Positions 1-64,000 of a DNA stretch of 64,000 bases are shown one piece after another (positions within the stretch are counted from its first letter, which is position 1; each line of letters opens with the position of its first letter). Source of the stretch: Methanosarcina sp. Lineage in GTDB: Archaea; Halobacteriota; Methanosarcinia; Methanosarcinales; Methanosarcinaceae. The notes beneath the pieces are model-generated. The model saw nothing but the letters and a program-made list of their open reading frames with translations. It did no database searches and was not told the DNA's origin. The translations under genes were made by a program, and so were the position numbers. The stretch is taken from the NCBI RefSeq assembly GCF_028693135.1, contig NZ_JAQUVZ010000001.1:186001-250000 (forward strand). Direction: 5' to 3'.

Positions 1-201
1 CATTCCTGACCCTGAGGGCAAGTTCCTTTGACCCTGTCCTTCTTTTTAAAGCGGCAGTGACCTCAATCAGGACCGTATAAGGCTCGATGGCAATGTGGCT
101 GCCATCTTTTACTTTCCGCAAGACATCCTTTGCAGCAAGATGGCTTTTTTCCTGCTTTCGCAAAGCTGTTAAATCACGGAACTGTCCAGGCATATATCCA
201 T
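1..201 (-). pseudogene. PIN-domain toxin (VapC-like), frameshifted, runs off window
   Basis: Read on the minus strand from ATG at 201, the product begins MDICLDSSVI, the usual first strand of PIN-domain ribonucleases with the first catalytic Asp, and then hits TAA. Moving to the next frame at the A-run 171-173 restores a long PIN-like reading (LTALRKQEK, then IAIEPYTVLIEVTAAL with the conserved Glu) to the window edge. One missing base in the homopolymer explains this, so the gene is broken or carries a sequencing error. The start lies 5 nt after the stop of the 206-427 gene, as in toxin-antitoxin pairs. The PIN assignment is good; activity is doubtful. The end of the gene lies outside the window. 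Confidence 0.7.
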
Positions 202-205
202 GAGA

Positions 206-427
206 TTACCAGCTCTTTTCCCTCTGCGCCCGTATTTCATCAACAGCCGAAACATCCGTCCACAGGTCCGAGATTTCCTCGGAGGCTTCCATCAGGTCCT
301 CCCATGCCCGATCAGAGCCTTCTGAACCCTTTTTGCCGGATTCGATGCCGAAAACCAGCTTCTTGATCTCGGAAAGTTCACGGGACATGTGGGCCAGATG
401 TTTTTTAAGGGTGTCCATATCCTCCAC
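206..427 (-). CDS. Small putative antitoxin paired with the PIN toxin
   Basis: This 73-residue acidic, helical protein (MDTLKKHLAHMSRELSEIKK near the start) has no clear DNA-binding domain. Its identity as an antitoxin is inferred from its size and its position directly upstream of the PIN gene. The GTG at 427 sits 9 nt after a GGAGG; an in-frame ATG at 418 is preceded by a second GGAGG only 2 nt away, so the GTG fits ribosome-binding spacing better. I recognise similar short proteins ahead of PIN toxins in Methanosarcina but cannot name a family with certainty. Confidence 0.55.
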   Translation of the reverse strand: MEDMDTLKKHLAHMSRELSEIKKLVFGIESGKKGSEGSDRAWEDLMEASEEISDLWTDVSAVDEIRAQREKSW

Positions 428-1134
428 TTACGCAGTCCTCCGTAATTTAAAGCTCCTTTGATGAATCCAGAAATGTTCCTTATGATATTACTATGAAATC
501 CCTGAAACCTGCCTTCTGGATTTGCCCGGAGATTATGATTTCGGCAAGTTTTTTCATGTGAAACATATTTTCCGTAATAGAATATATAAATTCGTGCTCC
601 CAAGAGGACTAAAATTTTAAAAACTTGATTTGTATATTTTACCTGCCGGCGGACTCCTCCCAAAAACTCTCCCGACACAACCTGATACAGGTTCAGCTTC
701 GAAAACACGGCGGACAGTTTCAGTCCAGCTGCACCCCGAAGATCTGCCGCCTTTTTCCCTGAGCTAACGAAAAAACCCCGGTTTAAACTGACGTTTTTTT
801 CAAGACCTGAGTTGTATATTTACCCAGTCCCGGCCCTCTTCCCCAAACTCCCCCAACGCAACCGTGCAGGAATCTCAGCAAACCGCCCTTTCTGACCCCT
901 CAAAACCCTCACCAGAAAACTCCTAAACCCTCTGTTAGATAAATTAGAGGATACAGGCACGATCTTTTTTACAGCTTATTACATTCATTTTAGCCTGTTT
1001 TGAATACATTCTGGTTAAAAAATATCGGCTGGACGGCAAAAGGAGAGCATCAAAACATTGACCACAGGATATGCAGGAAATTGTAGATAGAAGTGAGGAT
1101 AATCAGGGTTTGATTATGGAAGAAAATTGGAGAA
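428..1134. other. Intergenic, about 700 bp
   Basis: No convincing gene. Short open frames here lack ribosome-binding sites and domain signatures. The stretch is an AT-rich spacer with several C-rich patches (about 640-920). Confidence 0.5.
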
Positions 1135-1392
1135 CTAAAAGTCCCTGTAGACTTTGCTCCGATGAGCCACGCTGATAACATGTATGATTAATCTGTCATC
1201 TATAATTTCAAGAATTACGCGATATTTGCCGGTGCGATAGCTGAAAAAAGGATTCCCTTTTAATTTTTTCACATGAGAATGAGGGTCGCTGCTTATGTAT
1301 TCCAGATTTTCAAGAATCTTTTCTACAACATTTTCTGGAAGGTTCTTCAAATCCCTCCTCGCTCTGGAAGAAAACAATATGGAATATCCCAT
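1135..1392 (-). CDS. RelE/ParE-family toxin
   Basis: An 85-residue protein of typical RelE-superfamily length. It begins MGYSILFSSRARRDLKNLP, the usual first strand plus basic helix, and has the central KLKGNPFFSYRTGKYRVI segment and a final strand ending in HVISVAHRSKVY. These match mRNA-cleaving or gyrase-directed toxins of the RelE/ParE fold, with Arg and His/Tyr near the C-terminus as the likely catalytic group. Its ATG overlaps the stop of the upstream antitoxin (TAATG), so the two are translationally coupled. It should act in the cytoplasm, held inactive by the partner. The family call is firm; the target is unknown. Confidence 0.85.
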   Translation of the reverse strand: MGYSILFSSRARRDLKNLPENVVEKILENLEYISSDPHSHVKKLKGNPFFSYRTGKYRVILEIIDDRLIIHVISVAHRSKVYRDF

Positions 1393-1568
1393 TAAAAACC
1401 AAGCTCTTTCTTAACTTCCTCTAAAGTGTAAACCCTGCCATGTTTTATGTCTTCGAGGGACTCTTCTATAGCTTCTTTCTCTACTGAGCTAAGAGGTTCC
1501 GGATCCACGGCAGAACTGCAAGAAGCTGATTTTCTTCCGGCTGGGGTCCTGCGTCTATAGTTTACCAT
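1392..1568 (-). CDS. Antitoxin of the RelE pair, unusual N-terminus
   Basis: The last 35 residues (PLSSVEKEAIEESLEDIKHG, then VYTLEEVKKELGF) are typical of RelB-type antitoxin C-termini that wrap around RelE. The first 20 residues (MVNYRRRTPAGRKSAS) do not look like the usual N-terminal helix and may come from a rearrangement: a run of 16-bp repeats begins 49 bp upstream. The ATG at 1568 has only a weak ribosome-binding site. The pair is coupled by a TAATG overlap. The gene may be truncated at its front and no longer fully functional. Confidence 0.6.
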   Translation of the reverse strand: MVNYRRRTPAGRKSASCSSAVDPEPLSSVEKEAIEESLEDIKHGRVYTLEEVKKELGF

Positions 1569-1616
1569 ATAAAAGAATATAGAGCAGGAATAAAATATTA
1601 ACATTTTGGTCAACTG

Positions 1617-1680
1617 CCCGAATTGCGACTCGCCCGAATTGCGACTCGCCCGAATTGCGACTCGCCCGAATTGCGCCTCG
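1617..1680. repeat. 16-bp tandem repeat, four copies
   Basis: The unit CCCGAATTGCGACTCG occurs four times head to tail, the last copy with one change. Just beyond lies an imperfect hairpin (GTCCT at 1691-1695 pairing with AGGAC at 1712-1716). No gene reads through convincingly. Confidence 0.9.
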
Positions 1681-1879
1681 GGAGTACGCGGTCCTTTTCG
1701 CTGCGCTCAAGAGGACTACTTTTTGGCGTAGAATTATATTTATCTCAAGCGGATTAAGAAAGAAAAGGAGCAATTTAACCTGGAGATAACCGATTTTCAA
1801 AACTAAATCTTTAGTTTTTGCTGCCCGAGTTCCAGATAACCATTCCTGAAGTATCGAAGGTTCCATAAAAAACCCGCGA

Positions 1880-2158
1880 TTAACGTGAGTAAGCAGTGTC
1901 ATGATGTGAAAAACTAACCAGGGTCACGGACTTTTCGTTCTCGTCTACGTTGAAAATCAGGACAAAGCTTTTAAGGATATGCACTCTGCGCAGACCACAA
2001 AGGTCGTTTCTCAAAGGTTTGTAATGAGAGGGATTTTCACAGATTTCCTGTATTTTTTTGGTCAAAGAGTGTTTTAGTTGTGCATTATTTTTACATGCTT
2101 TGTTGAGCTCTTTTTTGCAGGACGGAACTATAAAAAGAGTATATGGCATTCCGATCAC
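1880..2158 (-). CDS. RelE-family mRNA interferase-like toxin
   Basis: A 92-residue protein with the RelE fold pattern: MPYTLFIVPSCKKELNKACK at the start, then KPLRNDLCGLRRVHI and a last strand VTLVSFSHHDTAY, where the His/Tyr residues resemble the catalytic tail of YafQ/RelE toxins. GTG at 2158 overlaps the antitoxin stop; ATG at 2149 is the alternative start and gives a product beginning MPYTLF. It is the third gene of a minus-strand toxin-antitoxin operon (2597 to 1880). It is a different sequence from the RelE at 1135-1392. Confidence 0.8.
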   Translation of the reverse strand: MIGMPYTLFIVPSCKKELNKACKNNAQLKHSLTKKIQEICENPSHYKPLRNDLCGLRRVHILKSFVLIFNVDENEKSVTLVSFSHHDTAYSR

Positions 2159-2442
2159 TCAAAGATGTCAGAAATGTCTTTGACCTTCAGGGAGGTTTCT
2201 TTTTTCGAATTCTCTAATTTATGCACAAAATCCTTTTTTAAAGACATTTCATCTACAGGGTGCCAGTCAATTTTATCACAGAACTCCACATCTTCGTCAG
2301 ATAGTTCTCCGGACCTTAAATATTTCTCAAATATTTCCCTTTTCCGGAGGGAGTGTCTTGCAACCTCAGACCATTTCACCCAGGAAAAATGCTCCATCCT
2401 CCTGTAAAGGTCATCTGTAACAGGTATTGTAATCGTTGCCAT
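2155..2442 (-). CDS. Ribbon-helix-helix antitoxin
   Basis: A 95-residue protein starting MATITIPVTDDLYRRMEHF followed by WVKWSEVARHSLRKR. A short beta strand followed by two helices is the ribbon-helix-helix DNA-binding motif of CopG-type antitoxins. The C-terminal half (SLKKDFVHKLENSKKETSL) is a charged tail that would bind the RelE partner. It overlaps the upstream 51-residue RHH gene by one base (TAATG) and the downstream toxin by a few bases. It probably neutralises the toxin and represses the operon. Confidence 0.8.
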   Translation of the reverse strand: MATITIPVTDDLYRRMEHFSWVKWSEVARHSLRKREIFEKYLRSGELSDEDVEFCDKIDWHPVDEMSLKKDFVHKLENSKKETSLKVKDISDIFE

Positions 2443-2597
2443 TACAGATCACCTCTTTTTTCAAGAGCTTCAAACTTTTCAAGGTTCTTAATTTTGTCCT
2501 CAATCCCCTTCCGGGCAACCTCTGCCCAGTTAATATCAGCCATTGAATCAAGCTCTTTTTTGAGGTCGTCGGGAACAGAAATTGTGAATCTTTTCAT
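2442..2597 (-). CDS. Short ribbon-helix-helix protein (51 aa)
   Basis: The ATG at 2597 follows GAGGA by a few bases and opens a 51-codon frame starting MKRFTISVPDDLKKELDSM and continuing DINWAEVARKGIEDKI. It is a clear ribbon-helix-helix domain resembling the next gene, so the operon carries two RHH proteins ahead of one toxin. It may be a truncated paralogue that still dimerises and binds the operator, or the antitoxin of a toxin that has been lost. Its stop overlaps the next start (TAATG). Confidence 0.75.
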   Translation of the reverse strand: MKRFTISVPDDLKKELDSMADINWAEVARKGIEDKIKNLEKFEALEKRGDL

Positions 2598-3072
2598 AAT
2601 ATTCCTCATTTACATATATTTATGCAATTACAGATTCTTAAGCATATCTATGGCGTTGCTTAATAACCGAGACTTTTAGGGGAGAGTTCTCTATGCGCTT
2701 AATTTTGGACCCTTAGACTCATTCATGACTCATTCATGACCCATTCATGACCCATTCATGACCGAATTTTTGATTTAAAGGAGGGGGTCAAGTCTTGTCA
2801 AGTCTTAATTATTATTTTGTTTCCAGTCCCGGAAACCTCTGCAAACTCACCGAAGCAACCTTAATCCCGCATTCATCAGGTTATAAAACTGTGAGCCTCT
2901 CAGGTCAAACCCTATAACCCTGAAGTTAGTTAATTCCTTCAAATTCCGTCAGTTAGATACATGTGATACATGTTACACGGCATGTATGCTATTTTAGATC
3001 TTTTCCGGATACGACCTGGGCATCTTGCAGAAAGCACCGTCTCTAGAACCCAGCACCTTTTCCACAACTCGC
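2598..3072. other. Intergenic with 11-bp tandem repeat
   Basis: No gene seen. At 2716-2762 the 11-mer GACTCATTCAT / GACCCATTCAT is repeated four times. The spacer separates the toxin-antitoxin operon from the glycan island. Confidence 0.7.
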
Positions 3073-3978
3073 TCATTTTAATTGAGTGAACAGACCAGCT
3101 ATCGAATGCAGCATAATTCCAGTCAAAGCCATAAAGGCCCCGGTGAGGGTCAGCAGGATCATCAAAACTGCAGGCCCGAAGTTAAGGTTCCCGCCGAGAT
3201 AAAAGGTCCGCAAAAAACCAAAGCCCATGTATAACCCGCCTGCTCCGAGAAAGGACCCCGGCAGGGTAAAGCAGTACAGAGGCTTATTATATTCAATGTC
3301 CTTAAAAATCTTGAACAAAACACCCAGGCCGTGCCTTACGGGGTGTTCGGTTGAGCCGTCGACGTCGTACCTTACCCGGATCTCCACTTCTTTTACCCTT
3401 AACCCGGCCCTTCCTGCGTCTGCGAGCATCTCGCTTTCTATTGCCATGCCTGTGGCGTTGAAGCGGAAGATATCTTTTGTGGAGGCGGCAAAGGCGCGGA
3501 AACCGCTCTGGGAGTCGGTAATTTTGACTCCGGAGTTCAGGACCGTAACTTTGTCCAGGACCGTCTGGCCTATGCGCCGGTACGCGGGTGTGTCTGTGGC
3601 ACGCCCATTCAGATAACGGCTGCCGTTCACCATGTCAGCAACGCCCTCCAGGATAGGGGCAACGAGCTTCGGGATATCGGAAGGATTGTGCTGCCCGTCC
3701 GAGTCCATGGTGACTATAATATCTGCATCCCCGGCGGCCTCAAAGCCGGTCTTAAAAGCCATTCCCTTTCCCAGATTCAGGATATGCACAAACACTTCAG
3801 CCCCGGCGTTTGCAGCAACCTCGGCTGTCCGGTCCGAGCTGCCGTCATCAATAACTATCACCCTGTCGGCATACCTTCTTGCAAGCAGGACAACGCTCCC
3901 TATGGAAACCTCTTCATTATAAGCCGGCAGGAGCACGGTTATATTTAGATAATTCTTAGTAGAAATGAGTATAACCAT
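3073..3978 (-). CDS. GT2 glycosyltransferase, polyprenyl-phosphate sugar synthase-like
   Basis: A 301-residue GT2 enzyme. The GT-A core has LLPAYNEEVSIG (about 15-26), VIDDGSSDRT (about 43-52), LGKGMAFKTGF and the metal-binding TMDSDGQH (DxD-like, about 90-97), then TDSQSGFRAF. Two C-terminal membrane segments (about 235-255 and 268-292) fit DPM1/GtrB-like enzymes that load a sugar onto dolichyl phosphate at the cytoplasmic face. It is the closest paralogue of 21954-22925, and the two bracket the glycan island. The sugar cannot be told from sequence. Confidence 0.85.
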   Translation of the reverse strand: MVILISTKNYLNITVLLPAYNEEVSIGSVVLLARRYADRVIVIDDGSSDRTAEVAANAGAEVFVHILNLGKGMAFKTGFEAAGDADIIVTMDSDGQHNPSDIPKLVAPILEGVADMVNGSRYLNGRATDTPAYRRIGQTVLDKVTVLNSGVKITDSQSGFRAFAASTKDIFRFNATGMAIESEMLADAGRAGLRVKEVEIRVRYDVDGSTEHPVRHGLGVLFKIFKDIEYNKPLYCFTLPGSFLGAGGLYMGFGFLRTFYLGGNLNFGPAVLMILLTLTGAFMALTGIMLHSIAGLFTQLK

Positions 3979-4084
3979 TCAAAAAGATTTAAGTAAATAA
4001 TGACATAAAAATTCCATACTCAAACAGAAATAGGTGTAAAATTTTTTACATTAATTCTTTGGAAGGTGAAAAAGGGAGATTGAA

Positions 4085-4903
4085 ATGGGAGATATAAAGA
4101 ATATATTAACAGTTGATGTTGAAGATTGGTATATGAATACAGATATCTCACGTTGGGAAAAATTTGAAGATAGAGTTGTAGACAGCACTGAAAGGATATT
4201 ATCCATTCTAGGAGACACAAAAGCAACATTCTTTGTATTAGGATATGTAGCTGAACATCACCCTGAATTGATTTCACTTATTCATGCCCGTGGCCATGAA
4301 TTGGGTACCCACGGATATAGCCATAAACCAATCCAATCACAGACGCCGGATCAATTTGAGGAAGAACTACTAAAATCTATGGAAATCATAGAATCCATTA
4401 CAGGCGTGAAAGTATGTGGGCATAGAGCATGTCAGGCCTCAGTAATGAAGAGCACCTCATGGTCGCTAGATATTATGGAAAGGTGTGGGATAAAATACGA
4501 TTCTAGCGTTTTTCCCGTGAAAACCCCCTTATATGGAGTTCCCGATGCACCTTTATTTCCATACCGGATCTCTTCAGAGAATATTTGTGGAGAATCTGAA
4601 GGTGGGATATATGAATTTCCGTTAAGTGTCCGTAAGCTGCCATATAAGAACATACCAATAGCTGGTGGATTTTATTTGAGGCTATTTCCTTACTGGTTTA
4701 TAAAAAACTCAATCGAAAAAATAAATAAAAAAAGAGAGCCTGCAGTGATATATTTACATCCCTGGGAAATAGACCTGGGACAACCTAAGTCTCCAGAGTT
4801 TAAATGGTATCATTACTACAATTTACCTGCGATGGAGCCAAAAATTAAACAACTATTAATGGATTTCAAGTTTACATCTATCAAGAAATGGTTACATGGA
4901 TAA
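4085..4903 (+). CDS. Polysaccharide deacetylase (NodB-type, XrtA-associated-like)
   Basis: A 272-residue cytoplasmic NodB-fold protein. LTVDVEDWYM carries the catalytic/metal Asp pair (about residue 10), ATFFVLGYVAEHHPE the next strand, and HELGTHGYSH the metal-binding His-x(3)-His (about 72-81). The usual RAP motif reads GHRACQAS here, so Pro is replaced by Cys. The C-terminal IYLHPWEIDLGQP is typical of the deacetylase subgroup found with exopolysaccharide and exosortase loci. It probably removes acetyl groups from N-acetylated glycan precursors. ATG follows GGGAGA. It is transcribed alone, divergent from the GT2 gene. Its AT-rich codon use differs from galU and gmd. Confidence 0.8.
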   Translation: MGDIKNILTVDVEDWYMNTDISRWEKFEDRVVDSTERILSILGDTKATFFVLGYVAEHHPELISLIHARGHELGTHGYSHKPIQSQTPDQFEEELLKSMEIIESITGVKVCGHRACQASVMKSTSWSLDIMERCGIKYDSSVFPVKTPLYGVPDAPLFPYRISSENICGESEGGIYEFPLSVRKLPYKNIPIAGGFYLRLFPYWFIKNSIEKINKKREPAVIYLHPWEIDLGQPKSPEFKWYHYYNLPAMEPKIKQLLMDFKFTSIKKWLHG

Positions 4904-5087
4904 AGAAGTATGGAAATACTTTGAAACAATAATATAAAGAAGCAAACGATATACCCTCTTTTCAGCCACCTTTACGACCATATAAACTTCGGAATTCACA
5001 GAAAGTTAGGACATTGACCAAATGTGAAGAGTTCAGAAAACTGGATTTGGAATTTGAAAGCATTTTCGATTATTATTATTCATACAT

Positions 5088-6056
5088 TTAGTTTTTAACT
5101 TCAAATGTTTCGGATTCTATTTTTGTGAGGGAATCTTTTTGGTTCATTCCTTCAAACAGCATTTTTCTAAAGGGAATATCTTCCGATGAAAGAACTTTTA
5201 CCAGATATTCGAGTACGTCATCTTTAAGTTCCTTATTCTCCAGGGCAAAGTCTATTGTTGCTTTAATGTACCCCAGCTTATCCCCGGTGTCAAACCTTTT
5301 CCCCTTGAATTCATATGCATAGACCTTTTGCGTTTTGCTCAGGAGCCGGATACCATCAGTGAGCTGAATCTCATTTCCTACCCCGAGTCCTGCTTCTTTA
5401 ATACAATCAAAAATTTCTGGAGTGAAAACGTAGCGACCAATTGCCCCGATATTTGAAGGAGCTTTTTCTGGGGCTGGCTTTTCCACAATATCCTCAAGCA
5501 CATAAAGAGAATCTGCAACTGGTTTTCCTTTAATAATGCCGTAACTGCTCAATTTGTCATATGGAACTTCTTCAACCGCAATTGTGGACCTGCCATATTT
5601 TTCAAATTTATCAATCAGTTGAGCAGTACATGGCTTACCATTCATGATGATGTCGTCTCCCAGAAGCACAGCGAAAGGCTCGTTTCCAATATGTTTTTCC
5701 GCCCTGAGGATAGCATCTCCCAGACCGTTCGGTTCCTTCTGGCGGATATAATGGATATCAACAAGGGAGGAGACATCCCGGACCAATTTCAACATTTCAG
5801 TATTTTTCTTATTTGCCAGGTACATCTCAAGTTCCGGAGAATCATCAAAATAATCTTCAATAGCCCTTTTTCCTCTGCCGGTAATGATGATTATATCCTC
5901 TATTCCTGAGTTAATAGCTTCTTCAACCACGTACTGGATTACAGGTGTATCAATGATGGGAAGCATTTCCTTCGGCATGGACTTTGTTGCAGGCAAAAAA
6001 CGAGTTCCAAGACCTGCAGCGGGGATTATTGCTTTTTTTACACTCAAAATGAACAC
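5088..6056 (-). CDS. galU: UTP--glucose-1-phosphate uridylyltransferase
   Basis: The protein opens with KKAIIPAAGLGTRFLPATKS and PKEMLPI, the nucleotide-binding loop of GalU, followed by EEAINSGIEDIIIITGRGK, LLGDDII (metal Asp) and VEKPAPEKAPS. At 322 residues it is close to the family's usual length. It makes UDP-glucose from UTP and glucose-1-phosphate for glycan synthesis. The frame begins with GTG at 6056; TTG at 6047, 8 nt after GGAG, would give the more typical N-terminus. Divergent from manC, with a pgi-like stub between. Confidence 0.93.
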   Translation of the reverse strand: MFILSVKKAIIPAAGLGTRFLPATKSMPKEMLPIIDTPVIQYVVEEAINSGIEDIIIITGRGKRAIEDYFDDSPELEMYLANKKNTEMLKLVRDVSSLVDIHYIRQKEPNGLGDAILRAEKHIGNEPFAVLLGDDIIMNGKPCTAQLIDKFEKYGRSTIAVEEVPYDKLSSYGIIKGKPVADSLYVLEDIVEKPAPEKAPSNIGAIGRYVFTPEIFDCIKEAGLGVGNEIQLTDGIRLLSKTQKVYAYEFKGKRFDTGDKLGYIKATIDFALENKELKDDVLEYLVKVLSSEDIPFRKMLFEGMNQKDSLTKIESETFEVKN

Positions 6057-6111
6057 TCCACAAAAACTAGAAGAATAAAGTCACTTAAAAAATTTAAAGC
6101 TTGTTATTACA

Positions 6112-6322
6112 CTAAAGAAATTTCATAAAAACATCTGGAAAATCCTGAGGTTCCTTCAAAAACCCAAGCCTTTCAATTTCATTCACAGGTTCCCTGTATA
6201 TAATGTAGATCGAAATTATCTGCAGTTCGAAGCCAGTCCTGATCAGCAATAACTTTTTTCATGTCGTAAAGGGTTCTTACGTCAGGAATGCTGAAGGTTT
6301 CCCCAAAAATTAATGGTTCCAT
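6112..6322 (-). pseudogene. Remnant of cupin-type glucose-6-phosphate isomerase
   Basis: An ATG at 6322 follows a good AAGGAGG site and opens a 47-codon frame, with VRTLYDMKKVIADQDWL and RTADNFDL matching the N-terminal region of archaeal cupin-type phosphoglucose isomerases. The frame stops at 6179. Another frame then gives REPVNEIERLGFLKEP and ends with TAG at 6112. The cupin domain with its metal His/Glu residues is absent. I infer a large internal deletion plus frameshift. The call rests on recognition of the N-terminal motif only. Its position beside galU fits a former sugar-phosphate gene. Confidence 0.6.
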
Positions 6323-6604
6323 ATTTTGGCCTCCTTGAAGATCAAAAAACAAGTTTTTAGTAGAATTTAGAAGAATTTATTATGACCCATTTATTTATTT
6401 AATAATGTTACATTTGGGACCAAACTATAAAAAAATATTTGCAATTCATACGAAAACAAGATTGTAAATCAAAAGAGGGGGGTCAGAAAAAAGCAAGATC
6501 GATAAGTAATAAACAGAAACCAAAGAACTTAAATAATTATAAAGTGTTATTCACTAAAAATTCAGATAGTAATATAAATTCCCCGGCAAGGATGCAGTGA
6601 AAAA

Positions 6605-6661
6605 ATGAAAATTGTAATTATTCTCGGGATCCGGCCTGAAATCATAAAAATGAACCATTAA
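6605..6661 (+). pseudogene. Stub of UDP-GlcNAc 2-epimerase (wecB-like) start
   Basis: An 18-codon frame begins MKIVIILGIRPEIIKM, nearly the consensus N-terminus of UDP-N-acetylglucosamine 2-epimerases (usually MKIxxxxGTRPEIIKM), then ends at TAA. The rest of the gene is missing and manC starts 34 bp later. The simplest reading is a deletion that removed the epimerase and left its promoter and first codons in front of manC. Confidence 0.6.
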
Positions 6662-6694
6662 AAAAGACAGTGAAAAAGACAGGAGTTGGAAACA

Positions 6695-8071
6695 GTGAAA
6701 ACGATGATCCTCGCAGGAGGTTCCGGCTCAAGACTCTGGCCTCTAAGCCGTGAACAGTACCCAAAGCAATTTTTGAAATTCGGAGATCAGTCTCTTTTCC
6801 AGGATACAGTACTTCGCTGCCTTGAACTTTCAGACATCTCAGAAGTTTTTGTTGTAACAAATGTAGCCCAGAAGTTCTTTGTGCTTGGCCAGATCGAAGA
6901 GCTTGGCTATGAAATCCCTGAAGAAAACGTCCTTCTGGAACCCGAGGGCAAAAACACTCTTCCTGCAATCACCTTCGGGATGAAAGCGATAGAAAAGAAA
7001 TTCGGAAAATCAACTGTTGGGATCTTCTCCTCAGACCATGTTCTTGACCACGCTTCAAGTGAAACGATCAGTAATGCGGAACAACTGGTGACCGAGTACC
7101 TTGTAACTTTCGGCGTCTCTCCTACTCACCCTCACACAGGTTACGGATACATCAAACCTGCTGAAGCTCATGGCTGCGGCTGCAGGGTATCGGAATTCCG
7201 GGAAAAACCGGATTTTGAAACTGCAAAAAGATACATTGAAGAAGGCTGCCTCTGGAACAGCGGAATGTTCCTTTTCGATACAGAGGTCTTTTTTTCAGAA
7301 CTCAAAACCTTAGCCCCTGAAATCTACAATGCATTTTCCGAAAACTCCAAAACAGAAGAGATTAGTGAAATTTATCCAAAACTCTCCTCCGTTTCCGTGG
7401 ACTACGGCATAATGGAAAAGTCCGATAAAGTAGCCGTGGTCAAACTGGAACATCGCTGGAGCGACCTTGGAAACTTTGCCGCAATCCACGACGAATTCAA
7501 AAAAGATGAGTCTGGAAACTGTATAAACGACTGTGACTCCACCCTTCTCGATTCTTGCGGGAACCTCGTATACTCAAAACCTGAAAAAGTGGTCTCCCTG
7601 ATCGATGTAAAAGACATGGTAATTGTAGACACAAGAGATGCCCTCCTGGTCTGCCCAAAGGAAAGCAGCCAGAAAGTAAAGGCAGTTGTCTCTGAGCTCA
7701 AAGCAAGAAACGATGAAAGAGCCCTGAGCGGTCAGACTGTCTACCGTCCCTGGGGAATGTATAACATACTTGAAAAATCAGGTAGGCACAATATAAAAAA
7801 GATTACCGTCAAACCCGGACACAGCCTTAGCCTCCAGATGCACCACCACCGGAGCGAACACTGGGTTGTGGTAAAGGGGATGGCCTGCGTGCAGATGAAT
7901 GGTGACAAATTTTTTGTAAGACCGGGAGAGAGCACATTCATCCGGGCAGGGGATAAACACAGACTATCAAATCCTGGAAAGATCCCACTGGAGATTATTG
8001 AAGTTCAGATCGGAGAACTTGTGGAAGAATCGGATATTGTCAGGTTTGAAGATGTGTACGGAAGAAAGTAA
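6695..8071 (+). CDS. manC: Mannose-1-phosphate guanylyltransferase / mannose-6-phosphate isomerase
   Basis: A two-domain enzyme of about 458 residues. The N-terminal nucleotidyltransferase shows [20 protein letters not shown], then FSSDHVL and [10 protein letters not shown]. The C-terminal cupin-type isomerase starts near [12 protein letters not shown] and has [18 protein letters not shown] with metal-binding His residues. It supplies GDP-mannose to the two downstream gmd genes. GTG at 6695 lies 9 nt after AGGAG; the TTG at 6686 directly abuts that site and is unlikely. It probably now uses the promoter left by the deleted epimerase gene. Confidence 0.92.
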
Positions 8072-8154
8072 TTCTTCAATTCTGCAGAATAATCAGGTTG
8101 CTCGGTGCATTTGAGAAATCTGATCATAAATATGGAAAACCGATAGTAGTAGAG

Positions 8155-9165
8155 GTGAATAAACTGACAAAAGTTGCACTGATCACAGGCATAAACGGCC
8201 AGGACGGCAAATATCTCTCCAAATTCTTGATTAACAGGGGTTATGTTGTACACGGAATCAGGAGAGGGACCCCTCAATCAAACTTCAAGAATGAGAATGA
8301 TATTCACCTGCACTACAGTGATTTAACGGATTATGCAGATTTAATTAGAATTATTCAAGAGGTCCAGCCTGACGAAATATATAACCTTGCAGCCCAAAGC
8401 AACGTAAAAATTTCTTTTGAAAAACCTGAATATACCACACTTACCAATGCCCTGGCTCCTTTGAAAATTCTGGAGATAATACGCACCCTGGGGCTTGAAA
8501 AGAAAACACGATTTTTCCAGGCTTCAACGGGAGAACTCTTTGGCAATTCCGGAGAAATTCCGCAGAAAGAAAGTACTCCTTTTTATCCAAAAAGCCCATA
8601 TGCAGTCTCCAAACTCTATGCTTACTGGATTTGTGTAAATTATAGAGAAGCCTACGATATTTTTGCCTGCAACGGCATTCTCTTCAATCATGAATCTCCG
8701 ATACGGCCCGAAAATTTTGTAACCAGAAAAATCACAAAGGCTGCATCCCGAATAAAAAAAGGACTGCAGGAGAAACTATATCTCGGGAACCTGAATGCCA
8801 AACGCGACTGGGGCTTTGCGGGAGATTACGTGGAAGCCATGTGGCTCATGCTCCAGCAGGACAAGCCGGATGATTACATTATTGCAACCGGAAAAGCCCA
8901 TTCGGTAAGAGAGTTTGTGGAATTTGCGTTTAGAGAAGTGGGCATAGAAATCGAGTGGGAAGGCGAAGGACTCGATGAAGTAGGGAAGAACGCCTCAAAC
9001 GGCAGAATTTTAGTAGAGGTTGACCCCGCGTTCTACAGGCCCGTTGAAGCAAATCTACTTGTCGGAAACCCTTCAAAAGCCAGAAAAATATTAGGCTGGG
9101 AACCCAAGGTTACCTTTGAAGAACTTGTGAAGATGATGACCAGAAACGATATGAATTTACTTTGA
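8155..9165 (+). CDS. GDP-mannose 4,6-dehydratase-like SDR (divergent paralogue)
   Basis: An extended short-chain dehydrogenase: [17 protein letters not shown] is the NAD(P)-binding GxxGxxG, NLAAQSNV follows, and ASTGELFG and YAVSK give the catalytic Thr/Glu and Tyr-x3-Lys. It is a tandem paralogue of the next gene, sharing long stretches such as [18 protein letters not shown]. It differs at loops that in Gmd contact GDP-mannose (PIRPEN where Gmd has PRRGET) and lacks part of the segment after GIRRG. It may act on GDP-4-keto-6-deoxymannose or be a redundant dehydratase. GTG at 8155 is the likely start, giving a normal N-terminus. Confidence 0.8.
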
Positions 9166-9211
9166 CAATTAACAATATACATTTTATTACAAAGGGAATA
9201 ATGGTGAAAAG

Positions 9212-10240
9212 ATGTCAAAAGTAGCATTTATTACGGGAATCACCGGACAGGACGGGGCATATCTTGCAGAACTGCTCCTTGAAAAAGGATACATCGTACA
9301 CGGGATGCAGCGCCGGAATTCCCTGAGCAACACAGCTCGCATAGACCACCTGTGTACAGACGTCCATAAAAAAGAAAACAACTTTCATCTCCACTACGGA
9401 GACCTCACAGACTCTTCAAACATAATCAGGCTCATCCGCGATATCGACCCCGACGAGATATACAACCTCGCAGCCCAGAGCCATGTCCAGGTTTCCTTTG
9501 AAACCCCGGAATACACCGCAAACTCCGATGCCCTCGGAACCCTCAGAATCCTCGAAGCGATCAGAATTCTGGGCCTTGAAAAGAAAACAAAATTCTACCA
9601 GGCTTCAACAAGCGAACTCTACGGAAAAGTCCAGGAAATCCCCCAGAAAGAAACAACCCCCTTCTACCCAAGAAGCCCCTACGGAGTCGCTAAACTCTAC
9701 GCCTACTGGATCACAGTAAACTACCGCGAAGCCTACGACATATTCGCCTGCAACGGCATCCTCTTCAACCACGAATCCCCCAGAAGAGGCGAAACCTTCG
9801 TAACCCGAAAGATCACAATCGCAGTTGCAAACATCAAAAAAGGTCTTCAAGACAAGCTATACCTCGGCAACATGAACGCCAAACGCGACTGGGGCTTTGC
9901 CGGCGACTACGTGGAAGCCATGTGGAGAGTCCTCCAGCAGACAGAACCCGACGATTACGTCATAGGCACCGGAGAAACCCATTCAGTAAGAGAGTTCACG
10001 GAGCTTGCATTCAAGGAAGCAGGCATTGAGATCGAATGGGAAGGCGAGGGAGTAAATGAAATTGGAAAAGATAAGGCAACAGGCAAGGTCCTTGTGGAAG
10101 TAGATCCCAGATACTATCGCCCCACCGAAGTGGAACTATTAATTTCAGATCCCTCGAAAGCCAGGGAGAAACTCGGCTGGGAACCAAAAGTAAGCTTTGA
10201 AGAACTTGTGAAGATGATGATGGAATGGGATATGAAATAA
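9212..10240 (+). CDS. gmd: GDP-mannose 4,6-dehydratase
   Basis: A canonical 342-residue Gmd. [15 protein letters not shown] binds [47 protein letters not shown] (catalytic Tyr/Lys) and [16 protein letters not shown] are all family hallmarks. It converts GDP-mannose to GDP-4-keto-6-deoxy-D-mannose, the precursor of GDP-fucose and GDP-rhamnose-type sugars. It follows manC and its own paralogue in one direction. No separate fucose synthase is seen in the window. GC content is clearly higher than in the AT-rich glycosyltransferase block that follows. Confidence 0.95.
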
Positions 10241-10267
10241 AGCAATAAAAAGTTAAGATCCATATCA

Positions 10268-10547
10268 TATATCTTGACTTGTCACATTTAGGGGTAAATG
10301 CCCACAAGATTTATAGACAAAATATAGTGATTGTATTGGAGAGTGTCGGAAAAGTCGGAAGTTTATACCTAAATTCACACAGCACCGAAAAATCCAATAA
10401 AAAAATATGGATCATGCGGCCTTTTGAAATTTATTGCCAATGCTTAAATGTGCCAAAATTTTGGCAATTATCGACTTTTCCGACGCTCTCTATTGAAATC
10501 GATAACATCAACTGAAGTAACTGTCCAATCTGAGAAGTCAAGATATA
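10268..10547. repeat. 13-bp inverted repeat bracketing a MITE
   Basis: TATATCTTGACTT at 10268-10280 is the exact reverse complement of AAGTCAAGATATA at 10535-10547. The MITE at 10339-10490 lies between the arms. This could be an older element carrying a younger insertion, or a large stem at the boundary between gmd and the flippase gene. Confidence 0.6.
10339..10490. mobile_element. 152-bp MITE-like element with 5-bp target duplication
   Basis: The ends are near-perfect 19-bp inverted repeats: GAGAGTGTCGGAAAAGTCG at 10339 against GAGAGCGTCGGAAAAGTCG read from 10490 on the other strand. TATTG stands directly outside both ends (10334-10338 and 10491-10495), as expected for a 5-bp target duplication. 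There is no transposase inside, so it would depend on one elsewhere. An internal palindrome GCCAAAATTTTGGC lies near 10453-10466. Confidence 0.8.
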
Positions 10548-10562
10548 ATAAATTAATTTTTG

Positions 10563-12008
10563 GTGTTAAAATTGAATAATATAAAACGCATTGCAAAAAA
10601 TACTTTTTATTTAACTCTGGCTGAAACAATAACCAAATTTATATTATTTATTTTAACAATTTACATAGCAAGATACTTGAAAGATGTTGGTTTTGGAAAA
10701 TTCTCTTTTGCTTTTGCTTTTTCTTCATTTTTTGCAATCGTATCTGACTTTGGATTAAATACTTTAGCAACAAGAGAAATCGCAAAAAACAAAAGTATGG
10801 TTGCCAAATATTTGGGAAATATCTCATATTTAAAACTACTAATATCAATAACCTCTTTCATACTTTTAATCATAATTATTAATCTATTGAAATATCCAAG
10901 TGACACAAAATTAGTGGTGTATATAGTTGGCCTACATGTAATAATTACTTCTTTTAATCAGTTTTATATTGCAGTCTTTAGAGCATTTGAAAAGATGGAA
11001 TACGAAACATTTGTTCGGATTCTTGAAAAAATATTTCTTTTCTTTTTAGTTATCTATTTAATATATTATGATTATGGATTGGTTAGTATTGTTTCTGCAT
11101 ATTTAATCTCAAGTGTGTTTGCTGTTATGTTAAGCTATATTATGACATCAAAAATAGTCAACAGACAAAATACAAAAATAGACTTTTCATTTATTTGGGA
11201 CACTACAAAGAGTGCTTTACCTTTTTGCTTGACTGCAATATTTGTTACTATATATTTTCAAATTGATACAATCATGTTATCAATAATGCAGAATGATTCT
11301 GCTGTTGGTTATTATAATGCAGCGTACAGAATAATATTCGGATTGATGTTGATTCCAACGGCATTCGTGAGTTCGATATTTCCTTTAATGTCAAAATATT
11401 GTGAACAATCCGAAAAAAAAGGCTATTGTGAGGTGTACACAAAAGGATTTAAATACTTATTGCTTATTTCTCTGCCCATTACTATACTAGGAATCACTTT
11501 TGCAGATAAATTAATCATATTTATTTATGGACCTGAATATACCCAGAGTATCAATTCTTTTAAAGTCTTATTGTTGGTAATACCAATAATATTTTTAACT
11601 TCTTTATTTGGGCCTGCCTTACAGGCCGCTAACAGACAACATATAGTCACTTACGTAACTGCCTCAAATGCCACATTAAATATAATCTTAAATTATATTT
11701 TAATACCTCATTATTCATATATCGGTGCAGCTGTAGCAACAGTAATTACAGAAGGATTAGGTTTTACTTTAATGTACTACTTTATTTCAAGAGATTCAAT
11801 AAAATTATCTTTATTTGAGAATATAGTAAAACCTTTAGTTGCTAGTTTCGTTATTATTTTAGTTATTTATTACTTTAAACAAATTGAGTGGATTTTAGCA
11901 AGCATTATAGGTCTGACTTTCTACGTTTTAGCTATATACTTTATGAAAATCATTACCAGAGATGAATTAAGAATACTTAGATTTGTATTAGGCTCAAAAA
12001 CACCATAA
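10563..12008 (+). CDS. Oligosaccharide flippase (Wzx/MOP superfamily)
   Basis: A hydrophobic protein of about 480 residues with roughly 12-14 membrane spans. The N-terminus NTFYLTLAETITKFILFIL and IYIARYLKDVGFGKFSFA, then DFGLNTLATREIAKN, are typical of polysaccharide transporters. It would flip a lipid-linked glycan across the membrane. GTG at 10563 or TTG at 10572 is the likely start. It is markedly AT-rich, like the following glycosyltransferase block, which suggests that the block was acquired as a unit. Confidence 0.88.
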   Translation: MLKLNNIKRIAKNTFYLTLAETITKFILFILTIYIARYLKDVGFGKFSFAFAFSSFFAIVSDFGLNTLATREIAKNKSMVAKYLGNISYLKLLISITSFILLIIIINLLKYPSDTKLVVYIVGLHVIITSFNQFYIAVFRAFEKMEYETFVRILEKIFLFFLVIYLIYYDYGLVSIVSAYLISSVFAVMLSYIMTSKIVNRQNTKIDFSFIWDTTKSALPFCLTAIFVTIYFQIDTIMLSIMQNDSAVGYYNAAYRIIFGLMLIPTAFVSSIFPLMSKYCEQSEKKGYCEVYTKGFKYLLLISLPITILGITFADKLIIFIYGPEYTQSINSFKVLLLVIPIIFLTSLFGPALQAANRQHIVTYVTASNATLNIILNYILIPHYSYIGAAVATVITEGLGFTLMYYFISRDSIKLSLFENIVKPLVASFVIILVIYYFKQIEWILASIIGLTFYVLAIYFMKIITRDELRILRFVLGSKTP

Positions 12009-12063
12009 ACATTAAAAAATAATATAATGAGAGGAACTCCCAGTGAGCTATTTATAAACTAAA

Positions 12064-13170
12064 TTATTGTAGATCCTCATAAATCTTCAAAGTATTCCTA
12101 GCAGATATTTCCCAAGTAAAAAGTTTTGCTCTTTCTAAACCTTTCTTGGACATATCTTCTTTTAATATTTCATTAGTTAAAACTGTATACATCAAATCTG
12201 CCAATCCATCGACATCACAGGGATCAAACATAATTCCTGCATCCCCCACAACCTCAGGAAGTGATGAAGTATTGGAAGTTATAACTGGACAGCCACAAGC
12301 CATGGCTTCCAAAGGTGGTAACCCAAATCCTTCATATAAGGATGGATAAACAAATAGATCAGCTGCATTATAATATCTTGGCAAATCGGCTTCTGGGACA
12401 GTATCAATAATTAAAATATCATTTTGTAAATTTAATTTAGATATCAAATTCAAATTTTCTTCCCTTTTCCCGCGTTTTTGGGGCTTACCTATTTTTATTA
12501 ATTTGACATGTGGGAGATTATTTTTTAGTATAGCAAATGACTTTATTAAAAAAGGAACGTTTTTTCTTTGTTGTTCCGAACCAACATATAATATAACATA
12601 TTCATTTTCATTAATATTGAATTTTTTTAAAATTTCTTTGCTTTTATTCGGGAAATAATGTTCATGATCTACAGCAGGGTATATAATATGAATTCTATCT
12701 TCAGGATATCCTAAATGTTTTATAATATCATTTTTAGAATATTCAGATATTGTTATTATTTTATCTGCTTTATTTAATCCTTTGATATTTAATTTCCAAA
12801 AGAAAGAATGGTTATTTTCATATACCCAGGGTATGAGATCATAACAATTAATAACAGATTTATCAAGTTCTATATAATTTAATAAATATCCCCATTCTTG
12901 ACTAAAAATATGTTTTACATTATTCTCGGTTATGCTTTTTTTAACAATTAGAGGGTATACAAAATATTTCATAAATTTATTAAACAATATCCCACTTCTT
13001 CTCGATATTCTTGGATATTCTATTTTGTTAAACCTTACATCAATTAATATTTTTTGTATGTTTTTTTGGAATTTAAGCATGCCAAATATCTCTTTCGTTT
13101 TATAACCACATATATAATCGATTTCCATAACCTCATCACCATCAATGATTTTGTGATATAATATTTCCAA
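12064..13170 (-). CDS. GT4 glycosyltransferase
   Basis: A GT-B enzyme. The donor domain contains [19 protein letters not shown] and [18 protein letters not shown] with the E-x7-E motif that binds the sugar nucleotide, then [18 protein letters not shown]. The last 100 residues closely match three other genes in this block. The N-terminus is shorter than in those paralogues: the usual first strand (MKIGIxS) is missing, so the acceptor domain may be trimmed. The frame opens with TTG at 13170; ATG at 13128 after GATGAGG is an alternative. The acceptor and sugar are unknown. Confidence 0.85.
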
Positions 13171-13173
13171 AAA

Positions 13174-15438
13174 TCAATCCAATAAAATTTCGCTGCCACC
13201 ATTATCATAGATTCTATTTTTAATATCAATAAGTGGGTATAAATCAGAAAAATTATAATATTCTCTGATCTGAAGGTCATTAAACCAAATTGATCCAAAA
13301 TTTCCAACTATATTTGCATAAGACAATTGCACATAACCTGGGTCGATATTTGTTGACTTGTTACTAAAACCCAGTATATTTTTGGGATCAATGTTTCCAT
13401 ATATCGTCAGAGATGGAAATCCTTGCACCACGTCGCCCCTATAAACTGTTTGATTTTTATTCATATTTGTACCCAACCATTTTCCGCTAAATACATTCTG
13501 AGTAAAAATAGTGGAGCCATAAAAACGAGCTTTATCATCAAAGTTATTAGTTATTCTGAATGATTCTTGACTTAATGAATTTGAACTAACGTGATCATTT
13601 GAAATTTCAAAAATAAATCCAGTATTCAACAGCAAAAATATTGTCAAGAATACAGATACTAACTTCAAAGAATTAGTTTCACATTTAGTAGTCCATAATA
13701 GATTAAAACTTACATATGTGATTCTGCAAGCAATCAAACTACCCATAATACTAAAAGGTGCCAATGTAAAAAGAGATAGTTGATATAATCTACGGGGATC
13801 CATTACAGAAAAACTACTGTGAATGAGTGATGCTATAAGTAATAATAAATAATACAATGAAAAACCGAGATACACCTTGCTAAAATTGGTTCTTTTATAA
13901 TTAAATAATGTTTTGACGAGCCCAACAAGTATAAAAAATTGAGTGATTAAATAAAATATTTTGGTTATGAACCATAGTGTTGAGACTTCGCCTCTCATTA
14001 TTGTATATAACCCCCTTGAATCTTCAGGATTAAAGTATTCTGAAAATATACTGTTTACGGCAAATTTTCCGATAAGCACGGCGTTAATAAATGTAGACGA
14101 ATTTGAGATATACATGTACCAAAGTATTGCAAATATGACATACAGAAGTATAAAATTAATAGACACATATTTATTTATTATATTAAAGTTGTTTGAGATC
14201 AAATCTTCTTTTTTAAGTTTAAAATGAAATATTTTGCGTAATTTGTTTTGAGGTTCTGTAAAATACAAAAAGAATAAAACAAAAAGTAATGAAATCATAA
14301 AAAGGTAGGAAGTTCCATAATGAGAAACAATCAATGAATCTGCAAAGATTATTAACAAAGTTGATCTTTTAGCTTTACTCATTGTTTTGTTTAATATTAA
14401 AAGAAGTAGGATAACAAAGAATAGTTCTGCAGTTGACTGTTTTGTAATAATTGCAACTTCTCCATAAAAAGGAGCTATTGATATAAATAAAAAGGACGAT
14501 AAAAATGCAACTTTGCTATTTTTTGTTTCGTTTAAAAAAACAGAAAATACTCCAAGTGGTACAAGAGAATATAATGAAGGAAATATTATTTTAAATACCC
14601 AAGTCAGATCAAGATTACAAATTTGATTATAGATGGGAGCAAGCATAACGATGCTCAGAACTGAATTGTAATTTCCAACAAGTGTCCAATCCCAAAATGA
14701 ATTTTTGATAACCAAGTCTGCAAAGTAATATTCACCGACAATATCACATACGTTTATGTACTGAGATACCAATGTTCGGTGCCATATTAGAGAAATTGAC
14801 AATATCCAAATAGTAAATGGATACAATTTTGGTGGAATGAACTTATCAAAACCAATTAATAAACCTACAATTGCGATTAAAAAGATAACTAACATCAACA
14901 AAATATTATTATGATGAAAATTTACAAGATAAGTTCCAATAATTGTGAAAATGGGTATTAAACTCAAAAATAGGACAGGTAAAGACAATATTTCACCGAT
15001 GTCAATTAAATCAAAATCAGAATTTCCTTCATCGCTCAAATAACAAGTAATGCATAAGACAGCTGTAACTATGCTTATAGTGACAATTAAAGGCACAGCT
15101 GAAATTGGATTAGAGAGCCCAAACAAATTCGGATATACTATATTTATAAACAATCCAATAAACATTAATACGGATACGCTCAACCCAACACTGTATAATA
15201 ATGTTTCAATATTACTGAGTTTGTGTAATTTGAGGATTCTAAGAATGAGAACACCAGGTACTAGTGTGAGGTATATAAAACCAATTAATTGTCTCAGAAT
15301 TGGAAATTCTAATCCAATATATTCCAAAATAATCGTACCTAGTAAGAAAAGTTGGATGGAAAATATGACGATCAGAAAGCTTCTAATGTTCCAACAACTA
15401 ATCTGAAGAGGATTATGTAGAGTCATTCTCATAATCAT
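13174..15438 (-). CDS. DUF2206-type multi-spanning membrane protein
   Basis: A 754-residue protein with about 14 or more membrane spans and a soluble C-terminal part (about 650-754). The N-terminal stretch FPILRQLIGFIYLTLVPGVL and HKLSNIETLLYSVGLS are features I associate with DUF2206 proteins, found in methanogen surface-polysaccharide clusters. It may be a lipid-linked sugar transferase or polymerase of GT-C type, but this is inference. Its start overlaps the stop of the upstream glycosyltransferase gene by 4 nt, and its stop lies 3 nt before the next frame, so it belongs to the same operon. Confidence 0.75.
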   Translation of the reverse strand: MIMRMTLHNPLQISCWNIRSFLIVIFSIQLFLLGTIILEYIGLEFPILRQLIGFIYLTLVPGVLILRILKLHKLSNIETLLYSVGLSVSVLMFIGLFINIVYPNLFGLSNPISAVPLIVTISIVTAVLCITCYLSDEGNSDFDLIDIGEILSLPVLFLSLIPIFTIIGTYLVNFHHNNILLMLVIFLIAIVGLLIGFDKFIPPKLYPFTIWILSISLIWHRTLVSQYINVCDIVGEYYFADLVIKNSFWDWTLVGNYNSVLSIVMLAPIYNQICNLDLTWVFKIIFPSLYSLVPLGVFSVFLNETKNSKVAFLSSFLFISIAPFYGEVAIITKQSTAELFFVILLLLILNKTMSKAKRSTLLIIFADSLIVSHYGTSYLFMISLLFVLFFLYFTEPQNKLRKIFHFKLKKEDLISNNFNIINKYVSINFILLYVIFAILWYMYISNSSTFINAVLIGKFAVNSIFSEYFNPEDSRGLYTIMRGEVSTLWFITKIFYLITQFFILVGLVKTLFNYKRTNFSKVYLGFSLYYLLLLIASLIHSSFSVMDPRRLYQLSLFTLAPFSIMGSLIACRITYVSFNLLWTTKCETNSLKLVSVFLTIFLLLNTGFIFEISNDHVSSNSLSQESFRITNNFDDKARFYGSTIFTQNVFSGKWLGTNMNKNQTVYRGDVVQGFPSLTIYGNIDPKNILGFSNKSTNIDPGYVQLSYANIVGNFGSIWFNDLQIREYYNFSDLYPLIDIKNRIYDNGGSEILLD

Positions 15439-16565
15439 ACCTTTGATTGAGCATAAACTTCTTCATATACTTTGAATGTTTCTTTGGCACATTTTTCCCA
15501 ACTAAACATTTTAGCTCTATCCAATCCTTTTTTAGACATATTTATTCTCAAACCTTCATCGGTTAAAACTTTATACATCGAATCTGCTAATCCATCAATA
15601 TCATATGGATCAACCATAATTCCTGCATCACCTACTACCTCAGGAAGAGAAGATGTATTCGATGTGATCACAGGACATCCACAAGCCATAGCTTCCAATG
15701 GCGGCAATCCAAATCCTTCATATAAAGATGGATAAACAAATAAGTCTGCAGCGTTATATAGTGCAGGTAAATCCGCATCCTGAACATAACCTGTAAATAT
15801 AATATAATTTTGAAGATCTAGTTTATCTACAGTTTCAAATATTTCTTTGAATTTCCAGCCTTTGTTTCCTACAATAACCAATTTATGATGTACCTTTTCT
15901 TTTAATTTCGAAAATGCCTTAAGAAGTGTGACGATATTTTTCCGAGGTTCTAAAGTACCTACATACAAAACAAAAGGGAGATTAAGATTGTATTTGTGTT
16001 TAATAGATTGAATTTCTGTATCTTTTAAAATATTGAACTTATTATCTGCCGCGAGGTAGATCACTTTTATTTTATTTTCAGGCAGGTTAAAATAATTTAC
16101 CAAGTCGTCTTTTGTACTATTTGAATCAGCTATAATTTTATCTGCAGTTTTCAAAGTTTTAGGCAGAAGCAATTTATAAACTAACGATCTTTTTAGACTG
16201 TGAGTTTTACTAAAAAGTATTGGGGTGAGATCATGAATAGTAATAATATACCTCTGTTTCTTAAATTTAAAATAAGTAGGGATCTGAAAAGGATTATGAA
16301 TTAAGTCTATATTGCAATTTTGAGAGTTAATGTTTAGAACCATATAACAGTACCATAAATACATTTGAGAAATATTATTTAATGGATTTTTACATATGAT
16401 CTCATGCAAATCTGAAAACAAAATATTATGTTCATAGTTTACTAAATAAAAATTATCTTTTTTAGATTTTATTCTATTTAATCCCTCTATTAAATTAAAT
16501 ACATAATTTGGAACCCCTGTACGGTGATTATGACGAAGGGTTGCTGAAATAATACCGATTTCCAT
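15435..16565 (-). CDS. GT4 glycosyltransferase
   Basis: A 376-residue GT-B enzyme starting MEIGIISATLRHNHRTGVPN. It has TIHDLTPILF in the acceptor domain, FVLYVGTLEPRKNIVTLLKA at the interdomain hinge and [18 protein letters not shown] in the donor domain. ATG at 16565 is preferred over the TTG three codons upstream because it restores the normal first strand. The C-terminal 100 residues and their DNA are nearly identical to the next gene. It is operonic with the neighbours (overlap with DUF2206, 41-bp gap upstream). Confidence 0.9.
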   Translation of the reverse strand: MEIGIISATLRHNHRTGVPNYVFNLIEGLNRIKSKKDNFYLVNYEHNILFSDLHEIICKNPLNNISQMYLWYCYMVLNINSQNCNIDLIHNPFQIPTYFKFKKQRYIITIHDLTPILFSKTHSLKRSLVYKLLLPKTLKTADKIIADSNSTKDDLVNYFNLPENKIKVIYLAADNKFNILKDTEIQSIKHKYNLNLPFVLYVGTLEPRKNIVTLLKAFSKLKEKVHHKLVIVGNKGWKFKEIFETVDKLDLQNYIIFTGYVQDADLPALYNAADLFVYPSLYEGFGLPPLEAMACGCPVITSNTSSLPEVVGDAGIMVDPYDIDGLADSMYKVLTDEGLRINMSKKGLDRAKMFSWEKCAKETFKVYEEVYAQSKV

Positions 16566-16606
16566 TTTAATCAATTCCTTAATATATTTGAATTATAGTT
16601 AACTTT

Positions 16607-17731
16607 TCAACATTTAGTGTAAACTTCTTCATATACTTTCAGCGTTTCTTCTGCACATTTTTCCCAACTAAACATTTTAGCTCTATCCAACCCATTTTTA
16701 GACATATTTTTACTCAAACCTTCGTTGGTTAAAACTTTATACATCGAATCTGCTAATCCATCAATATCATATGGATCAACCATAATTCCTGCATCACCTA
16801 CTACCTCAGGGAGAGAAGATGTACTCGATGTAATCACTGGACATCCACAAGCCATAGCTTCCAACGGTGGCAATCCAAATCCTTCGTATAAGGATGGATA
16901 AACAAATAAGTCTGCAGCGTTATATAGTGCAGGCAAGTCTTCAGAAGGAACATTTTCTATAAATATTACATTATTATTGAGATTTAATTCGGAAACAAGT
17001 CCAATAATTTTATCGTACATGTTACCTTTCTTACCAACAAATACTAGTTTATGTTCTATATTTTTCGATTTTAAATTATAAAAAGCTTTTATCAGTGTAG
17101 GGATATTTTTTCTAGGAGAAAATGTACCCACATAAAAAATAAATGGATAATTTAGTTGATATTTTGTTTTAATAATTGTAATTTCTTTTGAATCTAGCAA
17201 TTTGAATTTATCATTTGCTGCAAGTGGTATTACTATTATTTTATCTTCATTTATTTTGAAGTATTTCAGTAGGTCTTGTTTTGTACAATTCGAATCAGTA
17301 ATTATTTTTTCAGCGAGATCTAAAGTTCTTGGAAGAAAGAATTTACGAATCAAATAAGAACCAACTGGAACTTCTTTAGGGAATAACATCTGTATCAAAT
17401 CATGAATAGTTATTACATATTTTTGATTTTTAGAGACATAATACATTGGATATTGAGCAAGACTATGCACAATATCAAATTCTCTAACTACTTTTCTTTT
17501 CAAGGGTAGGGTTAAATACCACAAATAGGATTTCGATAATTTTTCAAAGGTCTTATTATAAGGAATAACTAGATAGTTAGGATCGTTATGAAACGATTTA
17601 TTGTTATAATCTATTAAGCGAATATGCTTAGTGCCATAAATTTCAGATATTGTACTTATTAAATTGAAAGCATAATTACCTATACCTGTAAAAGGTTGAT
17701 TTAAAGGTTCAGATACAATTCCAATCTTCAT
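16607..17731 (-). CDS. GT4 glycosyltransferase
   Basis: A 374-residue GT-B enzyme starting [40 protein letters not shown] and [18 protein letters not shown] mark the donor domain. The acceptor domain has diverged from its neighbours while the last third is almost the same as in 15435-16565 and 17728-18861. It overlaps the upstream gene by 4 nt (17728-17731). Different N-domains with one shared donor domain suggest several transferases using the same nucleotide sugar on successive acceptors. Confidence 0.9.
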   Translation of the reverse strand: MKIGIVSEPLNQPFTGIGNYAFNLISTISEIYGTKHIRLIDYNNKSFHNDPNYLVIPYNKTFEKLSKSYLWYLTLPLKRKVVREFDIVHSLAQYPMYYVSKNQKYVITIHDLIQMLFPKEVPVGSYLIRKFFLPRTLDLAEKIITDSNCTKQDLLKYFKINEDKIIVIPLAANDKFKLLDSKEITIIKTKYQLNYPFIFYVGTFSPRKNIPTLIKAFYNLKSKNIEHKLVFVGKKGNMYDKIIGLVSELNLNNNVIFIENVPSEDLPALYNAADLFVYPSLYEGFGLPPLEAMACGCPVITSSTSSLPEVVGDAGIMVDPYDIDGLADSMYKVLTNEGLSKNMSKNGLDRAKMFSWEKCAEETLKVYEEVYTKC

Positions 17732-18861
17732 TTTTCAAAAACCTCTTCGTAGACTTTCAATGTTTCTCTTGCACATTTTTCCCAACTGAACATTTTTGCT
17801 CTATTTAATCCTTTTTTGGACATGTCATTTTTTAAACGATCATTAGTCAATACTTCGTACATTGAATCTGCTAATCCATCAACATCATATGGATCAACCA
17901 TAATTCCTGCATCACCCACTACTTCAGGAAGAGAAGATGTATTTGAGGTAATTACCGGACAACCACAAGCCATAGCCTCTAAAGGAGGCAAACCAAATCC
18001 TTCATATATAGAAGGTGAGACAAATAACTCAGCTGCATTGTATAATGCTGGAAGATCCGTTTTATCTACATATCCTGTGAATATAATATCATTTTGAAGA
18101 TTTAGTTCATCAATTAGGCGGAATATTTCTTTGTATTTCAATCTTCTTTTGCCGGTAATGACCAATTTGTGAGGCAAATTTTTCTTTTTTAAATGGTAAA
18201 ATGATTTAATGAGAGTAGAGATGTTTTTTAATGGTTTCAAAGATCCCACATATAAAATGAAAGGAGAATCAATACCATATCTTTTTTTTACTTGACCAAC
18301 TTCTTTAGAATCAAGTAGTTTATATTCATTATTTGCCGCCAAATATATTACATTGATTTTATGTTCAGGAATCTTGAATAAAGTGATAAGATCATTTTTT
18401 GTGCTATAGGAATCAGTTATTATTGCATCCGCATATTTCAATGTTTTAGGAAGAAAAAACTTCTGGATAAAATAAACACTTGGCTTAACCATTTCAGGGA
18501 ACATAACTTGCATTAAATCATGTACAGTAACAACATATTTCTGTTTTTTAAATTTGAATAAAGTAGGGACTTGGTAGGGATTATGAACTATGTCCAGGTC
18601 AAAATTTTGGGCATTCAATTTCATACCTAAATAAGTATACCAAAAGTAAGAAGATAATGGAAAAAGCTTGCTCAAATAACCTAATGGGTTTTTTATTATA
18701 AACTTATGTATATTTTTAAAAAAAGGATCGTCTTGATAATTTATCATATGAAGTGAATCTTTGCCCATAAGATTATCTAATTCACTTATAAGATTGTATG
18801 TATAATTAGGAACTCCAGTAAAATCTTCGTTTAAAGTTGCTGAAATAACTCCGAGTTTCAC
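17728..18861 (-). CDS. GT4 glycosyltransferase
   Basis: A 377-residue GT-B enzyme. GTG at 18861, after GGTGATT, gives the N-terminus [20 protein letters not shown] matching its neighbours; an upstream extension to 18927 adds 22 residues with no family match. [20 protein letters not shown] and [18 protein letters not shown] mark the donor domain. The C-terminal third is shared with the two downstream genes. It is AT-rich and operonic. Confidence 0.9.
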
Positions 18862-18951
18862 AATAATCACCAAATATTTATTGTTATTAAGACAAGCAAT
18901 AAGACTCATTTTGTTACTAACCTGCATGGTAACAGATATAGAAACACTATT

Positions 18952-20130
18952 TTATTCCAACAGTTTACTATACAAACTAACTGTTTTATCTGCAACTTTA
19001 TCCCACGAATATTCATCTGCCAACTTTTTAGAGTCTTCGGCTAATATTTTTAGTAAGATTTCATCTCTCAATACAGATAGGATTTTATCAGCCAGTTCAC
19101 ATGAGTTGTTAGGTTCCACAACAAAATCTTTATTCGTCACAAATTCAGAAAGACCACCAACATTGCTTACAATCAGGGGTTTACCAAAAGATAATGTAAC
19201 TGACCCTACAGCACTTTGAGATGTGAAGTCTTTATACGGCAAAACAACTACATCTGAAGCATGATAAAAATATTTAACATCATCTGAAGGAATGAATTGA
19301 AGAAATAGTTTTATATTTTCAGTCAAATTGTATTTCTGAATTATTTCCTCATATTTATCCCATTTTTCCCATGGTGTTCCAGCTATCACTAACAGAATAT
19401 CATTCATTTCGCTTGTTACAGTAGCAAATGCTTCCAATAAGACATCTAGACCTTTATATTCCCTGATGTGTCCAAAGAATAGTATTATCTTCTTCTCTAA
19501 GGGAAGTTTTAATTTTTCTCTTGCTTCGTTCTGTGAAACTACTTGAGTATTATAAGAGATAGAACTACCAATTGGCACAAGAGAAATTATTTCCTTTGGG
19601 ATACTATAAATTTCAGACAATTGTTCACTATTTTTTGAAGAATGTACAATAAAATGATCTCCAAAAAATAATATGCTCCTATTTAAGAATTGATTAAATC
19701 CATTGTTTTCGTGAGAAGTCACATTGTGGATTGTTATTATAATTTTATTCCCTCTGAGCTTGCAGATAGATAAGATCACAAAGTAAACGGGAGCTAAAAC
19801 ATGACTCCACCATTGAGCATGAACCACCTTACTTTTAATACTTAAGCCTGCCCAGATCCATGTGAAAGGATTATAGTATGTCAAAAAATTTCTTATGGAC
19901 ACATTGCTTATTTGTGAGAAATCAGAGATATTGCCCTCTTCTTTTGATTTTCCTCCTGGATACAGGAAATCAGGATACATTTTCTCAAAGCCAATAAATT
20001 CTACTGGAATGATTTTTGAAAGTGATAACATCAACTCACAACAGTACGGACTAATTCCTTTTATGGGAGGTAATGATCCAATAAGAGTAACTGAACCTTC
20101 AGAAAGGACTTTATCTACCATTGAATTCAT
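18952..20130 (-). CDS. GT4 glycosyltransferase (unrelated C-domain)
   Basis: A 392-residue GT-B enzyme starting near VTLIGSLPPIKGISPYC, with IITIHNVTSHEN and HFIVHSSKNSEQL in the acceptor domain, then ILFFGHIREYKGLDVLLEAF and VVVLPYKDFTSQSAVGSV in the donor domain. The donor part does not share the near-identical sequence of the four neighbours, so it probably uses a different sugar. ATG at 20121 is an alternative start. It is first in the run of minus-strand GT4 genes, after the GT2 gene at 20176-21120. Confidence 0.87.
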   Translation of the reverse strand: MNSMVDKVLSEGSVTLIGSLPPIKGISPYCCELMLSLSKIIPVEFIGFEKMYPDFLYPGGKSKEEGNISDFSQISNVSIRNFLTYYNPFTWIWAGLSIKSKVVHAQWWSHVLAPVYFVILSICKLRGNKIIITIHNVTSHENNGFNQFLNRSILFFGDHFIVHSSKNSEQLSEIYSIPKEIISLVPIGSSISYNTQVVSQNEAREKLKLPLEKKIILFFGHIREYKGLDVLLEAFATVTSEMNDILLVIAGTPWEKWDKYEEIIQKYNLTENIKLFLQFIPSDDVKYFYHASDVVVLPYKDFTSQSAVGSVTLSFGKPLIVSNVGGLSEFVTNKDFVVEPNNSCELADKILSVLRDEILLKILAEDSKKLADEYSWDKVADKTVSLYSKLLE

Positions 20131-20175
20131 CCTTGTTTTGCAGTTTTATTTAAAGAGCTTCGAATAAAAAAATAA

Positions 20176-21120
20176 TTATTGATTATCATACTCCATCTTC
20201 TTCAACCTGTACAAAATCTCATCCTGGATTTTCCGCTGGGTTTTCAGGATATCAGCTATCATTCCAAGAGTCATAGTGGAGACCCCAATAAGTATCAGTA
20301 ACACGGTCAGCACAGCTGAAGGCAAATACCCTGCCACGACCCCTGTTTTAAAATATCCGAAAAGTACCCGAAACCCGAAAAGAAGACCTACTAAGATAAA
20401 GAAGGAACCAATGCCAAAAAAGGTATCAAGAGGATGGAAGTCACGGTAACCCCTTGCAATTGTAACCCCTGCCCTCTGGGCATATTTCCAGATATTTGAG
20501 ATCAAGCGGGAAGGGCCGGCGTTCCTTCTTCTGAACTCGATTGGGACTTCTTCGATCACAAGGCCATAGTAGGTAGCCTGGATAAGGGTTTCCTGGACAT
20601 AGGTGTAATCGGCCATGACGTTCAGGCGCATGGCGCAGTCCCTGGTAAAGGCCCTGAAACCGGACTGAGCATCGGAGACCGGATAACCCGTAACCTGCCT
20701 CGTGATGAAGGTTGCGATTCTGTTTCCTATTTTTTTCTGGAGAGGCATGTATTCGATATGGCCCTTTGTACGGGAGCCAAGGACAAAGTCGGCTCTGTTG
20801 TCGAGGATAGGCTCTATGAGTTTGGGGATTTCTTTTCCGTTGTACTGGCCGTCTCCATCGGTATTTACGATTATGTCGGCACCCATTTCAAGGGCGGCCT
20901 GAAGGCCTGCTCTGAAGGCAGGGGCAAGACCTTTGTTTTTCTTGAAGCTGAGAATTCGATCTGCGCCTCCTTTTTCAGCTTCTTGAACCGTATTGTCGGT
21001 TGAGCCGTCATCGATGACCAGAATCTCAACCTCGTCACAACAGTCGCGGGGGATTTCTTCTATAACAGAGGCAATTGTTTTCTCTTCATCGCAACAAGGA
21101 ATCATTACTACTAATTTCAT
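20176..21120 (-). CDS. GT2 glycosyltransferase, polyprenyl-phosphate sugar synthase-like
   Basis: A 314-residue protein with a GT-A domain: MKLVVMIPCCDEEKTIASV, VIDDGSTDNTV, LAPAFRAGLQAAL and NTDGDGQYNGKEIPKLI with the metal Asp residues, then SDAQSGFRAFTR. Two C-terminal membrane helices (about 235-258 and 270-292) follow. It is a different branch from the GT2 pair at 3073 and 21954, with a PCCDEE rather than PAYNEE motif. It probably makes a dolichyl-phosphate-linked sugar for the extracytoplasmic steps of glycan assembly. Confidence 0.87.
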   Translation of the reverse strand: MKLVVMIPCCDEEKTIASVIEEIPRDCCDEVEILVIDDGSTDNTVQEAEKGGADRILSFKKNKGLAPAFRAGLQAALEMGADIIVNTDGDGQYNGKEIPKLIEPILDNRADFVLGSRTKGHIEYMPLQKKIGNRIATFITRQVTGYPVSDAQSGFRAFTRDCAMRLNVMADYTYVQETLIQATYYGLVIEEVPIEFRRRNAGPSRLISNIWKYAQRAGVTIARGYRDFHPLDTFFGIGSFFILVGLLFGFRVLFGYFKTGVVAGYLPSAVLTVLLILIGVSTMTLGMIADILKTQRKIQDEILYRLKKMEYDNQ

Positions 21121-21953
21121 AACATCACCAGATAGACAAAAAAAGGAATAGGGATTTCATACCTGTAAACAGAAGCCAAAAACATTTTTTGAACCAACAT
21201 TTTGTGAACCAACATTTATTAAACCAACTTTTATAAACTAATTTATTGATCCATGATTATTTATACACTGTTCGGTACTCATTTTGAATAAACCCCTTTG
21301 AAAGTTGATGATAAAAATTTTTAGAGAAAATATTTAGATATATACTAGAGAAGTGATGATAAGCTTCATGGCTTTAATTATGTGATGACTGTTTTAATTA
21401 AATAACACAGGCGAGTTTTTTAGATAATGTGGGAAATAGAACTATATAAACATTTCGATATGAACTCAAAATATAATATAAATAAAGTAATAAAAATGAT
21501 ATGAGAACCGTTGTTTAAATAAAAATAATACTATAGGATTGACTAAAAGTTATAGAAAAATGACTGTGTTTATTAGATTGCAAAAATAAAAACATGATAA
21601 AATAGAGGGGTATATCAAAAAACGTTATCTTTTGACTTCATAATCACCTTCCACCACCTAAGACGAAATTTCAAAAATCCTCCAGAGGTATTTCTCCTCG
21701 GTATGACCCTTGTGAACCAAATCTCTCTGAGGGCACTTGCCGCATTATTATGTGGCGGAAAAATAAGAAAAAAGAAGAATATCCGTGTGAAAATGAATAC
21801 CTGAGAAATGAATAAATTAAATCTATTTTTCGACGGGAAGGAGAGAAGTGCCTCGAAAACTAAGAAGGGTAATCAAGAAATAGACACTAAAAAACTAATT
21901 CAGTCCCCCAGTATGGATGAAAATAATTTAAAAGAGGGGCTGAAAGCGTATAA
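21121..21953. other. Intergenic, AT-rich, with a GC-richer island
   Basis: Most of this spacer has no features. From about 21620 to 21803 the composition is richer in GC and a frame of some 60 codons is open (it includes PPEVFLLGMTLVNQI), ending in TGA; no start or family is recognised. It may be a decayed gene or mobile-element end. Confidence 0.4.
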
Positions 21954-22925
21954 TTAAACAGACTCGGTTTGTCTGACCTCTCTTGCCATGGAATGCTCTA
22001 CTATTCCCAGAAGGGTCATGTAAGCACCTGCAACGAACAGGAAGACCATAAGGAATGTGTGTCCGAAGTTAATGCCTGCACTGCCCAGGAAAAAGGCTTC
22101 GAGGAACTTGAAACCCATATAGAAACCACATGTTGCAAGGGCAAAGCCTGGCACTGAATAAAGGTACAGAGGACTGTTGGTTTCTATGTCCTCAACCACG
22201 GATTTCAGGGCTCCACGGATGTACTTTGCCGGGTTTCGGGTAGTGGTTTCGGAGGGCTTGAAGGCTCCGATCTCAACTTCTGATATACGGACGCCTGACC
22301 TGCCTGCATCTGCAAGCATTTCGTTTTCTATGGCTGTTTTTTCACCGCTGAACCGGAAGATGTCTTTTGTAGAGGCTGCAAAGGCACGGAAACCACTCTG
22401 TGTATCGGTTATTTTGAGGTTAAAGTTCATTTGTACAGTTGTGCCCTGCATTGTCTGGCCGGCGCGGCGGTAGAGGGAGGTGTTTTTTCCCTGATAATTC
22501 AGGTAGCGGCTGCCGTTTACCATCTCGGCATTTCCTTCAAGGATGGGGGCAACGAGCTTCGGGATGTCGGAAGGGTTGTGCTGCCCGTCCGAGTCCATTG
22601 TAACTATAATATCTGCGCCGATGGCGGCTGCAGTTTTAAACCCTGTTTTGAGGGCTTCGGCTTTTCCTCTGTTATCCCCGTGAGCCACTACTTCAGCTCC
22701 GGCTTTCCTGGCAACTTCAGCTGTCAGGTCCGTGCTGCCGTCATCGACAACGACCACATTGTTAGCATAGAGTCTGGAGAGAAGGACTAAGCTTCCGATT
22801 GAGACTTCTTCATTATAGGCCGGAAGGATAACAGTTATATTTTTAGAGGATGCCCCCCTGATACGCTGGTTCTCTTTATGAACAGGGTACCGGGTACTCT
22901 TGTCCATAAGCAGTTCACTACTCAT
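21954..22925 (-). CDS. GT2 glycosyltransferase, polyprenyl-phosphate sugar synthase-like
   Basis: A 323-residue GT2 enzyme with ILPAYNEEVSIGSLVLLSRL, VVDDGSTDLTAEVA, NRGKAEALKTGF, TMDSDGQHNPSDIPKLVAPI and TDTQSGFRAFAAS, plus two C-terminal membrane helices. It is a paralogue of 3073-3978: both contain the same DSDGQHNPSDIPKLVAPILE run. ATG at 22925 after GGGGTC is chosen; the upstream extension is hydrophobic and unconserved. The N-terminal 27 residues before the GT domain are extra compared with the paralogue. It closes the glycan island. Confidence 0.87.
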   Translation of the reverse strand: MSSELLMDKSTRYPVHKENQRIRGASSKNITVILPAYNEEVSIGSLVLLSRLYANNVVVVDDGSTDLTAEVARKAGAEVVAHGDNRGKAEALKTGFKTAAAIGADIIVTMDSDGQHNPSDIPKLVAPILEGNAEMVNGSRYLNYQGKNTSLYRRAGQTMQGTTVQMNFNLKITDTQSGFRAFAASTKDIFRFSGEKTAIENEMLADAGRSGVRISEVEIGAFKPSETTTRNPAKYIRGALKSVVEDIETNSPLYLYSVPGFALATCGFYMGFKFLEAFFLGSAGINFGHTFLMVFLFVAGAYMTLLGIVEHSMAREVRQTESV

Positions 22926-23969
22926 TTGTATGACCCCTTTTAAATTTGTATTATGAAGTAGAGATAAGTATAGTGGCTTAAAAGTCACTTAATGCCAGTG
23001 ATGGCATGATAGGTTGAATTTTTAAGGGACTATTTGAAGTCCCAATATATTTTAATTTTTTAGATAGACATCTGGGCCGGGAATATATAAATTTATTGAC
23101 AGACGCACTGCAATAGAATAATCCGTAAGTTATAATAACAGCGGCAGCGCCCTTAGTATGATAAATATAACATTATACGATTGATATACTCGGCTGCAAA
23201 AATCATCTGAAACATGAAAGTAAGAATATAAGAAATCAAAAATAAAAAACTGATTCCGAAAAAAAAACAATATCATAAGAACACGAAATTTAAGTGCCCG
23301 GGTGCCGCAGGCTTTCTCGGATTTCCTAAAAGTGATTTTCAGGGATCAAAAATTTTGAGCTCAATTCAACTCTAGCCCCACTTGCCGCGTCTGCGAAATA
23401 AATTGAGATTGTATTTTCGGGTTTGACGGGAAAAGTGTATCCTAAAATAAAGTAAGTTTAATCAAAAAATAGTATTCTCTTCAACCGGGGGAGAATTTTC
23501 CAACCAGCAAAACATACGACAATTTTATTACACAGTTAAGCCATTATATATGCTTGGATGTGTATCTTAAGTATTTTTTTAGACCTGGCTAAATTTTTAA
23601 ATAATCAGCAAAGATATTTTTCAGCAAAGATATTTTTCAGCAAAGATATTGCTCAACAAAGATATTGCTCAGCAAAGATATTGCTCAGCAAAGATGTGAA
23701 ACTTACTTTTCCCCATAGAATTTGAAGAGGATACAAAAAAGATACATATAAATAAAATAATAGAATTGCCAGGTTAAAGAGAAATTGATCAAATAAAAAT
23801 GATTGAATAAAATTGATTGAATTAATTGAGTAAATGATTGAGTAAAACGAAAACAAGCGAAAGAATAAAATGGATGAGAAAAAGATATGTTATTTTCCCA
23901 AAAGAAATTTGAGAAATATAAAATATTTAAGAAGTATAGAATTTTTTAAATTATACGCCGGATGACCTT
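22926..23969. other. Long AT-rich intergenic region
   Basis: About 1 kb with no convincing gene. It contains the 16-bp tandem array at 23606-23696 and a run of TTGATTGAATAAAAT-like imperfect repeats near 23780-23850. It separates the glycan island from the envelope-protein region. Confidence 0.6.
23606..23696. repeat. 16-bp tandem repeat, 5.7 copies
   Basis: The unit CAGCAAAGATATTTTT / CAGCAAAGATATTGCT is repeated head to tail five times plus a partial copy, with one point variant. The two sequence types are segregated (two copies, then three and a partial), as expected from slippage. Confidence 0.92.
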
Positions 23970-24857
23970 ATGACCGGAAAAAAATTTCCATCAGACCTCT
24001 TGACCGTTATTGGGCTTGTGATCCTTACCGATCTCTTTGTACTCACACCCGGATTACGTGAAACTGTGCTCCGCAATATCCTCGGCCTGCCCCTTGTACT
24101 CTTCCTGCCCGGGTATGCCCTGATTGCCGCCCTCTTTCCTGCGAAATCCGACCTTGACGGGATCGAAAGGACAGCCCTATCCTTCGGGCTGAGCATTGCA
24201 GTAGTGCCCCTGATTGGCCTCGGCCTTAACTATACTCCCTGGGGAATTCGGCTTCTGCCAATCCTTATAAGCCTGTCCGTGTTCACACTTGCAATGTGCG
24301 GGCTTGCATACCTGAGGCGGGCAACCCTCCCAGACGCCGATGCTTTCGAAGTACCTTTCAGGGAAATGGCACTCGGGCTTAAAGCCGAAATCCTGGAAAA
24401 ACCCGCATCCGGACTCGACAGAGTCCTCACAATTATCCTGGTCCTTTCCATCCTTCTCTCGGTTGCAACCCTTTTTTATGTAATTATCACCCCAAAAGAA
24501 GGGGAACACTTCACAGAATTCTACGTCCTCGGGCCTGAAGGGAAAGCTGACAATTACCCGACAAACTACACACTTGGGGAAAGCGGAGGAGTAATTGTTG
24601 GGGTTGTAAACCACGAATACAGGCCAGTAAATTACACAATGGAATTAAGGCTTGAAAACAAATCTCTGCCCCTGCCAAAAGACCTTCAACAGGTCACGCT
24701 TGCACATAATGAGACCTGGGAAAAACCCCTGACGCTCACCCCACCGGTCGAGGGAAAGGATATGAAACTTGAGTTCCTGCTCTTCAACGATACCGACAAA
24801 AACACGCCCTACAGGGACCTACACCTCTGGATAAATGTAAACTCAACGGATAGGTGA
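23970..24857 (+). CDS. DUF1616 membrane protein
   Basis: A 295-residue protein. The N-terminal half has four membrane helices with LPLVLFLPGYALIAALFPA and GIERTALSFGLSIAVVPLIG, the DUF1616 signature. A fifth helix (about 148-170) leads to an exported domain of about 120 residues with EFYVLGPEGKADNYPTNYTL and several N-glycosylation sequons (NYT, NET, NDT). Function is unknown. It stands ahead of a CPBP protease gene, and the same pair recurs at 39973-41738, which argues for a joint job in the envelope. The duplicate is clearly homologous over its whole length. Confidence 0.85.
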   Translation: MTGKKFPSDLLTVIGLVILTDLFVLTPGLRETVLRNILGLPLVLFLPGYALIAALFPAKSDLDGIERTALSFGLSIAVVPLIGLGLNYTPWGIRLLPILISLSVFTLAMCGLAYLRRATLPDADAFEVPFREMALGLKAEILEKPASGLDRVLTIILVLSILLSVATLFYVIITPKEGEHFTEFYVLGPEGKADNYPTNYTLGESGGVIVGVVNHEYRPVNYTMELRLENKSLPLPKDLQQVTLAHNETWEKPLTLTPPVEGKDMKLEFLLFNDTDKNTPYRDLHLWINVNSTDR

Positions 24858-25504
24858 GGGTGCAAAAGTCCAGGGGGCTGCAGAGGTGTGATTTCGAAGG
24901 GCTCGTAAAAATTCCTCTGAAAAGCCGCAGAATCCCGATATATCTGGAAACCGGTCCGGAAAAAAGAAGGCAAAACCCCGAGGCAGGAAAGCAGAGACTC
25001 CTTACTGGGGCCCCTATCCTCAAACCAGAGTTGAATTCTGGATCTTCTTGACAACATTGGGATTTGGCCTGACTGACAGGAAACATGATTACACTTTCTC
25101 TTTCCACCATATCCATAAAGGACCCATATGCCTACAAAATCCACTATACCCATTTTTTCCCATCTCAAACAAGTAAACTTATTCAATTATTCATTTTGAG
25201 AGCCTGACATTACACCTTTATCTTCGCGTGTGACCCCGGATTTTCTGCGAAGCAAATGAGATCAAAGTCCGAATATCCCACGAAAAAACCCCCGACTATC
25301 GATAAAAATTTATACAACGTTCGCAGTAAAAGTCATAAATATCTAGAGCTTCAGAATATCCCGAAGATTTCACTGTGTATTAAACAGAGTAAAAAATATA
25401 GTAAATATCCGAATACTTCACTGTATTAAACAGAGTAAAAACATTCAGAGATTACACAGACCAGGCCTGAATTAGCCCCTCATCTGGAAAAGGAGTAATA
25501 TCCC
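24858..25504. other. Intergenic with imperfect 48-bp direct repeat
   Basis: No gene seen. Near 25356-25441 a block containing CACTGTATTAAACAGAGTAAA occurs twice with small differences. The AAAGGAG ribosome-binding site of the next gene stands at the end. Confidence 0.6.
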
Positions 25505-26851
25505 GTGAAAACCCCCATTAAATCCCCCAGTAGAAAAAAACTGGCTTTTGTGATCACCTCCATTTCGGTTATGATTCTAGTTTTACTGGCAATATCTCCT
25601 GCAGTTGCATCTGTAAACGATCGGGGGGTTTTTTCGGGAAACCCAGTTTTTGAGGACTCCCTTAATATAAAAGAAAACACAACCGGAGAAAATGTAGCAT
25701 CAGGTGCCCCAACCCAGGAAACAGCAGCTGTTTTGGAACCAGTGCCCTCAGAAAATCTGGAAGAGGGGGAGGGCCCCAAAACTATTTTAGCTTCAGATGA
25801 AACCCTTGAGCCGGAAAACACTAACCCCCATCTTCCGGAAGAAGAAATTCCAGAGTCCGAATCCTTTCTGAAAACCGATCTGTATATAAACATAGCCTAT
25901 GTGTTGACCGGAGCTGGAGCTGCAGTTCTTGTTTTTATCGTATATTCACAAATAACTGCAAAATGGTCAGGAATAAATGCAAAAAAATCTGATCTGATAA
26001 AAACCCTCAAAATCTCGTATCCCTGGAAAACCAGGAAATTGACAGAGTCAGAAAATACAGTCCAGGAAAAATCGGATCCAAAAAAGCTCATGCTTCTTAT
26101 AGGACTCCCTGTCCTGAGCATAACCCTGGCCGAACTCCTGATCTTCTCAGGCAACATGGGGCTCGCTGTCTGGCTGCACATAGGAAACATGATTGCACTT
26201 GCTCTTACTACAATGTTCATAAAGGAAACCGAGATCAACAAAATTCACCAGGCTCTGATGCTCCTCCCCGTCCTGAGGCTCGTAAACCTTTCCATGCCGA
26301 TCTTTTTCAATACAACTCTCTATACCTTTATCTTCATCTATGGTCCCCTGGCACTCCCTGTAATAGTTGTATTACTGCACCAGCAGCAAGCCCCCGAAAA
26401 GATAGGAATTACCTTAAAACATATCACGACTTACATGTTCCTATCGATTCCCCTGGGCTTCCTGCTGGGGTTTGGAGAATACCTGACCATCCATACAGGA
26501 GCCCTGGTCCCGAACCTTTCTTTTGAAAATCTCCTCAAGCTTACCCTTATCATGGTCTTCTTCGTGGGCCTCGTAGAGGAACTTATATTCAGGTCGATCC
26601 TCCAGACAGGATTGGAGCAGGCGCTTGGTATAAGGAAAGCCCTGTTAATTTCAAGTTTCCTTTTCGGACTCATGCACTCAGGGTACGGCACTTTCAACGA
26701 AATCCTCTACACCGGTTTTGTAGGATTCATCATGGGCTTCACCTTTTATAAAACAAAAAGTCTGCCCTTTATTGCGACTATCCACGGTTTTGTCAATGTT
26801 TTCCTTTTTGGAGTCATTCCTCTTCATCTGAGTAGCTGGACCTTTTTCTGA
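25505..26851 (+). CDS. CPBP-family intramembrane protease fused to an exported-protein shell
   Basis: A 448-residue protein. Residues 1-38 are a signal peptide or anchor (LAFVITSISVMILVLLAISP then AVAS), 39-118 an acidic Pro/Glu-rich linker, and about 125-147 a membrane helix (YVLTGAGAAVLVFIVYS). The rest is a CPBP protease with VGLVEELIFRSILQTGLEQA (EExxxR, about 357), FLFGLMHSGYG (FxxxH, about 388) and IHGFVNVFLFG. The front third resembles the exported proteins at 27819, 31606 and 35234 with the middle domain deleted; the paralogue at 40863 lacks it. GTG at 25505 follows AAAGGAG, a leader shared with those genes. The substrate is unknown. Confidence 0.85.
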   Translation: MKTPIKSPSRKKLAFVITSISVMILVLLAISPAVASVNDRGVFSGNPVFEDSLNIKENTTGENVASGAPTQETAAVLEPVPSENLEEGEGPKTILASDETLEPENTNPHLPEEEIPESESFLKTDLYINIAYVLTGAGAAVLVFIVYSQITAKWSGINAKKSDLIKTLKISYPWKTRKLTESENTVQEKSDPKKLMLLIGLPVLSITLAELLIFSGNMGLAVWLHIGNMIALALTTMFIKETEINKIHQALMLLPVLRLVNLSMPIFFNTTLYTFIFIYGPLALPVIVVLLHQQQAPEKIGITLKHITTYMFLSIPLGFLLGFGEYLTIHTGALVPNLSFENLLKLTLIMVFFVGLVEELIFRSILQTGLEQALGIRKALLISSFLFGLMHSGYGTFNEILYTGFVGFIMGFTFYKTKSLPFIATIHGFVNVFLFGVIPLHLSSWTFF

Positions 26852-26948
26852 ACCCCCATAATTCACCTCAGATCTCGCCCAACTACCTCAATTTATCATT
26901 TTACTCATTTCTCTTCCCAATTACCCAATCTTTACAGCCCATCTTTTC

Positions 26949-27094
26949 CCCCTGATTTCTTCCCTGATTTTTCCCCTGATTTCTCCCCTGATTTCGTCCC
27001 TGATTTTTCCCTTGATTTCTTCCCTGATTTCTCCCCTGATTTCTCCCCTGATTTTTCCCTTGATTTCTTCCCTGATTTCTCCCCTGATGTCTTC
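26949..27094. repeat. 12-bp tandem repeat array, about 12 copies
   Basis: The unit CCCTGATTTCTT, with variants ending TCC, TTC or GTC, is repeated head to tail for about 145 bp. Because 12 is a multiple of 3, several frames stay open across it, but none has a start site or domain. Confidence 0.9.
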
Positions 27095-27435
27095 CCTTTC
27101 CCTCTGCCTTCAAAGACACCTGAAAAATCCGGAAAAGTCCGAAAAAGAGCAAGAAACTGAATTTTCATAGATGTCTTGGCAATTTTGGTATTAGGGATTT
27201 TCAAGCATTAAAATATTTAAGAAAAAATATGGAAAAAAAGAAAGGGATATAAACATAAAATAATGTTATTTAAATCATAATTAAATATAAGGATAAAAAT
27301 ATAGACGGAAAAGATATGTCTCAAAGGTCTCAAAAATATAAAGGGCCACACAGCCAGAAATCCTCTCCAAACTTAAGAAAGACATACACAAAATATACCC
27401 TAACTATGTCTTTAATGTTAACCGCCCGGCACTGA

Positions 27436-27633
27436 AGTAACGGATCTGTATATCCCCGCTGTTGCGGATCGTTTTATACGTATGGCTGGTTGACCTGGGG
27501 AGAACCACTCCTGAATTCTCTTGCGAGAATAGCAACCCAGTTCTATCAAGACGCTTCAAAGGTTACTTTCGGCGAGGTTGTTGCCAACCCCATACCAAAT
27601 AAACCAGATTCCAATGATGTAGTCTCAACTTAA
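27436..27633 (+). pseudogene. C-terminal remnant of an unidentified protein
   Basis: A 65-codon frame with no start contains YTYGWLTWGEPLLNSLARIA and FYQDASKVTFGEVVANPIPN and ends with TAA. Composition and codon use look like genuine coding sequence, unlike the surrounding AT-rich DNA. I do not recognise the family; the tail looks like the end of a larger enzyme or surface protein. The upstream part is missing. Confidence 0.4.
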
Positions 27634-27818
27634 GCTGTTATCTGCTTATTGCAGTGCCCTACTCCACTCCGGAAGTGTCGAGGTTATCTGGAGCAATATA
27701 CGTAGTGAGGGCATAATAAGGAGCACTGATAAAGAAAATCAAGAAATATGAAGCATTAATCTCCCCGCTGAAGTAGGGGGAAATCCCGCTTAAAAGTCTT
27801 GAATCCGGAGTAATTCCC

Positions 27819-28568
27819 ATGCAAAAAACAATTACTTCCTGTAAAAGGAGAAAAAAACTGATTATTAAAAAGATCTCCCTTTCAATTCTGATTTTAGCTT
27901 TACTTACAATTTCTCCTGTAGCTGCATCTGTAAGCAGCTGGGAATTGTCCTCTGAAGAGCCTGCTTTGGGAGATACTCTCAGTATAGGAGGGAGTGCAAC
28001 TCCGGGAGAAAAAATCGATGTGCTTGTAAACTTTGAAAAAACAATCCCGGTATATGAGGGAAAGTATGAATATATTCTGGAAGGCGTGGAGATCCCCAGG
28101 GGGTTCGACAACAACTTTAAGGTCGAAGCTACAGGAGCCAAAAACCTGAATGTAAGGGTCAAAATGATACTCTGGGTGACTAAAAGCGCAGATGCTTCCG
28201 GAAACACTGCCACCGTATCCCAGTCAAGTGTCCCACCGGGAACCTATAGGATAAGGATTGACGGGGATGCCACAGAGGGAGCTTCAAATGTGGACCTGAA
28301 GATCACGGCTCTACAGCGAATAGAGGCTGACTCGGGAGGGGACTTCAGTTATGCCTACAGCACAAAAGCCGTCCCACCAGGAGAATTTGAAATAAATGTG
28401 GGAGGCATCACAAAAGAAGTGACCCTTAAATCTGAAAATGCCTCAGGCAAAACCTCATCTGAGATTGAAAAGAAAACGACCCCCTCCAAATTCAATGTGT
28501 CCTATATAATTGGAGGATTTGGAGCATTGATTATTATTATTTTTATCATTAGTTCAAGAAGAAAGTGA
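27819..28568 (+). CDS. Exported C-terminally anchored protein, family copy 1
   Basis: A 249-residue protein: basic N-terminus, signal helix (ISLSILILALLTISPVAAS), an extracellular beta-rich domain of about 170 residues starting SWELSSEEPALGDTLSIGG and containing TKSADASGNTATVSQSSVPP, a short linker and a final membrane helix with a basic tail. It is paralogous to 31606-32547 and 35234-36112. Extracellular length and linkers vary; the core is conserved. Start ATG follows GGAGTAATTCCC, the family leader. It lies 98 bp before a large secreted protein, a pairing repeated at 35234. Function is unknown; a surface adhesin or binding role is inference. Confidence 0.8.
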   Translation: MQKTITSCKRRKKLIIKKISLSILILALLTISPVAASVSSWELSSEEPALGDTLSIGGSATPGEKIDVLVNFEKTIPVYEGKYEYILEGVEIPRGFDNNFKVEATGAKNLNVRVKMILWVTKSADASGNTATVSQSSVPPGTYRIRIDGDATEGASNVDLKITALQRIEADSGGDFSYAYSTKAVPPGEFEINVGGITKEVTLKSENASGKTSSEIEKKTTPSKFNVSYIIGGFGALIIIIFIISSRRK

Positions 28569-28666
28569 AATAAAGCAAGCGATTTCAGCCAGAATAGCAT
28601 GAAAATCCTGCGCTCCTGAAACTGGAGAATCTAAAAAATTCAATGGGTAAAATGGAGGTATATAGT

Positions 28667-29872
28667 TTGGGAAAGAATATATTGAACTTGAAAAAAGGTT
28701 TATTGATATTCATAGTAACAGCATTCATATTAACCTCTGTCCTGGCAATGGCAGAGGGTGGAAAACTAGATGCAAAATGCGAAGATGGATGTAAAAACAG
28801 AACGGATGTAGAAATAGATGTTAACCCAATTGGCGCTATAAATTTCACCGACAGAGTGGTTTACTTCCTGGATCATACAAGCAACCCTGAAGAAGGGAAC
28901 TGGATCACTCTGGGGAACCCCTGCGAGGGGAGAAGGGTTCAACTCCCTCAACCAATAAATTTCACATACTCAGGCCCGAAATATAAGGAGTATGGAGGAG
29001 TTTCCGCGACCCTGTTCAAAGCCGAAGATGAAAACTACACCATCACCTATCCTTCAACTTTGGACTACCTCTCCCATCCTATTTACCTACCAGAGGAAAA
29101 CGTGACCATGTCGTTCCATGGGGAATCCGGCCTGGAAGGAGATGTGGAAATATACCTCATTAAAGTGAGCTCAGACTGTGCATCCGGCCTCTTTGATGCA
29201 TTTAAGGCGGGGGATATAGAGAACCTTGACAACCTCTTCCACTGCAACGTGGAGGAAGGAGATTATAAAAAATACTGTGCCGAACTCGGGAATAACGGGG
29301 ACTTATTAGATTATGACCTTGGACCTCTCGATGCAGGCGAGTACTGCATAGTCATGATGCAGGAAAATGAAGACTGTAGCCTGACAGCCCTTTCCGCAAC
29401 GGCCCTTGTGGTTACTGAATATGAACTATGTGTAGATTCCCCTTCAAGTATAGTAAAAGGTGAAGACCTGGATATAAGCATCGAGGACCTCATGGGTGCC
29501 CCTGAAAAGAGTAACTGCACCTATGCGGCGGCACTGATAAGGGATCAGGCATACAGGGCAAACATAGAAATCGATTCTAATGGCACGAAGAATGGGACTT
29601 CCGTAATAATAAACGATGTAGACCTTATTGAGGAATTTGACATTAACTCTTCAAATTACAGGTCAAAACTTACCAGAAACGAACTCCAGACAGAAATCCA
29701 GACCCTGATAGGAGAAGGAAACGGCTCCTTAGCCATAGGAGAAGTGGGTCAGGAATCACTATCAATTACCGCTTTTGACCTGCCTGTAGGCGACTACTAC
29801 CTCTTTGTGGGAGCATATAGCCCGGAAAATGGGCTTGCAGGGCTTACCCAGCTCGAAGTCGAAATTAAATAA
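28667..29872 (+). CDS. Secreted Cys-rich methanogen extracellular protein
   Basis: A protein of about 401 residues with a short signal peptide (LLIFIVTAFILTSVLAMA) and an extracellular region starting INFTDRVVYFLDHTSNPEEG. It is homologous to the first 390 residues of 36211-38094 but lacks that protein's C-terminal domain and membrane helix, so it should be released or held non-covalently. I count 10 cysteines against about four in the same span of the paralogue. It resembles the TIGR04279-type methanogen extracellular domain (from memory). TTG at 28667, 8 nt after GGAGG, gives the compact signal peptide; the paralogue has the same arrangement. Several NxT/S sequons are present. Confidence 0.75.
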   Translation: MGKNILNLKKGLLIFIVTAFILTSVLAMAEGGKLDAKCEDGCKNRTDVEIDVNPIGAINFTDRVVYFLDHTSNPEEGNWITLGNPCEGRRVQLPQPINFTYSGPKYKEYGGVSATLFKAEDENYTITYPSTLDYLSHPIYLPEENVTMSFHGESGLEGDVEIYLIKVSSDCASGLFDAFKAGDIENLDNLFHCNVEEGDYKKYCAELGNNGDLLDYDLGPLDAGEYCIVMMQENEDCSLTALSATALVVTEYELCVDSPSSIVKGEDLDISIEDLMGAPEKSNCTYAAALIRDQAYRANIEIDSNGTKNGTSVIINDVDLIEEFDINSSNYRSKLTRNELQTEIQTLIGEGNGSLAIGEVGQESLSITAFDLPVGDYYLFVGAYSPENGLAGLTQLEVEIK

Positions 29873-30574
29873 AAGGGAAACACGAAGAAATTAAATGAGA
29901 GTGAATTATCAGGAAAAAACAGGAGACCGTCTGTCTTCTGTTTTACGTCTATTTTTAAAGAAAGTTCTGTTATAACCATTTAGTTCCTATCGTTTACCGA
30001 TTATCCATTGCTCCTAATCTGTGATCTGGTTAACCAGGGTTTTTTAGACAAGCCACTGAGTCTTTAGCTCAGGGATAGTTGACGCCTAACGAATTTATTG
30101 AAGGTTATAATTTGAGAGGGTAGTTCACGAGTTCCCTCATTTTTTCCCTGAGATCCATGGGAGCCTTCGCATCACACTGTAGAAGAATGTTGATATGACT
30201 GTTTTAGAGGGTTAAGGCACAAAGGGTACAGAAGTAGTATTTATATTTGACCCTACCAAAATTATTTATAATTTACCTCAAGAGTTCCAGCTCCCCGTTT
30301 GAATCTATTATCAACAAAGCAATCCATATGATACGGATTTTTTATTTTGGGTTCCAGAAACGTCCAATAAGGCAGAAAATTTGGGATGAGCCCCGTAAAC
30401 TTTACCCTGGAACAGAGGTGTACAGAATACCCCTGGAACAATAGAGAAAAAGAGAGAAAAGAGAGAAAAAAGAGAAAAAAGAGAAAAAAGAGAAAAAAGA
30501 GAAAAAAAGAGAGTTAAAACTAGTAGAGGCCTGCAACTATGGAAAAAGGGAGTGAATGTTCCGGAAAAAAGGAA
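29873..30574. other. Intergenic with IscB-element end and purine tract
   Basis: Holds the solo IscB-type end at 29976-30083, a second GTAGTTCAC-containing fragment near 30120, and an (AGAGAAAAA)-type purine tract at about 30440-30515. Sequence at 29930-29980 resembles 34260-34340, both ahead of a copy of the small membrane protein gene, so a larger block has been duplicated. Confidence 0.6.
29976..30083 (-). mobile_element. Solo left end of an IscB-type element (HEARO 5' part)
   Basis: Read on the minus strand from 30083 this is GTCAACTATCCC... followed by a variant hairpin, GGCTTGTCTAAA, GGTTAACCAGATCAC and a close match to CGGTAAACGATAGG. These blocks occur in the same order in the HEARO RNA upstream of iscB (32599-32720). 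There is no iscB gene next to it. It is the decayed end of a related element in the opposite orientation. Confidence 0.7.
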
Positions 30575-30838
30575 TCAAACAATCTCTATAACCTTGAAAA
30601 CGACAATTGCAGCAAAACTGAAGAGCAAAGGAAGGATTGCCTGGTTAAAGGAACTGTTAAGCGTTTTGCTCCATTTTTCAGAAGCAGAAAGAACCTCCTT
30701 TAAGGAAAGGAGAGCTATGAGCCCAACAACCACCGCAGCTCCATACTGAGGGAGCCCAGGGCTTGTAACCATGGAAATCGCACTTGAAGATATTGCACTC
30801 GAAGAGATTGCACTCGATGAAATAATGCTTAGAAGCAT
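30575..30838 (-). CDS. Small membrane protein with Ser-Ser-Ser-Ala-Ile repeats, copy 1
   Basis: An 87-residue protein. The N-terminus carries three AISSS repeats encoded by 15-bp units, then MVTSPGLPQYGAAVVVGLIA (membrane helix 1), LKEVLSASEKWSKTLNSSF and a second helix near ILPLLFSFAAIVVF. ATG at 30838 lies 6 nt after GGAGGT. A second copy of equal length stands at 34359-34622. Both copies point away from a downstream exported-protein gene, so each shares a divergent promoter region with one. Function is unknown. Confidence 0.75.
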   Translation of the reverse strand: MLLSIISSSAISSSAISSSAISMVTSPGLPQYGAAVVVGLIALLSLKEVLSASEKWSKTLNSSFNQAILPLLFSFAAIVVFKVIEIV

Positions 30839-31605
30839 AAAAAGACCTCCTGTAATTAGTAAAGTAAACCCACTAAAGATAATAGTAAATTTAGTGATAG
30901 AAGGACAAAATACTATAAAAAACTTTTCTTGTTGTATAAGACAAGTGAAATACTCCCACCTGTCAGGTTAACGCCTGCTGAGGAAGGAGCTTTCCGCATT
31001 ATTGTTAAAATATCACATTGTTCAAAGAATTAAGAAAAATATACATCAAATGCTTCAGAATATTGAATACAAAACATCTCCAGGCAGTAAACTAGGAGTA
31101 AAACTTTATATAATAATTTCAATAAAACTATTCACAATAATCCGACTTATTTAATAGTCCTATTATTTCACTTTACAAATATTCTACGAACCTGGAATCG
31201 AAATATACACAAAGTGAACTACCCGCTAAATCTAAAGATGTAACGGGCTTCCTGAGTCATCCTGCCGACTATTGTCAACTAATCATACAGGCTCATCCCC
31301 GCGTTCCGCAGGTGTCAGTTTGTTTTGATTGAGCTACCTTTCAACGTCCTGATTTCTCAGGTACTACCTCTACCCCTCAGAGTGATATGAGCGTGATTAT
31401 TTGCCCTGTTTCCAACTCGCCTGGTTTTTGCATTGTGGGGACAGCGAGATATAATTAATTTAAAAGAAGAAGCAATTTAGCAAAATCAATAACGTAAGAA
31501 GGTATGGAAGTTGACACTTATATTCCATGAAATAAAGATTTTATGGGTTTTACGTCTCTCCCATAAACCTGAATCATACCCTGATTTGAAGAAGGAGTGA
31601 TTTTT
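30839..31605. other. Intergenic with TnpB-element remnant
   Basis: AT-rich spacer with the decayed element end at 31214-31430. The ribosome-binding site AAGGAG for the next gene is at about 31593-31598. Confidence 0.6.
31214..31430 (-). mobile_element. Decayed right end of a TnpB-type (IS605/IS1341-like) element
   Basis: The block GTGAACTACCCGCTAAATCT followed by AAAGATGTAACGGG is a hairpin, almost identical to the one at 57805-57845. On the minus strand the upstream sequence has GATGAGCCTGTA and a GC-rich stem (CCTGCGGAACGCGGG), features I associate with the 3' end of tnpB and its guide RNA. No intact tnpB frame remains. Exact boundaries are uncertain. Confidence 0.5.
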
Positions 31606-32547
31606 GTGCACAAACTCTTTAATTCCCATAAAATAAGAAAAGAATTGGTTTTTACGACCACTTTTCTTTCGGTTTTTATTCTGGCTTTACTGATGATTTC
31701 TCCTGCAGCTGCATCCGTTAGTGACTGGGAATATTCCCCTGAAAACCCTGTCATCGGAGACACTCTCAGTATAGAAGGGAGCGCCTCTCCGGAAGAAGAA
31801 CTCGATGTGCTTGTAAACTTTGAAAAAACAGTCTCGGTGTCTGAAGGAAAGTATGAATATATTCTTGAAGATGTGGAGATTCCCAATGGGTTCGACAACA
31901 ACTTTAATGTCGAAGCTACAGGAGCCAAAAACCTGAATGTGAGAGTAAAAATGCTAATCTGGATGACTAAAAGCGCAGATGCGTCCGGAAACACTGCCAC
32001 TGTATCCCAGTCAAGTGTCCCACCAGGGACCTACATAATAAAGATTGACGGAGATGCCGCAGAAGGAGCTTCAAGTGTGGACCTGAAGATCACAGCTATT
32101 CAGGGAATAAAGGCTAACTCGGGAGGGGACTTCAGTTACTCCTACAACACAAAAGCAGTTCCTGTGGGAGACTTTGAGATTAATGTGGGAGGTATCACAA
32201 AAACAGTAACTATTGAATCTGAAAGTTATTCAGGCGGGTCTTCATCCTCAGCTTCCTCACCCTCAGCTTCCTCACCCTCAGCTTCCTCTTCCTCAACATC
32301 TTCCCCGGAGATGATTTCTGATCCGGAACCTACCCCATCAGAAACCCTGGAAGAGACCGAAACCCCTGAAACGGCCTCAAATCCAGAAGAAAATATAGGA
32401 GAAGCGGAAACTAAACTTTCCGGAGACACTCAAGCTCCCGAAAGCTCCCAAAATACCAGGTTATTTCTCAACATAGCCTTTACGATAGGAGGATTTATAA
32501 TAACATTTGGTATCCTTGGTTATATATTCAAAAAAGAAAAGAAGTAA
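31606..32547 (+). CDS. Exported C-terminally anchored protein, family copy 2
   Basis: A 313-residue paralogue of 27819-28568. Signal helix (TTFLSVFILALLMISPAAAS), conserved core starting DWEYSPENPVIGDTLSIEG with MTKSADASGNTATVSQSSVP, then a Ser-rich repeat linker (SASSPSASSPSASSSSTSS), an acidic stretch and a final membrane helix with a KKEKK tail. GTG at 31606 is chosen over the GTG three codons upstream, because all family members start just after the leader GGAGTRAT. No secreted partner gene follows: the IscB element sits directly downstream, where the partner stands in the other two copies. Confidence 0.8.
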   Translation: MHKLFNSHKIRKELVFTTTFLSVFILALLMISPAAASVSDWEYSPENPVIGDTLSIEGSASPEEELDVLVNFEKTVSVSEGKYEYILEDVEIPNGFDNNFNVEATGAKNLNVRVKMLIWMTKSADASGNTATVSQSSVPPGTYIIKIDGDAAEGASSVDLKITAIQGIKANSGGDFSYSYNTKAVPVGDFEINVGGITKTVTIESESYSGGSSSSASSPSASSPSASSSSTSSPEMISDPEPTPSETLEETETPETASNPEENIGEAETKLSGDTQAPESSQNTRLFLNIAFTIGGFIITFGILGYIFKKEKK

Positions 32548-32598
32548 AAGACCGCGACAATTCAACGGCCCCTAATAAGTATCTCCAGAAACGATTAG

Positions 32599-32903
32599 GT
32601 CAACTACCCCTCCCTAAAACCTTCGCCTAACGGCTCAGGTTTTTGAGGAAGGGGCTTGTCTAACAAGCTCTGGTTGACCAGATCACCGATTCGGAGTAAT
32701 GGAAAATCGGTAAACGATAGGAAAGAAATAGTTACCCTTGAATGCCGCCTCAGTTTAAGGCTCTAAGGATGCCGGTTAAACAGTCCTGAGAGGTAGGGAC
32801 AGTGCTTGCATCGTTAAACCTTTCCATATCAGATCGAGAGGAAGACGGATTCCGGAATTGACTCCACAATTCGGATACGCATAACTCTTCGGAGGAAAAC
32901 TAT
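32599..32903 (+). ncRNA. HEARO / IscB omega RNA
   Basis: A structured region directly upstream of iscB. It starts GTCAACTACCCCTCCC, has a long hairpin (AAGGGGCTTG side at about 32651), GGTTGACCAGATCACC, paired GATTCGG/AAATCGG arms, CCCTTGAATGCCGCC and the hallmark GGCTCTAAGGATGCCGGTTA followed by AACAGTCCTGAGAGG, which I recognise as the core of HEARO RNAs (HNH endonuclease-associated RNA). Such RNAs guide IscB to its DNA target. The 5' end would carry the guide outside GTCAAC. The RNA looks intact although its protein gene is frameshifted. Confidence 0.85.
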
Positions 32904-34186
32904 ATGTTAGTTTTCGTAATCAATCAAAACAAAAAACCACTAATGCCCTGTAAACCTTCAAAAGCCAGAAAGCTACTGCAAGCAGGCAAGGCAAAAGTGG
33001 TCCGAAATACTCCATTCACAATCAAGTTACTTTTCGGAAGCAGTGGTTATACTCAACCTGTAATTGCAGGGATGGATACCGGCTCTAAGGTCGTAGGCTG
33101 TGCAGCTATTGCTAACGGAAAAGTGTTGTATCAATCCGAAATTTACCTGAGAGAAAACGTTTCGAAAAAGATGGAACAACGGAAGATGTACCGGAGAACC
33201 AGAAGAGATAGAAAAACAAGATATAGACCTGCAAGATTTGATAACCGGGGAAATTCAAGGAGAGAAGGAAGATTGGCTCCTTCCATCAAAAGCAAACTTG
33301 AAGCTCATTTCCGGGAAAAGATGTTTGTGGAATCCCTGCTTCCTGTAACCGGGTGGAAGGTAGAACTTGCTTCCTTTGATATTCACAAAATAAAAAATCC
33401 GGAGGTTTCCGGGGTTGGGTATCAGGAAGGGGACCTTAAAGGCTTCTACAATGTCAAAGCTTACGTTCTGGATCGGGACGGCTACACCTGCCAGCACTGC
33501 AGGGGAAAGTCAAAGGATTCCCGGCTACATTGCCATCATATCGTTTTCAGGTCACAGAAGGGACAGATGCTCCTGAAAACCTGATTACGCTTTGTGAAAC
33601 CTGTCACAAAGCCCTGCACAATGGAGAATTCAAGCTTTCAGGGAAAAAGTCAAAAACAAAACATGCAACTGAAATCGGGATCCTCAAATCCCAAATCCGG
33701 AAATCCGGCTGGAGTTTTGCAGAGACTTTCGGGTACGAAACAAAGTACAGGAGAGAGCAGGTCTTGAAGTTGTTAAAAACACATTACTTTGATGCTGTTG
33801 CTATCTGTTGCAGGGACGATCAGAAAGTAGAGGTAGAAGATTCGGTTTTTCTAAAAAGAAACGTTTCTGCGGGAGATTATCAGCAAACAAAAGGGAAGAG
33901 ATCAGAGAAGAAAATACCTACCGGAAAGCTGTTTGGGCTCAGGAAATTTGATATTGTAAAAACGGAAAACGGGATCGGGGTAGTCTGGGGAAAACGGTCA
34001 TCCGGGTATTTTTCAATCTCAGATATATTCGGAAATAAAATTTCAGATAGTGTTAATGTTAAGAAAAAATGCAGGAGACTGAGTGCGAGGAGTACAACAT
34101 TAGTTCAGATGGTACAGATGACACATTCTTCCCCCACCTGCCATTTCCGGCAAGCCGGAACTGTCGAGGAAGGGGTCTCCTGCTGA
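32904..34186 (+). pseudogene. iscB: IscB RNA-guided nuclease, frameshifted within HNH
   Basis: Frame one gives the PLMP domain (NQNKKPLMPCKPSKARKLL), RuvC-I (IAGMDTGSKVVGCAA with the catalytic Asp), the arginine-rich bridge helix (YRRTRRDRKTRYRPARFDNR), RuvC-II (VELASFDIHKI) and the first half of HNH (CQHCRGK, LHCHHIVFRS). Near 33557-33561 the frame shifts. Frame two (from 33530) gives APENLITLCETCHKAL and RuvC-III (THYFDAVAICC). One inserted or lost base joins them. All three RuvC motifs and the HNH Cys/His residues are otherwise present. Joined, the protein is about 430 residues, the normal IscB length. It is probably a recent pseudogene; ribosomal frameshifting is possible but unsupported. 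Confidence 0.88.
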
Positions 34187-34358
34187 GGTAAGATGAAAAA
34201 AGAAGCCTGAAAAAAAGGGGCCTTCACAATAAAAAGAGTATATAATAGATAAAAACAGAAAATCTCGTCTCTTCTGTTTTAATTCTATTATTAAAGAGTT
34301 CTGTTTTACTTCTATTTTTAAAGAGTTCTGTTTTAACCAATTCTGCTTCTCAACTATC

Positions 34359-34622
34359 TTAGATAATTTCTACGACCTTGAAAAAAACAATAGAAACAAA
34401 ACTGAAAAGCAAAGGCAGGATTGCCAGGTTAAAGGAACTATTAAGAGTTTTACTCCAGTACTCAGATGCCGAAAGGACCTCCTTTAAAGAAAGGAGGGCA
34501 ATTAGCCCGACAACTACTGCTGCGCCGTACTGAGGAAGCCCGGGACTCGTAACCATGGAAATTGCACTCGAGGAAATTGCACTCGAGGAAATTGCACTTG
34601 AGGAAATTATGCTTAATAGAAT
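34359..34622 (-). CDS. Small membrane protein with Ser-Ser-Ser-Ala-Ile repeats, copy 2 (ATT start)
   Basis: A homologue of 30575-30838, of identical length if translated from ATT at 34622. That ATT occupies the exact place of the ATG in copy 1, 7 nt after GGGAGGTG, and the frame then reads LLSIISSSAIS with three SSSAI repeats and MVTSPGLPQYGAAVVVGLIA. The first ATG (34556) has no ribosome-binding site and would remove the repeats. So either AUU starts this gene or the start has been lost. Two membrane helices; function unknown. It is divergent from the exported-protein gene at 35234. Confidence 0.7.
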   Translation of the reverse strand: MLLSIISSSAISSSAISSSAISMVTSPGLPQYGAAVVVGLIALLSLKEVLSASEYWSKTLNSSFNLAILPLLFSFVSIVFFKVVEII

Positions 34623-35233
34623 AAAGACACCTCCCCTAAATAATAACTCAGATAAACTCCTTATTTTGTGACATTAGTTATGTAGAAGGATTGAGTTCTA
34701 TAAAAAGTTTCCGGAGATATTAAAGGATTGAGATATTATTTTAATTTTATTAATATCATAGAATGATAGACGAAAGCCCCACAGATAGAAACAAAATAGA
34801 GAAGAATCAGCATCTAAAGAAGGACATCTAGTTTCAGATAGAAGTTTATGAGATTAGAATGTTTAGAAGCTCACAGAAGAAATACAAGGAAAGAATATAA
34901 CCATCAAATAACATTACTAAAGAGTTTACTACAAAAATAAGAGAGAGTAAAAAATAAAAAGTATGCGGTTATTTATTTTAAAAAATGAGTGAGTAGGCAG
35001 AACTCAGAATATACTTTAAAAAAATAAAATAAGTATATAATTTTAGAATTTATTTATTGAGTACTTAATATTACTACCAATAGAAATGTAGGGATTATTA
35101 ACATCAAAAATCTATAGAATAATCCCTATTAACATTATTATAAATGATTAATTTTGCCAGATATGACAAAAAATTTAAATACACAAACACTAAAAATAAT
35201 TAGCATGTTCCTGTCTGAAAAGGAGTAGTTCCC
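34623..35233. other. AT-rich intergenic region between divergent genes
   Basis: About 600 bp, very AT-rich, no gene seen. It holds the promoters of the divergent small membrane protein and exported-protein genes; AAATTTAAATACAC near 35169 could be the TATA box of the latter. The family leader GGAGTAGTTCCC is at 35220-35231. Confidence 0.5.
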
Positions 35234-36112
35234 GTGCAAAAATTTATTCATCCTCATAAAAGGCAAAAAACGTCTGCTTTTATGGTCACCTCCCTTTTAG
35301 TTCTTATTCTGGCTTTACTGACAATCTCACCTGCAGCTGCAGCAGTTAGCACCTGGGATTTATCCCCCGAAACCCCCGTTCTTGGAGATACCCTTCGAAT
35401 TAAAGGAAGTGCATCTACGGATGAGGAAATCGAAGTACAGGTAACTTTTGAAAAGGCCGCCCCGGTAGCCGGGGGGGAGTACGAGTACATATTAGAAGGC
35501 GTGAAAATCCCTGGAGGGTTCAAAAACCGTTTTACCGTCCAGGCCAGAGAAGCCAGAAACCTCAATGTTAGGGTAAAAATGTTAATCTGGATGACTAAAA
35601 GTTCGGAAGCTTCTGGAAACACTGCAACTGTGACACAATCAAGCGTCCCTCCGGGAACCTACCAGATAAAAATGGATGGAGATGCCAGCGGAGGAGCCTC
35701 GACTGTGAACCTGAAAATCACAGCTGTTCAGCAGATAAAAGCGAATTCAGATGGGGATTTCAGTTACTCCTATAATACAAAGGCTGTCCCTCCTGGAGAC
35801 TTTGAAATAAGTGTTGGGGGCGTCAAGAAAAAAATAACCATTCAGCAAGAGAAGACATCAGTTGTGCCCACAGGTTCTATTTTAAAGGAAACTGAGTCTG
35901 AAACCGTAGAAGAGACAGAGAAAAATGAGTCTGAAACCATTTTAAATCCGGATCAAATCTCCGAAGACGGAAATAAAACACCTGTTTCAGAAATAGAATC
36001 TCGGGGGTCTGGACCTGATGAAAAAGGAGGACTGCCCGTAGATATAGTCTACATACTTGGAGGAATGGGAGCAGCAGTTCTAATCCTTCTCATGTATTCA
36101 AAAAGAAAATGA
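35234..36112 (+). CDS. Exported C-terminally anchored protein, family copy 3
   Basis: A 292-residue paralogue of 27819 and 31606. Signal helix (SLLVLILALLTISPAAAA), core beginning WDLSPETPVLGDTLRIKG with MTKSSEASGNTATVTQSSVP and FSYSYNTKAVPPGDFEISVG, an acidic Glu/Ser-rich linker and a final helix (VDIVYILGGMGAAVLILLMY) with basic tail. That final helix is very like the one at residues 125-147 of the CPBP fusion at 25505. GTG start after GGAGTAGTTCCC. It is followed 98 bp later by the large PGF-pre-PGF protein, so it forms a pair as at 27819/28667. Confidence 0.82.
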   Translation: MQKFIHPHKRQKTSAFMVTSLLVLILALLTISPAAAAVSTWDLSPETPVLGDTLRIKGSASTDEEIEVQVTFEKAAPVAGGEYEYILEGVKIPGGFKNRFTVQAREARNLNVRVKMLIWMTKSSEASGNTATVTQSSVPPGTYQIKMDGDASGGASTVNLKITAVQQIKANSDGDFSYSYNTKAVPPGDFEISVGGVKKKITIQQEKTSVVPTGSILKETESETVEETEKNESETILNPDQISEDGNKTPVSEIESRGSGPDEKGGLPVDIVYILGGMGAAVLILLMYSKRK

Positions 36113-36210
36113 AGAAAAAATAGTAATTTCAGCCAATAGCATGCAAACAATTTGCTATCCTGAAACTGATGAATCAAACAGATTCGATGGGGAAAATGGA
36201 GGCATGTAAA

Positions 36211-38094
36211 TTGAGAAAAAGTCTATTGATACTTATACTTACGATATTCGTATTAACCTCTGCACCAGCAATGGCAGGGGGTGGAAAAACAGACGTAAAT
36301 TCTGTTGGCAATTTAAATTTTACTGATAAAGTGGTTTACTTCCTGGACCATACCAGCGACCCTGACGAAGGAAACTGGATCACAATGGGATGCCCAGATG
36401 AGGCCAGAAGTATCCAGCTCCCTCAGCCGATAGAACTCACGTATAACGGCCCGAAATATAAGGAATATGGCGGAGCTTCCGGGACCTTAAATAAGGAAGA
36501 AGGGGAAAGTTACACCATAACCTATCCATCAACTTCTCCCTACTGCACCCATCCCATTTACCTCCCTACGGACGATGTAACCATATCGTATTATGGAAAG
36601 TCGGACCTGAACGGAGATGTTGAAGTATACCTCTTAAAAGTCGACTCGGACTGTATATACGGGATTTTTGATGCATTTCAGGCAGGAAACATAGGGGATC
36701 TGGACAACCTCTTCCACAGCAACATAGAAGAAGGGGATTACAAAAAATACTATGCCACACTAGGGGATAACGGCGACTTATTAGATTATGACCTTGGGCC
36801 TCTCGATGCAGGCGAGTACAGCGTAGTCATGCTACAGGAAAATGATGACGGAAGCCTGACAGTCCTTTCTGCAACCGCTTTCGTGGTTACGGAATATGAC
36901 CTGGGCGTCTCTTCCCTTTCAAGTATCAAAAAAGGGAATAACCTGGGAATAAGCATAACAGGAGTTCCCGACGAAACCGCTTGCACCTACGGAGCAGTGC
37001 TCATAAAGAAACAGGCATACAAAGCAAACATCGAAATCAACTCCGATGGAACCAGGGACGGAACTTCTGTAATAATAAACGATATAGATATTATTGATGA
37101 ATTTGACATTAACTCCTCAAACTACAGGTCAAAATTGACCAAAAATGAACTGCAGACAGAAATCCAGACTCTTATAGGGGCAGAAAACGGCGCCATAGCA
37201 ATAGGGGAAACTGACCAGAAAACCCTGTCACTTACCACATTCGATCTGCCTGTAGACTCCTATTACCTCCTTGTGGGCGCATATAGCCCCGAAAAGGGAC
37301 TGGTAGGGCTTTCCCAGAAGGTGATCGAGATTAAATCAAGCGGTGGCAGCAGTTCCGGAGGAAGCGGCGGCGGCGGCGGTTCCCCTGAGCCTGCGAAAAA
37401 TGTAAAAATAAAAGAGCTCTGCCAGAAGTTTGTCTCAAATGGCAACAGAATCAGGTTTGAGTTCACAAAAGAAGCCACTCCTGTCGGCTATGTGCAGTTC
37501 AACGCCAAAAAAACTGCAGGCAAGATAACAACTATTGTTGAAGAACTAAAAGAGAAATCCTCACTTACTCCTACAGAGCCTGAAGGAGAGATCTACAAAC
37601 ACCTTAATATCTGGGTAGGAAACGGCGGCTTTGCAAATTCAAACAACATTGAAAACGCCATTGTGGGCTTCAGGATTAGCAAGGACTGGATAACTGAAAA
37701 CAACATTAACATGGATACAATAACCCTTCAGCATTTCAGTGGAGATCAGTGGAACTCCCTTAACACGGAAAAAGTAGGTGAAGATGAGGAGTATCTCTAT
37801 TTAGAAGCCGAAACTCCAGGTTTTTCCCCATTTGCAATTACAGCCAGCAAGAATATCCTTGAGGTTGGAGAAAAAGCAGGAGAAACTGAGGATCAGTCCA
37901 CCGTAGATGCAGAACAACAAGACAATTCAGAGACAGGTGTGGAATCTGAGACGGCTTCAAAAGAAAAAGGAAACTCTGGATTAAAAATTGTCAGTTTCTT
38001 TATAGGTTTCCTTGTAATCATTCTAACGGGGGCAATTATAAAGAAAAATATAGACAAGAACAATGAAGATGAAGATGAAGATTCTGAAGAGTAA
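36211..38094 (+). CDS. Large anchored surface protein with PGF-pre-PGF domain
   Basis: A protein of about 627 residues. Signal peptide (LLILILTIFVLTSAPAMA), an N-terminal domain homologous to 28667-29872 (LNFTDKVVYFLDHTSDPDEG), a Gly/Ser linker (SSGGSSSGGSGGGGGSPEP), then a domain of about 150 residues (RIRFEFTKEATPVGYVQFNA, IWVGNGGFANSNNIENA, TPGFSPFAITAS) that I recognise as the PGF-pre-PGF type of archaeal surface proteins. It ends in an acidic stretch, one membrane helix and a very acidic tail (NNEDEDEDSEE) instead of a PGF-CTERM motif. TTG at 36211 is 8 nt after GGAGG, as in the paralogue. Probably a cell-envelope protein. Confidence 0.82.
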   Translation: MRKSLLILILTIFVLTSAPAMAGGGKTDVNSVGNLNFTDKVVYFLDHTSDPDEGNWITMGCPDEARSIQLPQPIELTYNGPKYKEYGGASGTLNKEEGESYTITYPSTSPYCTHPIYLPTDDVTISYYGKSDLNGDVEVYLLKVDSDCIYGIFDAFQAGNIGDLDNLFHSNIEEGDYKKYYATLGDNGDLLDYDLGPLDAGEYSVVMLQENDDGSLTVLSATAFVVTEYDLGVSSLSSIKKGNNLGISITGVPDETACTYGAVLIKKQAYKANIEINSDGTRDGTSVIINDIDIIDEFDINSSNYRSKLTKNELQTEIQTLIGAENGAIAIGETDQKTLSLTTFDLPVDSYYLLVGAYSPEKGLVGLSQKVIEIKSSGGSSSGGSGGGGGSPEPAKNVKIKELCQKFVSNGNRIRFEFTKEATPVGYVQFNAKKTAGKITTIVEELKEKSSLTPTEPEGEIYKHLNIWVGNGGFANSNNIENAIVGFRISKDWITENNINMDTITLQHFSGDQWNSLNTEKVGEDEEYLYLEAETPGFSPFAITASKNILEVGEKAGETEDQSTVDAEQQDNSETGVESETASKEKGNSGLKIVSFFIGFLVIILTGAIIKKNIDKNNEDEDEDSEE

Positions 38095-38231
38095 GTGGAA
38101 ATTCTGAAAAGTAAGAAAGAACAGGAGAGATTCTTTCTCCTGTTCAAATTCGATTTTTAAGATTACTTGTTGAATAATTGATCAGGTTTTTAGAAAATTC
38201 AGTCCTTAAAGTTCTTAAAGTCCTTATATAC

Positions 38232-39128
38232 TTAAATCAGGCTTTTTAATCCCTGTTCCAGTTCTATCTCTCCTTTCCACCAGCCGGCAATTTTTGAAAC
38301 ATCTGCCCTTGAGTCCCGAACATCTCCTGCCCTTGACCCGGCATGGATGATCTGGCTTGAGGAACCGGTCAATTTAATAATATTCTCAGCAAGCTCCAGG
38401 ACTGTTACGCTTTTTCCCATAGCCACATTGAAGACCTGACCATCCCCGTGCTCGAGGGCTGCTACGTTTGCCCTGACAACATCTCTGACATGCACGAAGT
38501 CCCTGCTCTGAAGTCCGTCACCATAAATAACAAGGTCTTTTCCTGCCTTTGCCCTTTCCAAAAAAAGGGGGATAACAGCTGCATAAGGAGATTTTGGGTC
38601 CTGGCGCGGACCGTAGACATTAAAGTAACGCAGACAGGTGGTCCGAAGCCCGTGCTCTTCATAAAACATCCTTGCAAGGTACTCCCCATCAAGTTTGGAG
38701 ATTGCATAAGGTGAGGCAGGCTCAGGATACATGCCCTCACTTTTAGGAAGTACAGGGTTATTCCCGTAAATTGCAGCTGAGGATGCTGTCACAAATTTCT
38801 CAACTCCAGCCCTGACACATGCCTGCAATACATTAAGTGTTCCAAGAGTGTTTATCCGGAATGCCTCGACTGGTTTTTCACAGCTGAGAGGCACTGATAC
38901 AAGAGCAGCTTCATTGAAGACGCAGTCAATATCCGAGACCGCCTTTTCAACTGCAGAAGGATCACAGATATCCCCCTGAATGAATTCGATATTTCTGTGC
39001 TGAGGGATATTTCGAGAAAACCCGGTAGTAAGATTGTCAAGGACCCTTACACTATGTCCTGCTTCTGCGAAATACTCAGCAATATGGGAGCCTATGAAAC
39101 CTGCCCCTCCTGTAACCAACACATTCAT
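38232..39128 (-). CDS. UDP-glucose 4-epimerase-like NAD-dependent epimerase
   Basis: A 298-residue extended SDR. MNVLVTGGAGFIGSHIAEYF binds NAD; VLDNLTTG, TASSAAIYG and YAISKLDGEY (catalytic Tyr-x3-Lys) and RYFNVYGPRQDP follow. It probably interconverts UDP-glucose/galactose or the N-acetyl forms for surface glycans. ATG at 39128 starts the protein directly at the nucleotide-binding strand; the longer frame to 39215 adds unconserved residues. It stands alone among envelope genes, away from galU, with a tail-to-tail neighbour at 38094. Confidence 0.88.
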   Translation of the reverse strand: MNVLVTGGAGFIGSHIAEYFAEAGHSVRVLDNLTTGFSRNIPQHRNIEFIQGDICDPSAVEKAVSDIDCVFNEAALVSVPLSCEKPVEAFRINTLGTLNVLQACVRAGVEKFVTASSAAIYGNNPVLPKSEGMYPEPASPYAISKLDGEYLARMFYEEHGLRTTCLRYFNVYGPRQDPKSPYAAVIPLFLERAKAGKDLVIYGDGLQSRDFVHVRDVVRANVAALEHGDGQVFNVAMGKSVTVLELAENIIKLTGSSSQIIHAGSRAGDVRDSRADVSKIAGWWKGEIELEQGLKSLI

Positions 39129-39972
39129 GTTTTGAGAAAAGGGGAAGGTACAAAATATAATTTTCCATGCCGGCCTGAAAGTTCCAGAGGGCCTGTTACG
39201 AAATAACCCATGCAAAACACAATTATTATGGAGTTAAATCGGGTAGTATGTGTGGGAAAAGATAGTTGAGTGCAGTATAGAAAAGTGCCTGAGTAATTTC
39301 GCAGAGAACCATTAGTTAAAAAAGATGGAATTTGAGCGGAAGATAATGCAAGATAATGGAAAGACAATTAAAAACAATGGAAGATAATGGAATATAAGGA
39401 AGGACAATAGAAGACAATGAGAGAATATGGAAGACAATTGGAGACAATAAAAGACAATTGAAGACAATGAGAGACTATGGAAAATAGAAGAACTGGTCAT
39501 CATCAGGAGAAAATCTCGCCAGAGGGGAAAAAATTTTCATAGGAAGAAACCTTATGGATACTGGGGAATTCAAAAAAAATTGGGAAATTCAGGTCTTCAG
39601 AAACTGATAAGTAAAGTACAGTTAGCCATGCAGCTTGAGAGAGTTAACCGTACAGCTTGAGGTGGCGGGATAATTTCCAGAAAATATTACTTCAAAGTAG
39701 TGGCTACTTATCGGGTTATTAAGCCGATTTACTCAGTCGATTATTCCTTTTAGATTATCCATTCTGTAGTAGCAATGTCTGAAGAAGGGATGCTGGCAGC
39801 ATAAAGTGGAAAAAATGTATCATATGTGGGAAAAATGAATTACATACATAAAATAAATGTGAAGATGCGCCGGGATGAACATATACGTAATGAATTATAG
39901 TGGAGTAGCGGAAAGCTTACATAAGTATAAATTGTAGAAAGATAGATTACTAAATATTTTCGCAGTGATAAA
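39129..39972. other. Intergenic with purine-rich degenerate repeats
   Basis: No gene recognised. From about 39345 to 39486 the motif GGAAGACAAT / GAAGACAATGAGAG recurs imperfectly about ten times. TATA-like AAGTATAAATTG near 39925 could serve the next gene. Confidence 0.6.
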
Positions 39973-40860
39973 ATGGCTGGAAACCGACAATATCCTCTGG
40001 ATCTGCTACTTGTGGCAGGTCTTGTGCTCCTTACTGATATCTTCGTACTTGTACCCGTACTCAGTGGAAGCTTTCTGCGCACATTCCTTGGACTTCTTCT
40101 GGTCCTCTTCCTACCAGGATATGCCCTGATAGGAGCCCTCTTTCCTGCAAAAAAAGACCTGGAAGGAATTGAGAGAGCCCTGCTTTCCTTAGGGTTAAGC
40201 ATTGCCGTAGTCCCGCTCATGGGATATGGAATGAACTATACTGACTGGGGAATCAGGGAAGTTCCCATACTCACAGGCCTTTCGATTTTTACCCTTCTCA
40301 TGTGTGGAACGGCGTATTACAGAAGACACCAGTTACCTGAAGCTGAAGCCTTTGAAGTCCCGTTCAAAACTTCTCTCCTTACCCTTAAGGCAGAGCTTCT
40401 GGAAGAGAATGGGTCCAGAGCCGGCAGAGCCTTTTCAATGTTACTGGTGATTTCTATTCTAGCTTCTCTCGGCAGCCTTGTCTATGTCATAGGAAATCCC
40501 AGAGAAGGAGAGTCGTTCACCGAATTTTACATCCTGGGACCTGACAGAATGACTGAGAATTACCCAACAAACTACACACTCGGAGAAAGCGGGACAGTTT
40601 TTGTAGATATTACGAACCATGAGTACAGGACTATGGATTATACACTGGAAATCAGGCTTGAAAATCGTTCCCTGCCTCTTCCGGAAAACCAGAAATATAT
40701 CAGCCTTGACCATAACGTATCCTGGGAAGAGCCAGTTACTATTACTCCGCCTTTTGAGGGAAAGAACATGAAACTGGAGTTTCTGCTATTTAATGAAACC
40801 GAAAAAAGTGTGCCTTACAGGAACTTGCACCTCTGGATTAATGTCACAAAGGAAGTCTGA
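39973..40860 (+). CDS. DUF1616 membrane protein, second copy
   Basis: 295 residues, full-length paralogue of 23970-24857: LLLVLFLPGYALIGALFPA, GIERALLSLGLSIAVVPLMG, then an exported domain with EFYILGPDRMTENYPTNYTL and sequons NYT, NRS, NVS and NET. Four N-terminal helices plus one before the extracytoplasmic domain. The stop lies 2 nt before the start of the CPBP gene, so the two are co-transcribed and probably work together. The domain following the helices may recognise envelope proteins; this is inference. Confidence 0.85.
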   Translation: MAGNRQYPLDLLLVAGLVLLTDIFVLVPVLSGSFLRTFLGLLLVLFLPGYALIGALFPAKKDLEGIERALLSLGLSIAVVPLMGYGMNYTDWGIREVPILTGLSIFTLLMCGTAYYRRHQLPEAEAFEVPFKTSLLTLKAELLEENGSRAGRAFSMLLVISILASLGSLVYVIGNPREGESFTEFYILGPDRMTENYPTNYTLGESGTVFVDITNHEYRTMDYTLEIRLENRSLPLPENQKYISLDHNVSWEEPVTITPPFEGKNMKLEFLLFNETEKSVPYRNLHLWINVTKEV

Positions 40861-40862
40861 AT

Positions 40863-41738
40863 ATGGGGTCTCCAGACTATACATCTTCAGAACTGGAAGC
40901 AAGACGGGTCTCTTTGCCGGAGCTTGGGGGAATGTTAAAAATGCAGACCGATGAAAAAATTGGATACTCAAAAAAGCTAATCTCTGCAGGAGTCCCTGTT
41001 ATTGCTATTGCTTTTGCCGAACTGTTAATATTTAGCGGAAGAATAGAAGAAGCAGCAGTAACCTATACGCTGCTTCTCATAATCCTTTCACTTTCAATAA
41101 TAATCTCAAAAAAATTGGAGATACGCAAAATTTACCAGGCACTTATACTCCTGCCCATCCTTCGTCTGGTAAACCTTTCAATGCCGATATTCTTTGAAAC
41201 CAACCTTTACTCTTTCGTATTCATGTACATACCTATGACAATTCCGGCAACTATCATATCCATTCATCAAAAAATCCCGGGCGAGAAGACAGTAGATTTA
41301 CTCAAGAAAATGCGGATTTATCTGCCCTTTTCTATCCTTGCAGGCCTGATCTTTGCAGAGGCAGAGTATTCAGTCATCCGGACAAGCCCTCTTATCCCGG
41401 ATCTGTCTCCTGTTAACCTGCTGTTACTCACGATTATAATGATTTTTGTAGTCGGCCTGGTAGAGGAATTTATCTTCAGAGGGATTATCCAGACAAGACT
41501 GGAAGAATCCTTAGGACCTGCAGGAGGTATCCTGCTTGCAAGCCTGTTGTTCGGGATAATGCATTCAAGTTATGGCACTCCTTACGAGATGGCATATACG
41601 TTTCTTGCGGGAGGCGTACTCGGGTATTTCTTTTACAGAACAAAAAGCCTTTCTTTCGTAGTAATGATTCACGGTTTTATAAACGTATTTTTATTCGGGC
41701 TAATTCCACTCCTGGGTCCGGGATTGGGACTGATATAA
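40863..41738 (+). CDS. CPBP-family intramembrane metalloprotease
   Basis: A 291-residue protein with about eight membrane helices. VGLVEEFIFRGIIQTRLEES contains the EExxxR motif (about 201-206), SLLFGIMHSSYG the FxxxH motif (about 237), and MIHGFINVFLFGL the last conserved His/Asn. These are the active-site residues of the CPBP (Abi/CaaX) family, which includes Rce1-like prenyl-protein proteases. It is paralogous to the C-terminal 60% of 25505-26851 but has no signal/linker extension. The gene is operonic with DUF1616. Substrates are unknown; neighbouring exported proteins are candidates. Confidence 0.88.
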   Translation: MGSPDYTSSELEARRVSLPELGGMLKMQTDEKIGYSKKLISAGVPVIAIAFAELLIFSGRIEEAAVTYTLLLIILSLSIIISKKLEIRKIYQALILLPILRLVNLSMPIFFETNLYSFVFMYIPMTIPATIISIHQKIPGEKTVDLLKKMRIYLPFSILAGLIFAEAEYSVIRTSPLIPDLSPVNLLLLTIIMIFVVGLVEEFIFRGIIQTRLEESLGPAGGILLASLLFGIMHSSYGTPYEMAYTFLAGGVLGYFFYRTKSLSFVVMIHGFINVFLFGLIPLLGPGLGLI

Positions 41739-41864
41739 AAAGCTGTTAAAAAAAATAACTGTTAAAAAAATATAACCAAAACTGCATACAACATCAAGTA
41801 TAACTTGGCTGAGTTAGTTGAGATAAAAACAAGGAAGAAAAGATTAAAGTCAGGAAGAAAATAT

Positions 41865-42167
41865 ATGAAGTCCCTGATGCCCAAACCGAGCAAATCAGGA
41901 CTGAAGCCTCGGTTTTGTTTACTTATTATACTAATCCTATTTTTTGGAGCTACCGCCTCTCCTGCCACTGCAAAGGTAACAGACTGGAAAGTAATGCCTG
42001 TTTTATTTCTGTGTCCCGTAGAATATATAAGTGTGGCTCTCTTTAAAGGGAGTCGAAATAAAGGGAGTCGAAATAAAGGGAGTCGAAAGTTCATTATTAA
42101 CGGGATTTCAGGGCATTTCGGAGAAAAAATTTATGGGAAGGCACTCAAACCGCTTCTGGGAAATTGA
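41865..42167 (+). pseudogene. Truncated exported-protein remnant (signal peptide only)
   Basis: From ATG 41865 (after AGGAAGA) the frame reads MKSLMPKPSKSGLKPRF, a hydrophobic helix (LLIILILFFGATASPATA) and KVTDWKVMP. This matches the signal peptide and first mature residues (SVSDWEYSP / AVSTWDLSP) of the three exported family members. Homology then stops and the frame runs through a 15-bp repeat and out of frame across the DUF1624 gene start. I read it as a fourth family copy that lost everything after the signal peptide. Confidence 0.55.
42045..42089. repeat. 15-bp tandem repeat, three copies
   Basis: AAAGGGAGTCGAAAT is repeated three times (the last incomplete) between the truncated exported-protein frame and the start of the DUF1624 gene. 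Confidence 0.9.
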
Positions 42168-42897
42168 TTGCCTGCGAGGTTTTGCAGTTATTTTAATGCT
42201 TGGATATCATTTTCTCTATGACCTGGATTTTTTTGGGCTTGCTGATATTGAGTTAAGGTCCGGCACGTTTCTCTATATTGGAAGAGGGGCAGCTTTCCTT
42301 TTTATTCTGATATCCGGAGCCGCTCTTTCCATAAGCCGTTCAAGAGCTCTTGCCAATGGGACATCAGGAAAGCCTGCGGAAAATTTTTCAAAATACTTTA
42401 AAAGAGGGCTGAGACTTTTTTCAATGGGAATGATTATTACAGCGATAACCTGGATTTTTTTCCCCGGGCAGTATATTCTCTTTGGAATCCTTCACTTTTT
42501 CGGGGTCTCAGCATTGCTTGCCTACCCGTTCCTGAAGTACGGAAAAGAAAACCTGTTCTTCTGCCTGTTTTTTGGCGTTGTGGGGTTATACCTCAAAGAC
42601 AGGACTTTCGAGTTTTCTGCTCTTCTCTGGTTGGGATTCAGGCCCGAAGGTTTCATAACCCTGGATTATTTTCCTCTGTTCCCCTGGTTTGGGGTACTTC
42701 TTACAGGAATTTTCCTTGGAAACTCTCTTTATAAAGGTGGGAATAGACAGTTTAAAGTCCCTGAAGCCGATAACTTCTTGCTTCAGAAACTCGTTTCATG
42801 GGTCGGGAAACGTTCCCTGTTCATATATTTTATCCACCAGCCTCTCTTCCTCGGGCTTTTGCTCCTGAGTGGGCTCCTTGACCCTGGGATGCTCTGA
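42133..42897 (+). CDS. DUF1624 / heparan-alpha-glucosaminide N-acetyltransferase-like membrane protein
   Basis: A 254-residue protein with about seven or eight membrane helices. WEIDCLRGFAVILMLGYHFL is the typical start of DUF1624 (HGSNAT-like) acyltransferases, with the conserved Asp-x-Leu-Arg-Gly and His residues; FILISGAALSIS, LFGILHFFGVSALLAYPFL and FIYFIHQPL follow. It may transfer acetyl groups to surface sugars across the membrane. ATG at 42133 is 7 nt after CGGAGAA and begins the conserved region; the longer frame is made of the 15-bp repeat. Confidence 0.85.
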   Translation: MGRHSNRFWEIDCLRGFAVILMLGYHFLYDLDFFGLADIELRSGTFLYIGRGAAFLFILISGAALSISRSRALANGTSGKPAENFSKYFKRGLRLFSMGMIITAITWIFFPGQYILFGILHFFGVSALLAYPFLKYGKENLFFCLFFGVVGLYLKDRTFEFSALLWLGFRPEGFITLDYFPLFPWFGVLLTGIFLGNSLYKGGNRQFKVPEADNFLLQKLVSWVGKRSLFIYFIHQPLFLGLLLLSGLLDPGML

Positions 42898-43282
42898 ATA
42901 GATTGATCTAAATATAGTGACCTCAACAGATTGATCTAAATATAGTGACCTGAATATATTGACTTAAAGATATTTATCTAAAATATATTGATCTCAAAGA
43001 GGCCCTCAAAATAGTGATATAAATATATTCAAAGTGCATGATTATTCCGTAAAAAACTGTTTTTTCGTATGTTTTTTGGCACAAAGAGAATTAACAGAAA
43101 GAGCTAAACCTGTGGTTTTAAAACCTGTGGTTTTATATAGTATATAGAATACCTGATTTTGCATTATTATCCGATATTAATAATACCATATGTAACTACT
43201 AACCGGCAATATTATTCATATAAACGGCAAGATTTTCATATCTGATTTACCCACCCTTATTGCAATACTGAGAAACCTTAAT
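42898..43282. other. Intergenic with 23-bp direct repeat
   Basis: GATTGATCTAAATATAGTGA plus CCT occurs at 42901-42923 and 42929-42951, with further degenerate ATATATTGA units to about 43030. No gene seen. The orphan HEARO-like RNA follows. Confidence 0.7.
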
Positions 43283-43455
43283 GTCAACTTATCACGCTAA
43301 CGCGATGAGCTTGTTATAGGCTCTCGTTGACCACCTTACCTTCTTTATAAACTGTGATACTGGTTTGCACTGCCCCTTGAAAAATCATCAGCGCGATTTA
43401 CCCGTGTATACGGTTGAACCCTTAAGGATCAACCGGTAAAGAGTTAAAAAGTGCG
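43283..43455 (+). ncRNA. Orphan HEARO-like RNA without iscB
   Basis: The segment shares ordered blocks with the IscB RNA at 32599: GTCAACT at its 5' end, GAGCTTGT, CGTTGACCACCTTACC (against GGTTGACCAGATCACC), CCCTTGAA, and CTTAAGGATCAACCGGTAAA (against CTAAGGATGCCGGTTAAA). It is shorter and its variable hairpins differ, including a GGTTGA/TCAACC stem. The gene just downstream is a small membrane protein, not IscB. It may be a decayed element end, or a HEARO-like RNA kept for another role, perhaps as a 5' leader of that gene. The similarity is read by eye and not aligned. Confidence 0.55.
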
Positions 43456-43481
43456 AAACCAAAAAGAAAATGGAGAAAAGA

Positions 43482-43829
43482 ATGTATCTGGAAATTGCAA
43501 TGTTTGCCTATTTTGTAACCCTCTTCCTAACGATTCGAGATATTCGGATTTTTAAAAGGACGGGTTATTTATCCTACAGGAAAGGTGCCCTCAGGGGGCT
43601 TGCAGCTTCTTCCCTGATCCTCATAGGGGCAATCAGCATTGATGCAAAGCCAGATCTTGGTCTGCTTATTGTTTTATTTGGGCTTATTGTCAACCGTAAA
43701 GGGGCAAGAGAGCCAGTTTTTACTAATGCAGGAACAATTGACCGTTTTCTTGGGAAAACAGATTATGTAAAGAGCAAAACAGTGAAAAAAATAGATGAAA
43801 AGGCAGGAATAAGAAAGGGAGTTAATTAA
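43482..43829 (+). CDS. Small hypothetical membrane protein
   Basis: 115 residues. Helix 1 (IAMFAYFVTLFLTI), a basic loop (RDIRIFKRTGYLSYRKG), helix 2 (LAASSLILIGAISI), helix 3 (LGLLIVLFGLIV) and a basic C-terminal tail. ATG at 43482 is 6 nt after GGAG; the ATG at 43470 overlaps that site. No family recognised. A direct duplication of about 27 bp (AAGGCAGGAATAAGAAAGGG...) spans its stop codon and repeats just downstream. It lies directly after the HEARO-like RNA. Confidence 0.65.
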   Translation: MYLEIAMFAYFVTLFLTIRDIRIFKRTGYLSYRKGALRGLAASSLILIGAISIDAKPDLGLLIVLFGLIVNRKGAREPVFTNAGTIDRFLGKTDYVKSKTVKKIDEKAGIRKGVN

Positions 43830-44366
<537 letters not shown>

Positions 44367-44423
44367 ATAAGTTTACTGAATAGATAAAGAACTTATTTCC
44401 AGGAAACAGGCAGGGGTATCAAT

Positions 44424-45299
44424 ATGTTTGAAGGAGCAATGCCTGCCCTGATCACTCCTTTTACTAAAGATGACAGGATTGACAGGGAAGGGCTACGAAG
44501 GAATATAGCGTTTGTGGAAGAGGGAGGAGTTTCGGGAATCGTGCCCTGTGGCACGACCGGAGAATCGGCAACTCTTTCCGCTTTGGAGCATGAAGAAGTA
44601 ATCGACATTGCAGTGGAGTGCTCAAAGGTTCCTGTGATTGCAGGAACAGGTTCAAACAACACGGGAGAAGCTCTCCAATTTACAAAACACGCTGCAGATG
44701 CGGGTGTTGATGGCGTACTTCTAATCTCTCCCTATTACAACAAGCCTAATCCTGCCGGCCTGCTAGCTCACTTCAAGAAAATTGCAGAGGCAGTAGATAT
44801 CCCTATGATCCTCTACAATGTCCCCTCCCGGACAGGGCAGGACATGCCTGTGGATGTTATCACCAAACTTGCAAAAGTAGAAAACATCGCGGGAATCAAA
44901 GAAGCCAGCGGGAACGTCGGCAAAGTCTCCCAGATCCTTGAGCAGACTATTGATGACGATTTCGTGGTTATCTCAGGCGAGGATGGGCTGACTCTTCCAA
45001 TTATTTCCATGGGGGGCAGCGGAGTTATTTCAGTTGTTGCAAATATTGTGCCTGACAAAATGTCGGGACTGGTAAATGCAGCCCTCAGGGGAGATTACGA
45101 GACTGCAAGAAAAATCCATTTCGAGATAGCCCCTCTGATCCGTGCCCTTTTCCTTGAAACAAACCCGATTCCGGCTAAGAAAGCTGCAGAGCTTGTCGGG
45201 CTCGCAAGCGGGCACCTGAGGCTTCCACTCGCTCCCATGAGCGATGCAAATCAGTTAAAGCTTTTAACGGAGCTCAAGAAACTGGGGGTAATGAAATGA
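44424..45299 (+). CDS. dapA: 4-hydroxy-tetrahydrodipicolinate synthase
   Basis: A 291-residue TIM-barrel enzyme: MFEGAMPALITPFTKDDRID, VPCGTTGESATLSALEH (pyruvate-binding loop), YNVPSRTGQDMP (catalytic Tyr) and GIKEASGNVGKV with the Schiff-base Lys. It condenses pyruvate with aspartate semialdehyde, the first step of lysine/diaminopimelate synthesis. Its stop overlaps the dapB start (ATGA), so the two are coupled. Confidence 0.97.
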   Translation: MFEGAMPALITPFTKDDRIDREGLRRNIAFVEEGGVSGIVPCGTTGESATLSALEHEEVIDIAVECSKVPVIAGTGSNNTGEALQFTKHAADAGVDGVLLISPYYNKPNPAGLLAHFKKIAEAVDIPMILYNVPSRTGQDMPVDVITKLAKVENIAGIKEASGNVGKVSQILEQTIDDDFVVISGEDGLTLPIISMGGSGVISVVANIVPDKMSGLVNAALRGDYETARKIHFEIAPLIRALFLETNPIPAKKAAELVGLASGHLRLPLAPMSDANQLKLLTELKKLGVMK

Positions 45300-46087
45300 T
45301 TAACGCAGCAGTACTCGGAGCCTGCGGCAGGATGGGCTCCTTAATTATAGAAAACATTACCAGCTCCACCAACATGCAACTCGTTGCCGCTTTTGATGTG
45401 GGAAACATCGGAAGGGATGCAGGAGAATTTGCCCATGTGGGCAACCTGGGAATCCAGATTTCAGATGTTAAAGATCTCGAAACAGTCCTGAAAAAGACTC
45501 AGACTGAGGTCCTTATTGACTTTACTATAGCCGGTGCAACCATTGTAAATGCCCCTGTTGCTGCAGGATGCGGAGTAAACCTGATAATAGGAACTACAGG
45601 CCTGACTCCGGAACAGCGGGCAGTAATTGATGAAGCTATCCGGAAAAACAAGGTGCGTGCAGTCATATCCCCTAACTATTCCGTAGGCGTGAACGTCTTT
45701 TTCAAGATAGTTAGGGAAGCTGCAAAGTATCTTGCAGACTATGATATAGAGATTATCGAAGCTCACCACAACCAGAAAAAAGATGCCCCAAGTGGGACCG
45801 CCCTTCGCGCAGCTGATGTGATCAGTGAGGTGCTGGGTGGCAAAGAGTACGTATACGGAAGGGAAGGCATCGCGCCCCGCGGGAAAGAAATAGGAATCCA
45901 TGCAGTGCGTGGGGGGGACATTACCGGAGACCACTCCGTACTTTTCGTAGGAAACTCCGAAAGGATTGAGATCCGGCATATGGCTCATTCCCGCCAGATC
46001 TTTGCCAAAGGTGCAGTCCGCGCAGCCGAATGGGTCTGCGGAGAGGAACCCGGAATATATAATATGGACGATGTCCTCGGGTTGTAA
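45296..46087 (+). CDS. dapB: 4-hydroxy-tetrahydrodipicolinate reductase
   Basis: A 263-residue two-domain reductase: INAAVLGACGRMGSLIIENI binds NAD(P)H, DFTIAGATIVNAPVAAGCG and IGTTGLTPEQ follow, and EAHHNQKKDAPSGTA is the substrate-binding and catalytic His/Lys motif. It reduces the DapA product in lysine biosynthesis. It overlaps dapA by 4 nt. Length and motifs are standard. Confidence 0.97.
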   Translation: MINAAVLGACGRMGSLIIENITSSTNMQLVAAFDVGNIGRDAGEFAHVGNLGIQISDVKDLETVLKKTQTEVLIDFTIAGATIVNAPVAAGCGVNLIIGTTGLTPEQRAVIDEAIRKNKVRAVISPNYSVGVNVFFKIVREAAKYLADYDIEIIEAHHNQKKDAPSGTALRAADVISEVLGGKEYVYGREGIAPRGKEIGIHAVRGGDITGDHSVLFVGNSERIEIRHMAHSRQIFAKGAVRAAEWVCGEEPGIYNMDDVLGL

Positions 46088-46524
46088 AGCTTTATTTAAG
46101 GGAATTAATTTTAAAGGCTGGTTTCTGAAATCATTCAGTTCCGCCTCTATTTTACATTTTAATCGGAATCCTCAACCAGCTTTTTCTTAAATCTTTTCGG
46201 ACTATCTTGATTTCATCCATTTTACTTAGAAATAATTTCCAAGTGTTCCATAGCGAAAAGTATAAATTATAGAATATCGGAAATAGGAGGGTGTTTGCTT
46301 GCATGTGCCCGCCCCCTGAAGCCTCAAAACATCACATCATCCCATGATGCGGATACGGATACATACCTGCAAGCACATTTCCAGATAAAAACCATCCATC
46401 CCAGGAAATGCAGGCTCCTGAAAAAGAAAAGTAGAAACTGAAAAGCAGATTCTCATAAACCAAACGGAGCCCTGCAAACCCCGGAAAAACTCATTTTTTG
46501 CTGAAAACAAACCTGAAAGTGGTT
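46088..46524. other. Intergenic with an 8-bp inverted repeat
   Basis: TGCTTGCA (46296-46303) can pair with TGCAAGCA (46368-46375) across a GC-rich loop. This may be a structured transcript end between convergent dapB and the gene at 46525. No gene seen. Confidence 0.45.
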
Positions 46525-46953
46525 TTAAACAGCTGTCTCTACTATGGAAAGGGGCTGACCCTCCGAGTAATCAGCGTAGAGTTCTACTTCAACAGTGCCC
46601 CAAGAATCAACTTTCGTACTATACTTTTCCGTAAACCTGCCGTCCAATGTGAATTTGAATGTGTAATCCACCATTTCAACCCCCATCTCCCGGGACCTGA
46701 AGGGTTTGGGATAGCTGATTTTTTCACCTGGGGCCAGTTCGTATGTTTCATTAAGCACGGAATTATTCTCCGAATCAAAGACCTCCACCCTGAGTTCATG
46801 CGCCCCTTCATCCATATTTCGGATGCAAAAAAGCGGAGTTGGAGGCCCGACTATGTAATAGGGGTTGGTTATGAACCGCACTATAAAAAATACTGACAGC
46901 AACAAAACCAGAATCGACGCACCTATAAAGGCTTTCCTTTTGAGATTTTCCAT
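46525..46953 (-). CDS. Membrane-anchored hypothetical protein
   Basis: 142 residues from ATG 46953, which follows GGAGGAAC; the frame also extends to an ATG at 46989 without a ribosome-binding site. One N-terminal membrane helix (AFIGASILVLLLSVFFIVRF) and an outside beta-rich domain with DEGAHELRVEVFDSENNSVL and LAPGEKISYPKPF. The fold looks like an immunoglobulin-type domain. No family name can be given. It is convergent with dapB. Confidence 0.65.
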   Translation of the reverse strand: MENLKRKAFIGASILVLLLSVFFIVRFITNPYYIVGPPTPLFCIRNMDEGAHELRVEVFDSENNSVLNETYELAPGEKISYPKPFRSREMGVEMVDYTFKFTLDGRFTEKYSTKVDSWGTVEVELYADYSEGQPLSIVETAV

Positions 46954-47297
46954 CGGCTTTTGTTCCTCCAGATTAACTTTGATTCCCATGATCAATTATT
47001 TTCAATAATTCATCAAGGACGACAGTTTCACCCTGGATGTTTTTGTGGAAGTAAAACCCAGGCCTTCTCAGAAAACGTTGTCTATACATTTAAAATATAA
47101 TTTTTATATTCGTTTATAAATCGCCATACTCGAAAACAAATTTTAACCTTGTTCCATAAATATTTTATGGCCAGATCATCAAATTATTCTTGAAAAAACT
47201 TCAGGATCCCGCCATCTAGTAAAAATTTTTAGGACAATGACTCCAAAAAGTTACAAAGATAGAAAGGTATAAATAGTCAACATGGAGATGTTTACTT
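46954..47297. other. Intergenic, divergent promoter region
   Basis: About 340 bp between divergent genes; AT-rich with TTTATAAATCG near 47115 as a possible TATA element. A GGAGATG stands ahead of the 47298 start. No gene seen. Confidence 0.45.
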
Positions 47298-47753
47298 ATG
47301 TTCCTTCCGGCAGGTGAAAAACAGTTTGAATTCTGGGTCCTTCGCCGAAACGGGCTCCCGAACATCAATATTGCAAAGCATTTCGGGGTCTCCAGGCAGG
47401 CGATCTCAAGAGCCCTCCTCAGTATGGATAAACGCATTGAAGAAACTCTACTTGAGATGGCCAGGGCAAACAGGATAGAAGTAGAAAAGCTGGACTCAAA
47501 GAAAGGAATCCTCTTCGGAAGATCGATTCCTTTCAAGACCAGCGCAATAATCTTTGTCTCGATAAAACACGGAATGCAGGTCTGGTACGAACATGAGGGA
47601 GAATGCGGGTCCTGCGAAAGGTACAGGGAATGTATCGAACTCCTCTGGGACTTTGCAGAAGAAATGCAGCTCAAACTCCAGAGTTCGGATGATCCCACAA
47701 AAATAGCTGACGAATTGTTTGGAAAATTGAAAGAATTGGTGGAGCAGGCCTGA
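47298..47753 (+). CDS. HTH transcription regulator with Cys-rich motif
   Basis: 151 residues. The first 60 form a sigma-region-4/Tfx-like helix-turn-helix: FEFWVLRRNGLPNINIAKHF, GVSRQAISRALLSMDKRI. A middle beta part (FKTSAIIFVSIKHGMQVWYE) is followed by ECGSCERYRECIELLWD, whose three Cys could bind metal. It is probably a DNA-binding regulator, perhaps metal- or redox-sensing, and it sits 34 bp ahead of the DUF1673 array, which it may control. ATG follows GGAGATG. The exact family is uncertain. Confidence 0.7.
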   Translation: MFLPAGEKQFEFWVLRRNGLPNINIAKHFGVSRQAISRALLSMDKRIEETLLEMARANRIEVEKLDSKKGILFGRSIPFKTSAIIFVSIKHGMQVWYEHEGECGSCERYRECIELLWDFAEEMQLKLQSSDDPTKIADELFGKLKELVEQA

Positions 47754-47787
47754 ATTCAACCAGATAAAATTGAATGAAGGGGAAACA

Positions 47788-48492
47788 ATGAATGTATTTG
47801 TAAAGAGTATACGGAAACTAATGGGATGGTGCCCGAATGCAAAACCACTTAAAACTCAACATTCCATCTGCCCTGAATATTTGGAAACTGATAACCAATC
47901 CAGGGGAAGAGATGCAGGAAATACCCCTATTTTACCCTCTGGTTGGTGGAACAAACGCCATAATAGGTCATTAATAATGTCCTCCGTGTTTACCCTCTTT
48001 TCCATATATTGGATCGGATTCCAGGGAGTTCGTCCCATGGATAAAGGTTTCATGTTTGGGTTAATTTTCGGAATTATTTTTAACCTGACCTTTTGTATCT
48101 GGAGCTGGAATTATCTGGATAACATAAAGAACTCAAGCAAAAAAAGAAAAATTATAACTGTATCGTCAAAATGGAGAGTTATAAATCTAATACTTTCCCT
48201 GGTATTTCTGTATCTCTTATTTTCACAATTTAACTGGGGATTCGTTTTATTTTTAATCTCTGCTTTTTGTTTGATAGCTTTGTTGTATTACTTTAAACTT
48301 GATTCATCGCCCCTGGTGCTGCTTCTTTACTTCGGTTCACGCAACATGGCACCTATATCCGGCATTTGTTTGACAGCTTTTCTGTATTACCTTACAGATG
48401 TATACTGGGAAAAGAAGAATAAAAAAATCGTGTTCATCGATGGGCGTAACAGTCCAGAGATCTACATTGTAAATAAGGGAGCTGAGTTATAA
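47788..48492 (+). CDS. DUF1673 family membrane protein 1
   Basis: 234 residues. The N-terminal cytoplasmic signature IRKLMGWCPNAKPLKTQHSI is the DUF1673 hallmark, with a lone conserved Trp-Cys-Pro. Five or six membrane helices follow (for example VFTLFSIYWIGF, GLIFGIIFNLTFCIWSW). The C-terminus keeps the family pattern YWEKKNKKIVFID. Function unknown. ATG at 47788 after GAAGGGG is chosen over the TTG at 47770. First of five tandem paralogues that overlap or abut, so one operon. Confidence 0.82.
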   Translation: MNVFVKSIRKLMGWCPNAKPLKTQHSICPEYLETDNQSRGRDAGNTPILPSGWWNKRHNRSLIMSSVFTLFSIYWIGFQGVRPMDKGFMFGLIFGIIFNLTFCIWSWNYLDNIKNSSKKRKIITVSSKWRVINLILSLVFLYLLFSQFNWGFVLFLISAFCLIALLYYFKLDSSPLVLLLYFGSRNMAPISGICLTAFLYYLTDVYWEKKNKKIVFIDGRNSPEIYIVNKGAEL

Positions 48493-49127
48493 TGACTTTG
48501 ACCCTGGAATACATTAAAAAACTGATGGGGTGGTGCCCTAACGCAAAAGCGCTTGAAACCGGATCTCTAATCAGCTCAGCTAATTTTGAAACATACGATC
48601 AATCAGGAGGAGAAAAAGCCAGGAACCCTGAGTTTTTGAGCCGATTTTCCAGGCTATTTTCCAGGTTTGACGTCAGAATCCTTCTGCCAACGATTTTCTT
48701 AACCCCCTTTTTCATAAATTCACTGTTCCGAACAGGTGTAAATACAGAGGCTCTCCTTTTAGGCCTTTCACTTTCTCTACTTATCTATTTGCTCGGCTGG
48801 AAAAAGCAAATGCGTCAGTACGATACCCTGGCAAAAAAACCCATTATTGCGTCTTCCTTTAAAAAAACATTATTCTGGATTTTCTTAGTCCTGATTTTGG
48901 GTTTGATTTTGCCTATGGTTTTCTTGTCTTATATCTTGTCTTATATACCCTCTTTTCTTAACGCTCGGTCAATGTATTCTTTCATTGCAGGAGCCTGGAT
49001 TCTTATGGGGGGAACCTATCTTCAGCTAATTTACTGGGAGAGAAAAAACCATCTGAAAATTTATATAAAAAGTGAAAAGGGGTTCCAGTGGATGTACGCC
49101 CTTGGAGAAAAAGAGGGGAAACTGTGA
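48492..49127 (+). CDS. DUF1673 family membrane protein 2
   Basis: 211 residues starting with LEYIKKLMGWCPNAKALETG, four membrane helices in two pairs, and YLQLIYWERKNHLKIYI at the C-terminal end. Its ATG overlaps the previous stop (TAATG). The pattern WCPNAK at the front, KKQMRQYDTLAKKP between helix pairs and YWERKNH at the end is shared by copies 2-4, pointing to a common fold and to recent duplication. Confidence 0.82.
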   Translation: MTLTLEYIKKLMGWCPNAKALETGSLISSANFETYDQSGGEKARNPEFLSRFSRLFSRFDVRILLPTIFLTPFFINSLFRTGVNTEALLLGLSLSLLIYLLGWKKQMRQYDTLAKKPIIASSFKKTLFWIFLVLILGLILPMVFLSYILSYIPSFLNARSMYSFIAGAWILMGGTYLQLIYWERKNHLKIYIKSEKGFQWMYALGEKEGKL

Positions 49128-49762
49128 ACTGGGGAGCCGAATACATCAAAAAGCTGATGGGCTGGTGTCCGAATGCAAAAACACTCGAAACTCAATATCC
49201 CACCCACCCTGAATATTTTGGCGCGAATACCCGGGCCAGAGGTGGAGATTCCAGAGACCCGGAAAATCGAAGCTGGTTCCGGAAAGTGAGTAACAGAATT
49301 CTCCTGATTGATTCTTTTCTTACACTTATATACCTAGCAATGACCCGTTTGGATGTGAATATATCTGCTTTGCTTGCCGGATTTTTCATTTCTGTAACGC
49401 TTATTGGCTTTGATTGGAAGAAGCAGATGCACAGATATGATACCATAGCACAAAAACTAATTTTCGATAATTCCGACATGAAAAAACTGTTTCATTCCGA
49501 CATGAAGAAACTGTTTCGGAGAATAAATCCAATTTTCTATGTAATGCTTTTTTATTGGATTTTTTATTGGATTTCTTCAGGAGATGTAGAAAGGAATTAT
49601 TCCTTACAAATAGCCTTTTCATTTGGAGGAGGTCTCCTGATGGGGATATGGATTAATTATTTCCAGCTAATATCCTGGGAGAAGAAGAACCATAAAACAA
49701 TTTATTTCGATAAAAGTTACGGGGCATGGAAACAATCGTATCTTATTAGGGAGAGAGAATAA
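49124..49762 (+). CDS. DUF1673 family membrane protein 3
   Basis: 212 residues from GTG 49124, which overlaps the previous stop (GTGA) and follows GAGGGG; the longer frame from 49088 runs inside the preceding gene and is rejected. Signature IKKLMGWCPNAKTLETQYP, four helices, DWKKQMHRYDTIAQKL between them, and SWEKKNHKTIYFDKSYG at the end. An internal duplication, SDMKKLFHSDMKKLFRR, is seen in the middle loop. Confidence 0.82.
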   Translation: MNWGAEYIKKLMGWCPNAKTLETQYPTHPEYFGANTRARGGDSRDPENRSWFRKVSNRILLIDSFLTLIYLAMTRLDVNISALLAGFFISVTLIGFDWKKQMHRYDTIAQKLIFDNSDMKKLFHSDMKKLFRRINPIFYVMLFYWIFYWISSGDVERNYSLQIAFSFGGGLLMGIWINYFQLISWEKKNHKTIYFDKSYGAWKQSYLIRERE

Positions 49763-50377
49763 ATGCCCGATAAGATATTTGTTTTTGACCAGATCAAAAA
49801 GCTTATGGGCTGGTGCCCTTATGCAAAAACACCTGAAAGCGGGTACCTAATTCCCTCCGGGAATTTTGAAGCAAATGCCCGGGAAGGAAAAGAAAAAGCA
49901 GGGACACCGGAAACCCTGTACGGGCACAGAAAAGCAAGCACCCGAATCCTCCTTATGAACGCGAGTTTTACTCTCCTGCACCCCGTGGTGCTTGCCATAA
50001 TAGGCCTGAACCGGGGAGCTTTTCTTGCCGGAATTGGCATTTCCATGCTAGTAGGCATCTTCGACTGGAAGAAGCAAATGAAAAAATATGATGCCCTGGA
50101 AAAAGAACCGGTGCTAGATTACTCCGGCAAGATGAAATTGTTTAAAAAATGGCACAGAATTCCAGGTCTCATATTTTTGCTCCTTACTTTTTACCTTTGG
50201 TCTGAAGCAAGGGAGTTGGCCACGCCGTATCTCTATTCTTTCGTTGCAGGCTCCCTTATTTTCCTCTGGTGCAGTTACCTGCAGATGATTTACTGGGAGA
50301 GGAAAAACCATAAAACGCTCTACTTCAAAAGTTGCGGGACCTGGAAAACCTTGTATGTTATAAGGGAGAGAAGGTAG
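49763..50377 (+). CDS. DUF1673 family membrane protein 4
   Basis: 204 residues starting directly after the previous stop (TAA ATG). FDQIKKLMGWCPYAKTPESG is the signature, with four membrane helices, DWKKQMKKYDALEKEP between the pairs, and YWERKNHKTLYFKSCGTWK at the end. Closest in pattern to copies 2 and 3. Function unknown. Confidence 0.82.
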   Translation: MPDKIFVFDQIKKLMGWCPYAKTPESGYLIPSGNFEANAREGKEKAGTPETLYGHRKASTRILLMNASFTLLHPVVLAIIGLNRGAFLAGIGISMLVGIFDWKKQMKKYDALEKEPVLDYSGKMKLFKKWHRIPGLIFLLLTFYLWSEARELATPYLYSFVAGSLIFLWCSYLQMIYWERKNHKTLYFKSCGTWKTLYVIRERR

Positions 50378-51097
50378 ATGCCTGCTAAAGCTGTTGTTTT
50401 CGAGCAGATCAAAAAGCTGATGGGCTGGTGCCCGGCTTGCAAGAAAATGGCACAGCAAACAAAACAGCCCTGCGATTTTGCAAACGTGACCCCAATTTCC
50501 GGAAAAACAGGAAATATCCCGGAATTCAGAACTTCAAATGTAATTTTTCCTGCAAATTCAAATCTGGTTTTTGTACTTTTTTATATAGGCATCAGCCTGC
50601 TTCTGAGGTATCCAAAGGACATTACACTCTTCCTGGCAGGTGTCTTCCTGCTTAACACCTGTTACTACGTTCTATTTCTCAAAACTTTCGAGGCAGCAGT
50701 TCTGGCAGACAGATTCGGGGTACACCTGCAGGTCTTCAGACTGAAGAATTTAAAAATTCCTTATGAAGAGATTAAAAGTGTGGCTTCATACAAGCATGAA
50801 AAACGTTCAAAGGAAATGTCCATACTCCTGGGAATTGGAGGAGTCGCCATTTGTGGATTCGTAGTTTACATGGTTGTAGTAGAAGGAGAATGGAAACCAC
50901 TTCTGCTATTGGGCTCCCTGTTTCCCTTCCTACTGCTTATGGAGAGGAAACAAAAAACCCGGTTATTGGATCTGAATACGCAGCTGTATATTAAAATCAG
51001 ACACAAAAAATGGTATGAATGGACTCCTTATTATTCCTTGATCACGGATGAAGCCTCGGCTGAAGAGCTTAAATCATTTATTGAAAGGCATTTGTGA
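50378..51097 (+). CDS. DUF1673 family membrane protein 5 (divergent)
   Basis: 239 residues, starting right after the previous stop. FEQIKKLMGWCPACKKMAQ keeps the signature, here with a second Cys (WCPACK, a CxxC-like pair), then two helices, a soluble PH-like middle (FGVHLQVFRLKNLKIPYEEI, KSVASYKHEKRSKEMSI), two more helices and a C-terminal domain. It differs from copies 1-4 in lacking YWERKNH. The CPAC motif could bind metal or undergo redox change; this is speculation. Confidence 0.8.
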   Translation: MPAKAVVFEQIKKLMGWCPACKKMAQQTKQPCDFANVTPISGKTGNIPEFRTSNVIFPANSNLVFVLFYIGISLLLRYPKDITLFLAGVFLLNTCYYVLFLKTFEAAVLADRFGVHLQVFRLKNLKIPYEEIKSVASYKHEKRSKEMSILLGIGGVAICGFVVYMVVVEGEWKPLLLLGSLFPFLLLMERKQKTRLLDLNTQLYIKIRHKKWYEWTPYYSLITDEASAEELKSFIERHL

Positions 51098-51108
51098 AGG
51101 CGTATGAA

Positions 51109-51231
51109 ATGACTTTCGTGAATTACTTCAGAGAACTGATGAGCTGGTGCCCGATGGAAAATTCCCTTCGGAAATCCCCCGGTAAAAGAAGAAAACAAGC
51201 TCATTATTTCAGGCTTTTTAGGAGTTGTTGA
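51109..51231 (+). pseudogene. Truncated sixth DUF1673 copy
   Basis: ATG 51109 opens a 40-codon frame, MTFVNYFRELMSWCPMENSL, which keeps the family front (xxLMxWCPxxxxL) and then ends after a basic tail at TGA 51229. There are no membrane helices. It overlaps the end of the minus-strand DUF5788 gene. It is probably the remnant of another tandem copy. Confidence 0.65.
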
Positions 51232-51683
51232 AAGCCCTTTTCATCAACGACCCTCTGGGTATTGAGCATTTTCTTAAATTCATCGACACCTTTTTCCCCG
51301 CCTTTCCCCTCAAGCTTATCCTTCAGCTCCATTGCCGCCCGCAAAAGCCCGGCGGCCTCTTCATAAAGCGTTTCAGCTTCTGCCTTTGTTAGTTCCTCGG
51401 TTTCCAGCAATTCTTCATCTGCTTTTGCCCTTTCCTTCAGTTTCGGGATAAGAGCCCTGATTTTGGCAGCTTCATCCGGATTGAGGAGTTCTTTTTCCCC
51501 CAGTTCCCGGACCATGTCCCGCAGCCTGTACTCCTCACCCTCAATCTCCAGGCATTCAGGGATTTTCTTCCCGGCCCAGGCAAAGTCGCTCCTGAGGCTC
51601 CAGAGGAGTTTGTTGCGCCCCTGAGAATCAAGGTATTCTGTTTCTGCCTCTGCTTTGTTTATTTTTGTATCATCTTTCAGCAT
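51204..51683 (-). CDS. DUF5788 family protein 1
   Basis: 159 residues, soluble, acidic and helical: GRNKLLWSLRSDFAWAGKKI, PECLEIEGEEYRLRDMVREL, LTKAEAETLYEEAAGLLRAA. The same pattern (FWAGQHIPDYVEFEGETFPL, LTHEQANSLYHETAGLLRAI) occurs in 55530-56009. I associate it with DUF5788, which is specific to Methanosarcinales. Function unknown. It is convergent with the DUF1673 array, with a small 3' overlap. Confidence 0.75.
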   Translation of the reverse strand: MLKDDTKINKAEAETEYLDSQGRNKLLWSLRSDFAWAGKKIPECLEIEGEEYRLRDMVRELGEKELLNPDEAAKIRALIPKLKERAKADEELLETEELTKAEAETLYEEAAGLLRAAMELKDKLEGKGGEKGVDEFKKMLNTQRVVDEKGFQQLLKSLK

Positions 51684-52168
51684 GAACTCTTCCCCTTAAA
51701 TACAGACATACTTTTATGATTTCTCCGCCCGGGCTCTTATTCTTTTCCATCCCTGCCCGGAAACCCGCTAAAATCGATCAACTGCTGAGCCAGATTCACT
51801 GATCAGGTAGATCAATAAGCACTATGATTGCCATAGGCACTATGATTACCTTTTTTAGGCTTTCGGACTCCCATACCTTTAACCCGTTCTCTGGCGCAGG
51901 AAAAAGTCTTACCTCAATGCCTCAAATTTACCGCATTTTCCAGCCAGTTTATAATGCACTTGAATTTATCTAGATTCATTTTTTAATGAAAAACTCGTTT
52001 ATCAGAATTAAATTTTATAGCATATACAAAATAAATTAAAAGGGTTATTATCCAAATATGATATACCCTTTTTTGTTAGTCAAAAAAACAGCTACATTAT
52101 GTATTTAAGAAGAAGAGAAAAAGGATTCATTCATAACAGCCAGGTTATCATAAATAATCAAAATGTGA
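51684..52168. other. Intergenic, 3' flank of tnpB
   Basis: No gene. The stretch next to tnpB (about 52050-52168) may hold the end of the TnpB element and its guide RNA, but no clear terminal hairpin was found. Confidence 0.4.
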
Positions 52169-53404
52169 TCAAGTATATTCAAAAGATGTTATCAAACATC
52201 TCTTTGGGTGTAACCCTACACCCTCCACTCCGTCTGCAAATGCTTTTGGAGTTGCTTTCCTGATTATATTCAGAGCTCCGTTGACATCGGCATTGATAAT
52301 TATCCCAGTTGCGGATTTGAATAGGCCTCGTTTGATCCTTCTGCCTACGTATTTAGCTCTGTGTTCTACAGGTTCGTTATCAAGGAAACTACATTTTGAT
52401 GTATGACTCTCTTCTTGAAGTATAACTTCTATGTTGACTTCCTGAGCTTTATACTGGATCATTTCAATCAATTTAACCAGAGGGAGCTGAACAAACTTCT
52501 GGTTGTTTTTTCGTCCCATGTTAACTTCTTGCTTCCAGTTTTCGTTTTTGCCAATTATGATTGATTTGACATTGTTTTTGATAGCGTAATTAACTATTCC
52601 ACGGCTAAGTTTGTGGAAATAATCCTTTATCATGTTATTTCGTTTGAAGTCGAGTTTTGCTAATTTACTACCCCATTTTATTTTAGCCAGATCGTATATG
52701 TGCTGAATCCGGGCTTTTTTCATGTTATAGAACTGATTAATGTTGTTTGCAGTATAACCCTTAACAACAATTGGGTTTGCACCAAAGTTGTTTGCGATAG
52801 TTGCAATATTGCGAACGCCAAGATCAATTCCTAAAACTCGGCTTGAGTTAATTTCATTCTCAGAAACTGTTTTGTCGTACACGATTTCACACGTATACTT
52901 ATTTGCGTTTGAGATTACCCGTACTTCTCTGAGGTCCACATCAACTAATCTGGTTTTCAATTCCAGGTTTACCGCTTTTGGGAATATGAGTATACCATTA
53001 ACGATTTTACACTGCTGGTTTGTGAATACCAGGATATGTTTTCCATCTTTGTGTTTGTATTTGGGTGGTTTAGGGCGTCCCATAAACAATTCAGGAGATT
53101 TTGCGTATACCTTTAATGCTTTGAAGAACGATTTCCAGCTTTTATCCAGTAGTTTAAGCACCTGTTGAGCAGTCTGTGCTGGCAATGCTCTGTATTGTTC
53201 TGTGTTTTTTAGCATTGAGTAAAGCTGTTTATACCAGATACCTTCACCCTTTTCACCAGTTTCCTGGTAAAGCTTATCATTTTCAAAGAATCTTTGTCGT
53301 ATTATGTAGTTGGCAGTATTAAACAAATTTTTAGAGGCGTGAGCCAGGACTGAAACACTATTTGATTTAAATTGAATTTGCTCAGTCCTTGTCACAAGTG
53401 CCAT
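52169..53404 (-). CDS. tnpB: TnpB-family RNA-guided nuclease (IS605/IS1341 type), solitary
   Basis: 411 residues from ATG 53404 after GGAG; the frame extends to 53431. RuvC-I is VLGIDLGVRNIATIA (Asp), RuvC-II SIIIGKNENWKQE (Glu), RuvC-III NADVNGALNI (Asp). The zinc-ribbon region reads HTSKCSFLDNEPVEH and GRRIKRGLFKS: only one Cys remains of the usual four, a variant seen in some TnpB subfamilies. No tnpA is present, so the element is not self-mobile. The frame is intact and the nuclease could be active with a guide RNA from its 3' flank. Confidence 0.92.
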   Translation of the reverse strand: MALVTRTEQIQFKSNSVSVLAHASKNLFNTANYIIRQRFFENDKLYQETGEKGEGIWYKQLYSMLKNTEQYRALPAQTAQQVLKLLDKSWKSFFKALKVYAKSPELFMGRPKPPKYKHKDGKHILVFTNQQCKIVNGILIFPKAVNLELKTRLVDVDLREVRVISNANKYTCEIVYDKTVSENEINSSRVLGIDLGVRNIATIANNFGANPIVVKGYTANNINQFYNMKKARIQHIYDLAKIKWGSKLAKLDFKRNNMIKDYFHKLSRGIVNYAIKNNVKSIIIGKNENWKQEVNMGRKNNQKFVQLPLVKLIEMIQYKAQEVNIEVILQEESHTSKCSFLDNEPVEHRAKYVGRRIKRGLFKSATGIIINADVNGALNIIRKATPKAFADGVEGVGLHPKRCLITSFEYT

Positions 53405-53711
53405 TTTAGTCAATCTCCAGCTTTTATACAAGTATGTTGATTGATAATATCAGATGATTATGTAAGTTACCATTGTTACCATTTTTCAGACCCATATAAT
53501 TTAGTAGAGAATTTCAGCCAGAACTGGAGTGTTAATTTTATACAGAAAAGTATTAAATAATTAAGAGTATTATTATCATTTGGGGAAATTAGACAAACTG
53601 GCAACCAGATATGGAGGCTGGAAAAGAAGTAGAATTATTAAATATACTATTTTCCGGTCCGAGTTTGATATGGCAAGCCTCCCAATAAAAAAGAAATTTG
53701 AGTGAAAAAAC
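53405..53711. other. Intergenic, 5' flank of tnpB
   Basis: AT-rich, no gene. Probably includes the left end of the TnpB element; TGATAATATCAGATGATTAT near 53440 could form a weak hairpin. Confidence 0.4.
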
Positions 53712-53906
53712 TTGAGGTCGTTGACTAAAATCTTAGTACTTACAGCCTGTCTGATCGCATTGAGTGGGGTTGCATCAGCCTGTAACTGTTGAACTAACGA
53801 ACTTAGAAGCCCTGGTTCTGGAAAAAAGGAAGCATCAACCGGAATAAGATTTAGTCAGCTACTTAGATCCTTTACCTCCGAAAAGCCGGTGGGAATTTCA
53901 AGATAA
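53712..53906 (+). pseudogene. Small exported protein with in-frame TGA
   Basis: TTG at 53712 opens MRSLTKILVLTACLIALSGV then ASACNC, a good signal peptide followed by Cys, and stops at TGA 53790. The same frame continues TNELRSPGSGKKEASTGIRF and ends at TAA 53904. The two parts read as one short secreted Cys-rich protein broken by one codon (probably TGC or TGT changed to TGA). Selenocysteine decoding is not expected in Methanosarcina. A terminator hairpin follows. Confidence 0.5.
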
Positions 53907-53921
53907 AAAGAGATCCATATT

Positions 53922-53949
53922 CCTCAGCAGGAGTACCGCCCTGCTGAGG
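53922..53949. terminator. Strong hairpin, 10-bp perfect stem
   Basis: CCTCAGCAGG (53922-53931) pairs exactly with CCTGCTGAGG (53940-53949) over an 8-nt loop, followed on the plus strand by AACTCCTTTTG. It fits the end of the small exported-protein transcript. Confidence 0.65.
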
Positions 53950-53965
53950 AACTCCTTTTGCTGAA

Positions 53966-54006
53966 AAGTGCTGAAGAATATCCGGCTTTCCCGATGTTCA
54001 GCACTT
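53966..54006 (-). terminator. Hairpin downstream of pyrI
   Basis: AAGTGCTGAA (53966-53975) pairs perfectly with TTCAGCACTT (53997-54006). It lies 26 bp beyond the pyrI stop on the minus strand and probably marks the end of the pyrBI transcript. Read on the minus strand, AGCAAAAGG follows and not a pure T-run, so it may act as an RNA-stabilising stem instead. Confidence 0.5.
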
Positions 54007-54031
54007 CTTCTATTCTCAGTTTGTAAAAGAA

Positions 54032-54502
54032 TCAAAGCAAATTTTCCGCAAGCTCTTCAGAAATCACGTGCTCACAATACAGGCAGTGAAGGGAAACCCC
54101 TTCTTCTTCGGACTGCAGTACTGAAAATTTGGATTTAATGGGTTCGCTGCTGTTAGAGATGCAGTTTAGATTCGTACAACGGACAACACCTTCCACATAA
54201 GACGGAAGCACGACATCATTTTTCTGAATCACTTTAAAGTCCCTGATGATATTGATTGTGGCTTTAGGAGAGATCAGGGCTATTCTGTTAAGTTCCTCAA
54301 TACTGAGCTCCTTGCCCTCGATCTTAACAACGTCTTTTTTGCCTCGCGCCCCGGGAGCGTTCATCACAAAACTGATAGTTTCCCGAAAAGCACTGGAAAT
54401 TCCCAGGATGCGCAGGACGTTTAGAGCCTGACCAGCTGTTATGTGATCGATCACAGTCCCGTTTTCGATTGCCTGAATCTTCAGGTCCCTTTTTTCATTC
54501 AC
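54032..54502 (-). CDS. pyrI: Aspartate carbamoyltransferase regulatory subunit
   Basis: 156 residues, normal length. The allosteric nucleotide-binding domain has IQAIENGTVIDHITAGQALN and KIEGKELSIEELNRIALISP; the zinc domain has VRCTNLNCISNSSEP and LHCLYCEHVI, giving the four zinc Cys. It binds PyrB and gives nucleotide feedback control of pyrimidine synthesis. Its start overlaps the pyrB stop by 4 nt. Confidence 0.97.
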   Translation of the reverse strand: MNEKRDLKIQAIENGTVIDHITAGQALNVLRILGISSAFRETISFVMNAPGARGKKDVVKIEGKELSIEELNRIALISPKATINIIRDFKVIQKNDVVLPSYVEGVVRCTNLNCISNSSEPIKSKFSVLQSEEEGVSLHCLYCEHVISEELAENLL

Positions 54503-55425
54503 TCAATCACCCCCATTGCAAGAGCAAGCAGTGCCATGCGGATCGGAACTCCATAGAAAGCCTGCTCAAAATAGCATGCATGGGGAGTTTCATCCACCTC
54601 AGGAGCGATCTCATTGACCCTCGGGAGAGGATGAAGGATTTTAAGGTTAGGGTCTGCAGCTTTTAAAAGGTCGCCTGTGACCCTCAGACTGTTTTTAACC
54701 TTTTCATATTCATCAGGATCAGGAAAACGCTCCCGTTGAACTCTTGTCATATACAGGACATCGACATCCTCTATTATATCCTCAAGAGAATCAGTTTCCT
54801 TTACACGGATCTTTTGCTTCCGAAGACCCCGGACAATTTCGGAGGGCATCCTGAGTTCCGGAGGCGAAACAAAGGTCATTTCTGCTCCATAAAGGGATAG
54901 AGCATGGCAGAGGGAATGGACGGTTCTCCCGTATTTAAGGTCTCCTGCAATGGCGATTTTAAGGCCTTCAAGATGGCTTTCCCTGCGGATTGTGTAGAGG
55001 TCAAGAAAAGTCTGGGTAGGATGATGGACAGAACCGTCTCCTCCGTTTATCACAGGGACAGTCGCGAACTCCGCAGCCATCTGTGCCGACCCATCAAGGG
55101 GATGACGCAGCACGATAAGGTCAGCATATTTACTGATCACGCGGATAGTATCAGCAAGGTTTTCCCCTTTCATGACAGAGCTTGCCTCAACTGAACCCAG
55201 GTTCAGGACCTGGCCTCCAAGCCTCCGCGCAGCAACCTCAAAAGACAGCCTTGTTCTTGTGCTTGGTTCAAAAAAAAGAAGCGAAATAATTTTTCCATCC
55301 AGCAGTCTGGACCTTTCCTCGCCCCTGGCAACAGGTTCAAGTTTTTCTGCGGCATCCAGAACATAGTCGATTTCCTCCCGCGAAAAATCTTTCATTGATA
55401 TGACGTTTCGGTTCTTAAATGGCAT
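54499..55425 (-). CDS. pyrB: Aspartate carbamoyltransferase catalytic subunit
   Basis: 308 residues from ATG 55425 (the frame extends 8 codons upstream; MPFKNRNVISMKDFS is the usual start). FFEPSTRTRLSFEVAARRLG is the carbamoyl-phosphate loop, with VLRHPLDGSAQMAAEF, GDGSVHHPTQTFLDLYT, and ILHPLPRVNEI as the aspartate-side motif. It makes N-carbamoyl-aspartate, the committed step of pyrimidine synthesis. First gene of the pyrBI operon. Confidence 0.97.
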   Translation of the reverse strand: MPFKNRNVISMKDFSREEIDYVLDAAEKLEPVARGEERSRLLDGKIISLLFFEPSTRTRLSFEVAARRLGGQVLNLGSVEASSVMKGENLADTIRVISKYADLIVLRHPLDGSAQMAAEFATVPVINGGDGSVHHPTQTFLDLYTIRRESHLEGLKIAIAGDLKYGRTVHSLCHALSLYGAEMTFVSPPELRMPSEIVRGLRKQKIRVKETDSLEDIIEDVDVLYMTRVQRERFPDPDEYEKVKNSLRVTGDLLKAADPNLKILHPLPRVNEIAPEVDETPHACYFEQAFYGVPIRMALLALAMGVIE

Positions 55426-55529
55426 CGAGTTTTCATAAATGATTCCCAAAGATATAACCTTTGCTCCGAAAATTTTTCAGGTTAGCGCTGCAACAATTAA
55501 GCATCAACTGGCACATCGGTTATGCCATT

Positions 55530-56009
55530 TTACTTTGATACGTTCTTCAGGAATTCAAGCCAGAGCCTGGTATCCCTAACTCTCTGGGCGATAAATTGCT
55601 CCTGGAAGCGTTTTGCACTCTCTTTAAGTTCTCCACTCTCAATTTCTTTAAGATCCATTATCGCACGCAGCAAGCCTGCAGTCTCGTGGTAGAGAGAGTT
55701 TGCCTGTTCATGTGTAAGGGGTTTATCTTCAAGCTCCTTTTCGTCCTTTTGTTCTTTTGCCGAAATAATATCGATGCATTTATCTATTCTGGATTTTTCG
55801 CTTTCCGTAAGGTTGTCTTTCTGAATCAGTTCCCATACATATTTATGAAGCGGGAATGTTTCTCCTTCAAATTCCACATAATCCGGGATATGCTGCCCGG
55901 CCCAGAAAAGACGGGAATGTAGAGCTGACAAAAGCTGCTTACGTTCCTCATCAGTGATATATTTTTGAGAAAAGTCGTTTTCATCATCTGTTTTAAGGCT
56001 CTTTTCCAT
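55530..56009 (-). CDS. DUF5788 family protein 2
   Basis: 159 residues from ATG 56009, which follows AGGGGA; the longer frame to 56060 lacks a good site. This start gives exactly the length of the paralogue at 51204-51683. Conserved blocks: SALHSRLFWAGQHIPDYVEF, LTHEQANSLYHETAGLLRAI and a C-terminal IAQRVRDTRLWLEFLK. Soluble, charged and helical; function unknown. It lies upstream of pyrB in the same direction, 104 bp away. Confidence 0.75.
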   Translation of the reverse strand: MEKSLKTDDENDFSQKYITDEERKQLLSALHSRLFWAGQHIPDYVEFEGETFPLHKYVWELIQKDNLTESEKSRIDKCIDIISAKEQKDEKELEDKPLTHEQANSLYHETAGLLRAIMDLKEIESGELKESAKRFQEQFIAQRVRDTRLWLEFLKNVSK

Positions 56010-56359
56010 AAACTGTCCCCTAACTAGATTGTTCTCTCTTATAAAAAAATTTTGTGACAACTATTTAGCAACGGGTTTTCGGCTACGAATGTGAAACTGC
56101 AAAAACAAAAACATTCAAAATAAAGGCATCCAGAATGAAAAGCAATATAGGTAATGAAGAACTCACATACTAAAAATGAGTAGTAAACAATGAACAGGAG
56201 TAATAAGTAAATAAAAAAGGTAATAAAGGTTATTAAAAAGTAAAGATCATAATAAAGATTTAAGATCGTAATAAAAATTTAAGAATATAAAAACAGAAGG
56301 TAAACCGATACAAACACTCAATTTTTCAATTATTTTGATTTCCCAATAGAGGTGATACT
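56010..56359. other. Intergenic, AT-rich, divergent promoters
   Basis: No gene. Contains low-complexity AAAGTAATAAAGGTTATTAAAA stretches. The Shine-Dalgarno GAGGTGAT of the next gene is at 56349-56356. Confidence 0.5.
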
Positions 56360-57640
56360 ATCGTTCCCATAATTCAGGTTGCACTTGATCTTCTGGAACT
56401 TGACCGCTCAGTTGAAATTGCAAAGGAAGCAATCGCAGGAGGCGCTGACTGGATCGAGATAGGGACCCCCCTGATCAAAAGTGAGGGCATGAACGCAATC
56501 CGCACCATGAGGAAAGCTTTTCCGGACAGGACAATTCTTGCCGACATGAAAACCGTAGATACAGGAGCAATGGAAGTAGAGATGGCTGCTAAAGCCGGTG
56601 CAGATGTAGTTATCGTTCTCGGCAGTGCAGCCGATTCTACAATTCTTGACGCGCTCCGTTCAGCCCACAAATATGGAGTAAGGCTAATGGCAGACCTGAT
56701 CTCGGCTCCGGACCCTGTAAAAAGGGCAGTGGAACTCGAAGCTCTGGGTGTGGACTATGTAAATGTTCATGTAGGCATAGACCAGCAGATGATTGGAAAA
56801 GACCCGATATCAATTTTAATGGAAATTTCAGAAAAGGTGAGTGTACAGCTTGCAGTAGCTGGCGGGCTTGATGCCGAGAGTGCAGCTCAGGCAGTCATGG
56901 CAGGTGCCAGGATTGTGATCGTTGGAGGAAACATAACCCGTTCTGACAATGTGACAGACGCTGCAAGAAAAATAAGGCAGAGTGTGGACTCTCCTGAGTC
57001 TGTAGATATCCGGAACAGAGTAACCGTAGACCAGGAAATAAGGGAGATCTTTAAGGAAGTCTCCACCTCAAATATCTCGGATGCGATGCACGGAAAGGGG
57101 GCAATGAAAGGTATCCACCCACTGGTAAGAGGAAAAATGATAGGAACTGCAATTACGGTGCAGTCTTTTCCCGGAGACTGGGCAAAAACAGTCGAAGCCA
57201 TTGATCTCGCAAAAGAAGGAAATGTAATAGTAATTTATAATGAAAGTAAGGACATTGCCTGCTGGGGAGGGCTTGCAACCCTGAGTAGTCTGAATAAGGG
57301 AATTGCAGGTGTGGTAATCGAAGGTGCTGTAAGAGACATTGACGAGGTGGAAACTCTCGGGCTCCCAATTTATACCAGCAATACAGTTCCCAATGCCGGG
57401 GACCCGAAAGGTTTTGGGGAAATTAATGCTGAAATCACCTGTGGAGGCCAGACTGTAAAACCCGGGGATTATATAATCGGCGACGAAAGCGGAGTTGTAG
57501 TTGTCCCGGGGGAACGTGCCTACGAACTTGCAAGAAGGGCAAAAGAAGTCAATAAAACCGAAAAGAGAATCTTTGATGAGATCCGGAGGGGCGGAACTCT
57601 CTCAGAAATCCTGAAACTCAAGAAATGGGAAAAACTTTGA
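56360..57640 (+). CDS. Bifunctional 3-hexulose-6-phosphate synthase / RraA-like protein (ATC start)
   Basis: 426 residues if started at ATC 56360. N-terminal half: an orotidine-decarboxylase-like barrel, with [20 protein letters not shown] and [20 protein letters not shown] (catalytic Asp/Lys), typical of hexulose-phosphate synthase. C-terminal half: an RraA/aldolase-type fold with [14 protein letters not shown] and [20 protein letters not shown]. The fusion is known in methanogens, where it makes ribulose phosphate with formaldehyde release. The first ATG in frame (56489) would delete the first strands of the barrel including VALD. Upstream there is no ATG, GTG or TTG, but ATC stands 7 nt after GAGG within the extended site GAGGTGAT. 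Confidence 0.88.
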
Positions 57641-57804
57641 AAAAAGCTATCTCAGGAAACTTCTGAAACCCGGAAAAGCAGGAGTAAAAGCCAGGAATAA
57701 AAACTAAACTAAGCAAAACTGAAAAAATACAGAAAATAATAAAAACCAGTCCAAAAAAAGATTGTAACTGGAGAAACACAAAGTAAAAGAGCAGAAAACT
57801 ACAC

Positions 57805-57845
57805 GTCAACTACCCGCTAAATCTAAAGATTTAACGGGTTTCCTG
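57805..57845. mobile_element. Solo TnpB-type element end hairpin
   Basis: GTCAACTACCCGCTAAATCT is followed by AAAGATTTAACGGGTTTCCTG, a hairpin with CCCG-TAAATCT pairing AGATTTA-CGGG. The same sequence, with one change in the stem, is at 31214-31254. No tnpB is attached. It ends only about 10 bp before the start of the prepilin peptidase gene and so lies in its 5' leader. Confidence 0.6.
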
Positions 57846-57855
57846 CTGAGATTTT

Positions 57856-58632
57856 ATGATCGAAATTTTGAAATTGGCAGCCTGCCTGCCCTTTCTCTTT
57901 TACTCTTCCTACCTGGACCTGAAAACCCGCAGGGTCCCAAACCGTGTATGGAAGCTTATGCTTCTTTCTCTTTCAGGTTTCTTAATATATGAGATTGTGA
58001 CTGGGGGAGTGTCCTTTCTTCTCCAGTTAGTTTTTTCTTTTTTTTCCAGTTTATTTCTGACTTATCTGCTTTTCAGGGCCAGGGTTTTCGGAGGTGCAGA
58101 TGCAAAAGCCCTGATAGTGATCGGAACTCTTGTCCCGGTTTACCCTGTCCTGGAGTTTTACGGCCACACTTTTCCCCTGCTTGGATTTCTCCCTGCAGGA
58201 CTCTTTGCACTTACTGTTCTTGAAAATTCCTTATTTCTTACCGCTGCTGTTCCTTTAGGACTTTTCTGTTACAACATTCTTCATTTTACTCCTGATATGC
58301 TCAAAAAACCATTTTATATGCTCTTTGCATACAGGATAAAAATTAAGGATCTGCGAAGGCTTCTGGATAAAGGCCGACATATCCGGCTAGCTGAACGTTT
58401 TGAGCTGAATAACGGGAAGTTATATCCTTCTTTTGCAGGCAGAGGAATTAATGTAAACCATAATATGATCTCCCGACTTGAGGCACACGAGGAGCAGGGA
58501 CGCCTTGGCAGCACTGTCTGGGTAACTCCAGGATTTCCATTCATGATTCCCATAACGGCGAGTTTTGTTCTGGCAATTATATTAGGAGATCTCATTTATT
58601 ATTTCCTAACGGAACTTTTTGCTTACTTTTAG
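57856..58632 (+). CDS. Archaeal prepilin peptidase (A24 family)
   Basis: 258 residues with about six membrane helices and a soluble segment between helices 5 and 6 (about 160-225). SSYLDLKTRRVPN carries the first catalytic Asp and FGGADAKALIVIG the GxGD-type second Asp. It cleaves class III signal peptides of archaellins and pilins at the cytoplasmic face of the membrane. The pilin-like gene 115 bp downstream is a likely substrate. ATG 57856 has no strong ribosome-binding site and lies just after a TnpB-element hairpin, which may affect its expression. Confidence 0.85.
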   Translation: MIEILKLAACLPFLFYSSYLDLKTRRVPNRVWKLMLLSLSGFLIYEIVTGGVSFLLQLVFSFFSSLFLTYLLFRARVFGGADAKALIVIGTLVPVYPVLEFYGHTFPLLGFLPAGLFALTVLENSLFLTAAVPLGLFCYNILHFTPDMLKKPFYMLFAYRIKIKDLRRLLDKGRHIRLAERFELNNGKLYPSFAGRGINVNHNMISRLEAHEEQGRLGSTVWVTPGFPFMIPITASFVLAIILGDLIYYFLTELFAYF

Positions 58633-58801
58633 TTTCTGATAGGGCTTTTGTGAATAATTACATAACATAAGGACTGATTAAAGAATAAGGAAATGTTGAA
58701 ACTTTTTTATACAGGAAAACGCATAACAGTTATAATAAATTGAGTATATGAATAACATTAATATAATGAATTTAAATTGCTTCAACAATGGAGGTGAAGC
58801 T

Positions 58802-59275
58802 ATTTCGCATCCAGGATTCTCAAGAAAATACATAAACGGATCCTTAAATAAATTCACGTATGATGAGAAAGCCGTAAACAATATTGTAGTCATTGCCCTC
58901 GCTATGATGTGCGTAGGACTCCTTGCTCTTCTGGGGGCAGCTGTGCTCCTTGGGGGGAGTATGGAAAGATCCCTGAACTCAGGGACTTTTACACAGCTGG
59001 ATGTCCAGATACTTGACTCAAAGACCCTTAAAATAGAACATAAAGGAGGAGACACCCTTAACTTTGGGAAAAGCACCAGCATCTATCTCCAGCAGAACGG
59101 TATTGAGTATGAAATTAGTCCTGATCCCCCTGTTGTTCTGGGTATTGCAAACGAGATGAAACTGTCCCTGCCTGAAGAAGTTGAACTGAAAGATGGGGAT
59201 TCAGCTATTATCCTGATAAAAAATGTAAGGAATAACAAAATAATTTATAGAAAAGTGCTTATTTTGGGCGCCTAA
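58802..59275 (+). CDS. Type IV pilin-like protein (probable ATT start)
   Basis: 157 residues from ATT 58802. A basic leader ends FTYDEKAVNNIVVIALAMMC, then a hydrophobic helix (VGLLALLGAAVLLGG) and a beta-rich domain (LDVQILDSKTLKIEHKGGDT). This fits archaeal type IV pilins with a DUF1628-like fold, although the usual AVSPVIG is AVNNIVV. GGAGGTGA at 58790-58797 gives ATT a 7-nt spacing from GGAGG; the same frame opens at 58748, but those upstream starts (58748, 58766) have no site. Probably processed by the peptidase encoded just upstream. Confidence 0.7.
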   Translation: MSHPGFSRKYINGSLNKFTYDEKAVNNIVVIALAMMCVGLLALLGAAVLLGGSMERSLNSGTFTQLDVQILDSKTLKIEHKGGDTLNFGKSTSIYLQQNGIEYEISPDPPVVLGIANEMKLSLPEEVELKDGDSAIILIKNVRNNKIIYRKVLILGA

Positions 59276-59324
59276 GACTGAAGAAAGAATTTTGTTATAT
59301 GAGAGAGAAAAAGTTAACAACTTC

Positions 59325-59490
59325 GGTTCTTCCTCCGGGCAGCTTCTGTCCCGTCAAAAATACCTTTTAACCTGAGGCAGGAATCACAGTTTCCGCATGA
59401 CTCTGAAATTTCCTCCCCGAAATACTCGAGGAGTGTCCGATACCTGCACTTATTCCCTTCGCAGTAGCTATCATCTGCCTTAACTGCACA
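59325..59490 (-). pseudogene. Duplicated fragment of recQ zinc-binding region
   Basis: Minus-strand reading gives SYCEGNKCRYRTLLEYFGEE, ISESCGNCDSCLR, then IFDGTEAARR, matching AYCEGNKCRRQTLMEYFGEE and ASCGNCDACLRPKDTFDGTE in the intact RecQ (DNA at 62270-62420). All four zinc Cys remain. Both ends are truncated. It is a partial copy about 3 kb from its parent gene, same orientation. Confidence 0.8.
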
Positions 59491-59574
59491 ATGATGTGCA
59501 CCCGCGACACCAGCTATAAAAATGTAAAAAAATGGAACGTAGCTACCATCTGCCTTAACTACACAATGATGTGC
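59465..59574. repeat. 35-bp direct repeat pair inside the recQ fragment
   Basis: TAGCTATCATCTGCCTTAAC plus TGCACAATGATGTGC (59465-59499) recurs at 59540-59574 with two changes. The first copy overlaps the recQ fragment's edge, so the duplication happened after or together with the fragment's insertion. Confidence 0.75.
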
Positions 59575-59827
59575 CTTCAGGCATAATAGGGTTAAATCGG
59601 AGGATTAGAAAAGTGGGTACCCTCCCCCACCCTCCTTTTACCCCATTCCCCCTTTTGTAAATTAACTCCAATTTACAGTTGATTTATCATGAAAACGAAA
59701 ATTAAGGCTGTTTCATTTCTCCAAATCATTTAGATCCTAAAAAGCCTATTCTTTCCGTGAAAAACCTGAGAAACCTATTCTTTCCGTTCCTTTTCTCATT
59801 TATTTTTTCCAGACTCTTTTGTGTTAT

Positions 59828-59891
59828 CCAGTCATTCAATTATCCAGTCATTCAATTATCCAGTCATTCAATTATCCAGTCATTCAGTTAT
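59828..59891. repeat. 16-bp tandem repeat covering the end of the DUF1847 gene
   Basis: CCAGTCATTCAATTAT is repeated four times; the last copy (with G for A) contains the stop codon and last residues of the gene at 59880-60452. Confidence 0.92.
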
Positions 59892-60452
59892 CCCAAACCT
59901 TTTTTTCAGGTAGTACCCTGAATACACAACCCCCACAGGGTTATGGGCGAGTACTCTATCCTTGACCACCAGTGTCGTAACAGGGGCTTCGGAGTGCTGT
60001 GTGAAGAGAATATCGTGCCCGATGCAGAGCCCGACTATGATGTTCAGGTCGGTTTCACTTTCATTCAGGACTTTTGCCTGGCCTATTGGGTTGCAGGTTG
60101 CTTCAAAGCCTTCCCCGTATAATTTTTCGAGATCGAAATCTTCCTTATCAATCCCACAGACCTTGCAGCAGACCGAAAAGACTTCAAAATCCCTTGCAAG
60201 GATCCTGTGGATAGTTTTTGCTTCCCTTTGAAGTCCGATGCAGAAGGCAAGCCCGAGTTTTTTGTAGCCCATCTTCTGCGCATAAAGGATGAGTTCCTCA
60301 AGCCGGGTCTTTTCCATGTAATAACGGGCTTCGATCTCAGCCGAGGCCTGCATAGAATCCAGATCCCCACCTTCGTAGGAAATCTCGTCCTTAATGCTCG
60401 TGCAGTCCTTTCCTTTATAGCAGTTTTTTTCATCGCAGAGTGCGCACTTCAT
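59880..60452 (-). CDS. DUF1847 metal-binding protein
   Basis: 190 residues. N-terminal Cys cluster MKCALCDEKNCYKGKDCTSI, then a domain with KLGLAFCIGLQREAKTIHRI, VCCKVCGIDKEDF, EATCNPIGQAKVLNESETDL, NIIVGLCIGHDILF and HNPVGVVYSGYY. This is the DUF1847 pattern, found in many anaerobes and thought to bind metal. Function unknown. The last codons come from a 16-bp tandem repeat, so the C-terminal end may have been altered. Confidence 0.85.
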   Translation of the reverse strand: MKCALCDEKNCYKGKDCTSIKDEISYEGGDLDSMQASAEIEARYYMEKTRLEELILYAQKMGYKKLGLAFCIGLQREAKTIHRILARDFEVFSVCCKVCGIDKEDFDLEKLYGEGFEATCNPIGQAKVLNESETDLNIIVGLCIGHDILFTQHSEAPVTTLVVKDRVLAHNPVGVVYSGYYLKKRFGITE

Positions 60453-60665
60453 ATTTTTGCTCCTTTCTGGGTTACCAGGGTATAAGTAACTGATAAAAGT
60501 AACTTTGAAGAATCCTGTCTTCCTGCTTCATACTCTGAAATTTTGACTCGTCCGGCATTCCAGGTATCTCCTTATCTTACTTTGAATGGTAGTAAGTTAT
60601 AAAGGTAAGAACAAATTTTGAAAAAACAGGATTCAGTTAAGGAATAAATAACGTAAGTTGGTTAT

Positions 60666-63569
60666 TCAAACTGACGAAAACATTTTAGACAGGAGGAGCG
60701 CTCTTATAAGCTTCAGTTCCTCCTCCGGACAATTATCTCCCATCCTCGCCCTGAACAGGGAGGCAAGTTCAATCTCCAGTACTTCCAGTGCCGTTTTTAT
60801 TTGCTGCTGCCTTTCAGGAGGCACAAGCCCTTCAATTTTCCTGACCTTTCCGGCAAGTATAAGCCTCTCAAACTGCCTGTACACATTTTTTACGCTCAAA
60901 CTTTCGATTTCTGCAATTTCACCAATATCTAGCCCCTGTAAATAGAGCGAATACGTCTTTTCGAGAGAGGTTTTTTCAAAAAGATCAATTTCAGAAGGAT
61001 CAATTTCAGAGGGAGCCATTTCAGAAGAACCCATTTCAAGAGAGTTCACCTCAAATGAATCCATTTCAAAAGAATCTGCCTCAAGGTAGTCAGGTTTAAA
61101 AGAATCTGTTGCGAAGGTGTCTTCTTCGACAGGTCCCGTCTCAAGAGAGCCATTTTCGAAAAAATCGTCAGGGCAATTCGTCTTGGGTACATCGTCAGCC
61201 GTTTCAGGAGAATTTCCTTCAGGGACGATTTCATTAAGGTTGCCAGAAGAAGAATCTGCTTCGGGCCAATCCTGGATACTCATATCCAGATACCTTGCTC
61301 TCTTTGTGGGCAACCTGCGAACTTCAGGAGATCTTTGGCCAGGTATTTCGGGAGGTACTTTGAGAGATGAGATTTTTAATGCTTTCTCTTTACCGGCTTC
61401 CGGTGCGGGGGTTTCAATCCCGAGACCTTCGGTTTCAATTTCGAGTTCTGAAAATGCACTTTTGCGGATGGGACTCTTTGGGGCTTTCCTCTTTTTTTCA
61501 GGTTCAGTCTCGCAATCTCCGGAAGCTTCAGCTTTCTCTGCAGGAATCAAACCATAGTCATTGCAGTAATCCCTTATCTCCTTAAGGAAATCGTCTCCGT
61601 ATTTCCGGAGTTTATGGTCTCCTACCCCTGTGATAGAATGAAACTCTTCAGGGTTTTGAGGGAGCTTTGTAGCCATCTCCTTCAGGCTGGTATCGGAAAA
61701 AATGATATATGGAGGAAGATTTTTCTTTAAAGCAATCTGTTTTCGGAGAGCTTTTAGCCTCTCAAAAAGAATGGGGTCATGCTCTGTCCCCGATTTTGTA
61801 AGTCTTCCGGGCTTTGCTTTTTTAAGGACCTCAGCAGCAGGAGAATATCTTTCGGCAGGAGGCTGTATAGGAAATTGTATATCATCTTCGTCTTTTCCTT
61901 TGATTTTGCCTGCGGGCGCTGGCGGAACAGAACCCTTTGGAACAGAACTCACTTTATCTCCGGGCATAAAACCCTCAGGACAGACAAGCTCAACGCTCTC
62001 CGATCCCTTCAAAATTTTCCTGCTCATGGCGTTCAGTTTCAGGAGAGGGTACTGCGCTCCGCTTACCTCAAGAAGCCCGGTGTTCAACATTTCAGAAGCA
62101 AGCGACCTCCACTGGTCCTTTGTAAATTCCTTGCCGCTGCCGTGAGCTTTCAGCTTTTCATGGCGGTTTTGCTTAATCTTTTTATTCTTTGAACCTGTGA
62201 GCACATCAATAACATAATTCGTTCCAAAACGCTGGTTCAGTTCCTGAATACAGGCAATCAGTTTCCTGGCAGCTTCTGTCCCATCAAAAGTATCTTTAGG
62301 CCTGAGGCAGGCATCACAGTTGCCGCATGACGCTGGAAACTCTTCACCGAAATATTCCATGAGAGTCTGGCGCCTGCACTTATTTCCTTCGCAGTAGGCT
62401 ACCATCTGCCTCAACTGCACAAGAGAGATGTCCTTTTCTTTCTCGTTTGTTTTCTGTGCGATGAAGTACTCAATTTTAAAGCGATCTCCCCTGCTGAAAA
62501 AAAGGATGCATTCGCATGGGCTGCCGTCCCTGCCCCCTCTTCCTGTTTCCTGGTAATAACTTTCAAGATTCCGGGGAAGGTCATAGTGTATTACAAACCG
62601 GACATTGGACTTGTCAATTCCCATCCCGAAAGCGATTGTAGCCACTATTATGTCCACATCATCTTTTATGAACATATCCTGGTTTCGGGCACGTTCGGAA
62701 TCCGAAAGTCCGGCATGATAGGGAAGAGCCCTGAACCCGGCAAGATTCAGCTTTTTTGTCAGGTTTTCCACGTTGTTCCGGCTCTGGCAATAGATGATTC
62801 CGGATTCACCCCTGTGCCTGCGCAGGTAGTCAGTAATCTCTGAAAAAGTATCTTTCTTGGGCCTGACCTCGTAGTAAAGGTTGCTCCGGTTAAAGCTGGC
62901 AACGTAAGCCCCTTTTTCCTTATCAATATCAAGTCCGAGCTGAGATATGATGTCTTTTCGGACCCTGTCAGTGGCTGTAGCCGTGAGAGCAATAACCGGC
63001 ACATCAGGAAAGCCGGTCTTCGGGTCTCTCAGGAGTTTCATTTTCCTGTACTCAGGCCGGAAGTCATGGCCCCACTCGGAAATACAGTGCGCCTCGTCGA
63101 TTGCAAAAAGGCTGACCTTCCCTTTCTTCAGGAACGCAAAAGTTCCTGGCATCATGAGCCTCTCGGGTGCAATATAAAGGATCTTCAGCCTGTTTTCCAG
63201 AAAAGCTGTTTTAATATCCCGGATTTCCCTCGCTCCCTGGGTACTGTTCATGCAGGCTGCTGCAATTCCATTTGCTTCAAGCCCGTCAACCTGGTCTTTC
63301 ATAAGGGAAATCAAAGGAGAGACCACGACAGTGACTCCGTCCAGAAGAAGGGCAGGCAACTGGTAGCAGATGGACTTGCCCCCTCCTGTAGGCATGAGCA
63401 CGAAAACGTCTTTTTGGTCCAGGACATCCCTGATTATTTCCTCCTGCAGGGGGCGAAAAGCAGTATATCCGAAGTACTGGCGGAGTACGGAGTGCATTCT
63501 GGCAGACATCAATACCCTGGACTCAAGCTCATTTTTACTATCTCTCAATACTTCGTAATCAATGCCCAT
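60666..63569 (-). CDS. recQ: RecQ-family DNA helicase with extended C-terminal region
   Basis: 967 residues, well above the roughly 600 of E. coli RecQ. Helicase domains: FRPLQEEIIRDVL, VLMPTGGGKSICYQ (Walker A), AIDEAHCISEWGHDFRPEYR (DEAH box) and YQETGRGGRDG. Zinc-binding part: YCEGNKCRRQT, CGNCDACLR. An HRDC domain follows (about 610-680; LPPYIIFSDTSLKEMA). A low-complexity acidic linker with repeats such as DSFEMDSFEVNSLEM (about 835-895) leads to a C-terminal HTH_40-like domain (GLDIGEIAEIESLSVKNVY). It unwinds DNA 3' to 5' in repair. A fragment of its zinc region is duplicated at 59325. Confidence 0.93.
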   Translation of the reverse strand: MGIDYEVLRDSKNELESRVLMSARMHSVLRQYFGYTAFRPLQEEIIRDVLDQKDVFVLMPTGGGKSICYQLPALLLDGVTVVVSPLISLMKDQVDGLEANGIAAACMNSTQGAREIRDIKTAFLENRLKILYIAPERLMMPGTFAFLKKGKVSLFAIDEAHCISEWGHDFRPEYRKMKLLRDPKTGFPDVPVIALTATATDRVRKDIISQLGLDIDKEKGAYVASFNRSNLYYEVRPKKDTFSEITDYLRRHRGESGIIYCQSRNNVENLTKKLNLAGFRALPYHAGLSDSERARNQDMFIKDDVDIIVATIAFGMGIDKSNVRFVIHYDLPRNLESYYQETGRGGRDGSPCECILFFSRGDRFKIEYFIAQKTNEKEKDISLVQLRQMVAYCEGNKCRRQTLMEYFGEEFPASCGNCDACLRPKDTFDGTEAARKLIACIQELNQRFGTNYVIDVLTGSKNKKIKQNRHEKLKAHGSGKEFTKDQWRSLASEMLNTGLLEVSGAQYPLLKLNAMSRKILKGSESVELVCPEGFMPGDKVSSVPKGSVPPAPAGKIKGKDEDDIQFPIQPPAERYSPAAEVLKKAKPGRLTKSGTEHDPILFERLKALRKQIALKKNLPPYIIFSDTSLKEMATKLPQNPEEFHSITGVGDHKLRKYGDDFLKEIRDYCNDYGLIPAEKAEASGDCETEPEKKRKAPKSPIRKSAFSELEIETEGLGIETPAPEAGKEKALKISSLKVPPEIPGQRSPEVRRLPTKRARYLDMSIQDWPEADSSSGNLNEIVPEGNSPETADDVPKTNCPDDFFENGSLETGPVEEDTFATDSFKPDYLEADSFEMDSFEVNSLEMGSSEMAPSEIDPSEIDLFEKTSLEKTYSLYLQGLDIGEIAEIESLSVKNVYRQFERLILAGKVRKIEGLVPPERQQQIKTALEVLEIELASLFRARMGDNCPEEELKLIRALLLSKMFSSV

Positions 63570-64000
63570 TATCTCATCCCTGAGTTTGCCGAACTCGTAC
63601 CATGCCAGAATATAAAGTTCCGGGTAGATCTTTGAAAGTCAACGTATTCTTTGAAAGTCAACGTATATATGAAATAGATATCCCATGAAATCAATTTACA
63701 CCACTTGCACAATAGCTATACTTAGTTGTGAAGCAGCAACGCTGTGGTGTTTTGGGTTCATCTTATTTAAGTTGAAGGTATGCAGGTTGAAAGTATTTAC
63801 ATCCGGATATTCAAAAAATGTATTCATTCGATTTCAAAAAACGAGAGATAAATTTCGTTTTAAAAACATGGAGAAATAAAAATTCAGAGCTGATTTACTG
63901 AGATAATTCGGAACAATACTTCAGAAAGAAATTTATGTGATGATTGCGTTTAACATTGTGTATAAATTAATTGTGTTGAGTGGAGACCTCATATTTGGAA
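63570..64000. other. recQ upstream region with 19-bp tandem repeat
   Basis: TCTTTGAAAGTCAACGTAT occurs twice in tandem (63629-63647 and 63648-63666), 60-100 bp upstream of the recQ start, where it could act as an operator. The remainder is AT-rich; a weak frame at 63685-63879 has no supporting features. Confidence 0.5.

Follow-up and report, generated by a model that had tools for sequence, protein, structure and literature searches.

A probable left-end remnant of an IscB-type transposable element in the leader of a small membrane-protein gene of Methanosarcina

Introduction

The closest described relatives of the locus considered here are the HEARO RNAs (Rfam RF02033), which are the omegaRNAs of IscB, and the elements of Methanosarcina that carry IscB (ISC elements), which belong to the IS200/IS605 superfamily. 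In the IscB structure the core of the omegaRNA comprises a nexus stem, a nexus pseudoknot and terminal hairpins, disruption of the pseudoknot abolished IscB-mediated genome editing in human cells, and OgeuIscB recognizes a target-adjacent motif, NNRR, that is read 3' of the guide match (PMC9640706).

The DNA analysed here, referred to as the window, is a 64-kb stretch of a Methanosarcina genome in which exactly one HEARO RNA is found with Rfam, at 32599-32846. The preliminary description proposed a further, orphan HEARO-like RNA of 173 nt at 43283-43455. Like a HEARO RNA, this segment has a GTCAAC 5' start and a P1 stem (GTCAAC/GTTGAC) with two enclosed hairpins; unlike one, it covers no more than the initial ~71 of ~203 nt and is without the core, the pseudoknot, a covariance-model match and IscB. 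It shares with two 1,582-bp IscB elements (L046 and L047) a left end at 89% identity, an exact boundary, a GTG-type target motif on the 3' side and insertion without target duplication, whereas its 71 bp lack their IscB, omegaRNA core and right-end hairpin. The same genome has elements of 335-341 bp (e.g. L016 and L026) that are likewise non-coding derivatives of IscB elements and follow the same insertion rule, but they are multicopy and each retains both ends and the whole omegaRNA, whereas the 71-bp segment is truncated and present once. The features discussed below are as follows.

32599..34192, + strand: reference element, with a HEARO RNA at 32599-32846 (RF02033, 119.3 bits), a frameshifted IscB gene from 32904 and ATGA as right flank at 34193
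43283..43353, + strand: 71-bp insertion, left end of an IscB-type IS200/IS605 element and first ~71 nt of the omegaRNA/HEARO region, with the architecture of the HEARO 5' domain
43283..43331, + strand: stem P1 (GTCAAC/GTTGAC) around two hairpins, the HEARO guide-adaptor domain, still foldable (MFE -15 kcal/mol, z -3.0)
43354..43357, + strand: native GTGA, the target motif, immediately 3' of the insertion
43354..43481, + strand: native leader of the membrane-protein gene, including CCCTTGAA, TTAAGGAT and CCGGTAAA, with no HEARO part
43482..43829, + strand: small membrane protein of 115 aa, conserved in the genus

Extent and source of the insertion

A BLASTN search of the genus placed the 5' part of the segment (43283 to ~43338) at two positions in the sister genome G008 (E = 2.3e-13, 89% identity over 56 nt) and its 3' part (from ~43354) in the leaders of the gene's orthologues in sister genomes. 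Both G008 positions are the left ends of complete elements, L046 and L047, which are 96% identical to one another and encode an intact IscB (NCBIfam guided_IscB, 431.7 bits) behind a 5' RNA with a full Rfam HEARO match (128 bits). Identity between the two begins exactly at GTCAAC, the insertion at 43283-43353 begins at the same nucleotide, and it has in this respect the sharply bounded left end of an IS200/IS605-type IscB element. When omegaRNAs from many related IscB elements are aligned to it, the insertion runs colinearly with their nt 1 to ~71. Among the 29 orthologous leaders found in the genus it is present in that of the window's genome and absent from the 28 others. When a degenerate left-end pattern was run against 112 genomes of the family, zero-mismatch matches were confined to the insertion and the two IscB elements (none for the reversed pattern); no further copy of the segment was found in its own genome, in plasmids or in viral contigs, and within the 112 genomes it lies outside its locus only as part of full IscB elements.

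These comparisons reduce the extent of the feature to 71 bp in place of 173, since only the initial 71 nt are HEARO-derived and the remaining 3' part is native leader. The original proposal had rested on ordered blocks shared with the RNA at 32599, and of these GTCAACT, TTGACCA and CCCTTGAA do occur exactly in both 32599-32905 and 43283-43455, whereas GAGCTTGT, CTTACC, TTAAGGAT and CCGGTAAA have no exact match in the 32599 RNA. The three 3' blocks, CCCTTGAA, TTAAGGAT and CCGGTAAA, belong to the native leader, and the same stretches, with small changes, occur in the close relatives G008, G011 and G001, all of which are without the insertion; homology to the 32599 RNA across all 173 nt was rejected for this reason. 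A gappy alignment of the two segments scored above 500 of 500 shuffles, but under stricter scoring 6 of 500 shuffles, and likewise 11 of 702 other windows, did as well, such that the overall alignment beats chance only modestly and the direct likeness of 43283-43455 to the 32599 RNA appears weak. The suggestion that the segment might be a decayed element end has held up for its first 71 nt, through the BLASTN matches, the exact boundary and the alignment with relatives.

The reference element itself is probably non-autonomous, since the reading frame of its IscB gene (32904-34192) is shifted after ~225 codons. As a separate observation on the IscB elements, the proteins of L046 and L047 are ~89% identical to those of L084, L092 and L096, and their left- and right-end hairpins are clearly different (CTCACGCTAAAGC... 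versus CCGCCAATAAATTGGC...), a pattern that suggests an exchange of ends or the use of a different cognate transposase.

Insertion site and target motif

In the window's genome, 23 other HEARO-bearing elements, with or without IscB, start with GTCAAC, and the base that follows their right end is the first of GTGA in 22 cases and of GGGA in one. When their flanks were joined and compared with sister genomes, the empty sites (in L145-L170) proved to be contiguous, with no duplication of the target. The clearest of these, at 97% identity, already contains GTGAAAAATG, and GTGA is therefore target sequence that lies directly 3' of the insertion point. In a second element family of the same genome ATGA takes the position of GTGA. 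The 71-bp insertion obeys the same rule, with ...ACCTTAAT to its left and GTGATACTGG to its right; the orthologous empty sites are equal in total length to the joined flanks, one of them, in G025, reads TTGTGATAC, and no target base has been duplicated or lost. Insertion without target duplication beside a fixed 3' motif, as is typical of IscB elements, is thus found here as well. Since the motif that IscB reads lies on the 3' side of the guide match, these IscB proteins may also use RTGA as their target-adjacent motif.

Structure retained in the insertion

The pairs of P1 are kept in 13 of 13 aligned copies, one pair showing double changes from C-G to T-A, and the alignment and the folds of these copies agree on a 5' P1 stem with enclosed hairpins, as in HEARO. 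Homology to HEARO relatives ends at nt ~71, and the segment has no nexus stem, nexus pseudoknot or terminal hairpins; the next gene downstream encodes the 115-aa membrane protein in place of an IscB or IsrB. With permissive filters, the Rfam HEARO model gave no match anywhere in 42890-43900 up to E = 10, still less one of 83 bits or more, because the core of the RNA is missing.

These findings bear directly on the preliminary proposal of a domesticated HEARO RNA that would serve as a leader or work in trans, in the latter case by guiding IscB. An intact P1 domain and the intact IscB genes elsewhere in the genome would be in keeping with such a role, but about two thirds of the RNA are gone, including a core of ~130 nt with the region that forms the nexus and the pseudoknot, the latter being indispensable for genome editing by IscB in human cells (PMC9640706), and the segment occurs upstream of the gene in only one of the 29 genomes. 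The segment would be unable to work as an omegaRNA because the RNA core is absent, and a guiding function is extremely improbable.

Origin of the 71-bp form

The explanation that best fits these observations, to which we assign a probability of about 0.9, is that 43283-43353 preserves the left end of an IS200/IS605-type element with IscB, of a subtype that is intact in a sister genome; in the leader this remnant would most likely be neutral. The segment was inserted precisely, without target duplication, 5' of GTGA in the untranslated leader of the small membrane-protein gene. What remains is the terminal part with the P1 stem and two hairpins; IscB, the right-end hairpin and the core of the omegaRNA are gone. 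As a consequence of these losses it would neither guide IscB nor move by itself. The relic is probably inert, and probably immobile because the right-end hairpin of its parents (CTCACGCTAAAGCTGTGAG) is missing.

Two observations sit less comfortably with this explanation. The P1 domain still folds well, which might give the hairpins some role in the leader, and the right junction is more precise than a random deletion would be expected to leave, so that the last ~18 nt could conceal some right-end sequence. The latter point leads to the alternative that the insertion is a minimal non-autonomous element (MITE) built of both ends, with nt 1 to ~53 from the left and ~18 nt from the right, and inserted by TnpA acting in trans. 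The two exact junctions with zero target loss are what such an element would leave, and CCTTACCTTC in its tail has a weak resemblance to the right end, CCCTTCCTTCGAATCA. The hairpin of intact relatives is nevertheless missing from that end, and the genome contains a single copy where a MITE is expected to be present as several mobile copies of a short unit. The tail is moreover closer to the continuation of a related omegaRNA, with which nt 54-71 align ungapped at 12 of 18 identities (shuffle p ~0.001), than to any right end, those of the parents included (p ~0.035). The better fit to the omegaRNA continuation leans toward a left-end origin of the last 18 nt and favours a left-end-only copy, and a two-ended element is unlikely. 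For the left-end remnant, the exactness of the right junction makes arrival as an already truncated copy likelier than random later deletion.

The downstream gene and its leader

The gene that follows encodes, as first described, a membrane protein of 115 residues when translated from the ATG at 43482, and one of 119 when translated from an alternative in-frame ATG at 43470. The protein has two to three hydrophobic stretches, occurs in 29 of 31 Methanosarcina genomes and matched no family in Pfam or NCBIfam. Two further features of this neighbourhood may be recorded in their own right. In the window a ~30-bp unit (AAGGCAGGAATAAGAAAGGGAGTTAATxA) is tandemly duplicated at 43801-43856, in the 3'-terminal part of the membrane-protein gene and across its stop codon. 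In G008 a full HEARO insertion (G008:C1:3913660-3913865) lies just downstream of the orthologous gene, which is in L010, and is independent of the upstream 71-bp insertion.

A structured regulatory leader, conserved in the genus and unrelated to HEARO, was also considered. The 200-nt leader folds somewhat better than its shuffles (z -2.3), but its best-folding part is the insertion itself, and genus-wide conservation is poor apart from the gene start. This candidate was rejected for its lack of conservation across the genus and is very unlikely; a regulatory RNA is not indicated, because the leader is otherwise poorly conserved. The arrival of the insertion could alternatively have altered expression of the gene, for example through TTTATAAA at the right end of the insert acting as a TATA box or through a hairpin in the 5' UTR. 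Alongside TTTATAAA itself, a likely native TATA box, TTTTATATA, is present upstream at ~43131; the match, however, is a short AT-rich motif within AT-rich DNA, and an effect on expression seems rather improbable.

HEARO RNAs without IscB in the same genome

The genuine orphan HEARO RNAs of this genome are full-length copies without IscB, and they lie elsewhere than at 43283. There are 45 HEARO RNAs above the gathering score, of which 12 adjoin an IscB gene and 33 do not, as judged from the positions of IscB genes and from tblastn around the copies over ~1.5-2 kb downstream; the loci without IscB are among L016-L045 and L175-L183 (G000, the window's genome). The L016 and L026 groups consist of precisely bounded elements, 335-341 bp long, that keep the omegaRNA and both ends but have lost everything between the ribosome-binding site and the last IscB codons, and these closely examined copies are deletion derivatives of IscB elements. 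Intact IscB genes, such as that at G000 C16:20780-22075, persist at other places in the genome. A second group of HEARO elements without IscB (L175, L179 and L183, at G000 C58:253064, C3:91015 and C58:114761) has ATGA on the 3' side of the insertion point. For at least three of these insertions the ATG is apparently the start codon of the downstream gene, with the element placed directly on it.

Ktedonobacter racemifer is reported to have stand-alone omegaRNAs. The closely examined Methanosarcina elements without IscB may act and move in trans. Only few HEARO nucleases have been found adjoining TnpA (PMC9755519), and with three Y1 transposase genes in the window's genome this makes movement in trans plausible. 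Taken from the sequences, a tentative and somewhat doubtful reading is that the genome holds a reduction series, from the IscB element (~1.59 kb) through the ORF-deleted form (335-341 bp) to the bare left end (71 bp), and that the many ORF-less copies could be stand-alone omegaRNAs which, acting in trans, lead a few intact IscB proteins to the empty sites of the copies themselves, with RTGA (mostly GTGA) as target-adjacent motif.

Conclusions

The 71-bp segment by itself is a small transposon scar of little importance. The comparison of its junctions with those of related elements provides a rule for the insertion of IscB elements in Methanosarcina, namely that it is precise, occurs 5' of RTGA and entails no target duplication. 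In this genome most HEARO RNAs of full length lack a neighbouring IscB gene, and they offer a natural multi-copy system for the question of whether omegaRNAs act in trans. Were the reduction series with action in trans to be borne out, the ORF-less copies would be parasitic on IscB and the transposase alike.
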